From Deltaproteobacteria bacterium (GTDB lineage: Bacteria > Desulfobacterota > GWC2-55-46), in the NCBI GenBank assembly GCA_020846435.1, contig JADLDY010000018.1, positions 1 to 64,000 of the forward strand: a stretch of DNA of 64,000 nucleotides, given 5' to 3'. Below, in pieces: positions 1 to 64,000 of the stretch. Numbering within the stretch: position 1 is the first letter of the stretch; every line of letters starts with the position of its first letter. The notes under the pieces are model-generated. The model was not told the origin of the DNA, ran no database searches, and was given only the letters and a program-made list of their open reading frames with translations. Both the position numbers and the translations under genes were made by a program.

Positions 1-28
1 AGGTAAAAGGAACAAGAAGCTTGCAAGT

Positions 29-58
29 TTGCAAGTAAATAGGGTAAAAACTTATAAT
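29..58 (+). promoter_or_regulatory. Predicted sigma70 promoter for mod
   Basis: TTGCAA (29-34) and a perfect TATAAT (53-58) are 18 bases apart, about 33 bases before the mod start codon. The -35 overlaps the second of two tandem 8-base copies of TTGCAAGT (21-28 and 29-36), which could also bind a regulator. Confidence 0.55.
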
Positions 59-91
59 AATAAAAAGCTGAATTAATTAAAGAGGTTCTGA

Positions 92-2755
92 ATGGCAAAG
101 GCTAAAAAGCCCGGCAAGAAACCTATTGAGCAGTATGAGCACAAGGGCAAAGAGCGGGTAAATAACCCCCATGTCGGGCTGGTGACGCCTGAAACCGACA
201 AGGACAGCGGGAGAAAGACCTATTCCTACGATCCGCACCTCGACCCGCAGTTGCAATGGGCCGGGAAAAAGGAACATACCTCATTTGAAGTCCCCACCGT
301 ATCTCTCCATGTCCATGAGCGCATAGACCCCCGGACGATAATGTACGCGGTAAAGAAGAAGAACGGCGGGCCGCAGTTGTCCCTTTTCGAGAGCAAGGAT
401 GAGAACCCGCCATTAAGGGAAGCAATCGACTTCTACAAGCACAGGCACAATTGGTCAAACCGCCTTATCGCAGGGGATTCGCTCCTTGTTATGAACTCAC
501 TCCTTGAGAAGGAGGGCATGGCCGGGCAGGTGCAGATGGTCTACATAGACCCGCCCTACGGCATAAAGTACGGCTCTAACTTTCAGCCGTTTGTAAACAA
601 GCGCGATGTGAAGGATGGCAAGGACGAGGATCTGACAGCCGAGCCGGAGATGATAAAGGCCTTCAGGGACACATGGGAGCTCGGGATACATTCTTATCTG
701 GCGTATCTAAGGGACAGGCTTTTACTCGCAAAGGAAATGCTTACTGAGAGCGGGAGCTGTTTCGTGCAGATTTCCGATGAGAATGTTCATCTTGTCAGGA
801 ATCTGATGGATGAGGTGTTTGGAAAGGATAATTTTATAGCTGAAGTAGTTTTTAGAAAAAAGGGGATGACTTTAGGCGCTGCCACATTAGAAAGAATGAA
901 CGACTTGATTGTTTGGTATTCAAAAGACAAAAGTAAAATAAAATATTTTCAATTGTACGAAGACTATAATGTTGAAGGAGCCTCAAGATGGACAATGGTA
1001 GAGGAAGTAGATGGTACACGACGTAAGCTTACTTCAGAAGAATGCATGAATCATAATTTGCTGCCTAAGGGTGCAAAAGTGTTCCGCCTGGTTTCTCAAA
1101 GAGCCCCTTCTTTTTCGCCAAGTAACGTTTTTGATTTTGAGTTCGAAGGGAAGGTTTATAAAGCACCTGGTTGTTGGGTCACAAATAAAATTGGCATGGA
1201 GAATCTTGCACGCCGCAAGAGATTTTATCCTGAGGGAGCAAATTTAAGTTATATACAGTATTCAAGTGATTTTCCCATGAAGAAATTAACCAATTTATGG
1301 ATGGATACTTCTGGAGCTGTTTCAAAAATATATGTCGTTCAAACTACTGAAAAAGCAATTCAACGCTGCCTGCTTATGACTACTCAACCAGGCGATATTG
1401 TCTTTGACCCTACATGCGGCTCTGGCACAACAGCCTTTGTAGCAGAGCAGTGGGGCCGGCGGTGGATTACCTGTGATACATCACGAGTAGCTACAAGCCT
1501 TGCCAAGCAACGGCTTATGACGGCCATGTTTGATTATTATGAGCTTGCACATTCTGATGAAGGCGTGGGAAGCGGCTTTAAATACAAGACGGTGCCGCAT
1601 ATAACACTTGGCTCAATCGCAAATAACGAACCTCCTGGACAAGAAACTCTTTACGACCAGCCTTTTATTGATAAGTCAAGGGCAAGGGTATCAGGCCCGT
1701 TTACCGTTGAGGCTGTTCCTGCGCCCGTGGTCAAACCAATTAATGAAATTGCTCCTCCTGCTCCTCAAGAGGGCAACTTTATGGAAGTTAAGTTTACTAC
1801 GAGTGGTGAAAGCCCAGACTTCGGAATATTTGAGGTTGGGGACATAAGAAAACTGCCTTATGAAACTGCAAGAGTGTTAATAACACGAAAAATAGTCGAA
1901 GATATATCGATGGCGCAAGAGGGGATTGTGGATGCGTCCGTTGCCAGAAGTGGCGAGACCCTCAGGCAGTCCGAATGGCGGGACGAGCTCCTTAAAACAG
2001 GCATAAGAGGCAAGGGCAAGCAGAGGATAGAATTCTCAAGGGTTGAGGCCCTGCCAGGCACGCGCTGGCTACACGCAGACGCCGAGACTAAGGAAGATAT
2101 CCCGCAGAGGGTTGTCTTGTCATTTGGCCCGGAGCACGCGCCCCTTGAGCAGAGGCATGTCGCCCTGGCTATAGAAGAAGCCCAAAAATTAGTCCCTAAG
2201 CCAAAGATCATCATCTTTGCCTCATTCCAGTTCGACCCGGAAGCGTCAAAGGATATAGACGAGCTTAATTGGCCCGGCGTGACGCTCCTCAAGGCGCAGA
2301 TGAACGCCGATCTCTTTACGGAAGACCTCAAGAAGAAGCGGGCAAGCAATGAGAGTTTCTGGCTTATCGGACAGCCTGAGATAAATGTCACGAAGGTTAA
2401 GACAGGCGAGGACAAAGGAAAGTGGAGGGTTGAAGTCCTTGGTTTTGATTATTACAATACCAAAGACGGCACAATTGAGTCAGGTGGGACTGAGAAGATC
2501 GCCATGTGGATGCTCGATATTGATTATGACGGCAGGAGCCTTTTTCCGAGACAGGTATTTTTCCCCATGTCGGGAGAGAAGGACGGCTGGAGTAGACTTG
2601 CAAAAAATCTCAAGGCGGAGATAGACGAAGAGTTAATTGAGGCTTACAGAGGGACAGTATCCCTTCCATTTGATGCTGGGGCAAATAAGAGGGTAGCCGT
2701 AAAGATAGTCGATGACAGGGGAATTGAGAGCTTGAAGATAATGGAGATCGAATAA
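92..2755 (+). CDS. mod: Type III restriction-modification methyltransferase subunit (Mod)
   Basis: This 887-residue protein is an S-adenosylmethionine-dependent DNA methyltransferase of the type III Mod kind, which recognises the target site and methylates adenine. The catalytic DPPY motif is at residues 153-156 and the cofactor-binding DPTCGSGTT motif at about 439-447. That order is the beta class used by Mod subunits. The target-recognition region lies between them, at about 245-435. It is more AT-rich than the flanking parts of the gene, which suggests exchange of the recognition domain. The C-terminal 350 residues hold no motif I recognise. The start is supported by AGAGG six bases upstream. 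The stop overlaps the next gene by one base. Confidence 0.93.
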
Positions 2756-3057
2756 TGGGAAAAGCGCATATAAACATACCAAAAGAAAAGATAGCCGAGT
2801 TCTGCCGTAGGAACCATATTCGCAAGCTGTCGCTTTTCGGTTCGGTATTGCGCGACGACTTCAATCCCGAAAGTGACGTGGACGTGCTTGTAGAATTTGA
2901 GGAAGGGCATGTGCCAGGGCTTATTACGCTCTCGGGCATGGAGATAGAGCTGAGCGGAATTTTCGGGCGCAAAGCCGACTTGAGGACTCCAGAAGACCTG
3001 AGCAGGTATTTCCGTAATGAGGTTGTTGAATCCGCTGAGGTACAGTATGCCGCGTAA
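2755..3057 (+). CDS. mntA: MNT-domain nucleotidyltransferase antitoxin (MntA-like)
   Basis: This 100-residue protein is a minimal nucleotidyltransferase. It has the Gly29-Ser30 signature, Asp41 and Asp43 in SDVD, and a third acidic residue at Asp75, which is the complete catalytic set. Proteins of this family paired with HEPN toxins act as antitoxins, and MntA is known to add AMP to HepT. The gene starts one base before the mod stop and overlaps the HEPN gene by 11 bases, so the two are translationally linked and lie inside the mod-res operon. Function is inferred from the family and the pairing. Confidence 0.87.
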
Positions 3058-3397
3058 AGATGATGTAATACGCCTGCGCCACATGCTTGAAGCCGCAAGA
3101 GCCGCCTGCGGTTATGTGGGGAACAAGGCCAAGGGAGATTTTTTTAAAGATAACCAGTGCCGGGATGCAGTTGTGAGGTGCATTGAGGTTATAGGCGAAG
3201 CCGCCGCAAGATTATCTCAAGAATGCCAGACCGAATTCCCACAGATACCGTGGAAGAATATAATAAGCATGAGAAACAGGTTGATACACGCCTATTACGA
3301 TATCAATCTTGATACCGTATGGAGCACCGTTACGGAAGATCTGCCGCCTCTTATCGGTTCTCTGGAAAAGATCCTCAAATCTGGAGATGATAAGTGA
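3047..3397 (+). CDS. hepT: HEPN-domain toxin (HepT-like, DUF86)
   Basis: The protein has 116 residues from the ATG at 3047, an alpha-helical DUF86/HEPN protein. It carries the R-x4-H-x-Y ribonuclease motif at Arg76-His81-Tyr83 (RNRLIHAY). HepT toxins cleave RNA and are neutralised by their MNT partner, which is encoded just upstream with an 11-base overlap. A start 30 bases further upstream is possible but would lengthen the overlap. The end overlaps the GTG of res in a GTGA junction. Position between mod and res suggests the pair is co-transcribed with the restriction system and may stabilise it or act as a second layer of abortive defence (inference). Confidence 0.87.
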
Positions 3398-6177
3398 GTT
3401 CAGCCACCATAGATAAACTCATTATCAATTCCCCTTATGAAGAGCCTGCCAGTTATTGGAGTTATGACAGGACGGCCCGTACCTTTAGCCTCAAGGAGGG
3501 CAGACGCCCGGCTGGTTATGTTGTAGCCTCAGAAAGCTCCAAGTCATTCGATGATCCCGGTATTTTCATTGAGATACCCATTGTCAATTTAATAAGGCCT
3601 CGCGTTAATGCCTGGCGGAAGGCCGGTTATTCTGGCGTAAGCGGTATAACCAGACGTCTTCTTGAGCATTGGAATAATATTGAAGAGCGAGAATACCGCC
3701 GTTTTTTCTTCTGCCAACTTGAGGCCATAGAAACCCTGATATGGCTTGCCGAAGCCCCGGATTCAGAGAAGGTAGGGATAGATATACCGTCAGACGGCGG
3801 GGAGTTCAGTCGTATATGCTCGAAGATGGCTACCGGCTCAGGCAAGACCATCGTAATGGCCCTCCTTATAGCATGGCAGGTGCTTAACAAGATCACTTAT
3901 CCACAGGACACTCGTTTTTCCAAGAATATATTTATTGTGGCCCCTGGGCTGACCGTCAAGAACCGCCTCCAGGTGCTCCTCCCTCATGGACACGGGAATT
4001 ATTACGAAGAGTTCAATGTTGTCCCTTCAGGGCTTCTGGATAAGCTCCGTCAGGGGAAAGTCCTCATCCATAACTGGCACACCCTTAGCTGGGATACTGA
4101 GGAGCGGATAGCGAAAAGGAAAGGCGTTGATAAAAGGGGCGCGAAGAGCAATGAGGCTTATGTAAGAGAAGTTTTGGAAGAGATGGCAAGCGCGCATAAT
4201 TTAATTGTCATAAACGACGAGGCGCACCATGCGTGGCGTATCCCTGCCGAGTCAAAGGTCAAGGGACTGAAAAAAGAGGATATAGAAGAGGCCACTGTCT
4301 GGATAAATGGGCTGGACAGGATACATAAAGCCAGAGGGATACTTTACTGCTTCGATTTTTCTGCGACGCCTTTTGCGCCTTCTGGAAAGAAAAGCTCTGA
4401 AGAAGCCCTTTTTAGCTGGATAGTAAGCGATTTTGGATTGAACGACGCCATAGAATCAGGGCTTGTAAAGACTCCGCGTGTTGTAGTCCGCGACGACGGG
4501 AAACTTACAAAGGACTATAAATCCCGCCTTTATCATATTTACAACGATCCTGAAGTTAAGGACGACCTCAACAGGAAGGCAGAGGAGCATGAGCCTCTGC
4601 CTGATCTTGTCATAAATGGATATTACCTTTTGGGCAAGGACTGGCTGGAGACAGCCAAGGCATGGGAGAAGCAGGGGCACAAGGTCCCGCCGGTAATGAT
4701 AACCGTTGCCAACAGGACAGAAACGGCGGCGCGCGTCAAATATGTCATTGACCATAAAAAGATAAGGATAGACGAGCTCTGCGAACCTGAAAAGACGCTC
4801 CATATAGATTCCAAAGTCCTTGATATGGCCGAGGCCCAGGAAGAGGCTGTAGTTAAAGAAGAGGCCGCAGCCCAGGAGGAAGAGGGGCAGGAAGAGCCTG
4901 TAAAGAAATTATCCAAGAAGCAGCAGGCCGAGCTTCTGAGGCAGACCGTAGATACCGTAGGCCAGGTAGGAAAGCCCGGCGAGCAGATTCAGAAGGTTAT
5001 CTCCGTCGGCATGCTGTCCGAGGGATGGGACGCCAAGACCGTAACCCATATCATGGGGCTACGCGCCTTCTCAAGCCAGTTGCTCTGCGAACAAGTTGTA
5101 GGCAGAGGGCTTAGAAGGACATCGTATGAGGTAAACCCTGAAACAGGATTATTTGAATCTGAGTATGTAAACATCTTCGGAGTACCGTTCACCTTCCTGC
5201 CACATGAGGCACAGGATGGGCCACCACCACCACCGCCGCCACCTAAGACCAAGATAGAGCCCGTAATTGATAAGCAACAGTATGAGATCAGCTGGGCTAA
5301 TATCATACGCATTGACCATGTATACAAGCCGACCCTGAAGCTTGAAATGAGCAAGGTTAAGCCTATTGAGATTGACGCCTACAACACGGCTACGTTTGCT
5401 GAACTTGCCCCGATAATAGGGGGGAAGCCCGATATTACGAAGATTGAAGCGATTGACCTTGAGGACCTGGGGCGTAAATACAGGACGCAAAAGATTATCT
5501 TCGAGACCGCAAGGGATGTGTACGACCAGATGAAACCCTCATGGAAGGGGAATAAGGAGTATCTGCTTGCGCAGTTGATTCGCTTGATAGAGGACTTTAT
5601 GAAGTCCGACAAGATTCAGATTGTGCCGCCCCTGCTTAATCAGGACGAGGCTAAACGGCGGATACTTATAACCTTGAACATGCAGAAGCTTGTCCAGCAT
5701 ATATGGGAGGCAATACGGTTTGAGAATACAGAAGCAATAGCCCCTGTATTTGATACTGACAATCCGATCCGTTCGACTGCCAACATGCAGACCTGGTACA
5801 CAGGTAAGCCGTGCGAATTTACCAAGAAGTCGCACATAAACCATTGTGTCTTTGACAGTACATGGGAGGCGTCGGAGGCCTTCGAGCTTGACCGTAACCA
5901 CAATGTTGAGTCATGGGTAAAAAACGATCACCTCGGTTTTGAGGTACTTTATATATTCAAGGGCGTCGTCAGAAAATACAGGCCGGATTTTATAATCAAA
6001 CTGAAGTCCGGAGATTTCCTGATCCTTGAAACCAAAGGGCAGGATACTCAGCAGGACAAAACAAAACGGGAATTCCTTGATGAATGGGTCAAAGCCGTAA
6101 ATCAACACGGCGGATTTGGGAAGTGGAAATGGGCGGTGTCGAAGAACCCAGCGGATGTTAGGGGAATAGTTGGTTAG
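3394..6177 (+). CDS. res: Type III restriction enzyme Res subunit (helicase-endonuclease)
   Basis: This 927-residue protein is the ATP-driven translocase and nuclease of the type III system. Visible motifs are Walker A ATGSGKT at residues 146-152, DEAH at 275-278, an SAT motif III (FSATPF) and a C-terminal PD-(D/E)xK nuclease site with Asp865, Glu879 and Lys881. Two low-complexity inserts stand out: a Glu/Ala/Lys-rich stretch at about 474-515 and eight consecutive prolines at 610-617. It starts with GTG overlapping the hepT stop by four bases. All catalytic motifs are intact, so the enzyme is probably active with Mod. Confidence 0.93.
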   Translation: MSSATIDKLIINSPYEEPASYWSYDRTARTFSLKEGRRPAGYVVASESSKSFDDPGIFIEIPIVNLIRPRVNAWRKAGYSGVSGITRRLLEHWNNIEEREYRRFFFCQLEAIETLIWLAEAPDSEKVGIDIPSDGGEFSRICSKMATGSGKTIVMALLIAWQVLNKITYPQDTRFSKNIFIVAPGLTVKNRLQVLLPHGHGNYYEEFNVVPSGLLDKLRQGKVLIHNWHTLSWDTEERIAKRKGVDKRGAKSNEAYVREVLEEMASAHNLIVINDEAHHAWRIPAESKVKGLKKEDIEEATVWINGLDRIHKARGILYCFDFSATPFAPSGKKSSEEALFSWIVSDFGLNDAIESGLVKTPRVVVRDDGKLTKDYKSRLYHIYNDPEVKDDLNRKAEEHEPLPDLVINGYYLLGKDWLETAKAWEKQGHKVPPVMITVANRTETAARVKYVIDHKKIRIDELCEPEKTLHIDSKVLDMAEAQEEAVVKEEAAAQEEEGQEEPVKKLSKKQQAELLRQTVDTVGQVGKPGEQIQKVISVGMLSEGWDAKTVTHIMGLRAFSSQLLCEQVVGRGLRRTSYEVNPETGLFESEYVNIFGVPFTFLPHEAQDGPPPPPPPPKTKIEPVIDKQQYEISWANIIRIDHVYKPTLKLEMSKVKPIEIDAYNTATFAELAPIIGGKPDITKIEAIDLEDLGRKYRTQKIIFETARDVYDQMKPSWKGNKEYLLAQLIRLIEDFMKSDKIQIVPPLLNQDEAKRRILITLNMQKLVQHIWEAIRFENTEAIAPVFDTDNPIRSTANMQTWYTGKPCEFTKKSHINHCVFDSTWEASEAFELDRNHNVESWVKNDHLGFEVLYIFKGVVRKYRPDFIIKLKSGDFLILETKGQDTQQDKTKREFLDEWVKAVNQHGGFGKWKWAVSKNPADVRGIVG

Positions 6178-6278
6178 ACGGAAATTGACTGATTAATTAG
6201 CGATGTATCAATTTGAGAACGACGCGTTTGGCGGCCCCATAACTCTTTGAACGATTTAACGCCAGAGGAATATCGTAA

Positions 6279-8066
6279 GTGACTTATATGTTACCTATAA
6301 ACAAATCAATATTTAATGTCGATTGTCTATCTCTTCTCGAGCGCTTACCGGAAGAATCTATCAAGCTAGTCTACCTTGATCCCCCATGGCCAACGGCAAT
6401 TGAATTTAACAATGATGAGGGAGAAAAATCATACTTCGACTTTATTGGCAAAATTCTGCAGCAATCAAGAAGAGTTCTTCTTGACTCAGGATTTGTCTTC
6501 TTGCATTGGTCGCCTGATTTACTTGTTGATATTAAGTTGATCTTCAATCAAATATTTGGAGAGGATGCTTGCATTGCAGAGATTATCTTAAAAAAACACC
6601 GCAATTTTATACCCCATTCTTCGGTGACAACAAGGCACGAGTCAATTTTAATTTATGGAAAAAGTAAGGCTGCAAAACTAAATAAGATTTTTTTACCTTT
6701 GTCCGAAGAAGAAAAAAAGAAATATGCTCTGTCAGATGGAAACAGAAAATATATGTTCAAAATGCTTACTTGTCCCAATAAAGGGCGGTCTACTTTTATA
6801 TGGAGAGGCTATCAATTACCTGCAGACAGCCAATGGATATATTCCGAGCAGAGGCTTGATGAGCTTGACCGTCAGGCAAGAGTCTTTTATCCAGAGGATG
6901 GATCCTTGCCAAGATTAAAGGTTTTTTTGGATGAACAAGTCGGCATGCAACTTGGTACTGTATGGGATGACATTCCTTGCCGTACTTTATTAAAAGAACG
7001 TGACAATTATTGTAAGCAACAACAGCCAATTGAACTTTTGGAGAGGATTATTGATCTTTCAACAATTCCAGGTGATTATATTTTAGACCCATTTATGGGT
7101 GCCGGTACTACTATATTTGTAGCCGAATCAAAAGGGAGAAATTGGATAGGCAGCGATGATTCAAGCGTTGCGTTTGAGATAACGAAGGCAAAAATAACAA
7201 AACTAACTAAGTCAGAATTTAGATGTTATACAGAGGAAGATCTCAGTCTTTTTCCATTTAGAAATTATTTTTATAAAAAGATTGTCGCTAGTGTAGATGA
7301 AATAAACTCTATAGTAAAAAAATTAAATAATCTATATTTATCGTTCGATGATTTAAAAAATAAAATGAATATTAAAGAGGACGACGAAGATGCAATAATT
7401 AAATCAATGAATGATTGGATTGATGTAGCGTTACGCAGAAAGGATGAAATAATTGGTTATGACGAATACGTGTCTTTAGCTAAGGAATGGGTAGTAAATT
7501 GGGCTCTATTGGAAGAGGAGAGCAAAGAGTTTCTTCCTTCTGCTGAGTTTTTGTTTAAGGATATCCAAAGTAGGAAATGCGTAGATTTTTCTCCTGCTAT
7601 TCTTCAATATTGTAAGACTTTAGAAAATGAGATACTTAAGAAGTTATTTGAGGCTTATCATACCTATATATATTCATATTCAGGGAAAATTTCAGTAAAT
7701 ATAGGGCAACTAATTGGAGACGATTTAACAATTTCAGAAACGCGCGAATTTGCAAAAAAAATACAAAAGGACGACTCAAAATACACCTTGGGGCAGATGG
7801 CTTTTATTTTGCAGTTGCTTAAGTCTGATGGAAATAATCTGAAGCAAAGTAGACTTCTTCAAGATTTTCGAAATTTTGTTTTAAAATATTTTGAAAAGAA
7901 AATTGTTGAGAAGCAATACCTTGAGAAAATTGAGGAAATTAATAAGGAATTCAGAAAGAAATCTGCCCATCCATATATTTTGGATTTAGAACAAGCTCAA
8001 AAGTGCCGACAAATGGTAAAAGAGTGTATGAATGATTTGATCCTTAACTATAAGGTTAATTTATGA
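6279..8066 (+). CDS. Second beta-class DNA methyltransferase with an unknown C-terminal domain
   Basis: The 595-residue protein has a DPPW catalytic motif at residues 34-37 and DPFMGAGTT at about 270-278, giving the beta-class order of N4/N6 methyltransferases. The methyltransferase part ends near residue 300; the remaining 295 residues are AT-rich in DNA, predicted mostly helical, and not recognised. GTG at 6279 has AGAGGA nine bases upstream; the ATG three codons later has poorer spacing. No cognate nuclease follows, so it may be an orphan or may belong to a system disrupted on its right side. It is separated from res by about 100 bases. Confidence 0.85.
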   Translation: MTYMLPINKSIFNVDCLSLLERLPEESIKLVYLDPPWPTAIEFNNDEGEKSYFDFIGKILQQSRRVLLDSGFVFLHWSPDLLVDIKLIFNQIFGEDACIAEIILKKHRNFIPHSSVTTRHESILIYGKSKAAKLNKIFLPLSEEEKKKYALSDGNRKYMFKMLTCPNKGRSTFIWRGYQLPADSQWIYSEQRLDELDRQARVFYPEDGSLPRLKVFLDEQVGMQLGTVWDDIPCRTLLKERDNYCKQQQPIELLERIIDLSTIPGDYILDPFMGAGTTIFVAESKGRNWIGSDDSSVAFEITKAKITKLTKSEFRCYTEEDLSLFPFRNYFYKKIVASVDEINSIVKKLNNLYLSFDDLKNKMNIKEDDEDAIIKSMNDWIDVALRRKDEIIGYDEYVSLAKEWVVNWALLEEESKEFLPSAEFLFKDIQSRKCVDFSPAILQYCKTLENEILKKLFEAYHTYIYSYSGKISVNIGQLIGDDLTISETREFAKKIQKDDSKYTLGQMAFILQLLKSDGNNLKQSRLLQDFRNFVLKYFEKKIVEKQYLEKIEEINKEFRKKSAHPYILDLEQAQKCRQMVKECMNDLILNYKVNL

Positions 8067-8185
8067 AGTCGTAATTTCCCACTCAAAGAGCTTGTAAAAA
8101 TGATTAATGATGTTTGGGGAGATAAAGCAATGACAAGATGCGCAATTAAACCTAAAAATAACTTGCGTTAAAGGCGAACTAATTT

Positions 8186-8398
8186 ATGGCTAAGATTTAT
8201 GAGAAAACCACCCGTGAGCTCATGAGGGATTTTGCAAAGAATATTCAGCCGGGGCAAACCATCAAGAAGAAACAAATTCGGGACTGGTTTGAAGGAAAAT
8301 ATTCTAAAATTAAACTTGGAACAATCGGCTGCCGCACACAGATACCAGATGTTAGACTTTACGAATACCTATTGTCAGTTCGGCTAAGTAGGATTTAG
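8186..8398 (+). CDS. Short protein, probably the truncated N-terminus of a larger island protein
   Basis: The 70-residue product starts with a basic helical segment (RELMRDFAKNI, then QTIKKKQIRDWFEGKYSKIK) that resembles the winged-helix-like N-terminal domain found on some restriction-associated proteins. After about residue 46 the sequence no longer looks like that fold and soon stops. A deletion or frameshift is likely but cannot be proven without a full-length homologue. The resemblance is from memory and is weak. Confidence 0.4.
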   Translation: MAKIYEKTTRELMRDFAKNIQPGQTIKKKQIRDWFEGKYSKIKLGTIGCRTQIPDVRLYEYLLSVRLSRI

Positions 8399-8499
8399 TC
8401 TGGAAGCAAACTAACAGGCTTTATTTGCTAAGTTCTTACTGTAGCTATATTGCACGATTTGCGTAAATTCACTTGTTTTTAAGTATAAGGAGGAGAGTC

Positions 8500-9417
8500 G
8501 TGAAGAAATGTAATATTAATGTTTTAGTTTTTGTGATTTGTTTTATTTTAGGGTTTGGCATTGTAGCATCTGCAAAAGAAGTGGCAAATAAAAACAAGAA
8601 AGAGTTTCATAATAAAAAAAGTATTGAAAATTCTGCTATTGATCCTTTTGACATTAATGCGGAAAAATTACCTCCAAAATATAAAGGCAACGATATAGTT
8701 AAATTGTACTCTAATTTTGTTAAAAGAGCACCTTTAGAGAAAAATGAATTTGAAACTACGGAGGAATACGAAAAGAAGATTGCTTCAGTTACATTAGATG
8801 CAATTTATGCGATGAAATTTGATATGGATACTTCCCGTCGTTCGGAAATATATCCATATGATGCTGATACTAATAAATTCAAGATCCAATTGACTACGGA
8901 GACTCTAAGTTTCTCTTCATTCGAGGATCGAAGGGGGTCTTTTGTTGTTAAAGAGATGAATAAGCGTTCTGAATCTTATGTTGCTTCGAACGCTTTCGGA
9001 GCGTCGCGTTTGGTTAAAGGATACGTGGCTACGCAGTACGGCGTTGCTTTGGTTAATGAAGATGATTTTGGCAGTGATGATCATGGTACAAGGACAGTTA
9101 ATGTAGAAATTGATGTGTCCATCGATAAAGCAAAACAACTGAAGGATAATATCGGCATTCTTCTGTTGTGTAAGCCGAGTTTATATAAGTCAAATGCTGA
9201 AAGGAAGTACAAAGGTAATGATTTAATTTTTGAAAAGTCTGACTATTTTGGAGGAACTATGAATGTTCCGATATCTCACTATTATGACCAAAAATATATT
9301 AATGTTGAAGTATTAGCGATCTGGATATATGATTTTCGGACAGGTATGATATTTCTAAAAAAGCAATTAAAAGAACTAAAGCCAAATGAAGTGGAGATGA
9401 AGGAAGCACGTAACTAA
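8500..9417 (+). CDS. Secreted protein of unknown function
   Basis: From GTG 8500, preceded by a strong AAGGAGGAG ending a few bases upstream, the product is 305 residues. It opens with a lysine, a hydrophobic segment (VLVFVICFILGFGIVASA) and an Ala-x-Ala-type cleavage region, so it is exported. The mature part begins with an Asn/Lys-rich stretch and has no catalytic motif I recognise. The DNA is AT-rich, like the second methyltransferase and unlike the chromosome to the right. It is the last gene before the island end. Possible cargo gene; function unknown. Confidence 0.7.
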   Translation: MKKCNINVLVFVICFILGFGIVASAKEVANKNKKEFHNKKSIENSAIDPFDINAEKLPPKYKGNDIVKLYSNFVKRAPLEKNEFETTEEYEKKIASVTLDAIYAMKFDMDTSRRSEIYPYDADTNKFKIQLTTETLSFSSFEDRRGSFVVKEMNKRSESYVASNAFGASRLVKGYVATQYGVALVNEDDFGSDDHGTRTVNVEIDVSIDKAKQLKDNIGILLLCKPSLYKSNAERKYKGNDLIFEKSDYFGGTMNVPISHYYDQKYINVEVLAIWIYDFRTGMIFLKKQLKELKPNEVEMKEARN

Positions 9418-9695
9418 AATGCTATATTTAACACAAAAAGGGTTTGTGTATTAGTCACTATCTGTATGAAGCAGTTACAGCTGCGGTGGTTGCGGGGGGT
9501 ATATGGTACGCCCCCGCGTTGGAGCTGCGGGGCGGAGCCAAAATCGCTGTGCTAAAATTGTGCTAAAACCGTTCCGAATAGGCAAAAAATCCCAAAACAG
9601 GCAATTCCATCGTAGTGATTTAACCTCTTGAAAATTAAGGCAAAACGGGAAACTCAGCCATAAATCAAGCGGTTACAATTTAGTGTTTTTTCACT
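9418..9695. other. Non-coding end of the island
   Basis: No convincing gene is seen. The stretch contains a 7-bp GC stem (9492-9498 with 9511-9517, no T-run) and two direct copies of TGTGCTAAAA set 11 bases apart. It sits between the last island gene and the tRNA-Pro fragment. Confidence 0.6.
9548..9568. repeat. Two direct TGTGCTAAAA repeats, 11-base period
   Basis: TGTGCTAAAA occurs at 9548-9557 and again at 9559-9568. The one-helical-turn spacing and the position about 130 bases from the attachment site are like arm-type sites bound by an integrase or excisionase. That role is inference. Confidence 0.5.
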
Positions 9696-17043: not shown

Positions 17044-18134
17044 CAGGCTATCCTCCTGTATTTATACCATGCCGCGCATGTCCCTTCGGAAGAGACCATG
17101 CACGGGCCTATCGGAAACTCAGGCGTGCAGGCCTTCGCGAAGAGGGGGCATTTGTCCGGCGTTATGAGCCCTTTCAAGACTGAGCCGCACTGGCAGCCCT
17201 TTGGCTCGGCGTCTACTCCCTTTGGCATCGAGAACCTTTTTTCAGCGTCGAATTCCGAATAAGTCTGCCTGAAAGACAGGCCTGAGCCCGGGATATTGCC
17301 TATGCCGCGCCAGAGGCTGTCCGATGGCTCGAATACCTCATTGATGACCTCTTGCGCCCTTGTGTTGCCTTCCCATGTGACGACCCTGTCATATTCTATC
17401 TCTATGGCGCACCTGTCCTCCTCGAACTGCCTGATGAGCATGTATATGCCGAGGAGGGCGTCGATCGGCTCGAAACCCGCCACTACGCAGGGCGACTTGT
17501 AATCCTCTGCGAGAAAGCCGTAGGCCCTCGCGCCGATTATGGCGGTAACGTGTCCAGGAGCGATGAAGCCGTCTATCTTTATTTCGCCGCTGTCCAAGAG
17601 GGCCTTCATGGCCGGAGGGGTGAGCTTGTGCAATGACAGGGCTGAAAAATTTCTTAGGCCGGCTTCTTTCGCGCCAAGCATGGTCGCCGCGACAGTCGGA
17701 GAGGTTGTCTCGAAACCCACGGCAAAGAGCACGACCTCTTTGTCAGGGTTATTTCTCGCTATCTCGATCGAGTCGAGCGGAGAGTACACGACCCGTATGT
17801 CAGCACCCCGGGCCTTCTCCTCCTGCAAAGACGAGTCTGTCCCCGGCACCTTCATCATGTCGCCGAAGGTCGCGATGATGGCGTCCTTCCTCGTCCGGCT
17901 GAACTCGATTATGCGGTTTACATCCGTTGCCGAGGTCACGCACACCGGGCACCCAGGCCCTGATATGAGCCTTATGTTCTCGGGGAGCGCTTCCCTTATG
18001 CCGTACTTTGAGATGGAGTGGGTGTGCGTGCCGCATATCTCCATTATGTTGACTTCTTTCCGGGAGAGAGAGCGAATTTTTTTGATGATGGCCTGAGCCG
18101 CCTCTTTTTGCCTGAACTCGTCTATGTACTTCAT
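17043..18134 (-). CDS. hypD: Hydrogenase maturation factor HypD
   Basis: This 363-residue iron-sulfur protein is the scaffold on which the Fe(CN)2CO group is built together with HypC. The CGTHTHSISKYGIR motif, the GPGCPVC cysteines and the FAVGFETTSP segment are present, as are C-terminal cysteines that bind the [4Fe-4S] cluster. Length is standard. It overlaps hypC by four bases and abuts hypE. Confidence 0.97.
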   Translation of the reverse strand: MKYIDEFRQKEAAQAIIKKIRSLSRKEVNIMEICGTHTHSISKYGIREALPENIRLISGPGCPVCVTSATDVNRIIEFSRTRKDAIIATFGDMMKVPGTDSSLQEEKARGADIRVVYSPLDSIEIARNNPDKEVVLFAVGFETTSPTVAATMLGAKEAGLRNFSALSLHKLTPPAMKALLDSGEIKIDGFIAPGHVTAIIGARAYGFLAEDYKSPCVVAGFEPIDALLGIYMLIRQFEEDRCAIEIEYDRVVTWEGNTRAQEVINEVFEPSDSLWRGIGNIPGSGLSFRQTYSEFDAEKRFSMPKGVDAEPKGCQCGSVLKGLITPDKCPLFAKACTPEFPIGPCMVSSEGTCAAWYKYRRIA

Positions 18135-18346
18135 CTTTCGAAAGTCTCCCTTATGAGCCGCAAGGTCTCTTCAGCCCTTTTAGTGTCGACCTTCTCAATG
18201 GCAAATCCGGCGTGGATTATGACATAGTCGCCTATGGCCGCTTTTTCCATGAGCCTCAGGGACGCGTCTTTCTTGGTCCCCGCGACATCAACCGTCGCGG
18301 TATCTCCTTTTATCCCTACTATCAAACCGGGTATTCCAAGGCACAT
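18131..18346 (-). CDS. hypC: Hydrogenase maturation chaperone HypC
   Basis: This 71-residue member of the HypC/HybG family has the essential N-terminal MCLGIPG, whose cysteine 2 carries the iron group and contacts the hydrogenase large subunit. It overlaps hypD by four bases and hypF by one base, so all are translated together. Confidence 0.97.
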   Translation of the reverse strand: MCLGIPGLIVGIKGDTATVDVAGTKKDASLRLMEKAAIGDYVIIHAGFAIEKVDTKRAEETLRLIRETFER

Positions 18347-20649
18347 TATCTGTCTCCTTTTACCCTCTCCCAGGCAACTGTTGCCTGGCCGAGGGATACG
18401 CCGCCGTCGTTCGACGGGATTTTTTCGTTCATGAAGACTTTGAAGCCTGCCTTCTCAAGAGCCTCTGCAGTGAGCTTTGAAAGGAGGCTGTTCTGGAAGA
18501 CCCCGCCTGTCAGTACGATGTCGCTTATTCCAGAGCTCTCCCTGAGCATGCGGGCTACCTGGAGCGTCATTCGGGCGACAGAGTTATGGAACCTCGCGGC
18601 CATCCGCTCTTTCGATACGCCGGAGTCCATGTCCTTGACCAGGGCTCTTATGAGAGGGGCCGGGTCTATGCGCACAGGCTCTGAATTGGTGAAGCCGAAG
18701 GGATAGCAGAGAGTCTCGTCCCTGTCGGCTATTGATTCGAGCTCTATTGCCGCTTGAGCTTCAAAGGTTATCTCGTCTCTTACGCCGATGATCGAAGCCA
18801 CGGCGTCAAAGAGCCTGCCCATGCTCGAGGTGTACGGCGAGTTAACGCCCTTTATTATCATATCCTCGATGATATCGGCTTTTTTCCCCATCCTGTGCTT
18901 GATCTCTTTGAAAGAGCCTGACGCTCTTGCTGCCAACAGGTGCGAGAGAGCCATGCGCCAGGGCTCTGTTGCGGCGGCATCTCCCCCCGGAAGCCTCACA
19001 TATTCAAGGTGGGCGGCCCTCTTGAAGTCCCGCCTCCCGGCGATGAGGAACTCTCCTCCCCAGATATGGCCGTCAGTGCCGAGCCCCGTGCCGTCGAACG
19101 AGACGCCTATTACTTCGTTCTTCAGTCCGTGTTCTGCCATGACCCCGGCTACATGGGCGTGGTGGTGTTGGACTGGGATGACACGGCTGGCTGGTATGCC
19201 GTTTTCTTTCGCGTACTCCAGGGCGAAAATGGTGCTGAGGTAATCCGGGTGCAGGTCGTGGGCTACTATCTTAGGGACGGCGCGGAAGGTATTCTTCAGG
19301 TTCCTCAAGGTCTCCCTGTAGAATTCCATCGCCTCGAAATTTTCGAGGTCGCCTATGTGCTGGCTCACGATGGCGTTCGTCCCTTTTGTTATGCAGAAGG
19401 TGTTCTTCAAAAGGGCGCCTGCGGCGAATACCTCTTCCATATCTTCGTTAAGGGGTATCACATCCGGGACAAAGCCTCTTGAGCGCCGGATAAGCCTCCG
19501 TGAGCTTTTGTCGACCCTCACTATGGAGTCGTCGACGCGCATGTATATCTCCCTGTCATGGAGGAGGAAAAAGCCGGCGATGGGTGAGAGTTTTTTTATT
19601 GCCTCGTCGTTGTCGACGACTATAGGTTCGTCGCTCAAGTTGCCGCTCGTCATGACGAGCGCGTTGAATGTCCCATTAGGATAAAAGAGGAGGCGGTGCA
19701 GTGGTGTGTATGGGAGCATGACGCCGAGGCGTCTGTTGCCTGGCGCTACATCGCTGTCGATCATTTGCTGGTTTTTTTTCTTTTCGAGGAGGACTATCGG
19801 TCTTTGTCTTTCGAGCAGGGCTTTTTCCTCTTCAGGAGAAACCTCGCAGAAGGCGCGGATTGAGTCAATGTCAGGGACCATGATGGCGAACGGTTTGTTT
19901 GAGCAGAGCCCTTTTTTGATGGTACGCCTCTTTTTTTCCCTGAGGTTTTTGATTGCTCCGCCGTTTTGCGCGTCGCAGGCGAGGTGGAAGCCGCCGAGCC
20001 CTTTTATGGCAAGTATGTGTCCGTCTTTCAGGAGCTTTTGCGCGGCGTTTATCGCGTCGATGTTCGCCCCGGCTTCAGGATTTCCATGGAGCCACACTTT
20101 CGGCCCGCATACTGCGCAGGCGTTGGGCTGGGCGTGAAAGCGCCTGTTTGACGGGTCATGGTACTCGTCTTCGCACTCAAGGCACATCTTGAAGGGCGCC
20201 ATTGTCGTCTTGGGCCTGTCGTAGGGTATGTCTTTTACTATGGAGTATCTCGGGCCGCAGTTCGTGCAGTTCGTGAACGGGTAGAGATGGCGCCTGTCGG
20301 ACGGGTCGAGCGTTTCCTTGAGGCAGTCTTCGCATGCGGCTACATCAGGGGAGATGAGGACGGATTTGCCGTCCACGCTCATTGAGTCGCGTATGGCAAA
20401 GCCTGTGAAGCCGCCGTTGGAAGCGGCCTTCTCGACTGTGATCGTCTCTATCCTCGAAAGCGGCGGTGCGGTTTTTTTTATATCGCCGAGAAAAGCTGGC
20501 GAAGCTTCCCCTTCTACTTCTATGAGGACGCCTTCCGAGTCGTTCAGGCACCAGCCCTTCAGGCCGTATTTTACGGCGAGGTTGTAGACGAACGGCCGGA
20601 AGCCGACGCCCTGGACTATGCCGGTTATGCGTATGCGGGTATTACTCAT
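18346..20649 (-). CDS. hypF: Carbamoyltransferase HypF
   Basis: HypF makes the carbamoyl group for the cyanide ligands from carbamoyl phosphate and ATP and passes it to HypE. In its 767 residues the order is an N-terminal acylphosphatase domain (GIVQGVGFRPFVYN), a zinc-finger region with CxxC pairs (CEDCL, CTNCG, CLECE, CAVCG), a YrdC-like domain and a Kae1-like C-terminal domain (HHHAHVAGVM; SFDGTGLGTDG). All parts are complete. A 121-base repeat lies between this gene and hypB, the only break in the operon. Confidence 0.97.
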   Translation of the reverse strand: MSNTRIRITGIVQGVGFRPFVYNLAVKYGLKGWCLNDSEGVLIEVEGEASPAFLGDIKKTAPPLSRIETITVEKAASNGGFTGFAIRDSMSVDGKSVLISPDVAACEDCLKETLDPSDRRHLYPFTNCTNCGPRYSIVKDIPYDRPKTTMAPFKMCLECEDEYHDPSNRRFHAQPNACAVCGPKVWLHGNPEAGANIDAINAAQKLLKDGHILAIKGLGGFHLACDAQNGGAIKNLREKKRRTIKKGLCSNKPFAIMVPDIDSIRAFCEVSPEEEKALLERQRPIVLLEKKKNQQMIDSDVAPGNRRLGVMLPYTPLHRLLFYPNGTFNALVMTSGNLSDEPIVVDNDEAIKKLSPIAGFFLLHDREIYMRVDDSIVRVDKSSRRLIRRSRGFVPDVIPLNEDMEEVFAAGALLKNTFCITKGTNAIVSQHIGDLENFEAMEFYRETLRNLKNTFRAVPKIVAHDLHPDYLSTIFALEYAKENGIPASRVIPVQHHHAHVAGVMAEHGLKNEVIGVSFDGTGLGTDGHIWGGEFLIAGRRDFKRAAHLEYVRLPGGDAAATEPWRMALSHLLAARASGSFKEIKHRMGKKADIIEDMIIKGVNSPYTSSMGRLFDAVASIIGVRDEITFEAQAAIELESIADRDETLCYPFGFTNSEPVRIDPAPLIRALVKDMDSGVSKERMAARFHNSVARMTLQVARMLRESSGISDIVLTGGVFQNSLLSKLTAEALEKAGFKVFMNEKIPSNDGGVSLGQATVAWERVKGDR

Positions 20650-20662
20650 ATGTCTTTTTGGT

Positions 20663-20783
20663 AGGCTGCTGAAAAAGCCCCATCTGCTTTGTCGTCTTCG
20701 TCGCTTGTCATTGCGGCGTACAAAAAAGTACGCCTCACTCCTCGCTCCTTGACTCCTCGCATCTGGAACTTTTTGAGCAGCCT
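20663..20783. repeat. MITE-like repeat with 15-bp terminal inverted repeats (copy 1)
   Basis: The ends AGGCTGCTGAAAAAG and CTTTTTGAGCAGCCT are inverted repeats with one mismatch. The inside holds a short palindrome around GTACaaaaaaGTAC and a CACTCCTCGC ... GACTCCTCGCATCTGGA block shared with copy 2 at 31205-31433. It has no coding capacity and sits between hypF and hypB. Confidence 0.8.
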
Positions 20784-20790
20784 ATTTGCC

Positions 20791-21468
20791 TCATGTGTTT
20801 TTGAGCGACCTTTTAGTTATTGCGAGTTTCGCTATATAAGCCGCGAATTCCTTTACCCCGTCGCCTGTCCTGCATGAAGCCTCGAATATCTTGAGGTACG
20901 GGTTGACCTTCAGGGCGTTCTCTCTGGCCTTTCTGATGTCAAAGTCGGTATAGGGCGCGAGGTCTGTCTTGTTTATCACAAGCACTTCCGAGGCCGCGAA
21001 TATGGCCGGGTACTTCAACGGCTTGTCGTCGCCTTCGGCGGTCGACATGACGGTTATCATCGAGTCTTCTCCGAGGTCGTACTCGGCCGGGCAGACCATG
21101 TTGCCGACATTTTCTATTATGAGGAGCTTGAGGCCTTCATGCTTGAGGACCCAGGGCAGGCTGTGCTCTATGAGGTGCGCGTCCAGGTGGCAGGCCCGGC
21201 CCGTGGTTATCTGGAGGGCTGGAACGCCATGTTTTTCGACCCTTTTGGCGTCGAAGTCGCCCTCGAGGTCGCCTTCAACCACGGCGAAGCTTATTGACTG
21301 GTCTTTCAGGTGCCGTGTCATACTCTCTATGAGGGAGGTCTTGCCGGCCCCCGGCGAGCTCACGAGGTTGACGGCGTATATGCCCCTTTCCGATAGGGCT
21401 TGCCTGTTCGCGGCGGCTATCTCGTTGTTCCTCGCGAGTATCTTCTCTTCTATGAGTATCTCGTGCAT
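20791..21468 (-). CDS. hypB: Hydrogenase nickel-insertion GTPase HypB
   Basis: The 225-residue SIMIBI GTPase drives nickel insertion with HypA. The P-loop SSPGAGKTSL, the switch region VEGDLEGDFDAKR and the metal-binding GRACHLDAHLIEH are seen, along with NKTDLAPY. It lacks the N-terminal CxxCGC high-affinity site and the histidine-rich stretch found in some homologues, so it is the core GTPase form. It touches hypA in a one-base overlap. Confidence 0.96.
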   Translation of the reverse strand: MHEILIEEKILARNNEIAAANRQALSERGIYAVNLVSSPGAGKTSLIESMTRHLKDQSISFAVVEGDLEGDFDAKRVEKHGVPALQITTGRACHLDAHLIEHSLPWVLKHEGLKLLIIENVGNMVCPAEYDLGEDSMITVMSTAEGDDKPLKYPAIFAASEVLVINKTDLAPYTDFDIRKARENALKVNPYLKIFEASCRTGDGVKEFAAYIAKLAITKRSLKNT

Positions 21469-21809
21469 CAGTCGCCTTCCATTGAGATTATGTCGAGCTC
21501 ATCTCCTGAGACCCTGTCGATATTCGTCGAGCCGCATTTGGGGCAGCAATTGTCAAAGGCCGTTATCCTGAACTCGCCAGCGCATTCGCGGCATCTGCCG
21601 CCAAGAGGGACTTCCTCTATTATCAGCGCCGCTCCGTCAAATTGTGTGCCTTTTATCGCGGCATCGAAGCAGAACCTCAAGACTTCAGGCTCGATTGCCG
21701 TGAGCTCGCCGACGCGGAGCGTCAGTTTTTTAAGGCTGTTCATGTTGTTGGCCGCCATTTGCCGGCCGACTATCTCGAGGATGCTCCTTGTGATGGACAT
21801 CTCGTGCAT
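21468..21809 (-). CDS. hypA: Hydrogenase nickel metallochaperone HypA
   Basis: The 113-residue protein has the nickel-binding N-terminal MHEMSI (His2) and the zinc site of two CxxC pairs (CREC and CPKC). It delivers nickel to the hydrogenase large subunit with HypB. It begins one base after the maturation protease stop. Confidence 0.96.
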   Translation of the reverse strand: MHEMSITRSILEIVGRQMAANNMNSLKKLTLRVGELTAIEPEVLRFCFDAAIKGTQFDGAALIIEEVPLGGRCRECAGEFRITAFDNCCPKCGSTNIDRVSGDELDIISMEGD

Positions 21810-21810
21810 A

Positions 21811-22311
21811 TCAGGCGGCCTTTCTCGCGGCCTTGAAGCCGAATCTTTCGAGCTCTTCCCTTATAGCCTCTGTCGCGAGAGGCAGGGCTATCTGGACTTC
21901 AGGCGTAAGCTCCATTCCTGCTGACATGTCCTTTGGGATGACGCCAATGACAGAGATCTCAGGGTCGAGGCCTTCAAACCTGGCTATGGCGAGGAGGTCT
22001 TTTAGCCCTATCTGGTGGGCGCTGGTGCGAGAGAGCGCGGGCGCGCTCTGGAGCTTTTCTTTTGGTACGCGTACGACCGAGCCTGGTGGGCCTTGCGCCC
22101 GCAGAGCGTCAACTATTACGATGTGCGTGTAGTCTTTTATGTATGAGAGGAGTCCGAGGCCGGAAGTGCCTCCGTCGAGGCAGATGACATCAGCGCCGAA
22201 GCTGTAGTCGCTCTCGAAGAGCGCGACCGTCCTTACTCCGGCCCCTTCGTCCTTCAACAGCAGGTTGCCTATTCCGAGGACAAGGGCTTTATTACGCCTT
22301 TTACGAGCCAT
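21811..22311 (-). CDS. Hydrogenase maturation protease (HyaD/HybD family)
   Basis: The 166-residue endopeptidase removes the C-terminal tail of a [NiFe] hydrogenase large subunit after nickel insertion. It shows VLGIGNLLLKDEGAGVR with the nickel-sensing acidic residue, DGGTSGLGLL and IVVDALRAQGPPG-like segments. Each protease is usually specific for one hydrogenase, yet no large-subunit gene is in the window. It is the first gene of the hyp run; no clear promoter was identified in the bases upstream. Confidence 0.9.
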   Translation of the reverse strand: MARKRRNKALVLGIGNLLLKDEGAGVRTVALFESDYSFGADVICLDGGTSGLGLLSYIKDYTHIVIVDALRAQGPPGSVVRVPKEKLQSAPALSRTSAHQIGLKDLLAIARFEGLDPEISVIGVIPKDMSAGMELTPEVQIALPLATEAIREELERFGFKAARKAA

Positions 22312-22429
22312 TCATTTGCCGGGATAAAGCGGGCCTGCAGTGTTTTTTGCGGTGGAAAAACGCTTTCTTTCCGCTCACTACAGGCTTGTAAATACTTGGA
22401 GTTCATGGGTATAATAACCCCGCGCCGCA

Positions 22430-22540
22430 TCAGGAAAGCAGATAGAGCAGGACCATTCCGGCTATGACGGCCAGGTTTACGGCCGCGCCCATGAATATCA
22501 ATATGTCAGCGGCAGCCGGCTTGCCGAATTTTTTGAGCAT
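22430..22540 (-). CDS. Possible 36-residue single-span membrane protein
   Basis: The reading frame encodes a basic start (MLKKFGKP), a hydrophobic helix (about residues 12-35) and a stop. It lies in the gap between the hydrogenase protease and the bd-like oxidase operon. The composition looks like a real membrane peptide, but no good ribosome-binding site precedes it and its start lies within the predicted promoter of the opposite strand. Confidence 0.4.
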   Translation of the reverse strand: MLKKFGKPAAADILIFMGAAVNLAVIAGMVLLYLLS

Positions 22541-22550
22541 GCTTTAAGAT
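22521..22550 (+). promoter_or_regulatory. Predicted promoter for the bd-like oxidase operon
   Basis: TTGCCG (22521-22526), 18-base spacer and TAAGAT (22545-22550) lie 34 bases before the small gene at 22585. A second candidate, TTGTAA (22386-22391) with a perfect TATAAT (22410-22415) at 18 bases, would give a leader of about 160 bases. Confidence 0.4.
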
Positions 22551-22584
22551 TAATCCATGCGTAATTTTTTGTCAAACTGAGTTC

Positions 22585-22698
22585 ATGAAGAATGCAGCCG
22601 CTTACATAATCGCCCTCGTCCTGTTCGGGGCCTTTTTCCTCCTGATGGACGTGTTTTTTTTCAACAGCCAGGGCCTTTCATTCCTTTACAGGGGCTGA
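22585..22698 (+). CDS. 37-residue membrane protein, candidate small subunit of the bd-like oxidase
   Basis: The frame encodes 37 residues with one hydrophobic helix (about residues 5-20), then MDVFFFNSQGLSF. Its stop is four bases before the GTG of the bd-type subunit, so it is almost certainly on the same transcript. Cytochrome bd oxidases of other bacteria carry short single-helix subunits (CydX, CydS), and this peptide has the right size, position and topology. It has no clear sequence match to either. Function is inferred from context only. Confidence 0.6.
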   Translation: MKNAAAYIIALVLFGAFFLLMDVFFFNSQGLSFLYRG

Positions 22699-22702
22699 CC
22701 CG

Positions 22703-24475
22703 GTGGAGCACAGGCTTAACAGGATATTGCCGTTGGCGGCTCTCGCCGCCATCCCGCTGCTTCTTATCCTCCCTCATATTTTTTCAGAATGCCACGCGCT
22801 TGCGGCCGAAGCGGCAAAGTTCGCTCCCGCCCCGGTCCTCTCATCCGGCGACTACCCGAAGGCAGGCGGGGTCAACCCGAGGCTTTTCGTATGGATGGCC
22901 GCGCAGATGCACCTGTGGTTCGCGGCCTTTGTTTTGGCCGTGCCTATTTTCGTCCTGCTACTCGAAGTCGTTGGAGTAATAAAAAAAGACAGCCGCTACG
23001 ACAAGGTCGCCTATGAGTTCCTGAGGGTCTCCCTCACGGCCTACTCTATAACCGCCATTACGGGCGGCGTTCTCCTTCTTGGCCTCGTCGTCTTTTATCC
23101 GGACCTCATGAAGTACCTCTCAGCCATATTCGGCTCGACCATGCTTTTTTACGCTCTTTTTTTCTTTGTCGAGTCAGCGGCTCTCTATGTCTACTATTAC
23201 GGCTGGAAGGCGATGCCTTCGGGAGGCCTCAAGTGGGCGCACATCGGGGTCGGCCTTTTGCTCAACGCCTCAGGCACGACCCTCATGTTCATAGCTAACG
23301 CTTGGGTCACATTCATGATGACTCCGGCCGGGGTCGATATTGCCGGGGTCTTTGACGGGAATGTCTGGCACGCGGTAAGAAACCACCTCTGGGGCCCCAT
23401 GAACCTCCACAGGTTCATCGCCAACATAGCCTACGGCGGCTCTATTGTCGCGGCTTACGCGGCCTACAGGTTCCTCGGCGTAAAAGACAGGGCTGAGAAG
23501 GCGCACTACGACTGGATGGGATATACCGCGAACCTGGTTGCCATAGGCGCTCTCCTTCCTCTGCCGTTCGCCGGGTACTGGCTTACAGCCGAGATATACG
23601 CCTACAGCCAGCAGATGGGCATAACCCTCATGGGCGGCCTTTTCGCCTGGCTTTTCATAATACAGGCGGTGATCATAGGGGCGCTCTTTCTGGCGGCCAA
23701 CTATTACCTCTGGTGCGGGCTCGGCAGGGGCGTGAACGGCGAGCGCTATTACAAATATGTGAAGTACATCGCCTTTGTCATCGCGGCTGCCTTCCTCGTC
23801 TGGTTCACGCCTCACACTCTAGTCCTTACGCCTGAAGAGGCCGCGGCCCTCGGCGGCCAGTACCACCCGCTGCTGGGCCCGCTGGGGCTCATGCCAGCCA
23901 AGAACACTGCGGTCAACATAATGCTGCTCTTCACATTCCTCTCGTTCCTTCTTTACAGGAGAGCCCACAGGACTCCGACGGTCAAGTGGGCGTCCAAAGG
24001 CAACGCTGTTGAGGCCGCGCTCTTTACCGCCGCTATAGTCAACATCGTCTGGCTCGGCGTCTATTACGGGTATTTTACCAACAGCGTCTACAAGGTCGCC
24101 TCTTCCGTACCGCAGGTCGCCACGACACTTTTCGTCATCGTCGCCTGCCTTGTTATGGAATACTTCATGCACAGGAAGGCCGAAATCTCAGAGCTCAGGT
24201 GGGGTGTCGTGCCTGACAGGAGCCAGTACGCGCTTTTCCTGATAGCGGTATCGTTCACCTGGCTCATGGGCCTCATGGGTTTTGTCCGCTCGGCCATAAG
24301 GCAGCACTGGCATGTCTATTCGGTAATGCGAGATAACTCGCCTGACGCCTTCACGCCGACGATCGCTTACGCGGCCAAGGTCGTCTCTATCGGCACCATA
24401 ATATTCATGGCGATGATCGCCTTCATATTCTGGCTGAGCCATATGGGTCAGGTAAAAGGGGCAGGGGATGAATAA
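22703..24475 (+). CDS. Cytochrome bd oxidase subunit I-like integral membrane protein
   Basis: This 590-residue protein with many membrane helices resembles CydA. A histidine in helix I (AAQMHLWFAAFVLAVP) matches the haem b595 ligand, ES in a later helix (FFVESAALY) matches the conserved glutamate, NAWVTFMMTP follows, and a histidine in NLHRFIANIAYGG matches a haem b558 ligand. It is about 70-140 residues longer than CydA. There is no CydB in the window; three cytochrome c genes follow in overlapping frames. Such bd-like proteins may move electrons between quinol and cytochrome c, or reduce oxygen. GTG start; stop overlaps the next gene by eight bases. Confidence 0.8.
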   Translation: MEHRLNRILPLAALAAIPLLLILPHIFSECHALAAEAAKFAPAPVLSSGDYPKAGGVNPRLFVWMAAQMHLWFAAFVLAVPIFVLLLEVVGVIKKDSRYDKVAYEFLRVSLTAYSITAITGGVLLLGLVVFYPDLMKYLSAIFGSTMLFYALFFFVESAALYVYYYGWKAMPSGGLKWAHIGVGLLLNASGTTLMFIANAWVTFMMTPAGVDIAGVFDGNVWHAVRNHLWGPMNLHRFIANIAYGGSIVAAYAAYRFLGVKDRAEKAHYDWMGYTANLVAIGALLPLPFAGYWLTAEIYAYSQQMGITLMGGLFAWLFIIQAVIIGALFLAANYYLWCGLGRGVNGERYYKYVKYIAFVIAAAFLVWFTPHTLVLTPEEAAALGGQYHPLLGPLGLMPAKNTAVNIMLLFTFLSFLLYRRAHRTPTVKWASKGNAVEAALFTAAIVNIVWLGVYYGYFTNSVYKVASSVPQVATTLFVIVACLVMEYFMHRKAEISELRWGVVPDRSQYALFLIAVSFTWLMGLMGFVRSAIRQHWHVYSVMRDNSPDAFTPTIAYAAKVVSIGTIIFMAMIAFIFWLSHMGQVKGAGDE

Positions 24476-25001
24476 CTTCCTGAAAGTTGCGCTATTCAGT
24501 CTTTTCATAATCGGCGTGTATACCGTTTATTCGGTCATGATCATCCCTCCCATAACGCCGGAGGAGCCGCCAAAGGAAGAGGCCGCGGCTATGCCTGTGA
24601 CGGTCGATGAGTTAGTCGCCCTTGGCGAGCAGGTCTACAACGGCAAGGGCGCCTGCGCCCTGTGCCACAGCCCGGTCGCTGGAAGGGCGCCACTTTTGGA
24701 GAAAGCCGCGGCAGTGGCCGAAGCCCGTTTAAGGGAGAAGGGCTACAATGGCAAGGCAACTGATGCCGAGGAGTACCTCTACGAATCGCTGGTAGCCCCG
24801 TCGGCCTTTGTCGTCCCTGGCTTTGGGGCCTCAGGCACGAACGACACGATAAGCCCGATGCCTGGCGTCAAGGACCCTGCAATCGGTTTGAGCGAGACGG
24901 AGATAAAGGCCGTCATAGCCTATCTCCAGCAGATAGCGGGAGTTGAGGTCACGGTCAAGCTCGACGGGGGAAACGCGATTCAGGAGGCTTCAGGCAGATG
25001 A
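24468..25001 (+). CDS. Membrane-anchored monohaem cytochrome c
   Basis: The 177-residue protein has an N-terminal membrane helix (about residues 5-24) that anchors a periplasmic domain with one haem c site, CALCH at 63-67. It is preceded by a Pro/Glu-rich linker. Methionines in the later PMPG segment could be the sixth ligand. It overlaps the bd-like gene by eight bases and the next cytochrome by four. It probably takes electrons to or from the bd-like subunit. Confidence 0.87.
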   Translation: MNNFLKVALFSLFIIGVYTVYSVMIIPPITPEEPPKEEAAAMPVTVDELVALGEQVYNGKGACALCHSPVAGRAPLLEKAAAVAEARLREKGYNGKATDAEEYLYESLVAPSAFVVPGFGASGTNDTISPMPGVKDPAIGLSETEIKAVIAYLQQIAGVEVTVKLDGGNAIQEASGR

Positions 25002-25744
25002 GGCTTTTAAAGTTTGTCCTCACATGCCTCTTCTTTTATCTGCTCCTTAAGGCGCCGGGTCTTTTTCTCGGCAAGCCTGTCCCGTCGAGCCTCATCGCGA
25101 TGTACATGTTCTTCATCGTCATAACCGTGCTGCTGGTCATGACGATAACCGATGACGGAGCTGAAAAGCTTTTCGCGCCTATACGCTCTCTCGTTGAAGA
25201 CCCCTCTAAAAAACTTATAAGGAATGTCGTCTTCGTTGTCGTGCCAATAGTCTGCGGTTACGCGGTCTATGACAGCGGCGAAAAAAAGGCCCCGCCAACG
25301 GAGTTGCGGGCCGTGCATCCGGCCCCTCCGGCAATAGTTAAGGCGTATGGAAAGACTTTTGACCTCGCGAGCATTGGGAACCCGTTCAGGAAGGCCGAAA
25401 AAGAAGACCCTGCGGCTTTCAAGGCTTTTGTAAAAGAGGGCTCTGAGGTCTACTTCAAAAACTGCTTTTTCTGCCACGGCGACAAGCTCGACGGCAAAGG
25501 CCACTACGCTCACGCCCTTGAGCTGAGGCCGCTGCCCTTCACAGGGACAGATACCATAGCCCAGCTGCAGGAGTCATATCTCTTCTGGAGGATATTGAAG
25601 GGCGGACCGGGCCTGCCGAGGGAAGGCGGGCCTTCGATATCGGCGATGCCGGCGTGGGAAAACGAGCTTACAGAGGACGAGATATGGAAGGTCATACTCT
25701 TCCTCTACGATTATACCGGTAATACTCCGAGGTCATGGAGCTGA
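24998..25744 (+). CDS. Membrane-bound monohaem cytochrome c
   Basis: The 248-residue product has three hydrophobic segments in the first 90 residues and a C-terminal cytochrome c domain with one CFFCH site at about residue 157, followed by GDKLDGKGHYA, typical of cytochrome c class I. Its C-terminus (SAMPAWENELTEDEIWKVILFLY) shows the methionine-ligand region of cytochrome c family domains. It begins in an ATGA overlap with the preceding gene. Confidence 0.87.
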   Translation: MRLLKFVLTCLFFYLLLKAPGLFLGKPVPSSLIAMYMFFIVITVLLVMTITDDGAEKLFAPIRSLVEDPSKKLIRNVVFVVVPIVCGYAVYDSGEKKAPPTELRAVHPAPPAIVKAYGKTFDLASIGNPFRKAEKEDPAAFKAFVKEGSEVYFKNCFFCHGDKLDGKGHYAHALELRPLPFTGTDTIAQLQESYLFWRILKGGPGLPREGGPSISAMPAWENELTEDEIWKVILFLYDYTGNTPRSWS

Positions 25745-25745
25745 T

Positions 25746-27272
25746 ATGGGGATGAGGCTTTTGACCCTCTTTGCCTTGCTGTTTTGTTTCTCGAATGATG
25801 TCTTTGCCCAGACAGAGATCGACAAGGGTAAAGCCATATATTCACGCTTGTGCGCCTTCTGCCACGGCATTGAAGGCGCGGGAGACGGCCCGGCGGCCGC
25901 CTACCTTAACCCTCCTCCAAGGGACTTTACCCTCGGCCTTTACAAATGGAAGTCAACAAAGTTTGACGAGTACGCGCCGTCTGACGATGACCTCGCGAGG
26001 ATGATATCCGGCATGCGCTCACATGATTCCATCCCCGGCTGGGACGGCATGAACGCTACCTCCATGCCCGGCTGGTCTGATCTGCTCGGCAAGGAGGAGG
26101 TCTCTCATGTCGCGGCTTATCTCAAATCGCTCGCAGGTTATGATAATGCCCCGAAAAGCGCGATAGACCTCTCAGGAAAGGTCAAGGCTGACAGCGCGAG
26201 CGTTGAGCGCGGCAAGACCCTCTTCAAGGACAGGTGCGCGGAGTGCCACGGCGTCTCTGGCAGGGGGGACGCCACTAAAAAACTGAAAGACGACTGGGGG
26301 GCGCGTACCTGGCCGAGAGACCTGACCGAGGGCTGGACCTTCAGGGCAGGCTCCGCGCCTGAGGACATCTACGCGAGAATAACAATCGGCATACCCGGCA
26401 CGCAGATGCCGAGTTTCGCTGACCCGGCTTCCAAAAAAATGATGACAGACGCCCAGAGGTGGGATGTCGCGAACTACGCGGTCTCATTGAACGAGTCGGA
26501 AAAAAAGCCGTCCGCAAACCCGGTACTCAAAGCGATGAAGCTTGATGGCAAGCTGCCTGACGGCCCGGCTGACGCCAAGTGGGACAAGGCCGCCATATCA
26601 GGCTTTTATCTTTTCCCGCAGATATTCGTTTCTTCAAAAAGTTATACCCCTTCCGTTGTCTCGGTTTCAGTAAAGGCTTTGTATAACGACGGCGAGGCCG
26701 CCTTTCTCATCGAATGGGACGACCCTACGAATTCAATGCCCTGGGACCAGAAAGCCTTAGAGATAGCCGACGGCGATCTTTTCCCCGACTCCGTTGCTGT
26801 ACAGTTCCCGTCCGGACAGCTCAAGCCAGGAGACAGGCCGTACTTCGGCATGGGAGGCCCAAAGCCCGTTACCATATGGCAATGGAAAGGGCCGGAGTCG
26901 ATCGAGGAAGGCCAGAGAGCGCGAATCATCGACGCGAAGGGCGTAAAAAATATAAACCAGCGCCTTGCTGACGGCCTCCTCACGGCCAACGGCATCTATG
27001 ACAACGGCAGATGGCGCGTCGTAATAAAAGGGCCGCTCAAGGGCTCTGATAAAGACCCGGTATTCGAAGAAGGCGGCTTCACTCCTGTCGCGTTTGCCCT
27101 GTGGGACGGCTCGAACGGCGATACCGGCGGCAGGCACCTCATGACGGGCTGGCAGTGGATGACCTTCGAAAAACAGGGCGAAGGCCCCTCCTACCTCTGG
27201 CCCGTCGCGGCTGGAGTCATTGTCTTTTGCGGCGAGATGTTGTGGCTGTTTAGCGCCAGAAAAAAAGATTAA
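25746..27272 (+). CDS. Dihaem cytochrome c fused to an ethylbenzene dehydrogenase-type haem domain
   Basis: The 508-residue protein has a signal peptide, two cytochrome c domains (CAFCH near residue 37 and CAECH near residue 163), and then a region from about 265 to 480 that resembles the haem-binding subunit domain of ethylbenzene and dimethylsulfide dehydrogenases (VSVKALYNDGEAAFLIEWDD). A single C-terminal helix (WPVAAGVIVFCGEMLWLF) anchors it. It would be a periplasmic electron carrier with two c haems and perhaps a b haem. The last four bases overlap a convergent gene. There is no molybdoenzyme partner nearby. Confidence 0.83.
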   Translation: MGMRLLTLFALLFCFSNDVFAQTEIDKGKAIYSRLCAFCHGIEGAGDGPAAAYLNPPPRDFTLGLYKWKSTKFDEYAPSDDDLARMISGMRSHDSIPGWDGMNATSMPGWSDLLGKEEVSHVAAYLKSLAGYDNAPKSAIDLSGKVKADSASVERGKTLFKDRCAECHGVSGRGDATKKLKDDWGARTWPRDLTEGWTFRAGSAPEDIYARITIGIPGTQMPSFADPASKKMMTDAQRWDVANYAVSLNESEKKPSANPVLKAMKLDGKLPDGPADAKWDKAAISGFYLFPQIFVSSKSYTPSVVSVSVKALYNDGEAAFLIEWDDPTNSMPWDQKALEIADGDLFPDSVAVQFPSGQLKPGDRPYFGMGGPKPVTIWQWKGPESIEEGQRARIIDAKGVKNINQRLADGLLTANGIYDNGRWRVVIKGPLKGSDKDPVFEEGGFTPVAFALWDGSNGDTGGRHLMTGWQWMTFEKQGEGPSYLWPVAAGVIVFCGEMLWLFSARKKD

Positions 27273-27451
27273 TTTCTGGCGCGCCAGAGGCCAGTGAGAA
27301 GGGATGTTGCGCCGATGGCTGAGAGGGCGTAGGAGAAGATGTCTGGAGGGCTTCCGGATTTTAGCGCGAGGAGGATGTTGAGGAGGCCGAGCGAGAGGAG
27401 TACGCACCCGGCGAACTGCTCCAAGGCGCCTTTTCTGCCGCCTTTGGCCAT
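27269..27451 (-). CDS. Small two-helix membrane protein
   Basis: The 60-residue product has a basic N-terminus (MAKGGRKG) and two hydrophobic segments (about residues 13-28 and 37-54). It starts one base after the radical SAM stop, on the same strand, so it fits as the last gene of that operon. It overlaps the convergent cytochrome gene by four bases. Nothing more can be said of its function. Confidence 0.5.
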   Translation of the reverse strand: MAKGGRKGALEQFAGCVLLSLGLLNILLALKSGSPPDIFSYALSAIGATSLLTGLWRARN

Positions 27452-28669
27452 TTAATTGCCCGCCTTTTGCCTGAGCTCTGCCATGAGTTCAGGCGTTATC
27501 AATTCAATGCCTTTTGAAGCGGCGTACCTCTCCAGCCCTTTTTTAATCATGGGGCGCAAAAACGGGGGGATCTTCTCAAGGCGCGCTTGCGCTTCAGTGC
27601 TCCATGTTGGGGCGGTTTGCTTCGGCGTCTCTCTTTTTTCATTCTCTTCGGGCTCGTAAGCGCACAGGGGGTCTTCTTCCATGAGGTTCCCTTTTGAGGC
27701 GAGCGCCCTTGCCCTGCAGCCTCCGCACGAGTCTTTGTAGCCGCATTCAGCGCATCTGCCTGTGAGGACGCTCTCTCTCAGGCTTGAGAAGGACGGGGCT
27801 TGCTCCCATATGTCTTTCAAAGAGGTTTTGAGGACGCTTGGCGAATCGGAGTTCGCCGGTATGTACGGGCAGGCCGTCACGAACCCTTCGGGGGAGATCC
27901 TGAGATAGCTTTTTGCGGCAATGCAGCCTGCTGTCGCGCCCCTGACGAGCGGACTTTTGGGGTTCAGTTTTTCTGCTACCCGCACTATGTGAGGCGCGCA
28001 CCTTGCCCGCACCAGTATTTGTCCGCTGAATTTTTCTTCCGCTTTTACTATCTCTTCGAGAACGGTTTCATACTCCTGCGGGGTAAGGTCGGAAGCCTTC
28101 TGCCCCCTTCCTGTGCATACGAGGAAGAAGAAGTTGATTGAGAGCGCGCCTCGTTCAATGGCTAACGCGACAGCTCTGTCTATCTCGCCTCTGTTTTCCT
28201 TTGTGACCGTGAACTGCAGCTGGAACGGTATGGAGGCTCTACGGAGAGCCTCTATACCGGCGATGGTCTTTTCCCACGCGCCTTCCATCCCCCTGAATTT
28301 GTCGTGAAACGGCGGCGTGATTGAGTCGAGGCTGACTCCAGCGCCTTTTATTCCGGCATGAAGGAGTCGCGAGCATACTTCGTCGTTTAGCATCGTTCCG
28401 TTCGTTCCGATGACAGGGTTGAGCCCGAGGTTCGTGGCGCAGCTTATGATGTCGAATATGTCAGGCCTCAGGAGAGGCTCTCCGCCTGTGAGTACGAGCA
28501 TGGCCCCTGTAGCGAAAGAGGCTATTCTTTCGGTTACGGCAAGGGCTTCTCTGGCAGAGGTGGCGTCAACGCCCGTGAGCTCCGTGGCGTCAAGGTAGCA
28601 GTGGCCGCAGGCGAGGTTGCATTGGTTGGTTAAGTTCCATGAGATGAGGTATGGGGGCTGTAAACTCAC
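27452..28669 (-). CDS. Radical SAM/SPASM protein with a C-terminal PCP_red-type domain
   Basis: The 405-residue enzyme has the radical SAM CNLACGHC motif near residues 17-24, a GGEPLLRP glycine-rich block, and SPASM-type cysteines in the last third (GCIAAK, CPYIP, CAEC and CGGC). It resembles the NirJ/AhbC/AhbD group that modifies haem precursors. The last 52 residues (from about 354) match the small domain known from the light-independent protochlorophyllide reductase subunit, and nearly the same domain ends the next gene upstream. Substrate is unknown; a link to haem made for the neighbouring cytochromes is inference. Confidence 0.85.
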   Translation of the reverse strand: MSLQPPYLISWNLTNQCNLACGHCYLDATELTGVDATSAREALAVTERIASFATGAMLVLTGGEPLLRPDIFDIISCATNLGLNPVIGTNGTMLNDEVCSRLLHAGIKGAGVSLDSITPPFHDKFRGMEGAWEKTIAGIEALRRASIPFQLQFTVTKENRGEIDRAVALAIERGALSINFFFLVCTGRGQKASDLTPQEYETVLEEIVKAEEKFSGQILVRARCAPHIVRVAEKLNPKSPLVRGATAGCIAAKSYLRISPEGFVTACPYIPANSDSPSVLKTSLKDIWEQAPSFSSLRESVLTGRCAECGYKDSCGGCRARALASKGNLMEEDPLCAYEPEENEKRETPKQTAPTWSTEAQARLEKIPPFLRPMIKKGLERYAASKGIELITPELMAELRQKAGN

Positions 28670-29859
28670 TTGCCCTCCATGCGTTTCCTGACCTCACGCA
28701 TGAAAGACGCGCTGACAATAGGGATGCCCTTTTGACGCGCGCTGTCCTCGACCATGTTCCTGACGATTGTTCGTGCGAACTTCGGTATGCGCTCGAGTAT
28801 CGCTTTTGCCTCGTCAGTCCAGTCGATGGCAGAAGGGTCAGAAGGGGCATGAGCGTTCTCCGGGATAAACTCGCCGGAAGATATGAGGACATGGCAGGAA
28901 AGCTCCCTCATGCAGTTCTCGGCCGTGGAGCCGATGTCGAGCATGGGCGTTGCCTGCATGCCGGTCCTGCCGAAGACAACCATGAAGGCTGAAATTTTTT
29001 CAGCGTACTTGATTATCTCGTCTGAGGCCTTGCCTGAAAGGAGCGTCGTTTTTATCATCGCGCCGCTTGAGGACGCGACTGCCGCGGCGGTATCGAGATG
29101 GCCTTTGTATATCCTCGCGAGCCCCTTGTCAATTATCTCTTCGTGGAGCTTTTCCTGCTCGTTGAACCTGAAGAGGCGGCCCGCCTCTTCGGTGAGCACG
29201 CCTGCTATGGAACGGAAGGCCGACTGGTGGAAGATTGGGTCAAAGGCCGCGATAGCCTCGATGGGTCTGTTGAATACTTTCGATAATCCGATGGCGGTCT
29301 TGAGGCCGGCGAATGAGGCGGGGCTTCCGTCTATGGCCGTGAGTATGGGGCCCTCGTTGTCAGTCGTGCCGGCTATGAGGACATCCTGTTTGGCTCTCCT
29401 CGCGACCCGTTCGGCGACGCTCCCTATGGAGCTCGTCGGGACGATTCCGAGGCCGAGCCTCCCGAGGGAGACGAGGTCGCAGCCCTGTTCATCGGCTTCG
29501 GCCAGTATCTCTTCGAAGTTCCTTCCTTCGCGGCTCACGCAAACAGGCTCAACGCCCGCGGAGGCGGCTCTGGCGTGAAAAACAGCGGTGTAAGAGTCGG
29601 ATATTATCCTGAGCCCTTTTGTTATGAGAGTGTCGTGGACTTCTCTGGTGTTTTTCAGCTCTTCTTCTTTTTGGTATTCCGGCGGCAGTCCGTCCTCCAT
29701 CTCGATGAACCTGGCGTTGTGGAGGCGCGCGGCGTAGACATGGCAGCCGATAAGGCGCGCTCTTGTAGCCGAGGCAATCGTCACCGAGAGAGCGGCCGCT
29801 GAGTTGGAATGGTCTGAATTGTCGAGGCAGACCAGAAGGCGCTTGTACATGAGGGGCAT
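28666..29859 (-). CDS. Tandem universal stress protein with a C-terminal PCP_red-type domain
   Basis: The 397-residue protein has two UspA domains (about residues 5-150 and 155-315). The second has the ATP-type GRTGMQATPMLDIGSTAE motif and the first has the related GRLGLGIVPTSSIGS. The last 54 residues (from about 344) form the same small domain that ends the radical SAM protein, beginning WTDEAKAILERIPKF. The stop overlaps the radical SAM start by four bases, so the two are coupled. A combined role in a stress- or redox-linked haem function is possible but unproven. Confidence 0.87.
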   Translation of the reverse strand: MPLMYKRLLVCLDNSDHSNSAAALSVTIASATRARLIGCHVYAARLHNARFIEMEDGLPPEYQKEEELKNTREVHDTLITKGLRIISDSYTAVFHARAASAGVEPVCVSREGRNFEEILAEADEQGCDLVSLGRLGLGIVPTSSIGSVAERVARRAKQDVLIAGTTDNEGPILTAIDGSPASFAGLKTAIGLSKVFNRPIEAIAAFDPIFHQSAFRSIAGVLTEEAGRLFRFNEQEKLHEEIIDKGLARIYKGHLDTAAAVASSSGAMIKTTLLSGKASDEIIKYAEKISAFMVVFGRTGMQATPMLDIGSTAENCMRELSCHVLISSGEFIPENAHAPSDPSAIDWTDEAKAILERIPKFARTIVRNMVEDSARQKGIPIVSASFMREVRKRMEGK

Positions 29860-29945
29860 TTTATCCCATCTAAGGGGAGTAGAAAAGGTTTTTGAGGGCG
29901 TAAGGGGCGATGCTTTTTGCGGGCGTGGAGTTTGCCGCGGCTTTG

Positions 29946-31196
29946 TCAGTCGAACAGGCCTGCTCCGGCGTCTTTCGGCTTTTTGCCGCCGAATATTGAG
30001 ATCTTCCCGAACTCGCCGTCATAGCCGGGGGATATGGATATGTCAGAGCTTCTTACCTTCATTATGGCCGTGGCGAGCCTCGCTCCTGTGGTTTGCGTAA
30101 GGGTGTCTTTGTCCATGTCGAGGAGGTAGCTGAACTCGGTGTGCATGGAAAGGAGGCGTGTGTATTCTCTTTGCACCTTGACCGTCGCGACCCCGGCGCC
30201 TATCGACTCGGCGATTATCTCCTGTAGCGGGACGAGCTGTTTTGCCGGTATGGCATCAGGGGGAGTGAATCCAACAGGCCTGTCAGAGAGGTCCTCGATC
30301 CTTGAAAGGACTCCGACTGTAAGGCCTTTGCCGCACGCCGGGCACACCCCTGAGAGCTTTCTCGTCTGGGCGGGCTCAAGGCGCACCCCGCAGGCCCTGT
30401 GGCCGTCAGAGTGGTACTTGCCCTCTTCAGGGAAGAATTCTATGGTGTAGAGGAACTTTTTTTTGTCCCTTTTTTTTATCGCGCCGGTGATCTCGTAATA
30501 GTCTAGAGCGCAGTCAAAGACATTAGCCTCCCTGCCGAGCTTGGAGGGCGAGTGGGCGTCTGAGTTGGAAAGGAGCGCTATTTTGTCGAGGGCCGAGAGG
30601 CGCCAGTTCATCTGCGGGTTTGACGAGAGGCCGGTCTCAATGGCGTGGATGTGGCCCGCAAACTCGCCGAAGCATTCTTCGATTGAGTCGAAGCCTGACT
30701 TCGAGCCGAATATTGAAAACCAGGGGGTCCAGGCGTGCGCCGGGACGAGCATGGCATCGGTGGAGGCGTCGAGGACTATCTTTATGAGCTCCTTGGCCGA
30801 GAAGCCGAATATGGGCCTGCCGTCGGAAGCTACGTTGCCTCTGGCCGCGAAAGCGGCGTTCATCTTCCTTGCCGCTTTCAGCGTTGGTGAGAATATGAGG
30901 TTGTGGATCTTTCTTGTCCGCCCGCCCTGCGTGAAGATGTTGCTCACCTCGGCGGTGAGCATGAAGCGAGGGGCCGAGGGCCTGTTCGCATGCCCTTTGA
31001 GCACGAATAGGCCAGGACCAGCCGGTTCAAGCTTTTCTTCTATCGAGGCAAAATAGGCCGGATGCGTGAAATCTCCGGTGCCGATGAGAGAGATGCCTTT
31101 TTTTTCGGCCCATTGGGCAAGAGAATCGAGCCCCATATCCAGGCTCGTGGCCCTCGAATAACTGGAGTGTATGTGGAGGTCGGCAATTATTCGCAT
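29946..31196 (-). CDS. PHP-domain protein, endonuclease Q-like
   Basis: The 416-residue protein starts with a PHP metal-binding motif (ADLHIHSSYSRA) and further metal residues in GTGDFTHP and NSDAHS. A four-cysteine zinc site near the end of the second half is suggested by CGVR and CPACG. The layout matches EndoQ-type DNA endonucleases, which cut 5' of deaminated or abasic sites. In some bacteria this family is annotated as a helicase-related or hypothetical protein, so the activity is inferred. Confidence 0.8.
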   Translation of the reverse strand: MRIIADLHIHSSYSRATSLDMGLDSLAQWAEKKGISLIGTGDFTHPAYFASIEEKLEPAGPGLFVLKGHANRPSAPRFMLTAEVSNIFTQGGRTRKIHNLIFSPTLKAARKMNAAFAARGNVASDGRPIFGFSAKELIKIVLDASTDAMLVPAHAWTPWFSIFGSKSGFDSIEECFGEFAGHIHAIETGLSSNPQMNWRLSALDKIALLSNSDAHSPSKLGREANVFDCALDYYEITGAIKKRDKKKFLYTIEFFPEEGKYHSDGHRACGVRLEPAQTRKLSGVCPACGKGLTVGVLSRIEDLSDRPVGFTPPDAIPAKQLVPLQEIIAESIGAGVATVKVQREYTRLLSMHTEFSYLLDMDKDTLTQTTGARLATAIMKVRSSDISISPGYDGEFGKISIFGGKKPKDAGAGLFD

Positions 31197-31204
31197 GATT
31201 TAGC

Positions 31205-31433
31205 AGGTTGCTGAAAACCCATAGCGAGCGTAATCCCCGCAGATTTTTGCGGAGTCAAGCGAGCGAATAGAAAATAGAGACTTCCTTAGGTTTCGAAGCT
31301 CCCGGCGGCTTGCTGCCGGGAGCTTCAAAAAGGCCCGTCTGCCATGTCATCATCGGCGCTTGTCCGGCGTGTAAAGTAAGTGCCTCACTCCTCGCGTCCG
31401 TACTCCTCGCATCTGGACCTTTTTGAGCAACCT
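31205..31433. repeat. MITE-like repeat, copy 2, with an inner insert
   Basis: The ends AGGTTGCTGAAAA (31205) and CTTTTTGAGCAACCT (31419-31433) match copy 1. The right half shares the GCCTCACTCCTCGC ... ACTCCTCGCATCTGGA block. About 110 additional bases near the left end include two GCGAGCG blocks around a CCGCA/TGCGG hairpin and the strong hairpin at 31295-31326. It lies between two minus-strand genes. Confidence 0.75.
31295..31326. repeat. Perfect 12-bp hairpin
   Basis: GAAGCTCCCGGC and GCCGGGAGCTTC are perfect inverted repeats with an 8-base loop. Neither strand has a T-run after the stem, so it is not a typical terminator. It is nested inside the repeat element. Confidence 0.8.
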
Positions 31434-31490
31434 GTCTCTGATTTGGCGTATGGTGCTCGATCAGGTTGGTTTGACTTTTCAGGCGGCCTG

Positions 31491-32261
31491 CTACATACCC
31501 ATTATGCTGTAGCCCGAATCGACATATATTATCTCGCCCGTCACGCCGCTTGAGAGGCCGGAGAGGAGGTACAGGGCGGTCTTGGCGACATCTTCCTGCG
31601 TGACATTTCTTCTGAGAGGCGCTTTCTGTTCGACCATGTCGAGTATCGTTTTAAATCCGGATATGCCCATGGCGGCCAGCGTTTTTATCGGGCCGGCTGA
31701 TATAGTGTTGACCCTTATGCCTTTGGGGCCGAGGTCAGCCGCCAGATACATGGCCGAGCATTCGAGCGCGGCCTTGGCAACGCCCATCACATTGTAGTTG
31801 GAAACGACCTTCTGGCTGCCGTGGTAGGTGAGGGCCACTATCGACCCGTTCCGGCCTTCCATCAAGGGGGCCGCGCCTCTGGCCAGGGCCACGAGCGAGT
31901 ATGCGCTCACGTCCATGGCGAGGGCGAAGCCCTCCCTCGAAGTGGTCAGGAACTCGCCCTTTAACTCCTCTTTTTTAGCGAAGGCCAGCGAGTGGACGAG
32001 GGAGTCGAGCCCACCCCACTTTTCCTTGAGCGTATTGAAGACGGCGTCTATCTGGCCGTCGTTGGTCACGTCGCACGGGAGTATTATCTTCGAGCCCAGA
32101 GACTCTGCCAGAGGCCTGACCCTTGACTCGAGAGCCTCTCCGACATAGGTGAACGCCAGCTCCATCCCCTCGTTATGTAATGCCTGCGCTATGGTCCAGG
32201 CGATGCTTCTTTCATTGGCTACACCGAAAATAACGCCCTTCTTGCCTTCGAGCATTCCCAT
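31491..32261 (-). CDS. fabI: Enoyl-ACP reductase (NADH), FabI
   Basis: The 256-residue short-chain reductase performs the last step of each fatty-acid elongation cycle. It has the nucleotide-binding GVANERSIAW, the catalytic tyrosine and lysine in YNVMGVAK (Y-x6-K), and the family ending GLSSGVTGEIIYVDSGYSIMG. Length is standard. GGGAGGTC is upstream of the start on this strand. Two direct AACATTAAAC repeats upstream might control it. Confidence 0.96.
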   Translation of the reverse strand: MGMLEGKKGVIFGVANERSIAWTIAQALHNEGMELAFTYVGEALESRVRPLAESLGSKIILPCDVTNDGQIDAVFNTLKEKWGGLDSLVHSLAFAKKEELKGEFLTTSREGFALAMDVSAYSLVALARGAAPLMEGRNGSIVALTYHGSQKVVSNYNVMGVAKAALECSAMYLAADLGPKGIRVNTISAGPIKTLAAMGISGFKTILDMVEQKAPLRRNVTQEDVAKTALYLLSGLSSGVTGEIIYVDSGYSIMGM

Positions 32262-32323
32262 TTAAGACCTCCCTGGTAAAGGTAATACCGCGATTTTTAG
32301 CGTAAAAGCTGAACCTTTCTTCT

Positions 32324-32355
32324 AACATTAAACAGGCCCATGTTCAACATTAAAC
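32324..32355. repeat. Direct AACATTAAAC repeats, possible operator
   Basis: AACATTAAAC occurs at 32324-32333 and 32346-32355, 22 bases apart, which puts both on the same face of the helix. They lie between the divergent fabI and ferritin-like genes and could bind a regulator of either. Confidence 0.4.
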
Positions 32356-32392
32356 GCCTTTTGAAAGCGCCTTGCAAAGAGTTTCAAGGCAG

Positions 32393-32421
32393 TTGCCGAC
32401 AGCGCGTAATTGAGATAAAAT
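32393..32421 (+). promoter_or_regulatory. Predicted sigma70 promoter for the ferritin-like gene
   Basis: TTGCCG (32393-32398), 17-base spacer and TAAAAT (32416-32421). The expected transcript start is just after 32427, which excludes an in-frame start at 32420 and supports ATG 32447. Confidence 0.55.
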
Positions 32422-32446
32422 GATAAAAAAGCGGCGGAGGCAGACG

Positions 32447-32926
32447 ATGTTCGAGCATCTGGAGGAAAAGGAAGCCGTCAAGACAGCGGCCCTCATAGAG
32501 ACAAACGGGTACAGGTTCTACAAGCTGCTTGCCGACAGGACTGATAACAAAGAGGTCAAGGCGGTATTCAGAAAGCTTGCCGACGACGAGAAAAAGCACC
32601 TTAAGCTCATTGAGATGATATTTTTCCCCGAGGCCGGCCTTTCCGAGCAGTTGACCGAAGAGGAACTCGAGATAGAGGATTACCTCGAGCGCGAGGGCAG
32701 GGGAGACCTGTTCACAAGGAAGATAAACATCGACGAGCTTGTCGCCTCGATTGACACCCATGACAAGGCCGTAAGGTTCGCGCTCGACACGGAGAGGCAC
32801 TCGGTCCATTTCTTCAACCACTTCTCCGTCAAGGCGAGCACCGAGGATGGACGGCGCATGTACAGGGAGCTCGCCGAAGAGGAGATGAGCCATGTAAGCC
32901 AGCTTGAGGCGATGCTGGGCGGTTGA
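32447..32926 (+). CDS. Ferritin-like (rubrerythrin-type) diiron protein
   Basis: The 159-residue four-helix protein has the diiron ligands of the rubrerythrin family: Glu in ALIETNGYRFY, EKKH in the second helix, an acidic residue in DTERHSVHFF and EMSH in the last helix. There is no rubredoxin domain. GGAGG six bases before the ATG decides the start. Likely roles are peroxide reduction or iron handling in low-oxygen conditions, inferred from the family. Confidence 0.87.
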   Translation: MFEHLEEKEAVKTAALIETNGYRFYKLLADRTDNKEVKAVFRKLADDEKKHLKLIEMIFFPEAGLSEQLTEEELEIEDYLEREGRGDLFTRKINIDELVASIDTHDKAVRFALDTERHSVHFFNHFSVKASTEDGRRMYRELAEEEMSHVSQLEAMLGG

Positions 32927-32962
32927 TTTCCCATTCGCTCCACATGGAGACTTGAATCAGGC

Positions 32963-33961
32963 ATGTCAGAGATAAGGCTCAATGTCGTTACGCGCGAATG
33001 GGTCATCATCGCGACCGAGCGCGCGAAGCGTCCGACTGACTTCAGGAATAACAAAGAGAAGAACCATCTCCCGCGCTACCTTGTGACGTGCCCTTTTTGT
33101 CCTGGGAATGAGCGCAGGACTCCGTCTGAGCGTTTTCGCCTGCCTGACGGCGAGAACTGGAAGATAAGGGTGGTCGCCAACAAGTTTCCCGCGCTTTCCC
33201 CGGAAGTCCCCAAGACAAGGCACGAGGATTCCGGGCTCGCGAGAGTCGTTTCAGGGACCGGCATCCACGAGGTCATAATAGAGACGCCCTTACACAACCT
33301 GACTACCGGGCTCCTTGACGCGCCACAGCTCGAAGACCTCCTGAGGATTTACAGGGCCAGGTTTATCGAGGCCCACAGGGACATTAGGATAGAGCACGCG
33401 ATAATATTCAAGAACCACGGAGAGGGAGCTGGGACCTCCCTTGAGCACTCCCACTCGCAGCTCATCGCGACCCCCATAGTGCCGGTCCAGTTCAGGGACA
33501 GGGTCGAGGCCGCCCTCCATTATTTCGACGACACCGGCGAGTGCGTCATCTGCGCGGTCTCGAGGAAGGACAGGGAGGACGGCACGCGCATAATCCTCGA
33601 CACTGAGCACTTCGTCACGCTAATACCCTACGCCGCCCTCTCTCCTTTTCATACCTGGCTTTTTCCCAAGAGGCATTCGGCCTCGTTCGCCTCGATAAGC
33701 GAAGAGGAGACAAAGGATCTCGCGATACACCTCAAGACGATACTCTCCAAGTTCCACTATGGACTGGACGACCCGGACTATAATTACGTCATCAAGTCGT
33801 CGAGGCCGCAGGACGAGGGCAACGAGTACTGCCACTGGTACATCACCATAATACCCAGGCTCACGATGGCGGCCGGCTTTGAGCTCGGCAGCGGCATGTT
33901 CATTAATTCGAGCCTTCCGGAGAAGAATGCGGAGTTCCTTCGCTCGGTCAAAGTAGAATAA
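32963..33961 (+). CDS. galT: Galactose-1-phosphate uridylyltransferase
   Basis: The 332-residue enzyme transfers UMP between UDP-glucose and galactose-1-phosphate. The N-terminal LNVVTREWVIIATERAKRP, zinc-binding cysteines in CPFCPGNE, and the HSHSQ active-site triplet in the TSLEHSHSQ segment are present. The second histidine of the HxH motif is the uridylylated residue. Some members of this family act on other sugar nucleotides. It follows the ferritin-like gene by 36 bases. Confidence 0.92.
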   Translation: MSEIRLNVVTREWVIIATERAKRPTDFRNNKEKNHLPRYLVTCPFCPGNERRTPSERFRLPDGENWKIRVVANKFPALSPEVPKTRHEDSGLARVVSGTGIHEVIIETPLHNLTTGLLDAPQLEDLLRIYRARFIEAHRDIRIEHAIIFKNHGEGAGTSLEHSHSQLIATPIVPVQFRDRVEAALHYFDDTGECVICAVSRKDREDGTRIILDTEHFVTLIPYAALSPFHTWLFPKRHSASFASISEEETKDLAIHLKTILSKFHYGLDDPDYNYVIKSSRPQDEGNEYCHWYITIIPRLTMAAGFELGSGMFINSSLPEKNAEFLRSVKVE

Positions 33962-33965
33962 CGAC

Positions 33966-33999
33966 AGGCCGCTTAAAAAGTCCATCTGCGTCGTCAGGC
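33966..33999. repeat. Fragment of the MITE-like repeat (left end)
   Basis: AGGCCGCTTAAAAAG, then CCATCTGC and GTCGTC, match the first 34 bases of the copy at 20663 with a few changes. No right end follows. Confidence 0.5.
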
Positions 34000-34033
34000 C
34001 ATAAGAGAGCACCATTTCCAGAAAGGCAGTCCG

Positions 34034-34465
34034 GTGTCCCAATACAAAAACCCTTCCCCGACAGTCGACATAATAATCGAGCTTGGAAGCGGGGTCGTCC
34101 TCATAGAGAGGAAGAACGAACCTTTTGGATGGGCTATTCCGGGCGGCTTTGTCGATTACGGCGAAAGCCTCGAGGACGCCGCCGTGAGAGAGGCTCAAGA
34201 GGAGACTTCTCTTAATGTGCGCCTCAAGTGCCAGATGCACGCCTATTCAGACCCGTCGAGAGATCCGAGAAGGCACACGCTCTCGGTCGTCTTCGTGGCT
34301 GAAGCCTCTGGCTCTCCGGAAGCGCGAGACGACGCCAAAGGCGTGGGCGTGTTCACTGAAAAGACCCTTCCTTCACCGATAGCATTTGACCATGGACGGA
34401 TACTTTCCGACTATTTCAGGTGGAAAAAGGAAGGCTGGAAGGTCTTTGACCTTCAAAACCCTTAA
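34034..34465 (+). CDS. Nudix hydrolase
   Basis: The 143-residue protein has a full Nudix box ([19 protein letters not shown] then EET), with the magnesium-binding REAQEE. It resembles the ADP-ribose pyrophosphatase and 8-oxo-dGTPase subfamilies, but substrate cannot be decided from sequence. GTG start at 34034; GGCAGTCCG precedes it, a weak site. Confidence 0.9.
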
Positions 34466-34486
34466 CTGCAGCTCATGGAGGCGGCG

Positions 34487-34942
34487 ATGAAACTCAAAAG
34501 GGTAGTTATGGCATTGGCGGCGTTTTTCTTTCTGACGGGCTTCATCGGCATCGGTATCGGTTCTAACGGGGCAAAGAGGTCTCTGGACCTCAAGGACACT
34601 TCAGGGGGAGGCGCTTCAGGGGAAGCGGAGATAGAGCCGTTTGAGTCGAGGATGCCGGACCTCCGTACCCTCGGCATCTTTGTCTATGGGCTCAAGCCTT
34701 CTTCTGTCTACTCCCTGTGGTACGCCGACGAGCAGGGGAAGAGGTCTCCCGCCGGGGTCAAGACCAACCACTTCACGACCGACGCGGCTGGCAAGGGGCG
34801 CTATGTCACGACGGTCTATGAGTATGAAGTAGACGACTGGAGATACCTGGATGTCATGCACCACCCTGACGGCAACCCGCAGAATACCAGCGGGATGACA
34901 CAGGCCCTGCGCGGGGATCTCGTCTACGGGACGCATCCGTAG
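34487..34942 (+). CDS. Exported protein of unknown function
   Basis: From ATG 34487, with GGAGG five bases upstream, the product has 151 residues. A signal peptide (KLKRVVMALAAFFFLTGFIGI) precedes a small mature domain with several aromatic residues and a conserved-looking YSLWYADEQGKR and DVMHHPDGNP. I do not recognise the family. An ATG 12 bases earlier is also in frame. A strong terminator follows. Confidence 0.72.
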   Translation: MKLKRVVMALAAFFFLTGFIGIGIGSNGAKRSLDLKDTSGGGASGEAEIEPFESRMPDLRTLGIFVYGLKPSSVYSLWYADEQGKRSPAGVKTNHFTTDAAGKGRYVTTVYEYEVDDWRYLDVMHHPDGNPQNTSGMTQALRGDLVYGTHP

Positions 34943-34965
34943 GGCCGCGGGAGAAGCGGTCCTGG

Positions 34966-34999
34966 AAAAAAGCCTGAACAGAGCTGTTCAGGCTTTTTA
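34966..34999. terminator. Rho-independent terminator
   Basis: The stem AGCCTGAACAG / CTGTTCAGGCT is perfect, with an A-run before and T-run after, so it could act in both directions. Confidence 0.85.
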
Positions 35000-35112
35000 T
35001 TTACATAAAGCGTGTGCCGAAAGCGCTTTTTTGTTCTTTGCGTTCAAGCTTATTGAAAAAAAATTCGCAATGGTGTAATGTTTCTGAAATTTATTCTTAT
35101 GGGGGTGTGGGG

Positions 35113-35640
35113 ATGAAAAGATTTTTTAAGTTTTTTTCGGTTTCGGTGGTCGCGCTGTCAGGCATAATAGCGTTGAACGGGTGTGCTTCGATCATTGGGA
35201 AGGGCTCGCCGCAGATAGTCACCATAAACTCTAACCCGTCAGAGGCTAATCTGAAGATAGAGGACCTCAGGTCTGGCGCGGTTGTCCATGCCGGTAAAAC
35301 GCCTTATTCGGCGACTCTTACAAGAGGCGCTGGATATTTCAAGTCGGCGAAATATCAGGTCGTTGTCGAAAAAGACGGTTATGAGACAAAGCAGTTCATC
35401 ATAGATGGTTCGCCGAACGGATGGTATATCGGTGGCAACTTCATCTTCGGCGGCCTGATAGGCTGGCTGATAGTCGACCCGGCCACAGGGGCCATGTGGA
35501 CCCTGAGCCCTGAGCTTGTAACCGCCGAACTGGGAGCCAAGACCACGATGATAAAGACCGGAGACGGCTTGGCGATAGCGCTCAAGAACGACGTTCCAAA
35601 GGAACTTCAGGACAAGCTCGAGCCTTTACCGGTCAATTAA
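35113..35640 (+). CDS. PEGA-like lipoprotein
   Basis: From ATG 35113, preceded by GGGGGTGTGGGG, the product has 175 residues. It begins with a lipoprotein signal (VALSGIIALNGC) with the acylated cysteine near residue 21. The following part (VTINSNPSEANLKIEDLRSG, TPYSATL) resembles PEGA/carboxypeptidase-regulatory surface domains, with a short hydrophobic segment (GGNFIFGGLIGWLIV) after it. It is probably anchored to the outer or inner membrane. Function unknown. Confidence 0.8.
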   Translation: MKRFFKFFSVSVVALSGIIALNGCASIIGKGSPQIVTINSNPSEANLKIEDLRSGAVVHAGKTPYSATLTRGAGYFKSAKYQVVVEKDGYETKQFIIDGSPNGWYIGGNFIFGGLIGWLIVDPATGAMWTLSPELVTAELGAKTTMIKTGDGLAIALKNDVPKELQDKLEPLPVN

Positions 35641-35648
35641 CTGGCAGC

Positions 35649-35689
35649 AAAAAAAGGGGGGTGCCTTTTCAGCGCCCCCCTTTTTTTTT
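35649..35689. terminator. Bidirectional rho-independent terminator
   Basis: Stem of GGGGGGTGC and GCGCCCCCC between an A-run and a T-run of nine bases. It separates the lipoprotein gene from the converging gatB. Confidence 0.87.
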
Positions 35690-35704
35690 GAGCTATTCCT
35701 GCGG

Positions 35705-37144
35705 TCAGGCTTCCAGCTTTTCCTTGAGGAGCTTGTTGATGACGCCCGGGTTTGCCTTGCCCTTCGTGGCCTTCATTATCTCTCCGACGAAAAAGCCGAT
35801 TACATTGGTCTTGCCTGCCTTGAACTTGGCTACATTGTCAGGGTTGGCATTGACTATCTCCTCAACTATTTTCGCGAGCTCTCCCTCGTCTGATATCTGC
35901 GTCAGGCCTTTGGCCTTTACTATGTCAGCGGCCGCCTTCTTTGTTCTGTACATCTCCTCGAAGACTTCCTTGGCCATCTTGCCGCTTATCTGCCCGCCCT
36001 TTACCATCTTTATTATGTCGGCGACCCCTGAGGGGGGGATTGGGCAGTCCTTTACATCCCTTCCTTCTTCGTTGAGGAGGCGCAGGAGCTCGCCCATTAT
36101 CCAGTTCGACGAGAGCTTGGGCTCGCCCGTTTCGGAAACGACCTGCTCATAGTAGCCGGCAAGGTCGCGCGATGCCGTCAATACGCCGGCGTCGTAGGCG
36201 GGTATGGCATATTCCGTTACGAACCTTTCCCTCTTGGCCCTCGGAAGCTCCGGCAAGGTGGAGCGCACTTCGCTTACCAGCTCGTCGCTCACCATGAGCG
36301 GCAGGAGGTCAGGGTCAGGCAGATACCTGTAGTCGTGGGCCTCTTCTTTTGACCTCATGGAGGCGGTTATGCCCTTTGCCGAGTCAAAGAGGCGGGTTTC
36401 CTGCACGACCTTGCCGCCGGACTCTATGAGGTCAATCTGCCTCTGTATCTCGTAGTCTATGGCCTCTTTCACGAATTTGAAGGAGTTCATGTTCTTGAGC
36501 TCGGCTCTCGTGCCGAACTTCTCGGCCCCAACCGGCCTGACCGAGACGTTAGCGTCGCACCTGAAAGAGCCCTCTTCCATGTTGCCGTTGCAGATGCCGA
36601 GGTAGATGAGTATGTCGCGCAGGGCTTTGAGGTAGGCCTGCGCCTCGTCCGCCGAGCGGATGTCAGGCTCGCTGACTATCTCGATAAGGGGTACTCCTGT
36701 GCGGTTGAGGTCGACGAAGCTGAACCCCGCGTCTTCCGGCCCCTCGCCGTGCAGGAGCTTTCCCGCGTCCTCTTCCATGTGTATGCGGGTTATGCCGATG
36801 GTCTTTTTCACGCCGTCGACTTCAATCTCGAGGCAACCCCTCTCCGCTATAGGCTCAGTGTACTGTGATATCTGGTAGCCCTTCGGCAGGTCAGGGTAGA
36901 AGTAGTTCTTCCTGGCGAATACGCTCTTTCGGTTCACTTCGCACTCGACGGCCAGCGCCATCTTTATCGCGTACTCTACGGCCTTCCTGTTCAAGACAGG
37001 GAGGACTCCCGGCATACCGAGGCATATTGGGTCTACCTGGGTGTTCGGCTCTGAGCCGAACTTCGTCGAGCAGCCGCAGAAGAGCTTGGAATCCGTCAGG
37101 AGCTGGGCGTGGACTTCAAGACCTATTACTGGTTCAAACTTCAT
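35705..37144 (-). CDS. gatB: Asp/Glu-tRNA amidotransferase subunit B
   Basis: The 479-residue GatB converts Asp-tRNA(Asn) and Glu-tRNA(Gln) to the amide form with GatA and GatC. It begins [17 protein letters not shown], has [12 protein letters not shown] and the [15 protein letters not shown]-type block, and ends with the YqeY-like tail domain. Full length. A palindromic repeat lies between it and gatA. Confidence 0.97.
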
Positions 37145-37190
37145 TTGTTATCCTCAATAAATTATTTAGGGTAACTCTGATTCTTTTTTC

Positions 37191-37278
37191 TGTCATTCTG
37201 AGGGAGCGGAAGCGACTGAAGAATCTCGTCGCTTTCTGGTCTTTAAATACGAGATTCTTCGCTGCGCTCAGAATGACA
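37191..37278. repeat. 88-base palindromic repeat element between gatA and gatB
   Basis: The ends TGTCATTCTGAG (37191-37202) and CTCAGAATGACA (37267-37278) are perfect inverted repeats. An inner 11-bp pair GAAGAATCTCG / CGAGATTCTTC makes a long hairpin. From memory, repeats with this TGTCATTCTGAG...GAATCTCG pattern occur in many bacteria, so this is a known-type dispersed palindrome. Confidence 0.85.
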
Positions 37279-37312
37279 TACTGTTGCGGATTAATCAGAA
37301 CCTCTACTGTTT

Positions 37313-38770
37313 TTACAGCGTCGGCCTTCTGCCAAGCCACCCGCCGGAGAGTTCATACGCGTGCGCGGCCCTGAGCACGGTCTCTTCGTCCATCGATTTG
37401 CCGAGGAGCTGGAGGCCGATGGGAAGGTTCTCTTTCGTGAAGCCAGCCGGGACCGATATGCCGGGTATGCCGGCGAGGTTGCAGGATATCGTGAATATGT
37501 CGGAAAGATACATGGTCAGCGGGTCTTCGACCCTCTCGCCTATCTTAAAGGCCGCCGAAGGGGCCGTGGGAGTAGCGATGACATCGCATGACTTGAACGC
37601 CTCGTCAAAGTCGTTCTTTATGAGCGTCCTCACCTGGGAAGCCTTCTTGTAATAGGCGTCGTAATAACCGGCCGAAAGGGAATAGGTGCCGAGCATTATC
37701 CTTCTTTTTACCTCGTCTCCAAACCCGGCATCCCTTGTCCTCTTGTACATATCGAGGAGGCCTCCCGCTTCTTTGGTCCTGAGGCCGTATTTCACGCCGT
37801 CGTAGCGCGCGAGGTTGCTCGAAGCTTCAGCGGTTGCCACGAGATAGTAGACGGCGACAGCGTACTGCGTGTGCGGCAGCGTTACCTCGACAAGCTCGGC
37901 GCCGAGGCTTTTCAACACATCGAGAGCTTTTCTTATGGAGCCTTCAACCTCAGGGTCCATGCCCTCTATGAAGTATTCTCTTGGTATGCCTATTTTAAGC
38001 CCCTTGACGCTTTTGTTGAGAGAGGCCAGGTAATCCGGCACAGGGGTGTCTATTGATGTCGAGTCAGAGGGGTCGTGCCCGGCTATCGCCTGGAGGATTA
38101 TGGCCGCGTCCTCTACGCTCCTTGTGAGCGGGCCAGCCTGGTCAAGGGACGACGCGAAGGCTATCATGCCGAAGCGCGAGACCCTGCCGTATGTGGGTTT
38201 CAATCCGACGACGCCGCAGCATGAGGCAGGCTGTCTTATCGACCCGCCGGTATCCGTGCCCATGGAGGCCGCGCATTCGAGCGCCGCGACAGCGGCGGCC
38301 GACCCGCCCGAGCTGCCGCCAGGGACCCTGTCCAGGGCCCAGGGGTTCAATGTTTTATGGAAGGCCGAGTTCTCGGTCGAGGAGCCCATGGCGAACTCGT
38401 CCATGTTGTTTTTGCCGAGGATCACGGCCCCGGCTTCTTTAAGCTTCCTCGCTATCGTCGCGTCATACGGCGGCACAAAGCCTTCGAGCATCTTCGAAGA
38501 GCAGGTCGTCCTCACGCCCCTGGTGCAGAATATGTCTTTCAGGGCGATCGGTATGCCTGTCAACGGGGCTCCCTGTCCGGCGGCAAGCCGTTTGTCGGCG
38601 GCCTCGGCCATAGAGAGCGCTTCGTCAGGGGTGACAGTCACAAAGGCGTGGACCTTGCCTTCGACCGCTTCTATGCGCTTCAAATAGGCCTTCGTCGCTT
38701 CAACGGACGAGGTCTCTTTTTTGCGGAGCTTTTCAGATAATTCTTTTATTGTAAGAGTGGTGAGGTCCAA
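37313..38770 (-). CDS. gatA: Asp/Glu-tRNA amidotransferase subunit A (glutaminase)
   Basis: The 485-residue amidase releases ammonia from glutamine for GatB. The Ser-Ser-Lys amidase signature is visible: Lys in [23 protein letters not shown] with the catalytic serines, and [13 protein letters not shown]. It lies downstream of gatC on the minus strand by 21 bases. Confidence 0.97.
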
Positions 38771-38791
38771 GCCGCTTCTCCAGTCCAGTTT

Positions 38792-39079
38792 TTATTCGAT
38801 TATCTGCGGTACTTTAAAGCAGCCCCTGTCCTCGTCAGGTGCGTTCCAGAGCGCGTCTTCGCGGCTGAGGGACTCTTTTACTCTGTCCTCGCGGAAGGCT
38901 GTCTTGAGCGGCACGGTGTAGGTCGTCGGCTCAACGCCAGTGGTGTCGAGCTCGGAGAGCTTTTCCACGTAGCCGAGTATCCTCTGGAGCTGGGACGTGT
39001 AAAGCTCTATCTCAGAGTCCGTGAGGGCAAGCCTGGCGAGGTTTGCTACTTTCAGGACATCCTTTTTGTCGATTGACAT
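38792..39079 (-). CDS. gatC: Asp/Glu-tRNA amidotransferase subunit C
   Basis: The 95-residue linker subunit wraps GatA and GatB together. The VLKVANLARLALTDSEIE start and the RILGYVEKLSELDT segment match the family. It is the first gene of the gatCAB run on the minus strand. Confidence 0.96.
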   Translation of the reverse strand: MSIDKKDVLKVANLARLALTDSEIELYTSQLQRILGYVEKLSELDTTGVEPTTYTVPLKTAFREDRVKESLSREDALWNAPDEDRGCFKVPQIIE

Positions 39080-39117
39080 GATATGGCCCCTTTTTGCTTA
39101 TGCTGACTAACGAGTTT

Positions 39118-39146
39118 AATTAACATGAATGGGCGGGCCGTTGCAA
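39118..39146 (-). promoter_or_regulatory. Possible promoter for gatCAB
   Basis: On the minus strand TTGCAA (39146-39141), 17-base spacer and TTAATT (39123-39118) lie about 40 bases before gatC. The -10 is a weak match. Confidence 0.3.
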
Positions 39147-39293
39147 GTCCTCTTTGGAATTCCGTGGAGTCCTGATTTCAGCGTTATGTGAAAAAAATCT
39201 CTAAAGAAAACAAAGAGGCCTCCGATAAACTGAATTGATACAAGGATGTCAGTTTCTGGTTTTTCCAACACCAAAACAAGAGGAGGAAAGTCA

Positions 39294-39386
39294 ATGGCAA
39301 CCGTAAAGAAAGCAGCCCCGAAGAAGAAGGCCGTAAAGAAAGTAGTTAAGAAGGCCGCCCCGAAGAAGTCCGGCTGCTGCCGCTAA
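39294..39386 (+). CDS. 30-residue Lys/Ala-rich peptide with a C-terminal CC
   Basis: The frame encodes 30 residues built from AAPKKKAVKK-type repeats, ending SGCCR, with about 14 lysines. A strong AGGAGG eight bases before the ATG and a 15-bp terminator 14 bases after the stop make a compact gene of its own. The composition resembles the basic tail of histone H1-like proteins and DNA-binding domains, so nucleic-acid binding is likely (inference). The two neighbouring cysteines near the end could bind metal or form a disulfide. Confidence 0.65.
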   Translation: MATVKKAAPKKKAVKKVVKKAAPKKSGCCR

Positions 39387-39399
39387 GCAAGGCTCTGTG

Positions 39400-39438
39400 A
39401 ATAGAGGAGGGCAGGTTTTCCTGCCCTCCTCTATTTTT
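39400..39438 (+). terminator. Rho-independent terminator of the small basic peptide gene
   Basis: A perfect 15-bp stem (ATAGAGGAGGGCAGG with its complement) around a TTTT loop, with a seven-T run. Confidence 0.9.
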
Positions 39439-39493
39439 TTGTGACGCTCCACTCTGTCAGTTCTCCCTTTCCGTTTTTTCCGTCCACGCTCCC

Positions 39494-39522
39494 TTGACAA
39501 GCCCCTTAAATGCAATTATCAT
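39494..39522 (+). promoter_or_regulatory. Predicted sigma70 promoter for the nitrilase-family gene
   Basis: Perfect TTGACA (39494-39499), 17-base spacer and TATCAT (39517-39522), about 75 bases before the likely TTG start. Confidence 0.6.
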
Positions 39523-39596
39523 AGCCTTCATTCCAATACAAAAAACATCTGACCATGCCGGATCCAGCGGCGGTAGAGAGTCGTAAAGGAGCGCAA

Positions 39597-40388
39597 TTGA
39601 AGGCCGCATTCGTGCAGACCGCGCCTGTTTTCGGTGAAGCGAGAATCAATGTCGACAGGGCCGTTGAGAAGATCGAAAAGCTCGACGCTTCTCTCATCGT
39701 GCTCCCTGAGCTCTACTCGACAGGCTACCAGTTCCGCTCGAAAAAAGAGCTCCTCGAGCTTGCCGAGGAAGTCCCATCTGGCTACGCCACGAAAAGGCTG
39801 AACGAAGTCGCGAAGGCAAAGGGCGCGTTTATTGTTGCCGGGCTCGCCGAGAGGGTGGGAAAGAAGGCTTACAACTCCGCCGTGCTCGTCGGCCCGAAGG
39901 GGCTTATTGGAACGTACAGGAAGGCGCACCTTTTCTGGGACGAGAAGAAGATATTCGCCAGGGGGGACACTCCCTTCAAGGTATACAGGGCAGGCAAGGT
40001 CAGGGTCGGCATGATGATATGCTTTGACTGGCTCTTTCCCGAGGCCGCGAGGGCTCTGGCCCTGCAGGGCGCGGACATTATCTGCCACCCGTCGAACCTC
40101 GTGCTCCCGTACTGCCCGGCGGCCATGATAACGAGGTCTTTGGAGAACAGGGTCTTCACGATAACGGCCAACAGGGTCGGCACGGAAGAGAGAGTTCCTG
40201 GCAAAAAGTTGAAGTTCATAGGCTCGAGCCAGGTGACAAGCCCTTATGGAGAGGTCCTTGTCCGGGCAGGTTCGAAAAAAGAAGAGGCCGCTTCGGTTGA
40301 AATAGACCATCTGATGGCCAGAGGCAAGCGCATAACACCCCTTAACGACATCTTCAAAGACAGGCGGACAGACCTTTTTTTTAAGTGA
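39597..40388 (+). CDS. Carbon-nitrogen hydrolase (nitrilase superfamily)
   Basis: The protein has the Glu-Lys-Cys triad: Glu in VLPELYSTGYQF, Lys in YRKAHLFWDEK and Cys in GMMICFDWLFPEAAR. Such enzymes hydrolyse amides or nitriles, often in N-carbamoyl amine or polyamine pathways; substrate is not determined. I prefer the TTG at 39597, with AAAGGAG five bases upstream and the family start KAAFVQTAP, giving 263 residues. ATG 39555 would add 14 residues. Confidence 0.88.
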   Translation: MKAAFVQTAPVFGEARINVDRAVEKIEKLDASLIVLPELYSTGYQFRSKKELLELAEEVPSGYATKRLNEVAKAKGAFIVAGLAERVGKKAYNSAVLVGPKGLIGTYRKAHLFWDEKKIFARGDTPFKVYRAGKVRVGMMICFDWLFPEAARALALQGADIICHPSNLVLPYCPAAMITRSLENRVFTITANRVGTEERVPGKKLKFIGSSQVTSPYGEVLVRAGSKKEEAASVEIDHLMARGKRITPLNDIFKDRRTDLFFK

Positions 40389-40456
40389 AATTGGCTCGTT
40401 ATAATCAATCATTACGGGCGGTTACGCACTGGCAGAGAGCCGGGATAGAAGCTTTT

Positions 40457-40469
40457 GTATACAGTATAC
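40457..40469. promoter_or_regulatory. Palindrome GTATACAGTATAC, possible operator of nuo
   Basis: The 13-base site is an exact palindrome around its central A. Its right edge is 10 bases upstream of the -35 of the predicted nuo promoter. GTATAC-type palindromes are known operators for GntR-family regulators, but none is encoded here. Confidence 0.5.
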
Positions 40470-40479
40470 GTTTTTATTC

Positions 40480-40508
40480 TTGACAAAGGTTCAGAGTTGT
40501 TTTATCTT
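40480..40508 (+). promoter_or_regulatory. Predicted sigma70 promoter of the nuo operon
   Basis: Perfect TTGACA (40480-40485), 17-base spacer and TATCTT (40503-40508), leaving a leader of about 85 bases before nuoA. Confidence 0.6.
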
Positions 40509-40598
40509 TCAGCATACCCAAGCGAATTTTATCGTAACAAATGGCACCAAACGTGCCGTGAACGCGTATCCGAAGTGGTGTAAAGGAAGGTGTCAGGG

Positions 40599-40964
40599 AT
40601 GCTTCTGTCCTACTTGCCAATACTCATAATGATCGGCTTCGCCACGGCGATGGCCCTCGGCGCCCTTTTCGCAAGCTTCCTCATGCGCCCCCGCAACCCT
40701 TACAGGGAGAAGCTCTCTCCTTGGGAGTGCGGCATGGAGCCTGTCGGGGATGCCACCGGCGGCCATTTCAGGGTCCACTTTTTCATCATCGCCATACTCT
40801 TCGTAATATTCGACGTTGAAACGCTCTTCCTTTTCCCCTGGGCGGTACTCCTGACAGACAAGAGCATCTCGCTGTTCATATTCGCAGAGATGATAATATT
40901 CGTAGCCATCCTAGCACTCGGCCTTATCTACGCCTGGGCGAAGGGCGCCCTTGAATGGGTCTGA
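40599..40964 (+). CDS. nuoA: NADH-quinone oxidoreductase subunit A
   Basis: This 121-residue membrane subunit of complex I has three helices and the family segments PWECGMEPVG and FRVHFFIIAILFVIFDVETLFLFPW. ATG 40599 has AGGAAGG eight bases upstream; the upstream GTG (40590) overlaps that site and is unlikely. It is the first gene of a 14-gene nuo operon. Confidence 0.96.
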   Translation: MLLSYLPILIMIGFATAMALGALFASFLMRPRNPYREKLSPWECGMEPVGDATGGHFRVHFFIIAILFVIFDVETLFLFPWAVLLTDKSISLFIFAEMIIFVAILALGLIYAWAKGALEWV

Positions 40965-40991
40965 CGTCCATCAGGGTATTACAGGGAAACC

Positions 40992-41556
<565 letters not shown>

Positions 41557-41570
<14 letters not shown>

Positions 41571-42069
41571 CAACGATACGGTGCTCGTCGACAAGGTGCG
41601 CGCCGCTTTCAGGGACAAGGTGATCTCGACCACCGTCCACAGGGGAGAGGTCACGCACCTGGTGTGCGCGAGCGCCCTGCGCTCGGTCTGCACCTTCCTC
41701 AAGACCGACCCTGATCTCAGGATGAACTTCTGCGCTGACGTGGTCGGCGTCGATTACATGGGCGAGACGCCGAGATTCGAGGTCGTCTACCACTTTTACT
41801 CCATACCCAAGAAGCACAGGATAAGGATAAAGGTGAGGGTGAACGAGGGGGAGACTGTCCCTTCCATAACCTCCATCTGGGCAGGGGCTGACTGGGCCGA
41901 AAGGGAGGTCTACGACATGTTCGGGATCGCCTTCGAGGGACACCCCAACATGAAGAGGATCTACCTGGCGGAAGACTGGGAAGGCTACCCGCTTCGCAAG
42001 GACTATCCGGTGCGCGGCTACAAGGACAGGTACAACCCCTACGGCGTCGACAGGGAAGAAAAGGACTGA
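41557..42069 (+). CDS. nuoC: NADH-quinone oxidoreductase subunit C
   Basis: The 170-residue protein is the separate (not fused to D) 30-kDa subunit. The [21 protein letters not shown] and [10 protein letters not shown] signature is intact. It forms part of the connecting arm of complex I. Confidence 0.97.
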
Positions 42070-42101
42070 GCCGGACAGACAACGGCGCGGGAAAGACATA
42101 G

Positions 42102-43292
42102 ATGGCAGAGCAAGACAACATAATCAGCACAAGAGAGATCACCCTGCACATGGGGCCGCAGCACCCGTCTACACACGGCGTCCTGCACCTCCTCCTGCAG
42201 ATGCAGGGCGAGATGATCATGAAGGCCGAGCCTGATATCGGGTACCTTCACAGGGGCACGGAAAAGATTGCCGAAGGCCTCCTTTATCACCAGTTCACGC
42301 CTTACACCGACAGGCTCGACTACATGTGCGCCATGTCCAACAACCTCGCTTACGTCATGGCCGTTGAAAAGGCTATGGGCCTCCAGATACCCGAGAGGGC
42401 GCAGTACATAAGGGTCATAGCGGCCGAGCTCTCAAGGATCGCGGGACATCTTCTGGCCATGGGCGCGTGGGCTCTCGACCTCGGCGCCATGAGTATCCTC
42501 CTTTACGCCATGAGGGAAAGGGAGATCGTCCTCGACATCTTCGAGCAGATATGCGGCGCGAGAATGACCTTGAGTTACCTGCGCGTAGGCGGCGTCAGGT
42601 ACGACTTCAACAAAGAGATAGTCGAATCGATAAACGAGCTCCTCGAAGTGATGCCCGGAAGGCTCGATGAGTATGAAACCGTGCTCATCGGCAACAGGGT
42701 CTGGATACAGAGGAACGAGGGCGTCGGCGTCATATCAGCCGAGGACGCCATAAACCTGAGCCTCTCGGGGCCAGCGCTTCGCGCCTCAGGCGTGAAATGG
42801 GACATAAGGAAAGACGAGCCCTACCTCGTGTACGACAGGTTCGATTTCGATATTCCGACCGGCGAGAACGGAGACTGCCTCGACAGGTTCAACATGAGGT
42901 TCGCCGAGGTAAAGCAGTCGATGCGGATCATAAAGCAGGCCATAAAAGACCTGCCGGACGGCCGCTTCAATGTCGATATCCCGGAGATAGTCCCTCCGCC
43001 AAAGCCTGACGTCTACAAGAACATGGAGAACCTCATCCATCACTTCAAGTATGTCTCGGCCGGTTTCAAAGTGCCCAAGGGCGAGGTCTACTCGGCCATA
43101 GAGGCCCCGAAGGGCGAGCTCGGCGTCTACATTGTGAGCGACGGGACGGAGAAGCCTTACAGGTTGAAGCTCAGGGTTCCGACCTTCGTGAACCTCCAGA
43201 CGATAAATCACATGTCCAAAGGCAGGTATCTCGCGGACGTGATAGCTATAGTTTCAAGCCTCGATCCGGTCTTCGGCGAGTGCGACAAGTAA
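42102..43292 (+). CDS. nuoD: NADH-quinone oxidoreductase subunit D
   Basis: The 396-residue 49-kDa subunit forms the quinone site with NuoB. The GPQHPSTHGVLHL start, YLHRGTEKIAE and the C-terminal DPVFGECDK are typical. It is related to [NiFe] hydrogenase large subunits but lacks the metal-binding cysteines. Confidence 0.97.
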   Translation: MAEQDNIISTREITLHMGPQHPSTHGVLHLLLQMQGEMIMKAEPDIGYLHRGTEKIAEGLLYHQFTPYTDRLDYMCAMSNNLAYVMAVEKAMGLQIPERAQYIRVIAAELSRIAGHLLAMGAWALDLGAMSILLYAMREREIVLDIFEQICGARMTLSYLRVGGVRYDFNKEIVESINELLEVMPGRLDEYETVLIGNRVWIQRNEGVGVISAEDAINLSLSGPALRASGVKWDIRKDEPYLVYDRFDFDIPTGENGDCLDRFNMRFAEVKQSMRIIKQAIKDLPDGRFNVDIPEIVPPPKPDVYKNMENLIHHFKYVSAGFKVPKGEVYSAIEAPKGELGVYIVSDGTEKPYRLKLRVPTFVNLQTINHMSKGRYLADVIAIVSSLDPVFGECDK

Positions 43293-43307
43293 CCCTTTGA
43301 GGGGTGT

Positions 43308-43778
43308 ATGCTTTCCGAGCAGGCAAAACAGGAAATTCTGGCGTCACTGAAGAAGTACCATGACAAGAGGTCAGCGGTCATGGACGCGGTGCGCATAGCG
43401 CAAAAGGAGAACGGCGGGCACGTCGTCAAGCGCGACATGGAAGAGATAGCCGAGATCCTCGAGATGCAGCCCGTCGAGGTCAACGCCGCCGCGGCCTTCT
43501 ATACCATGTACAGGATAGACAAGCCCGTGGGCCGTCACCACATACAGGTTTGCAGGAACATCTCCTGCTCCCTGATGGGCGCCGAGCACATAATAAAGCA
43601 CCTGGAGCGCTCTCTGGGCATCAAGACAGGTGAGACGACCACGGACCACAGGATAACGCTTTCGACGGTAGAGTGTCTCGGCTCCTGCGGGACCGCCCCG
43701 ATGATGCAGGTGAACGACGAGTACTACGAGAACCTCACAGAAGCGAAGATAGACGAGCTGTTGAAGAAAATGGCCTGA
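43308..43778 (+). CDS. nuoE: NADH-quinone oxidoreductase subunit E
   Basis: The 156-residue 24-kDa subunit has the [2Fe-2S] N1a ligands in CRNISC and later CLGSC, the expected 4-cysteine pattern. It works with NuoF in the NADH module. Confidence 0.96.
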   Translation: MLSEQAKQEILASLKKYHDKRSAVMDAVRIAQKENGGHVVKRDMEEIAEILEMQPVEVNAAAAFYTMYRIDKPVGRHHIQVCRNISCSLMGAEHIIKHLERSLGIKTGETTTDHRITLSTVECLGSCGTAPMMQVNDEYYENLTEAKIDELLKKMA

Positions 43779-43809
43779 GCCATTAATCGAGCCGAACAAC
43801 ACGAGCGAG

Positions 43810-45072
43810 ATGGAAAAAGTACTCCTTAAAAACCTGGGTAAACCCGGCTCCCACACACTGGCGAACTACGTCGCGAGCGGCGGGTACAAGGCCTTCTCAA
43901 CGGCCCTCAAGATGAAGCCCGACAACATCATCCAGATGGTCAAGGACTCGGGGCTCAGGGGCAGAGGCGGCGCTGGCTTTTCAACCGGCCTCAAGTGGAG
44001 CTTCATACCCAAGGACCCGACTCTCCAGAAGTACCTGTGCTGCAACGCCGACGAGGGCGAGCCGGGCACTTTCAAGGACAGGGGCATAATAGACCACGAC
44101 CCGCACCTCCTCATAGAGGGCATGGCGATATCGTGCTACGCCATAGGCGCGAGCAAATCATACATATACATAAGGGGCGAGTTCGTCTTCGGCGCCGAAA
44201 GGCTCCAGGAGGCGATCGACGAGGCTTACGCCAACGGCTACCTCGGCAAGAACATCCAGGGCAGCGGCTTTGACCTCGACATGTACGTGCACAGGGGATT
44301 CGGCGCGTATATATGCGGAGAGGAGACCGCGCTCCTCGAATCAATAGAGGGATACAGGGCGCAGCCCAGGAAAAAGCCTCCTTTCCCGGCCCTCGCCGGA
44401 CTCTACGGCAAGCCAACCGTCATAAACAACGTCGAGACGCTCTCGTGCATCCCGGCCATCGTCGAGAAGGGCCCTGAGTGGTTCTCCAAGATGGGGCCTG
44501 TCAAGAGCCCCGGCCCGAAGATCTACTGCGTGAGCGGGCACGTTAAAAAGCCCGGCCTCTACGAGCTCCCGATGGGAACGACGGCCAGGGATATAATCTA
44601 CAACCACTGCGGCGGCATGTTGAGGGACGGCAAGCCTTTGAAGGCCTTCATACCGGGAGGCGTCAGCGCGCCTCTGCTTATGCCCGCTGATTTGGACACG
44701 CCCCTTGACTTCGATTCACTGGCGGCAAAGGGTACGATGCTCGGCTCAGGCGCGGTGATCGTGATGGACACCTCGACCTGCATGGTCAAGACCGCGTACA
44801 TAATAAACAGGTTCTTCAGCCACGAGTCCTGCGGCAAGTGCACCCCGTGTCGCGACGGCACGCCATGGCTCACCAGGATTTTGAAGAGGATAGAGCACGG
44901 CGAGGGCCGACCGGGAGATCTGGAACTGCTTGACGGCGTTTGCGACAACATATTCGGCCGCACATTCTGTCCGCTTGGAGATGGCGCGGTGATGGCTTTA
45001 AGGGGCGCCCTGAAGAACTTCAGGGAAGAGTTCCAGTACCATATAGACCACAAGAGGTGCATGGTCTCCTAA
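43810..45072 (+). CDS. nuoF: NADH-quinone oxidoreductase subunit F
   Basis: The 420-residue protein binds NADH and FMN. The GRGGAGFSTGLKW glycine-rich block, the CNADEGEPGTFKDR segment, and the N3 cluster cysteines in SCGKCTPCRDG plus a later Cys are present. Length is normal. Confidence 0.97.
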   Translation: MEKVLLKNLGKPGSHTLANYVASGGYKAFSTALKMKPDNIIQMVKDSGLRGRGGAGFSTGLKWSFIPKDPTLQKYLCCNADEGEPGTFKDRGIIDHDPHLLIEGMAISCYAIGASKSYIYIRGEFVFGAERLQEAIDEAYANGYLGKNIQGSGFDLDMYVHRGFGAYICGEETALLESIEGYRAQPRKKPPFPALAGLYGKPTVINNVETLSCIPAIVEKGPEWFSKMGPVKSPGPKIYCVSGHVKKPGLYELPMGTTARDIIYNHCGGMLRDGKPLKAFIPGGVSAPLLMPADLDTPLDFDSLAAKGTMLGSGAVIVMDTSTCMVKTAYIINRFFSHESCGKCTPCRDGTPWLTRILKRIEHGEGRPGDLELLDGVCDNIFGRTFCPLGDGAVMALRGALKNFREEFQYHIDHKRCMVS

Positions 45073-45105
45073 AATGGAGCCCATGCGAGGGACCGATACG
45101 CCGCG

Positions 45106-47604
45106 ATGGTAACTGTAAAGATAAACGGCAAAGAGATAACGGTAGAGGATAACACCCTCATACTGGACGCTGCGCGGGACGCGGGCTACGAGATACCGAC
45201 CTTCTGCTACCAGGCCGACCTCATGGGCATAGGCTCATGCAGGATGTGCCTGGTGGAGATAGAGGGCCAGAAAAAGCTCCAGCCCTCGTGCGTGACGCCC
45301 GTGCTCCACGGCATGTCGATAAACACCGACTCTGGTACGGTCCAGACGGCGAGGGCCGGAGTCCTCGAGTTCCTGCTGGCCAATCATGCCATGGACTGCC
45401 CTGTGTGTGACAAGGGCGGCGAGTGTGAGCTGCAGGACATGGTCCACAAGCACGGCCCCCACAAGGGACGCCACGCTGAGCCGAAGTTCAAGTTCCACGA
45501 CAAGGACTACGTATTAAGCCCGGTCATAATAAAGAACTCCAACAGGTGCGTCCAGTGCATGAAGTGCGTCAGGGTCTGCCGCGAGGTAGTCGGCCAGAAC
45601 GTGCTCGGCGCGCTCGGCAGGGGCGACCATCAGGAGCCGACGAGCTTCTTCAGGGCTTTCATGAACTGCGAGATGGACGGCAACTGCATAGAGGTCTGTC
45701 CGGTCGGCTGCTTCATGAGGCTCCCGTACAGGTACAAGTCAAGGCCCTGGGACCTTAAGAGCTCAGATACCATCTGCCCCTACTGCGCCACAGGCTGCAG
45801 GATGGTCATAGAGGAGAGGGCCGGCACATTGATGAGAGCCAAAGCCCAGTTAGGCGTCGGTCTCAACAGCGAGACGCTGTGCGCCCGCGGAAGGTTCGGC
45901 CAGGACTTCGTCAACAACCCTGAGAGGATAAACCAGCCGCTCGTGAGGCGCTACGGAAAGCTCGAGCCGGTTACATGGGAAGAGGCAATCTCCCACATAA
46001 AGGAAAACCTTACTGCCCTCGATGGCGATAAGATAGGCGGGATCGCCAGCCCCAGGCTCACCAACGAGGAGTTATACCTCTTCCAGAAGCTCATGAGGGA
46101 AGTCCTCGGCAGCCCCAACATCGATTCGAGCTCAAGGTTTTCGCCTGACGCCGTTGAAGGGTTTGTCGCGGCAACCGGCATGGGCGAGGGCGGGGTCTCG
46201 GTCTACGACTGCATGGAAGCCGACACCGTTCTTATCATCGGCACGCACCTGTCGGACGAGAACCCGGTCATAGACTACATAGTCAGAAGGATCTCCGCCT
46301 CGAGGCGGATGAACGTGATAATCGCCTCTCCGAGGGCCATGAAGCTCGACAGCTCGGCCAATATAGTGCTCCGCCACAATGTCGCTTCCGAGAACGCAGT
46401 CCTTACTTCACTCGTCATAGGCCTCAACGAAGGCAAGCTCGCTGACACGCTCAAGGGAATGCACGAAGCCCAGCTGGACGCCAACCTCAAGGCATCAGGC
46501 GTCTCAGCTGACCTTATAAGCACAGTGGTGAACAGGCTTGCCGCTTCCTCGTCAATAGCGATAATCGCTGGCACTGATTTCCTGCGCTACCCTGAGGGCA
46601 TCTCCGGGCTCGGCCTCCTCAAGGACCTTCTGAAGTCCAGGGGCAAGAAAGTCACTGTCATGCCGGTACTCGACCGCGCGAACCAGAGGGGCGCGTGGGA
46701 GATGGGAGTCCACCCGGGGTTCGGCCCTGGATACTCCGAGACGCGCAAGGGTCTTGGCACAGAAGGCATGCTGGATGCCGCCATGAAGGGCGAGCTCGAA
46801 GCCCTGTATGTGGTGGGCTCGGACGTCGCCTCGATGTACCCGGGAGACGACTTCGCAAGGACCGCCCTTTCAAAGGTGGGCTTCCTCATAGTCCAGGACA
46901 TGTTCATGACCGAGACCGCGAGGCAGGCGCATGTGGTCCTCCCCGGCGCCGCTCACGCGGAAAAGGACGGCACGTACACGAACCAGGAGGGCAGGGCGCA
47001 GGTAATAAAGAAGCTCCTGACCGCTCCCGGCAGGGCCAAACAGGACATCAACATTATAAGGGCGATAGGCGAGAGCTTCGACCGCTCGTTCGGGCCCAAG
47101 CACTTCGCACTCGTCCTTGATGAGATAAGAAAAGAAGTGCCTTCTTACGCAGATGTGAGCCTCTCCTTCAACAACAAGAGGAACACCGACAACAAGCTCG
47201 ACAACAGGGGCGCTCTCGTGAAGGCGGCCGCAGCCCCGGCGGTAAAGGTGAAGAGCTTCAACCCCGCCAGCGTGGAGACGAGCGGCGCGAGGTTCATCCT
47301 CACGACCGGCAACCACCTCTTCCATTCAGGCAGGTCCTCGATGAAGTCGGAAACTCTTCTTGGGCTCCTGAAGGGCGCGGTGGTCGAGATAAGCGAGGAA
47401 GACGCGGCTTCTCTGGGCCTCAAGAGCGGAGAGAAGGTGCGGGTCAAGGGCGCGAACTTCGAAGCCCAGATGACGCTGCTCACGAAAAAAGGCACAAAGA
47501 GCGGGGTGGCTTTCATAGCCGAGAACTTCGATGATGCCCCGGTAAACAGGTACTTCAGGCGCGGCGGAGGGATCCCCCGCGTGGACATAATAAAGACCAT
47601 CTGA
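45106..47604 (+). CDS. nuoG: NADH-quinone oxidoreductase subunit G
   Basis: The 832-residue iron-sulfur subunit has an N-terminal [2Fe-2S] site (CRMC), HxxxCxxCxxxxxC region (MDCPVCDKGGEC), two [4Fe-4S] sites (CVQCMKCVRVC and CIEVCPVGC) and then a molybdopterin-oxidoreductase-type domain with CPYCATGC, suggesting an extra cluster. The C-terminal half is the inactive molybdoenzyme-like fold. Full length. Confidence 0.96.
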   Translation: MVTVKINGKEITVEDNTLILDAARDAGYEIPTFCYQADLMGIGSCRMCLVEIEGQKKLQPSCVTPVLHGMSINTDSGTVQTARAGVLEFLLANHAMDCPVCDKGGECELQDMVHKHGPHKGRHAEPKFKFHDKDYVLSPVIIKNSNRCVQCMKCVRVCREVVGQNVLGALGRGDHQEPTSFFRAFMNCEMDGNCIEVCPVGCFMRLPYRYKSRPWDLKSSDTICPYCATGCRMVIEERAGTLMRAKAQLGVGLNSETLCARGRFGQDFVNNPERINQPLVRRYGKLEPVTWEEAISHIKENLTALDGDKIGGIASPRLTNEELYLFQKLMREVLGSPNIDSSSRFSPDAVEGFVAATGMGEGGVSVYDCMEADTVLIIGTHLSDENPVIDYIVRRISASRRMNVIIASPRAMKLDSSANIVLRHNVASENAVLTSLVIGLNEGKLADTLKGMHEAQLDANLKASGVSADLISTVVNRLAASSSIAIIAGTDFLRYPEGISGLGLLKDLLKSRGKKVTVMPVLDRANQRGAWEMGVHPGFGPGYSETRKGLGTEGMLDAAMKGELEALYVVGSDVASMYPGDDFARTALSKVGFLIVQDMFMTETARQAHVVLPGAAHAEKDGTYTNQEGRAQVIKKLLTAPGRAKQDINIIRAIGESFDRSFGPKHFALVLDEIRKEVPSYADVSLSFNNKRNTDNKLDNRGALVKAAAAPAVKVKSFNPASVETSGARFILTTGNHLFHSGRSSMKSETLLGLLKGAVVEISEEDAASLGLKSGEKVRVKGANFEAQMTLLTKKGTKSGVAFIAENFDDAPVNRYFRRGGGIPRVDIIKTI

Positions 47605-47660
47605 CGAAAAGCGTTTTTTGCCGCTAACGAGGAGCCTGGACCAACCAGGGGAGGTAGGAG

Positions 47661-48131
47661 ATGGTAGACCCGAAACTGCTGAGAGAAGTACCCTTTTTCC
47701 ACGACCTTACTGACAGCGAAGTCGCGGTCATGTCCGGGGTCGTCAACAGGAAGGACTTCAAGCTCGGAGACACGATATTCAGGGAGTCCGAGGACGGGGC
47801 ATCTCTGTACATAATCAAAAAAGGCGAAGTAAAGGCCTGCAAGACCGCTCCTGACGGAGAGCTCTTCACCCTTACCATAATGAAGGACGGCGAGATCTTC
47901 GGCGAGATGAGCTTCCTGGACGGCAGGCCGCGCTCGGCGACAGTCGTGGCGGTCTCCGACCTGGAGACCTACATAATCGATAAGAAAGACTTCGAGACTC
48001 TCGTCGACGGCAACCCGAGGATCATCTACAAGCTCCTGCGCAACATAGTGTTCACCATACATTCGATAGTTCGCGGCATGAACGCGAGATACATGGAGAT
48101 GATCAACTACATGTGGGGCAGGAGAAGATAG
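47661..48131 (+). CDS. Cyclic nucleotide-binding-domain protein inside the nuo operon
   Basis: The 156-residue product is one cNMP-binding beta-barrel domain of the CRP type (GEIFGEMSFLDGRPRSATVVA is the phosphate-binding cassette). No helix-turn-helix follows; the tail is a single helical region. So it cannot bind DNA as CRP does. It sits between nuoG and nuoH on the same strand, 56 bases after nuoG and 95 before nuoH, and could bind cAMP or another ligand and act on complex I by contact (inference). GGAGGTAGGAG precedes the ATG. Confidence 0.85.
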   Translation: MVDPKLLREVPFFHDLTDSEVAVMSGVVNRKDFKLGDTIFRESEDGASLYIIKKGEVKACKTAPDGELFTLTIMKDGEIFGEMSFLDGRPRSATVVAVSDLETYIIDKKDFETLVDGNPRIIYKLLRNIVFTIHSIVRGMNARYMEMINYMWGRRR

Positions 48132-48226
48132 TCTCCCGCTGAAGATAAGCAAGTTTGCATTGCCGTACGCGAGGCTCGAAGAGCCGGGCGATCTGTGAGA
48201 CCTGATTAACCAGGGGCAAAGGAATT

Positions 48227-49255
48227 ATGCCGGACATAGCAACTCTTTTACAAGTGCTCCTCATAGTGGTGAAGGTCGGGGTCGTAACCATGATCCTGTT
48301 CGGCCTGCCGTTGCCCCTGACCTGGCTTGAGAGAAAGGTCGCCGGCCACATTCAGGTCAGGCTCGGCCCCTGGAGGGTCGGCCCGCACGGATTGCTGCAG
48401 CCTTTCGCCGACATGATAAAGCTCCTGTTCAAGGAGGACATCGTCCCGTACAAGGCGGACAAGCTCCTGTTCAACCTGGCCCCGCTCATCACCATGGTGC
48501 CTGCCTTCGCGGTCTTCGTCGCCATCCCGTTCGGCGACAGCGTCATGATACCCTTCATCAACAAGGAAGTGACGCTCTACATCTCTGACATGAACGTGGG
48601 GATACTATATATCCTCGCGATAAGCGGACTCGGCGTATACGGCCTCATACTCGGCGGCTGGGCCTCGAACAGCAAGTACGCTCTTCTGGGCGGGCTTCGC
48701 TCCTCGGCGCAGATGATCAGCTACGAAGTCGCCATGACCTTCGCGGCGGTCGGAGTCGTCATGATGACCAACAGCCTCTCGCTCGTCGAGATGGTCAAGG
48801 CCCAGTCAGGAAGCTTTTTAAGCTGGAACATCTTCTATCTGCCGGTCGGCCCGGTCTGGTTCGTCATATTCCTCATCGCCGGGCTCGCCGAGATAAACAG
48901 GATACCGTTCGACCTCACGGAAGACGAGGGCACTCTGGCCGCGGGCTTCCATACGGAGTACAGCGGCATGAAGTTCGCCTTCTTCATGCTCGCGGAGTAC
49001 GTCGCCATGGTCACGATATCCATTCTCGCGGTCGTGATGTTCTTCGGAGGGTGGAACGCGCCACTGGAAGTGCCGGTGCCCATTCCGCCGATCTTCTGGC
49101 TGGTAGCGAAGGCCGCGGCGTTCATCTACTTCTTCATGTGGATAAGGTTCACGCTCCCGAGATACAGGTATGACCAGCTCATGACCATCGGCTGGAAGAT
49201 ATTGATACCGGTCGCGCTGGTAAATCTCCTTGTAACAGGGTTCATGAGAATATGA
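48227..49255 (+). CDS. nuoH: NADH-quinone oxidoreductase subunit H
   Basis: The 342-residue membrane subunit contacts quinone. LPLTWLERKVAGHIQVRLGPWRVGPHGLLQ-type start, the ADMIKLLFKED loop, and the EINRIPFDLTEDEGTLAAG motif are clear. It overlaps nuoI by four bases. Confidence 0.97.
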   Translation: MPDIATLLQVLLIVVKVGVVTMILFGLPLPLTWLERKVAGHIQVRLGPWRVGPHGLLQPFADMIKLLFKEDIVPYKADKLLFNLAPLITMVPAFAVFVAIPFGDSVMIPFINKEVTLYISDMNVGILYILAISGLGVYGLILGGWASNSKYALLGGLRSSAQMISYEVAMTFAAVGVVMMTNSLSLVEMVKAQSGSFLSWNIFYLPVGPVWFVIFLIAGLAEINRIPFDLTEDEGTLAAGFHTEYSGMKFAFFMLAEYVAMVTISILAVVMFFGGWNAPLEVPVPIPPIFWLVAKAAAFIYFFMWIRFTLPRYRYDQLMTIGWKILIPVALVNLLVTGFMRI

Positions 49256-49824
49256 GCAGAAAAGGCTTCGACCTATTCGATCTTATAAAGAAGGTCCTGT
49301 TCACGGACTTCGTGAAGGGTCTCACGGTTACTCTCGGTTATAACATATCCAAGAGCATAACCATGAGGTACCCGGACGAGGAGAAGTGGATCCCGTACAG
49401 GAGGTTTCGCGGCCTCCATACCCTGAACAGGGACGAAAACGGCCGGGAGCTGTGCGTAGCGTGCGAGCTGTGCTCCAAGGCGTGCCCCACGGGCTGCATA
49501 ACCGTCATACCGGAAGAGAACGACAGCGGCAGGGGAATCGCTGACAGGGTCGCCAAGGTCTGGACCGTGAACCTGGTGAGGTGCCTCTTCTGCGGCTACT
49601 GCGAGGACGCCTGCCCGACGAGGGCCTTGCGCCTCGGCAGGGAGTACGAGCTGGCCTGCGCGGATTACTCATGCACGCTGATGAGCAGAGACCAGCTTCT
49701 CGTGCCGCAGCCGGTGCCTGAATCAATACCCGGCGGATATGTCGTGAAATCAAAGCTCGAGAGGACGCCTCAGGGCATAAAAGTCACGGTGGACCTCAGC
49801 AAGTTCAAGAAAAGAAGCATCTGA
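49252..49824 (+). CDS. nuoI: NADH-quinone oxidoreductase subunit I
   Basis: The 190-residue ferredoxin-like subunit carries two [4Fe-4S] clusters: CVACELCSKACPTGC and CLFCGYCEDACP. It passes electrons towards NuoB. Standard length. Confidence 0.97.
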   Translation: MSRKGFDLFDLIKKVLFTDFVKGLTVTLGYNISKSITMRYPDEEKWIPYRRFRGLHTLNRDENGRELCVACELCSKACPTGCITVIPEENDSGRGIADRVAKVWTVNLVRCLFCGYCEDACPTRALRLGREYELACADYSCTLMSRDQLLVPQPVPESIPGGYVVKSKLERTPQGIKVTVDLSKFKKRSI

Positions 49825-49876
49825 AGGGTTAAACAATCCAGCAAGGAGAGTGCGGGTTTTTCTCCCCGCGCATGAG

Positions 49877-50401
49877 ATGGAGCAGATATTCTTCTACATA
49901 TTCGCCGTCATCGCCGTTGTCACGGCTATAGCGGTAGTGTCGGTAAGGAACCCGGTGCACAGCGCCCTGTACCTCATCGTCTGCTTCCTTCAGGTCGCGG
50001 CCATATTCATCCTCCTGAGGTCGCCGTTCCTGGCCGCGGTTCAGGTCTTCATCTACGTCGGCGCTGTCATGGTACTGTTCCTTTTCGCGGTCATGGTCCT
50101 GGACGTCGGCAAGGAGAGCTTCAGCGAACACATGCACAGCCAGGCAATACCCGCCGTGATAACCGTGGCAGGCCTCCTGGCCGTCGCTGTCTGGCTTATC
50201 AGCACCGGCTCTCTTACCGCCCCGTTAGGCCCCTATACCGAAGAGGCTCTCTCGAAGAACACAGAGGTCATCGGCAAGGCACTCTATACGCAGTACATAT
50301 TCCCCTTTGAAGTCGTCTCGCTCCTCCTTCTCATCGCCCTCATAGGCGCGGTGGTGCTCGTACTGAAGGACAAGGGCCGCGGCGCGGGCCGGAGGCCCTG
50401 A
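49877..50401 (+). CDS. nuoJ: NADH-quinone oxidoreductase subunit J
   Basis: The membrane subunit has about 174 residues from ATG 49877 (MEQIFFYIF). Its helix pattern and the GAVMVLFLFAVMVLD segment match NuoJ. The GTG at 49850 lies directly after AAGGAGA and is too close for normal use, while ATG 49877 has no good site; the start is uncertain by nine residues. Confidence 0.93.
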   Translation: MEQIFFYIFAVIAVVTAIAVVSVRNPVHSALYLIVCFLQVAAIFILLRSPFLAAVQVFIYVGAVMVLFLFAVMVLDVGKESFSEHMHSQAIPAVITVAGLLAVAVWLISTGSLTAPLGPYTEEALSKNTEVIGKALYTQYIFPFEVVSLLLLIALIGAVVLVLKDKGRGAGRRP

Positions 50402-50408
50402 GGAAACG

Positions 50409-50708
50409 ATGACCCTTAACCATTATCTGATACTGAGTTTCATACTCTTCTCCATAGGCGTGGCGGGTGTCCTCCTCAGGAGGAACATCATCATCGTGCT
50501 CATGAGCCTGGAGCTCATATTCAACTCCGTGAACATAAGCCTCGCGGCTTTCGCGTATTACCTGAAGTCCATTACCGGGACGGTCTTCGTGGTCTTTAAC
50601 ATAACGGTCGCCGCAGCCGAGGTCGCGATAGGACTTGCCATACTCGTTGCCGTTTACCGGACAAGAAAGACTGTCAACGTCGAAGAATTGAAGGACATGA
50701 GGTACTGA
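50409..50708 (+). CDS. nuoK: NADH-quinone oxidoreductase subunit K
   Basis: The 99-residue subunit has three helices. LLRRNIIIVLMSLELIFN carries the conserved membrane glutamate, and AAEVAIGLAILVA the second. Its stop overlaps the nuoL start by one base (TGATG). Confidence 0.97.
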   Translation: MTLNHYLILSFILFSIGVAGVLLRRNIIIVLMSLELIFNSVNISLAAFAYYLKSITGTVFVVFNITVAAAEVAIGLAILVAVYRTRKTVNVEELKDMRY

Positions 50709-52594
50709 TGGACATCTGGGCGCTTCTCATAGTCCCCCTCGCGGCGGCTCTGATAATAACCTTCATAACCCGCAAGCGCGCGGAGTTGAGCTCGTATGTG
50801 TCGGTCGGCGCTGTCGTCATCTGCTTCCTTATCGTGCTCCCGTACTTCGTGAGGATGCTCGGGAACCCGCACTTCGAGCATATAGAGCAGTCCTTCCTCT
50901 GGCTCGACATTCCCGGGCTGATGGTCGAGATGGGCACCATTATCGACCCGCTCTCCCTAATAATGCTCTTCATAGTCACTTTCGTGGGCTCGCTCATCCA
51001 CATATACTCGCGCAATTACATGCACGGCGAGAAGGGCTACGCGAGGTTCTTCGCTTCTCTCTCGCTCTTCATCTTCTCGATGCTCGGCATCGTGCTCGCG
51101 AACAACTTCATAATGATCTTCGTCTTCTGGGAGCTCGTGGGACTCGCTTCCTACCTCCTCATAGGCTTCTACTTTGAGAAGCCCTCCGCGGCTGACGCGG
51201 CGAAAAAGGCGTTTCTCGTAAACAGGATAGGCGACTTCGGCTTCATACTCGGTATCTTTGTCCTGTATTACGCGACAGGCACATTCAACTTCATCGAGAT
51301 GGCCCACATAATACAGGCGGGCAATGTGTCTTCCGGCACTCTTGGTCTGGCCGCCCTCCTCATCTTCTGCGGAGCGATGGGAAAATCAGCTCAGTTCCCG
51401 CTCCACGTATGGCTGCCTGACGCGATGGAAGGCCCGACGCCGGTTTCCGCCCTCATCCACGCGGCGACGATGGTCGCGGCCGGCGTTTACATGCTCGCGA
51501 GGACAGGCTTCCTGTACGCGGCCGCTCCTCAAGAGGCCATGATGGTCATAGCGTACATAGGCGGCATCACCGCCTTCATGGCCGCCCTCCTTGCCCTCGG
51601 ACAGAGCGACATAAAGAGGATAATCGCCTACTCGACCCTGAGCTCTCTTGGCTACATGGTCATGAGCGTCGGAGTCGGCGGCACAGGCGCCGGCATGTTC
51701 TACCTCATGACGCACGCGTTCTTCAAGGCCCTCCTCTTCCTCGGCGCTGGCTCGGTAATACACGCCTGCCACACCAACGACATCTGGGAGATGGGCAAGC
51801 TCTACCCGAAGATGAAAGTGACGGCGGTGACATTCATACTCGGCGCGCTGGCGATGATGGGCATATTCCCGTTCAGCGGTTTCTGGTCGAAGGACGAGAT
51901 ACTCACTTCGGTCTTCTCCTCAGGCAACTATCTGCTTTTCGGCGTCGGAGTGCTTACGGCCGGGATAACGGCCCTGTTCATGACCAAGGTGGTAGCCGTC
52001 ACCTTCTTCGGCGAGAAAAGGTATCATTCGCACCCGCATGAGTCTCCCGTCGGGATGACCATCCCGCTCGTGGTACTCGCGATATTCGCGGTAATTGCGG
52101 GTTTCGCAGGGCTTCCCGGGCTTGACCCCAACTTCGGCACCTTTGTAAGCGCGGTAGCCGGTTCAGCCGCGGCTCATGCTGGCGAACACGGCGCGCACGC
52201 CGAGCACCACTTCAATTACTTTGTCGCGATAACCTCCACGATAGCGGTCTTCATCGGCATAATCATCGGCTGGCTCATATACTCGAAGAAGTCCATCGAC
52301 AACAACGCGATTGCCGAAAAGTTCAGCGGTTTTTACAAGGCCCTGCAGAACAGGCTCTACATAGACCACTTCTATGACAGGGTCATTGTGGCCGGCATCT
52401 ACAACAACATAGCCAGGCTCTTCAACTTCATCGAAGTGTACATCATCATCCACTTCGTACTGAACGGCATTGCCTATGTGACGAGGCAGATCGGCAAGGC
52501 CTTAAGGCTCACGATCTCCGGTCAGCTCCAGCACTATGCTTTCGCCATGGTCGGCGGCGTGCTCGTCCTGATGATCATTTTCGTACTCCTGTAG
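50708..52594 (+). CDS. nuoL: NADH-quinone oxidoreductase subunit L
   Basis: The 628-residue antiporter-like proton-pumping subunit has WELVGLASYLLIGF, the GKSAQFPLHVWLPDAMEGPTP loop and the VSALIHAATMV histidine. A His-rich C-terminal loop near HAGEHGAHAEHH precedes the long lateral helix. Confidence 0.96.
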   Translation: MDIWALLIVPLAAALIITFITRKRAELSSYVSVGAVVICFLIVLPYFVRMLGNPHFEHIEQSFLWLDIPGLMVEMGTIIDPLSLIMLFIVTFVGSLIHIYSRNYMHGEKGYARFFASLSLFIFSMLGIVLANNFIMIFVFWELVGLASYLLIGFYFEKPSAADAAKKAFLVNRIGDFGFILGIFVLYYATGTFNFIEMAHIIQAGNVSSGTLGLAALLIFCGAMGKSAQFPLHVWLPDAMEGPTPVSALIHAATMVAAGVYMLARTGFLYAAAPQEAMMVIAYIGGITAFMAALLALGQSDIKRIIAYSTLSSLGYMVMSVGVGGTGAGMFYLMTHAFFKALLFLGAGSVIHACHTNDIWEMGKLYPKMKVTAVTFILGALAMMGIFPFSGFWSKDEILTSVFSSGNYLLFGVGVLTAGITALFMTKVVAVTFFGEKRYHSHPHESPVGMTIPLVVLAIFAVIAGFAGLPGLDPNFGTFVSAVAGSAAAHAGEHGAHAEHHFNYFVAITSTIAVFIGIIIGWLIYSKKSIDNNAIAEKFSGFYKALQNRLYIDHFYDRVIVAGIYNNIARLFNFIEVYIIIHFVLNGIAYVTRQIGKALRLTISGQLQHYAFAMVGGVLVLMIIFVLL

Positions 52595-52606
52595 ACGAGG
52601 TAGAAG

Positions 52607-54100
52607 GTGGAAGGTTTCCCGATATTATCAGTCATAATGCTCTCGCCGCTCGCGGCGGTCCTGCTCCTCCTCTTTATTGATGACGCGAGGGTGGCCGTCG
52701 TAAGAGGGATAGCGATTGCGTCCACGTCCATAAGCCTCGGCCTCTCGATCTACCTCCTTTGCATCTACGACAAGGCGAAGGGCGGGTTCCAGTTCATCGA
52801 GAAGATAGAGTGGGTGCGCTCCCTCGGGATCTCCTACCATCTCGGGGTAGACGGCATAAGCGTCGCCATGGTGCTCCTTACGTCGCTCGTCATATTCACC
52901 GGCGTGTTCGTCTCCTGGGTCGGCATAAAGCACAGGATAAGGGAGCATTACATGTTCCTTCTGCTGCTCGTTTCCGGCGTCTACGGCGTGTTCATGTCCC
53001 TTGACCTCGTCTTCTTCTTCCTGTTCTACGAGCTCGCCGTCATCCCGATGTACCCTCTCATAGGCATATGGGGCAGCGCGAACAGGGAATACGCCACTAT
53101 GAAGCTTACGCTCTACCTGAGCCTCGGCGCCATGGTAGCACTCCTGGGCCTTCTTTCCCTGTACTTCACGGCAGGCGCGAAGACCGGCGTATACACCTTT
53201 GACATGCTCCAGATTGCCAGCCTCTCGTATGAGACCGGTTACCAGATAAAAGTCTTTCTGCCGCTCCTGTTCGGCTTCGGCGTCCTTGTGCCTCTGGCCC
53301 CGTTCCACTCATGGTCGCCGACAGGACACGCGGCAGCGCCTTCGGCCGTCTCCATGCTCCACGCCGGAGTCCTCATGAAGCTGGGCGCGTACGGTATAAT
53401 CCGCGCCATGTGGATCCTCCCCGAGGGCGCGCAGTACTGGATGCCCTGGGTCGCGGGACTGAGCCTCATAAACATCTTCTACGGCGGCATGGTCGCCATG
53501 AGCAGGCGAGACATGAAGTTCATGATCGGCTACTCTTCGTCGAGCCACATGGGCTATGTCCTTCTCGGCCTCGCGACAGTAAATTACATCGGCGTCAACG
53601 GCGCGGTGCTCCTCATGTTCGCCCACGGCGTGATGACGGCCCTGGCCTTCTCTCTCATCGGCTTTGTCTATGACCAGGCCCACACGAGGATGATCTACGA
53701 CTTCTCGGGACTGGCAAAGAAGGTCCCGTTCGTCGCGGTGGCCTTTGCCATAATGGGCTTCGCTTCAAGCGGACTTCCCGGTCTCGCCAACTTCGTCGCC
53801 GAGCTCATGGTCTTCATCGGCGCGTTCAAGGAGTACCCGATCCACGCCATAGTGGCGGTATTCGGCATTATCATTACTGCCACCTACATGCTCAGGTGTC
53901 TGCGCGACGTGTTTTTCAGGGAGCCCATGGAAAAGTGGGACGATTTGCGCGACGCCAGGACTTTCGTAGAGAGGCTGCCCTTTGTGATACTTATCGCGGT
54001 GCTCCTCGTCGTCGGCTTTTACCCGACGGTCATTGTCGACGTTATAAACTCGGGCGTTGTGCCGCTTGTGGACAAGCTCAACGCGGCCAAAATAGGCTGA
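52607..54100 (+). CDS. nuoM: NADH-quinone oxidoreductase subunit M
   Basis: The 497-residue antiporter-like subunit has FYELAVIPMYPLIGIWG and HSWSPTGHAAAPSAVSMLHAG-type motifs. GTG start with GAGGTAGAAG before it. Confidence 0.96.
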   Translation: MEGFPILSVIMLSPLAAVLLLLFIDDARVAVVRGIAIASTSISLGLSIYLLCIYDKAKGGFQFIEKIEWVRSLGISYHLGVDGISVAMVLLTSLVIFTGVFVSWVGIKHRIREHYMFLLLLVSGVYGVFMSLDLVFFFLFYELAVIPMYPLIGIWGSANREYATMKLTLYLSLGAMVALLGLLSLYFTAGAKTGVYTFDMLQIASLSYETGYQIKVFLPLLFGFGVLVPLAPFHSWSPTGHAAAPSAVSMLHAGVLMKLGAYGIIRAMWILPEGAQYWMPWVAGLSLINIFYGGMVAMSRRDMKFMIGYSSSSHMGYVLLGLATVNYIGVNGAVLLMFAHGVMTALAFSLIGFVYDQAHTRMIYDFSGLAKKVPFVAVAFAIMGFASSGLPGLANFVAELMVFIGAFKEYPIHAIVAVFGIIITATYMLRCLRDVFFREPMEKWDDLRDARTFVERLPFVILIAVLLVVGFYPTVIVDVINSGVVPLVDKLNAAKIG

Positions 54101-54121
54101 AGATGGAGATGGTGATTTAGG

Positions 54122-55543
54122 ATGGAAATGAATCTTTTAAGGCTCCTCCCCGAATTCATAATGCTGGGAACGGCGTTCCTGCTCCTTGTCCTTGAGCTGT
54201 TCTTGCCCAGGGGGTCGAGGAAGGGTTACGCGGTAATAGGCATACTCGGCATAGCCGCGGCCGCAATCTCCCTGCCGTATCAGGACTTCGGTCCTGCCCT
54301 GGCCGAGCTCTTTCTCCAGGACCAGCTGTCCATATACTTCAAGTGGCTCTTTTGCATCTCAGGCGTATTGATCCTCTATATTGTCATGCTCTACGAGGAC
54401 ACGGTAAAGAACTGGCGCGGAGAGTTTTATTCACTCATCCTCTTCGCCCTCTCCGGCATGATGATGCTCGCTTCAGCGTCCGACTTCGTGGGTTTCTATG
54501 TCTCCCTCGAGTTCGTCGCGGTGTGCCTGTACGTGCTGGCCGCGTACCTGACTGAAAGCCGCGTCACCTCCGAGGCTGGCCTTAAATACCTCGTAACCGG
54601 CGCGCTCGCTTCAGGCTTTCTCATCTACGGCATAAGCTTCATATACGGCGCGACAGGCGCGACAGGCTTCGCCGAGGTGGCAAAGGCGCTTCAGACGGTC
54701 GAGCCTACGGGTTATCTTGTTTTAGGCATCGTGCTCACGGTCCTGGGCCTGACATTCAAGATCTCCTCGATACCGTTCCACGTATGGGCGCCTGACGTCT
54801 ATCAGGGCGCGCCGACCCCTGTGACCGCCCTTCTTGCCGCGGCGTCAAAGTCTGCCGGTTTCGTCGTAATACTCAGAGTGCTCTTCGGGGCTCTCGGCAC
54901 GGTCAAGGGCGAGTGGGTAGCTTTCATCGCGGTAATATCCGGCATAACGCTCCTCTTCGGTAACCTTGCCGCCATGCCGCAGAAAGACCTCAAAAGGCTT
55001 ATCGCCTACGCGGGCATAGGCTCTGCCGGTTATCTCCTCATGGGGGTCGCGGCGGCTTCCGAGATGGGCGCGGGCGCGATAATGTACTATCTCCTGACCT
55101 ATATCTTCGGCATTGCCGGTACTTTCATCTCGATAGTCGTCTTTTACAACTCCGAGGGCACCGACAAGATAGAGTCATACGCCGGCCTCTACAAAAGGGC
55201 GCCGCTCCTTGCCTTCTCGCTCTTCATAGGGCTTCTTTCGATAGCGGGCTTCCCGCCGCTCGGCGGCTTCATCGCCAAGTTCTACATATTCATGGCGGCC
55301 GTGAAAGAGGGGCTCTGGGTGCTCGCCTTTATCGGCGCCATGATGGCCATAATCGCGATGTACTACTTCCTGCTTGTCATCAAGAGCATGTACCTGAGGC
55401 AGCCTGCCAACGAGGCCCCGATTCAGGTCGACATGATGACCAGAGGGCTTTTGTATTTCGTCAACGCCGTTACGATCCTGCTGGGAATCTACCCAGGCCC
55501 TGTGACCGACTGGGTGATGTCCATCGCCCAGGGCGTATTCTAA
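54122..55543 (+). CDS. nuoN: NADH-quinone oxidoreductase subunit N
   Basis: The 473-residue antiporter-like subunit has VGFYVSLEFVAVCLYVLAAY with the conserved glutamate, FKISSIPFHVWAPDVYQGAP and GLLSIAGFPPLGGFIAKFY. It closes the complex I operon. Confidence 0.96.
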   Translation: MEMNLLRLLPEFIMLGTAFLLLVLELFLPRGSRKGYAVIGILGIAAAAISLPYQDFGPALAELFLQDQLSIYFKWLFCISGVLILYIVMLYEDTVKNWRGEFYSLILFALSGMMMLASASDFVGFYVSLEFVAVCLYVLAAYLTESRVTSEAGLKYLVTGALASGFLIYGISFIYGATGATGFAEVAKALQTVEPTGYLVLGIVLTVLGLTFKISSIPFHVWAPDVYQGAPTPVTALLAAASKSAGFVVILRVLFGALGTVKGEWVAFIAVISGITLLFGNLAAMPQKDLKRLIAYAGIGSAGYLLMGVAAASEMGAGAIMYYLLTYIFGIAGTFISIVVFYNSEGTDKIESYAGLYKRAPLLAFSLFIGLLSIAGFPPLGGFIAKFYIFMAAVKEGLWVLAFIGAMMAIIAMYYFLLVIKSMYLRQPANEAPIQVDMMTRGLLYFVNAVTILLGIYPGPVTDWVMSIAQGVF

Positions 55544-55560
55544 ACTACGGATAAACTGAC

Positions 55561-55827
55561 ATGGCCGGACACGGAAAAAACCACCACAACGACCACTCTG
55601 ACTGGGTAGTCACCAACAAGATGATAGTCCAGGACGTGCTCAACGCGTGCCCGCAGACTCTCGCGGTCTTCGAAAAGCACCTCGGCAGCCATGTCCTGTG
55701 CATCCCCGGCGTCAAGACCGAGGCCATAGAGGTCATTGCCGCCATGGGCGATTACCACGAGGACATACTCCTCGAGGAGCTCAACCAGGTCTGCAAGGTC
55801 CAGCCGAGAAAGACCGGTCACTTCTAA
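55561..55827 (+). CDS. DUF1858-type protein with an altered cysteine motif
   Basis: The 88-residue protein has a His-rich start (HGKNHHNDHSDW) and a DUF1858-type domain (VQDVLNACPQTLAVFEKHLG ... ILLEELNQVCK). This family often forms a redox disulfide from H-C-x-x-C; here the place reads HVLCIPG, so one cysteine of the pair seems to be missing. Two other cysteines (in NACP and QVCK) remain. The gene begins 17 bases after nuoN, so it is probably co-transcribed. Confidence 0.8.
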   Translation: MAGHGKNHHNDHSDWVVTNKMIVQDVLNACPQTLAVFEKHLGSHVLCIPGVKTEAIEVIAAMGDYHEDILLEELNQVCKVQPRKTGHF

Positions 55828-55847
55828 CCCTTTTACCCCTGAAACGC

Positions 55848-56705
55848 ATGGAAATGAAACGGGCCTTCCTCTCTCCCGCGAAGGTAAACCTTTTTTTGAG
55901 GGTGCTTGGAAAGCGGCCTGACGGCTTTCATGAGATATTATCTCTCATGCAGCCTGTCTCGCTATTTGACGAGGTCGCTATTTCCCTCTCGGACGGCGAC
56001 GGCGTGGAGGTCACGACTGACTCTCCTGACGCCCCCGGAGGCTCTGACAATCTCGCCCACAGGGCCGCCATTCTCTTTTCACGGGCCACCGGTTACAGAT
56101 TCCAGGCTGACATAGCCATCAGGAAGGTCATCCCTGTCGGCGCCGGGCTTGGCGGAGGCAGTTCGAACGCCGCGACCGTCCTCATGGCCTTGAATGAGCT
56201 GACCGGGATAGGGCTCCCTGACGGAGCCCTCATCGAGCTTGCCGCCCGGCTCGGCTCTGATGTGCCGTTTTTTATCCTCAAAGGGGCGGCTCTCGCGAGT
56301 GGCAGGGGAGAAAAACTCCAGAGGGCCCGCCTTCCTGAGCTCCATTACGTCCTCATAAACCCCGGAATCCATGTTTCTACCGCCTGGGCCTATTCGAGTT
56401 TGGACTTGACAAAGGCGGGGGAAAATAATAATCTACTGTATTCTTACGAGGTTCCAGCCAGTCAGGATGCGGTCTTAGCGGCCCTTTCCAACGACCTGGA
56501 GCCAGTGACCCTCGCTCGGCATCCAGAGATATCAGGGTATAAAGAGATGCTCATGGGCTCTGGGTCCCGTGGCGCGCTCATGTCCGGGAGCGGTTCTACC
56601 GTTTTCGGCGTTTTTTATTCCAGTGCCGAGGCTGAAAAGGCGTTTGAAGCCCTCGAACCTGAAATAAGAGGCGAGGCAAGGATCTTTCTCGCAAAGGGGC
56701 TTTGA
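55848..56705 (+). CDS. ispE: 4-diphosphocytidyl-2-C-methyl-D-erythritol kinase
   Basis: The 285-residue GHMP kinase of the non-mevalonate isoprenoid pathway shows LSPAKVNLFLRVLGKRPDGFHEI, the ATP-binding PVGAGLGGGSSNAA and the C-terminal MSGSGSTVFGVF. ATG 55848 is chosen because it gives the family N-terminus; upstream in-frame sequence overlaps the DUF1858 gene. The product is used for polyprenyl diphosphates such as that of the ispB-like gene here. Confidence 0.95.
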   Translation: MEMKRAFLSPAKVNLFLRVLGKRPDGFHEILSLMQPVSLFDEVAISLSDGDGVEVTTDSPDAPGGSDNLAHRAAILFSRATGYRFQADIAIRKVIPVGAGLGGGSSNAATVLMALNELTGIGLPDGALIELAARLGSDVPFFILKGAALASGRGEKLQRARLPELHYVLINPGIHVSTAWAYSSLDLTKAGENNNLLYSYEVPASQDAVLAALSNDLEPVTLARHPEISGYKEMLMGSGSRGALMSGSGSTVFGVFYSSAEAEKAFEALEPEIRGEARIFLAKGL

Positions 56706-56730
56706 GCCCCGGGTCCGCAGGCGCTTCAAC

Positions 56731-56805
56731 TGGGGCGTCGCCAAGCGGTAAGGCACGGGGTTTTGATCCCCGCATTCGGAGGTTCGAATCCTCCCGCCCC
56801 ATCCA
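56731..56805 (+). tRNA. tRNA-Gln(TTG)
   Basis: The 75 bases fold perfectly: 7-bp acceptor TGGGGCG/CGCCCCA, a 3-bp D stem, anticodon stem CGGGG/CCCCG around TTTTGAT, and T stem GGAGG/CCTCC with TTCGAAT. CCA is encoded. The U1-A72 pair fits recognition by GatCAB, which is also in this window. The discriminator base is U, where many glutamine tRNAs have G. Confidence 0.96.
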
Positions 56806-56838
56806 ACGAATAAAAATCCTTTTGGGAAGCCGGGTCTG

Positions 56839-57780
56839 ATGATAGAAAGAATAAAGATATTCGCCGGAAATTCTAACAAGCCGCTCGCCGAGGAGATTTG
56901 CACGCATCTGGGCATGGAGCTCGGAAAGTCTGACGTAAGGAGCTTTTCCGACGGCGAGGTGTACGTCGACATACAAGAGAGCGTCAGGGGCGTCGAAGTC
57001 TACGTTGTGCAGTCCACCTGCACGCCGACGAACGACAACCTGATGGAGCTCCTCATAATGCTCGACGCCTTCAAGAGGGCGTCGGCTGTGTCGGTCACGG
57101 CCGTGATACCTTATTACGGCTACGCCAGACAGGACAGGAAGGTCGCGCCGAGGACGCCGATATCCGCGAAGCTTGTCGCCGACCTCATCACCGCCGCGGG
57201 AGCGACAAGGGTCGTGTGCGTTGACCTGCATGCCGGGCAGATACAGGGCTTTTTCAACATACCGGTCGACCACATCTACGCTACCCCGGTCCTTCTCGAC
57301 TATATCAAGAAGAACTACACCGACGACGTCGTCGTCGTCTCCCCCGACGCTGGCGGTGTTGAAAGGGCAAGGGCTTTCGCCAAGAGGCTCGGCACGAACC
57401 TCGCCATCATAGACAAGAGGCGCCCGAGGCCGAACGTCTCGGAAGTGATGAACATAATAGGAGATATCGAAGGCAAGACAGCCGTTCTCCTCGATGACAT
57501 GATAGACACCGCAGGCACCATTACCCAGGCCGCCGAGGCGCTTGCCAAAAAGGGCGCCAAGCAGGTCTACGCCTGCGCCACCCACGCCGTGCTCTCAGGC
57601 CCGGCGATGGACAGGATTGACAAGTCACCGATAAAGGAACTGGTGGTCACCAACACCATCCCGTCGATGAAGGGCGCGCCTGAGTCAGCGAAGATCAAGA
57701 GGCTTTCTGTCGGCCCTCTCCTTGGAGAGGCCTTGAAGAGGATACACTGCGGCGAGTCGGTAAGCTCCCTTTTCGTGTAG
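56839..57780 (+). CDS. prs: Ribose-phosphate pyrophosphokinase
   Basis: The 313-residue PRPP synthetase has [33 protein letters not shown] with catalytic residues, the [19 protein letters not shown] loop and the PRPP-binding [13 protein letters not shown]. It supplies PRPP for nucleotides. Located between tRNA-Gln and rplY, a common order. Confidence 0.97.
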
Positions 57781-57832
57781 GGACGGATCCGATAAGCCCC
57801 CAACCAATTTTGAAAAACACTGGAGGAACAGC

Positions 57833-58480
57833 ATGGAACAGATAAATCTCACGGCCCAGATCAGGGCTGAAAAGGGCAAGGGCCCGGCCGGAAGGCTCCG
57901 CGCCGCGGGCCGCGTCCCGGGCATACTTTACGGTCCGGCTGTCGAGGGCGCGATATCGGTCGTCGTCAACGGCAAGGAGCTCGATAAGGTCCTTCACACC
58001 CACGCGGGCGGCAACGTCCTCGTTACCCTCGATATCGCCGGCGACAAGAACCGCACTGTGATGTTCAAGGAAATAGAGCGCCATCCCCTGAGGGGCACCG
58101 TCATGCACGTCGACCTCCTCGAAGTAGACGTGAACAAGACTGTCGAGATCGAAGTGCCGGTCCACCTGTCCGGCAAGGCCGCTGGCCTCGCCTTCGGCGG
58201 CATAGTGCAGCACGAGACCAGGACCATAACCATAGAGTGCCTGCCCTCGCAGATACCTGACAGCCTTGACGTCGACATAACCGCCCTCAACGTCGGCCAG
58301 TCCATACACGTCAAGGACATCAAGCTCGGCGCCGGGCTTACCGCCATCGACGACCCGGACCTTACCGTTGTGTCGATAGTTTCGCCGACAGCCGAGGTCG
58401 CCCCGAAGACGGCCGAGGAAGTACAGGCTGAGCTCGCTAAGAGCTTCGCTGAAAAGGAAGAGGGAAAGAAGGAGGAGTAA
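57833..58480 (+). CDS. rplY: Ribosomal protein L25/CTC family
   Basis: The 215-residue protein is the long CTC-type L25, which binds 5S rRNA. The N-terminal domain (KGPAGRLRAAGRVPGILYG) and the C-terminal beta domain (VEIEVPVHLSGKAAGLAFGG) are both present. An acidic/lysine-rich tail ends it. GGAGG is six to seven bases before the start. Confidence 0.95.
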   Translation: MEQINLTAQIRAEKGKGPAGRLRAAGRVPGILYGPAVEGAISVVVNGKELDKVLHTHAGGNVLVTLDIAGDKNRTVMFKEIERHPLRGTVMHVDLLEVDVNKTVEIEVPVHLSGKAAGLAFGGIVQHETRTITIECLPSQIPDSLDVDITALNVGQSIHVKDIKLGAGLTAIDDPDLTVVSIVSPTAEVAPKTAEEVQAELAKSFAEKEEGKKEE

Positions 58481-58507
58481 CCCTCCTTTTCCCCTTCGAC
58501 GCAGCCA

Positions 58508-59062
58508 GTGCTGCTAATAGTCGGACTCGGTAACCCGGGAAAAGAGTACGAGAGGACCCGGCACAACGCCGGGTTCATGCTCGTCGACCTGCTCTCGCTT
58601 TCCGCCGGGATAAAGCTCGAAAAAAAAGGCAGGGGGTTGTGGGGCAAGGGCAGGCTCTGCGGTGAAGAGGTAGTCCTTCTCAAGCCCCAGACTTTCATGA
58701 ACCTCTCAGGCGAGGCCGTCTCAGAGGCGCGCGCCTTCTACAAGATCCCGGCCACTTCCATGATAGTCGCCTATGACGACTGCGACCTGCCGCTCGGCAA
58801 GCTCCGTGTCCGCAAGGACGGAGGCTCCGGCGGGCACAGGGGCGTCAACTCGATCATCGCTTCTGTCGGCAGCAGGGAGTTCCAACGGATAAGGCTCGGC
58901 ATAGGCAGGCCTCCCCATAACGACACCGCCGGGTACGTGCTCACCCCGTTCGCCAAAGAAGAACAGGGCGACCTTGAAGAGATGCTCAACCGCGGAAAAG
59001 AGGCGGTCGAGCTCCTCATAACAGGCGGCATTGACCAGGCGATGAACAAATTCAACCCCTGA
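58508..59062 (+). CDS. pth: Peptidyl-tRNA hydrolase
   Basis: The 184-residue enzyme frees tRNA from peptidyl-tRNA. It has VGLGNPGKEYERTRHNAGF with the catalytic His, KPQTFMNLSGEAV and the GGSGGHRGVNSI segment. It starts with GTG and follows rplY by 27 bases. Confidence 0.96.
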   Translation: MLLIVGLGNPGKEYERTRHNAGFMLVDLLSLSAGIKLEKKGRGLWGKGRLCGEEVVLLKPQTFMNLSGEAVSEARAFYKIPATSMIVAYDDCDLPLGKLRVRKDGGSGGHRGVNSIIASVGSREFQRIRLGIGRPPHNDTAGYVLTPFAKEEQGDLEEMLNRGKEAVELLITGGIDQAMNKFNP

Positions 59063-59133
59063 ACCGCTCCAGTGTCCATTCATCGCACTTCCAGCCGGAA
59101 AAAACCCGTAATTGAACCCGAGAGGGGGTAGCC

Positions 59134-61152
59134 ATGCCGGAGATAGCATTTTTCGCGCCTGTGTTTGGAGCAGCCGGACTTGCCGTAGCCTTTTTTATCT
59201 ACCACCACATAAAAAGGCTTCCTGACGGAAACGAACGGATGCGCGAGATAGCGGGGCTCATCCACAGCGGCGCCATGGTCTACCTCAAGAGGCAGTACGC
59301 TATCCTCGTGGTGTTCATGGCCGTAGTGGCCGCGGCCCTCGCCGTGTTTATCGGGGTCCCGACTGCCGCGGCTTTTCTTTGCGGCGGCGCGGCTTCAATG
59401 TTCGCCGGATACTTCGGCATGAAGGGCGCGACAAAGGCGAACGTCAGGACCGCGGAGGCGGCCCGCTCGTGCAAGCCGGACTTCCGCAAGGCGCTCACGA
59501 CCGCTTTTCTCGGCGGGTCTGTCATGGGGTTGTCGGTCGCGAGCCTGGGGCTCATCGGCATTGGCGTTTTTTTCATATTCTACGGCAGGCCCGAGGAGGC
59601 CGCGGTCATCAACGGATTTGCCATGGGCGCTTCCTCGATCGCGCTTTTCGCGAGGGTCGGCGGCGGCATCTACACAAAGACGGCTGACGTAGGGGCCGAC
59701 CTCGTGGGCAAGGTCGAAGCTGGCATACCGGAAGACGACCCGAGAAACCCTGGCGTCATAGCCGACAACGTAGGAGACAACGTCGGGGATGTCGCGGGGC
59801 TTGGCGCGGACATATTCGAATCGTACGTCGGGGCAGTTGTAGCGACGATCGCTCTTGGCGCGACAGTCGCGGCCAGTGAGATATCCCTATTAGGAGAGCG
59901 CTCTTCTCTCATGTCGTACCCTGTCGTGCTTGTCATGGCTGGGCTGTTTTCCTCTCTGGCGGGAATCTCGGTCCTGAAGCTCCTTGAGAGGTTCGGCGCG
60001 GCCGCGGCCTTGAGGTACTCGACAATGCTTGCCGCCGGAGTGTTTCTGGGCCTCGGTTTTGCCGTTACATTCGTACTCGATTGCTCGGTCCAGTGTTATT
60101 ACGCGGTAGCGGCCGGGTGCATAGGTGGCAGCCTCATAGGGCTCTTCAGCGAATACTACACCGGAGGCACGCCGGTGAGAAAGATCGCCGAGGCGTCGAA
60201 AACTGGCGCAGGCACGAACATAATTACCGGCATTGCGGTAGGCCTGGAGAGCTGCGCCCTTCCGGTTTTGGCAATTCTTATTACTATTTTCATATCGAAT
60301 TACGCGGCTGGCATCTACGGCATAGGACTGGCCGCCGTCGGCATGCTGGCGACAACAGGCATAATAATGAGCGTCGACGCCTACGGGCCGATAGCCGACA
60401 ACGCCGGCGGCATCTCGGAGATGAGCGGCCTCGGCGAGGACGTAAGAAAGATAACAGACTCTCTTGACTCCCTCGGCAACACGACCGCCGCAATCGGCAA
60501 GGGTTTTGCCATCGGCTCTGCCGCGCTTACGGCCATAGCGCTTTTCGCGGCCTTTGGACAGGCGGCTGGCAGCGCCCTGGGCCGCCCGCTGGAGCTCTCG
60601 CTTTCAGACCCTCTGGTGGTCATCGGGCTCCTTGCGGGCGGGATAATCCCGTTTTTCATCGGCTCTCTCACGATGACGAGCGTCGGCAGGGCGGCCATGA
60701 AGATGGTCGAGGAGATAAGGCGCCAGTTCAGGGAGATACCAGGCCTTCTTGAAGGACGCGAAGGTGTCAAGCCGGATGTGGCGAGGTGCATCGACATAAG
60801 CACCAAAGCCGCCTTGCGGGAGATGATAGCGCCGGGAGTCCTGGCTGCGCTCGCGCCTGTCGCGGTAGGGTTCACTTTAGGGGCTGAGGCGTTAGGCGGC
60901 ATGCTCGCGGGCGCGACCGTGACCGGCATCATGATGGCGATATTCATGGCAAACGCCGGAGGCGCCTGGGACAACGCCAAGAAGTACATAGAGCAGGGCA
61001 ACCTCGGAGGAAAGGGCTCGAGCGCGCACAAGGCCGCTGTTGTCGGAGATACGGTCGGAGATCCGTTCAAGGACACTTCCGGCCCGGCGATGAACATACT
61101 CATAAAGCTCATGAGCATCATCGCGCTGACAATAGCGCCGCTTATAGTCTGA
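59134..61152 (+). CDS. hppA: Membrane-bound pyrophosphatase (K+-dependent type)
   Basis: The 672-residue ion-pumping PPase has about 16 helices. The substrate site is seen in [40 protein letters not shown], and a later DNAGGISEM and DNAKKYIE. In the K+-determining segment the sequence is [11 protein letters not shown], i.e. Ala and Gly where K+-independent enzymes have Lys and Thr, so it should need potassium. Whether it pumps protons or sodium cannot be decided by eye. It sits between pth and ychF. Confidence 0.95.
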
Positions 61153-61212
61153 ACGAGCCAGGCGGCCATTTTTCATAATCAGGCATATTAAAGAACAGGA
61201 GAGAACTTCAAC

Positions 61213-62304
61213 ATGGGATTCAACTGCGGCATTGTAGGTCTACCGAACGTCGGTAAGTCGACGATATTCAACGCCATGACTGCGGCCGGCGCTGAGGCTT
61301 CGAACTACCCGTTCTGCACGATAAACCCGAACATCGGCATGGTGCCTTTGAGGGACGAGCGGCTCGCGAAGCTCACCGAGCTGGCCAATCCGGAGAGGAC
61401 ATTGCCGACCGCGGTCGAGTTCGTCGACATAGCCGGGATAGTGAAGGGCGCGAGCAAGGGCGAGGGGCTCGGCAACCAGTTCCTCGGCAACATCAGGAGC
61501 GTCGACATGATAGCCCATGTAGTCAGGTGCTTCGAGGATGAGCAGGTCGTGCACGTCGCCGGAAAGACCGACCCGCTTGGCGACATCGAGGTCATAAACA
61601 TGGAACTCATATTCTCTGATCTCGACACTCTCGACAGAAGGCTCGAGAGGGCGGGCAAGCTCGTCAAGACCGGAGACAAGATGGTGGCCGAGGCTATGCC
61701 GGTGTACCAGGAACTGAAAAAGGCGTTTGAGGAGGGCCGCCCGGCAAGGAGCGTCCTTAACCCTGAGACAGCTCTGCTCGTGAAGGACCTGAACCTCCTT
61801 ACGGCCAAGCCGGTCATATATGTCGCCAACGTCGATGAGAACGATCTGGCCGGCACATCCGCGGCAGCTCTTTCAGTCAGGAAGTTCGCCGAGGCCGAGG
61901 GCGCGGGTTTCGTCACCATCTGCGGCAAGATAGAATCCGAGATAGCCGAGCTCTCGGAAGAAGAGAGGGCCGAGTTCCTCTCCGGTCTCGGTTTGAAGGA
62001 ATCCGGGCTCGACAGGCTGGCCGCCGCCGCGTACAGGCTTCTCGGGCTCATCACCTTTTTCACCGTTGGCAAAAAAGAGGTCCGTGCCTGGACCGTTGCG
62101 GCCGAATCAAAGGCGCCACAGGCGGCCGGCGTCATACACTCTGATTTCGAGCGCGGCTTCATTCGCGCCGAGGTCATGGCTTATGACGACTTCGTAAAGT
62201 ATGGTTCGGAAGCTGCCTGCAAGGACAAGGGCGTCCTCCGTGTCGAGGGCAAGGAATATGTGGTGCACGACGGCGATATCATGCACTTCAGGTTCAATGT
62301 CTGA
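61213..62304 (+). CDS. ychF: Ribosome-associated ATPase YchF
   Basis: The 363-residue OBG-family protein has GLPNVGKSTIFNAMT, the VDIAGIVKGASKGEGLGN switch, YVANVDENDL (in place of the NKxD of GTPases, in line with ATP use) and the C-terminal TGS domain ending with HDGDIMHFRFNV. It is the last backbone gene before the phage-like edge. Confidence 0.96.
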   Translation: MGFNCGIVGLPNVGKSTIFNAMTAAGAEASNYPFCTINPNIGMVPLRDERLAKLTELANPERTLPTAVEFVDIAGIVKGASKGEGLGNQFLGNIRSVDMIAHVVRCFEDEQVVHVAGKTDPLGDIEVINMELIFSDLDTLDRRLERAGKLVKTGDKMVAEAMPVYQELKKAFEEGRPARSVLNPETALLVKDLNLLTAKPVIYVANVDENDLAGTSAAALSVRKFAEAEGAGFVTICGKIESEIAELSEEERAEFLSGLGLKESGLDRLAAAAYRLLGLITFFTVGKKEVRAWTVAAESKAPQAAGVIHSDFERGFIRAEVMAYDDFVKYGSEAACKDKGVLRVEGKEYVVHDGDIMHFRFNV

Positions 62305-62345
62305 TCTTTCCCGCTGAACTAAAGGACAGTTGACACGCGCTTTTC

Positions 62346-62369
62346 GCCGGGCTGCCTTGACAGCCCGGC
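62346..62369. promoter_or_regulatory. Perfect 9-bp dyad over the -35 of the phage promoter
   Basis: GCCGGGCTG and CAGCCCGGC are perfect inverted repeats around a 6-base loop. The right arm and loop contain the -35 hexamer, which is ideal for a repressor, although an RNA hairpin without a T-run is also possible. Confidence 0.55.
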
Positions 62370-62385
62370 CTGCCGAAAGTATAAT
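62357..62385 (+). promoter_or_regulatory. Perfect consensus sigma70 promoter
   Basis: TTGACA (62357-62362) and TATAAT (62380-62385) are exact matches to the consensus, with an exact 17-base spacer. It should be a very strong promoter unless repressed. It drives the gene at 62527, giving a leader of about 135 bases. Confidence 0.85.
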
Positions 62386-62483
62386 ATTTCCACCCCGGTA
62401 TTTTCGACTTTCCCCATTTTACTCCGACAGCTCATGCCGCTGACGTGCGAGAGCCCGTTGTCCGGTTTTTTTATCGCGGCACA

Positions 62484-62500
62484 TGTGCGTAATACGCACA
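62484..62500. promoter_or_regulatory. 17-base palindrome TGTGCGT-AAT-ACGCACA
   Basis: Arms of seven bases with a 3-base centre, all perfect, lie in the leader, 12 bases before the ribosome-binding site at 62512. It could be an operator or an RNA hairpin controlling translation of the sigma-like protein. Confidence 0.55.
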
Positions 62501-62526
62501 ATTTTGCGAAAAGGAGGAAGGCCGTC

Positions 62527-62790
62527 TTGACGATGGACCCGGAACATTTTTATGAGCGACTCAAACACTCAGGGACCGAGATAAGGGACATACTCTGGCC
62601 GCTTGTGGGGTTGAGCCCGAGGGAACGGGCCGTCTTCACTGAATATCACTACTGGAACACGCACATGAAGGTCGTAGCTGAGAGCCACAGAATCTCACTC
62701 GGGAGGGCGTATGAAATCCTTTACAGGGCAGAGGAGAAAGTCGCGTCTGCAAGGTCACAGGAAGAGGAGGAGAAAGCTCAAGGCCTTTGA
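62527..62790 (+). CDS. Phage protein with a sigma-region-4-like helix-turn-helix
   Basis: From TTG 62527, nine bases after AGGAGG, the product has 87 residues. LSPRERAVFTEYHYWNTHMKVVAESHRISLGRAYEILYRAEEKV is laid out like sigma-70 region 4 with a helix-turn-helix (shown here in parts: LSPRERAVF, KVVAESHRISLGRAYEIL). It may direct transcription of the phage genes that follow. ATG 62533 is an alternative start. It overlaps the next gene by 80 bases. Confidence 0.65.
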   Translation: MTMDPEHFYERLKHSGTEIRDILWPLVGLSPRERAVFTEYHYWNTHMKVVAESHRISLGRAYEILYRAEEKVASARSQEEEEKAQGL

Positions 62791-62989
62791 GCTCGCCTCT
62801 GGCGCGGCCGTCAACTGGATGGAGTACAAGACCATGCGCCAGTACCCGTCCATGGGTGACATGCTCGACCAGATGCGCCAGTACGGGTACAGGGGAGGGA
62901 TAGAGAGCATGATGGAAAAAAACTGGAGCCCCGGGGACGACAGGCTCCAGGACTTTACGGCAATCGACTTCTCAGGAAAAGATCTTTAG
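62711..62989 (+). CDS. Small phage-type protein, unknown
   Basis: The 92-residue protein has a very basic N-terminus (RRKSRLQGHRKRRRKLK) and an acidic C-terminus. GGAGG is four bases before the ATG. The N-terminal 27 residues overlap the preceding gene in another frame, so a later start at ATG 62819 is possible, though it lacks a good site. A terminator follows. Confidence 0.5.
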   Translation: MKSFTGQRRKSRLQGHRKRRRKLKAFELASGAAVNWMEYKTMRQYPSMGDMLDQMRQYGYRGGIESMMEKNWSPGDDRLQDFTAIDFSGKDL

Positions 62990-63010
62990 ATACCCGGGTA
63001 ACCGGGCTGA

Positions 63011-63046
63011 AGGAGCCAGGCGTTTTATGCCTGGCTCCTTTTTTTA
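63011..63046 (+). terminator. Rho-independent terminator
   Basis: AGGAGCCAGGC and GCCTGGCTCCT form a perfect 11-bp stem with a 7-base loop, followed by a run of seven T. Confidence 0.9.
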
Positions 63047-63177
63047 TTGCAAAAATACACGGCTTTTACACGCGGTAAAGAATAAATACGCCCACACCTG
63101 CCCAGTATAGAAAGGTTTTTTCAACATGGGGTAAAAAAAAACACCAAAGGGCAAATAGCTTTCGGGAGGTGGCTGTC

Positions 63178-63360
63178 ATGGTGGGCGCAACCGGGGAGAA
63201 CGGCGTGAAAGTCGAGAGGCAGGGGGGCTATTTCAAGAGACCGGCTGGGCGCAGGGTGCTTTTGCGCGAGCCTGAGGTCTGCGCCGAGTGCAACAGGGTC
63301 TTCGTAAGTCTGTACTCGTTAAGGTCGTGCGCGGACCATCTCGGTCTCGAAGAGATATAG
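63178..63360 (+). CDS. Small zinc-ribbon-like phage protein
   Basis: From ATG 63178 (GGGAGG eight bases upstream) the product has 60 residues. The end has CAEC and a later C-x2-H (SCADH), which may bind zinc. It precedes the terminase small subunit, separated by about 14 bases. Its role is unknown; small zinc proteins are common beside phage packaging genes. Confidence 0.6.
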   Translation: MVGATGENGVKVERQGGYFKRPAGRRVLLREPEVCAECNRVFVSLYSLRSCADHLGLEEI

Positions 63361-63374
63361 GAGGGCGCTCAAGT

Positions 63375-63821
63375 GTGGGGATCGACTGGAAAAGTCTGAA
63401 AAAGGAGTACGAGTCAGGCCAGGCTTTAAAATCTCTGGCTGAAAAATACAATTGCCACTCCGGCAGCATACGAAGGAAGGCAAAAAAGGAATGCTGGCGG
63501 AAAAAAGGCGTAGAAAGACAGGATGGGAGCCCCGCTGAAAAAGAGGCGGCGACGCTGCCTGAAAGCCACAGAAGCTTCTGGAGGGGCGTTGAAAAAAAGC
63601 TCGCCAGCGGGCTCAAGACAAAGGACCTGAAAAAGGGTCTTGATGAGCTGAAGGTCGCGAAGATGGCCGGAGAGGTGATCTCCGGGATGATAAGGAGCAA
63701 GAGGCTTGAGCTCGGCTTCGAAGAGGCCGGAGTGGAAAAGGACGCGGATGAGGCAGATGAGATTGCCGGCGAGATGGCACGCGTTACGGCCGCATCCGGA
63801 GCAGAGGAGGCTGTGGACTGA
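63375..63821 (+). CDS. Terminase small subunit-like protein
   Basis: From GTG 63375, with AGGAGG ten bases upstream, the protein has 148 residues. The N-terminus (DWKSLKKEYESGQALKSLAEKYN then GSIRRKAKKECWRKKG) is a helix-turn-helix like the DNA-recognition domain of small terminases. The second half is helical and acidic. Position directly before the large subunit supports the call. An upstream in-frame start at 63288 would overlap the zinc-ribbon gene and is less likely. Confidence 0.75.
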   Translation: MGIDWKSLKKEYESGQALKSLAEKYNCHSGSIRRKAKKECWRKKGVERQDGSPAEKEAATLPESHRSFWRGVEKKLASGLKTKDLKKGLDELKVAKMAGEVISGMIRSKRLELGFEEAGVEKDADEADEIAGEMARVTAASGAEEAVD

Positions 63822-64000
63822 GGCAAAGAGGTTCGCGGTCGTCCCAGCCGGAAGGAGAAGCGGCAAGACCGAGATAGCCAAGAGGCGGCTCGTTTGCGGC
63901 CTGCCCGCGAAAAAGCCGTGGAGCGACCCGCGCTACTTCGCGGCCGCGCCCACGAGGGAGCAGGCCAAGAGGGTCTACTGGAACGACATCAAGGCGCTCG
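63757..64000 (+). CDS. Terminase large subunit, N-terminal part (runs off the window)
   Basis: From ATG 63757, 65 bases inside the small subunit gene in another frame, the first 81 residues read RPHPEQRRLWTEAKRFAVVPAG then RRSGKTE. This is the Walker A of a phage packaging ATPase (GRRSGKTE), followed by APTREQAKRVYW, typical of the adenine-binding/motif region. The end lies beyond 64000. The frame is not broken in what is visible. Confidence 0.8.
   Translation, partial: MRLPARWHALRPHPEQRRLWTEAKRFAVVPAGRRSGKTEIAKRRLVCGLPAKKPWSDPRYFAAAPTREQAKRVYWNDIKAL

Follow-up and report, generated by a model that had tools for sequence, protein, structure and literature searches.

We found that the CydA-like protein of a five-gene set from a deltaproteobacterium has kept the equivalents of the Escherichia coli CydA heme ligands His19 and His186 and has lost those of Glu99 and Glu445, with serine at the Glu445 position in 110 of 117 relatives. 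This combination is a new finding here. The set lies in a window of 64,000 nucleotides (contig JADLDY010000018.1), and its closest described system is the bd-like_3/alt_nxrC_2 cluster of Nitrospira moscoviensis, also found in Nitrospina gracilis and "Candidatus Kuenenia," of which it is a near twin. As a tentative best explanation, we propose that the products form an electron-transfer complex between cytochrome c and quinone, or another partner, built on a disabled bd subunit and unable to reduce oxygen. For nitrite, iron, and sulfur oxidizers, it is an unsolved question how electrons are driven from high-potential donors into the quinone pool, a step for which a cluster of this bd-like type has already been proposed. 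The gene set, its conservation, the kept and lost residues, the absence of CydB, and the small peptide described below are all read from sequence.

Layout of the gene set

Five tightly packed open reading frames (ORFs) occupy positions 22585 to 27272 of the plus strand (ORF and Pfam analysis of the window), and two associated neighbors follow on the minus strand.

22585..22698, plus strand: 37-aa peptide with a single transmembrane (TM) segment, MKNAAAYIIALVLFGAFFLLMDVFFFNSQGLSFLYRG, a candidate new subunit with the motif D-x7-GL
22703..24475, plus strand: CydA-like protein, 590 aa (Pfam PF01654, E value of 4.3e-21; AF2 model against 5doq_A, Z of 27.7; residue counts)
24468..25001, plus strand: cyc1, 177 aa, monoheme c-type cytochrome with an N-terminal membrane anchor (Cytochrom_C, 3.1e-4)
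24998..25744, plus strand: cyc2, 248 aa, monoheme c-type cytochrome (Cytochrome_CBB3, 1e-9)
25746..27272, plus strand: ccEB, 508 aa, with a signal peptide, two c-type heme domains, an EB_dh heme b domain, and a C-terminal TM anchor
27452..28669, minus strand: radical SAM/SPASM protein (NirJ2/AhbD-like) with a C-terminal PCP_red domain, associated neighbor
28666..29859, minus strand: double universal stress protein (Usp) domain with a C-terminal PCP_red domain, associated neighbor

The initial annotation had described three overlapping or abutting c-type cytochrome genes, the last a fusion of two c-type domains with an EB_dh domain, and both statements hold. The CydA-like gene and cyc1 overlap by 8 nt, cyc1 and cyc2 overlap by 4 nt, and a 1-nt gap separates cyc2 from ccEB, which has two CxxCH motifs and matches Cytochrom_C (5.5e-23) and EB_dh (2.1e-21) in Pfam. 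Cyc1 has a single CxxCH at residue 63 and a TM-like stretch at residues 8 to 26, and its Cytochrom_C match barely passes the curated cutoff. The only CxxCH of Cyc2 is at residue 156, preceded by about three N-terminal TM-like segments.

CydB is absent, and the gene set is widespread

A search with PF02322 found no CydB in the whole genome (2.4 Mb, rated 100% complete) or in 47 of the 48 genomes of the order; the positive control gave matches in 10 of 14 reference genomes. The sole CydB-bearing genome of the order, G031, gave no hit with the CydA-like query. The absence of CydB noted initially from the window is thus confirmed genome-wide and across the order, and the possibility that had been raised against it, a CydB encoded elsewhere that pairs with this subunit in a normal bd oxidase, is ruled out.

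The initial annotation had also called the complex uncommon and had suggested looking for its gene order in other genomes. Within the order, the CydA-like query matched in 40 of 48 genomes; in 36 of these, the match covered most of the protein at an identity of at least 60%. In all 35 fetched loci of the order (L022 to L056), cyc1 came next after the CydA-like gene, and cyc2 and ccEB followed in nearly all of these loci where the contig was long enough. The same order of genes occurred in Nitrospirae, Nitrospinae, and many Proteobacteria. By record names, the relatives include "Deltaproteobacteria" groundwater metagenome-assembled genomes (GWA2_55_10, GWB2_55_19, GWC2_42_11, and others), Alpha- and Gammaproteobacteria (Acidiferrobacteraceae, Arenicellales, Thiodiazotropha), Gallionella, and Mariprofundus. 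Judged by these names, sulfur-, iron-, and nitrite-oxidizer lineages are among the hosts. The list of relatives was limited to the 80 best out of 560 or more, and the true spread is therefore wider. Records from Nitrospirae and Nitrospinae matched at 58 to 65%; Nitrospira proteins themselves were not among the compared loci. The gene set is not unique and the complex is not uncommon: this published cluster type (PMC6606698, PMC3578206) occurs in most of the order's genomes and beyond, in other phyla. Chance or misannotation of the set is ruled out by the gene order and motifs kept across several phyla.

Many Proteobacteria carry tandem double modules, in which one CydA-like copy is longer (about 710 to 750 aa), and 19 long CydA-like proteins formed a separate clade (FastTree support of 1.0). 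Among 69 short-type loci with enough flank, the radical SAM/SPASM gene was a neighbor of the module in 40 and the double Usp/PCP_red gene in 43.

A small membrane peptide accompanies short-type modules

Two points had escaped the initial annotation: the loss of Glu99 and Glu445 and the nature of the first ORF, which encodes a conserved small membrane protein. Of 88 distinct short-type modules, 79 have a peptide of this kind (about 35 to 60 aa, one hydrophobic helix followed by D-x7-GL) encoded immediately before the CydA-like gene, compared with 0 of the 18 long-type modules and 1 of the 659 control genes. Because the motif was picked following a less strict initial screen of these loci, the first count is not independent; what is informative is the contrast with long-type modules and control genes. 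The short-type modules with the peptide span several phyla, and the nine without it include the divergent loci L058 and L059. Pairwise pN/pS values for the peptide ranged from 0.11 to 0.65. Searches of Pfam and NCBIfam gave no family match for the peptide, and five representatives gave no CydX-type family match there at E values up to 1. The conserved small peptide of short-type modules is a new observation here. The 37-aa peptide is likely a subunit, CydX-like in operon position and unrelated to CydX within Pfam and NCBIfam, and for purification work it offers both a marker and a probable component of the complex.

The CydA-like protein keeps heme histidines and has lost oxygen-site residues

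The CydA-like protein has a signal-like N terminus and matches Cyt_bd_oxida_I at 75.4 bits against a cutoff of 26.2, over profile positions 3 to 243 of 418 only. The alignment of its AF2 model (mean pLDDT of 67.9) with 5doq_A covers 345 residues between positions 55 and 583 with an rmsd of 3.7, and sequence alignment of the C-terminal half is poor; this match of a predicted structure to bd subunit I demonstrates the fold, not the function. By sequence profile and subunit I fold, the protein falls within the cytochrome bd superfamily. The membrane subunits ActC and ActF of alternative complex III followed with a partly similar fold (Z of 17.5 to 20.4), and the structures ranked under them (Z of 8.4 and lower) were unspecific helical matches.

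In the E. coli enzymes, His186 and Met393 bind heme b558, Glu445 binds heme b595, and heme d is bound by His19 with Glu99 opposite (PMC8585947, PMC6853902). We aligned 119 sequences, namely, 117 relatives, E. coli CydA, and the canonical CydA from G031. We found that H70 corresponds to His19 and H236 to His186 and that every relative with a residue in these columns has His; E157 corresponds to Glu107, in a column of Glu or Asp. The subunit I-like protein thus has the heme histidines initially ascribed to it, and the concern that it might lack all heme ligands in an alignment is answered. Glu445 is replaced by Ser530 (of the 117 relatives, 110 have Ser, 4 have Ala, and 3 have Glu), and hydrophobic or aromatic residues stand in the place of Glu99. 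The low-spin heme site is therefore partly kept and the oxygen site damaged, which makes it unlikely, on these residues, that the protein reduces oxygen. The protein is the genome's only PF01654 match, so no partner protein supplies the missing oxygen-site residues. Two of the three relatives that keep Glu445 are L058 and L059, which are divergent and have an NrfD-type gene a few kilobases away on the same contig; because of them, the loss is not general. The loss of this ligand is a reason for metagenome annotation not to count such "bd-like oxidases" among the terminal oxidases.

The ligand set of a bd quinol oxidase (His19, His186, Met393, and Glu445) is thus incomplete, with both histidines kept; the alignment around Met393 is unreliable, and its equivalent is not placeable. 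The quinol-site pair of the Q-loop, Lys252 and Glu257, was not found either. None of the 117 relatives has a residue in the Glu257 column, and K354, which falls in the Lys252 column, lies inside a predicted helix and is probably an alignment artifact, so that we rejected Lys252 as conserved. The mapping of CydA residues suggested in the initial annotation thus recovered the heme histidines, and the counterparts of Glu99, Glu445, and Glu257 are missing. Four further conserved histidines, H180, H371, H388, and H537, are new relative to canonical CydA.

Heme positions of ccEB

The diheme part of ccEB was closest to a small cytochrome chain, 6h5l_B (9.2e-51), and the EB_dh part to nitrite oxidoreductase (NXR) subunit C (7b04_C) and EbdC (2ivf_C). 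The protein scored 100 bits against TIGR03477, under the cutoff of 170, and its AF2 model had a pLDDT of 68.7. The heme ligands of Kuenenia NXR-C are Met155 and Lys305 (PMC8387239). M369 of ccEB aligns exactly with Met155, and Lys305 aligns with R463, beside H464, with an ambiguity of one residue. These positions hold Met369 and His464 in 63 of 88 short-type modules and Arg369 and Met464 in 20 of 20 long-type modules; the two types therefore also differ near the EB_dh heme. A single protein of 748 to 813 aa with three CxxCH motifs combines cyc2 and ccEB in 16 loci, and this fusion supports a physical link between the products. A second EB_dh protein is encoded elsewhere in the genome.

Genome context

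The genome has a Rieske/cytochrome b/cytochrome c (bc1-like) gene set (L171) with an NrfD gene nearby. This organism therefore does not depend on the module as its sole quinol:cytochrome c link, a role that we ruled out for this genome. Terminal-oxidase genes encode CtaD/CoxB (aa3-type) and a NorB/CcoN-like protein with a small c-type gene (L158). All 48 genomes of the order gave COX1-family matches, which passed the cutoff in 45. Genomes of the order without PF00033 mostly have NrfD-type genes, and the only module-bearing genomes without both are G023 and G027, each less than 90% complete. A sulfate-reducing lifestyle was ruled out, with no DsrA over the cutoff in any of the 48 genomes.

NarGHJ, a NarI-like ORF, and NarK are also present. 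The genome's three PF00384 matches are NuoG (inside the window) and two contig-split pieces of one NarG, which has no evident signal sequence. Among these matches no periplasmic type II molybdoenzyme of the NXR type was evident, and the EB_dh protein therefore has no evident one to serve here. New here is the occurrence of the module without such an enzyme, alongside bc1-like, aa3-type, and NarGH genes. Since it occurs without NXR, the module is not restricted to nitrite oxidation.

Proposed function and alternatives

According to our best explanation, the five products would form one membrane complex on the periplasmic face, in which the 37-residue peptide would steady the bd-type subunit I in place of CydB. 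Subunit I would carry b hemes, and its low-spin heme (ligand, H236) may trade electrons with the EB_dh heme b and a chain of four c-type hemes contributed by cyc1, cyc2, and ccEB. With the high-spin heme ligand Glu445 and Glu99 lost, the complex would not reduce oxygen. One end of the electron path would be soluble cytochrome c or a different periplasmic donor of high potential, and the other a membrane partner, which is most likely the quinone pool if a quinone site and direction are assumed; in lithotrophs the direction would be uphill (reverse).

The fixed gene order, the cyc2-ccEB fusions, the CydA fold, the kept histidines, and the lost Glu445 argue for this explanation, as do the other terminal-oxidase genes in the genome, the single CydA homologue, and the sulfur-, iron-, and nitrite-oxidizer lineages among the hosts. 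Anammox bacteria are strict anaerobes. That they keep the twin cluster (PMC3578206, PMC6606698) argues for it as well and against an oxygen reductase. Such a reductase, of the OR-N type, would draw electrons from cytochrome c rather than quinol and carry them to oxygen at two high-spin hemes of the CydA-like subunit. The bd fold, the His19, His186, and Glu107 equivalents, and the three adjacent c-type cytochrome genes fit it, and the OR-N enzymes found in Nitrospinota and Nitrospirales have been described as probable cytochrome c-oxidizing oxygen reductases (PMC10839748, PMC12342949). However, the Glu445 equivalent is Ser and that of Glu99 is lost, and the proposed oxidase is a CydAA' pair, whereas this genome has a single homologue; we judge this reading quite unlikely. 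The initial annotation had left the acceptor open, and the missing Glu445 equivalent is an argument against oxygen in that role.

Counting against our best explanation, we identified no quinone-binding residue in the CydA-like alignment of 117 relatives, and the Nitrospina authors found all quinol-site residues missing (PMC3578206). Of the link between the quinone pool and periplasmic cytochromes that the initial annotation had proposed for the bd-like part, the tie to periplasmic c-type hemes is supported, and Glu257 of the Q-loop has no counterpart. The weakly aligned C-terminal half, the unplaced Met393 equivalent, and the pLDDT of the AF2 model also weigh against the explanation. The four additional histidines could serve as other heme ligands, and with bc1-like and COX1-family genes present, an extra link is not obviously needed here. 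A rather doubtful alternative casts the module as a membrane anchor or periplasmic electron hub that serves a lithotrophic dehydrogenase, with electrons running from the partner enzyme through the EB_dh heme b and the c hemes to soluble cytochromes and with the CydA-like part as a heme-bearing anchor only. EB_dh domains are gamma subunits of dimethyl sulfoxide reductase type II enzymes, the alignment of M369 with Met155 of Kuenenia NXR-C fits (PMC8387239), and an NXR anchor role has been proposed for alt_NxrC_2 (PMC6606698). Yet the genome shows no periplasmic type II molybdoenzyme among its PF00384 matches, and the conserved b-heme histidines of the CydA-like part would be left without a clear role. 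Taken together, the new observations favor a self-standing electron-transfer complex over an oxidase or a strict NXR anchor. It is possible, though we hold it with considerable doubt, that this bd-derived complex without contact to oxygen is a cytochrome c:quinone oxidoreductase with its own small subunit and a radical SAM heme-tailoring enzyme encoded next door. If so, it would add a further evolutionary route to those taken by bc1 and alternative complex III.

Relation to known systems

For the Nitrospira bd-like_3/alt_NxrC_2 cluster, reverse electron flow or an NXR anchor has been proposed (PMC6606698). For its Nitrospina and anammox counterpart, a quinone link like alternative complex III has been suggested if a quinone site exists (PMC3578206). 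The window set matches this type in its clustered bd-like protein, c cytochromes, and diheme c protein with EB_dh and TM segments (PMC6606698). It differs in lineage and in having no NXR, with which the cluster occurs in nitrite oxidizers and anammox bacteria, and the small peptide and the radical SAM and Usp neighbors are not mentioned in the portions of the two reports that we drew on.

The OR-N family, defined by Murali et al. in 2021 as cited in PMC10839748 and PMC12342949, resembles the set in its CydA homologue without quinol-site residues, its lack of CydB, and its linked cytochromes c. For OR-N1 and OR-N2 a second paralogue (CydAA') is hypothesized there, whereas the window genome has one CydA homologue. 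The Glu445 equivalent is lost here, in contrast to L058 and L059 near NrfD-type genes, which are comparable to OR-N5 reported beside alternative complex III in Nitrospirales (PMC12342949).

E. coli CydAB-CydX shares the CydA fold, the His19, His186, and Glu107 equivalents, and a small single-TM protein in the operon, but the window set lacks CydB, the Q-loop Glu257, Glu99, and Glu445, and its peptide has no match in Pfam or NCBIfam, CydX included. Alternative complex III shares c-type cytochromes, a possible quinone link, and, at the level of the fold, a partly similar membrane subunit, but the module has no ActB-like iron-sulfur/molybdopterin-type protein. Finally, ccEB has the EB_dh domain and the Met heme-ligand position (M369) in common with NXR subunit C and the ethylbenzene dehydrogenase gamma subunit and, unlike them, has a fused diheme c domain, a C-terminal TM segment, and H464 beside the Lys305 position.

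Genes adjoining the module

In the window, the module is followed by two genes whose products share a C-terminal domain, PCP_red, that is familiar from a protochlorophyllide reductase subunit.

27452-29859, minus strand: NirJ2/AhbD-like radical SAM protein and double universal-stress protein, each with a C-terminal PCP_red domain

We found these neighbours, one or both, beside the module in 46 of the 69 short-type loci (CydA-like protein as in the window) with enough flank to be counted, and the loci span distant phyla. The two proteins possibly provide haem tailoring dedicated to the module.

Tandem modules occur in proteobacterial loci (L081, L089, L090, L092, L096, L098, L100, and others). 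There, a long CydA-like protein, two cytochromes c, the ccEB fusion, and two extra cytochromes c precede the small peptide and the short module, often with the universal-stress and radical SAM PCP_red proteins and an amine-oxidase-like flavoprotein on the 3' side. In nine gammaproteobacterial loci within L126-L141, a gene for a large HEAT-repeat protein (~620-880 aa) adjoins the module upstream, on the opposite strand. Among the short-type CydA-like proteins of the set, only that of L049 (genome G043) has Glu in the column of Glu445, the E. coli haem b595 ligand.

Other loci of the genome

We found narG divided between two contigs, at the end of G000:C60 (L156) and the start of G000:C31 (L155), the two pieces overlapping by 42 residues. 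A gene for a membrane-anchored monohaem cytochrome c immediately precedes narG, and on the downstream side are the genes for NarH, NarJ, and NarK and a NarI-like ORF. A second EB_dh protein, adjoined by a 393-aa protein with one CxxCH, is encoded away from the module.

G000:C1:34355-34960 (L162, L172): 332-aa EB_dh protein with a single CxxCH

Elsewhere in the window is a probable restriction-modification locus.

92-8066: two N6/N4 DNA methylase genes, either side of a ResIII-type helicase gene
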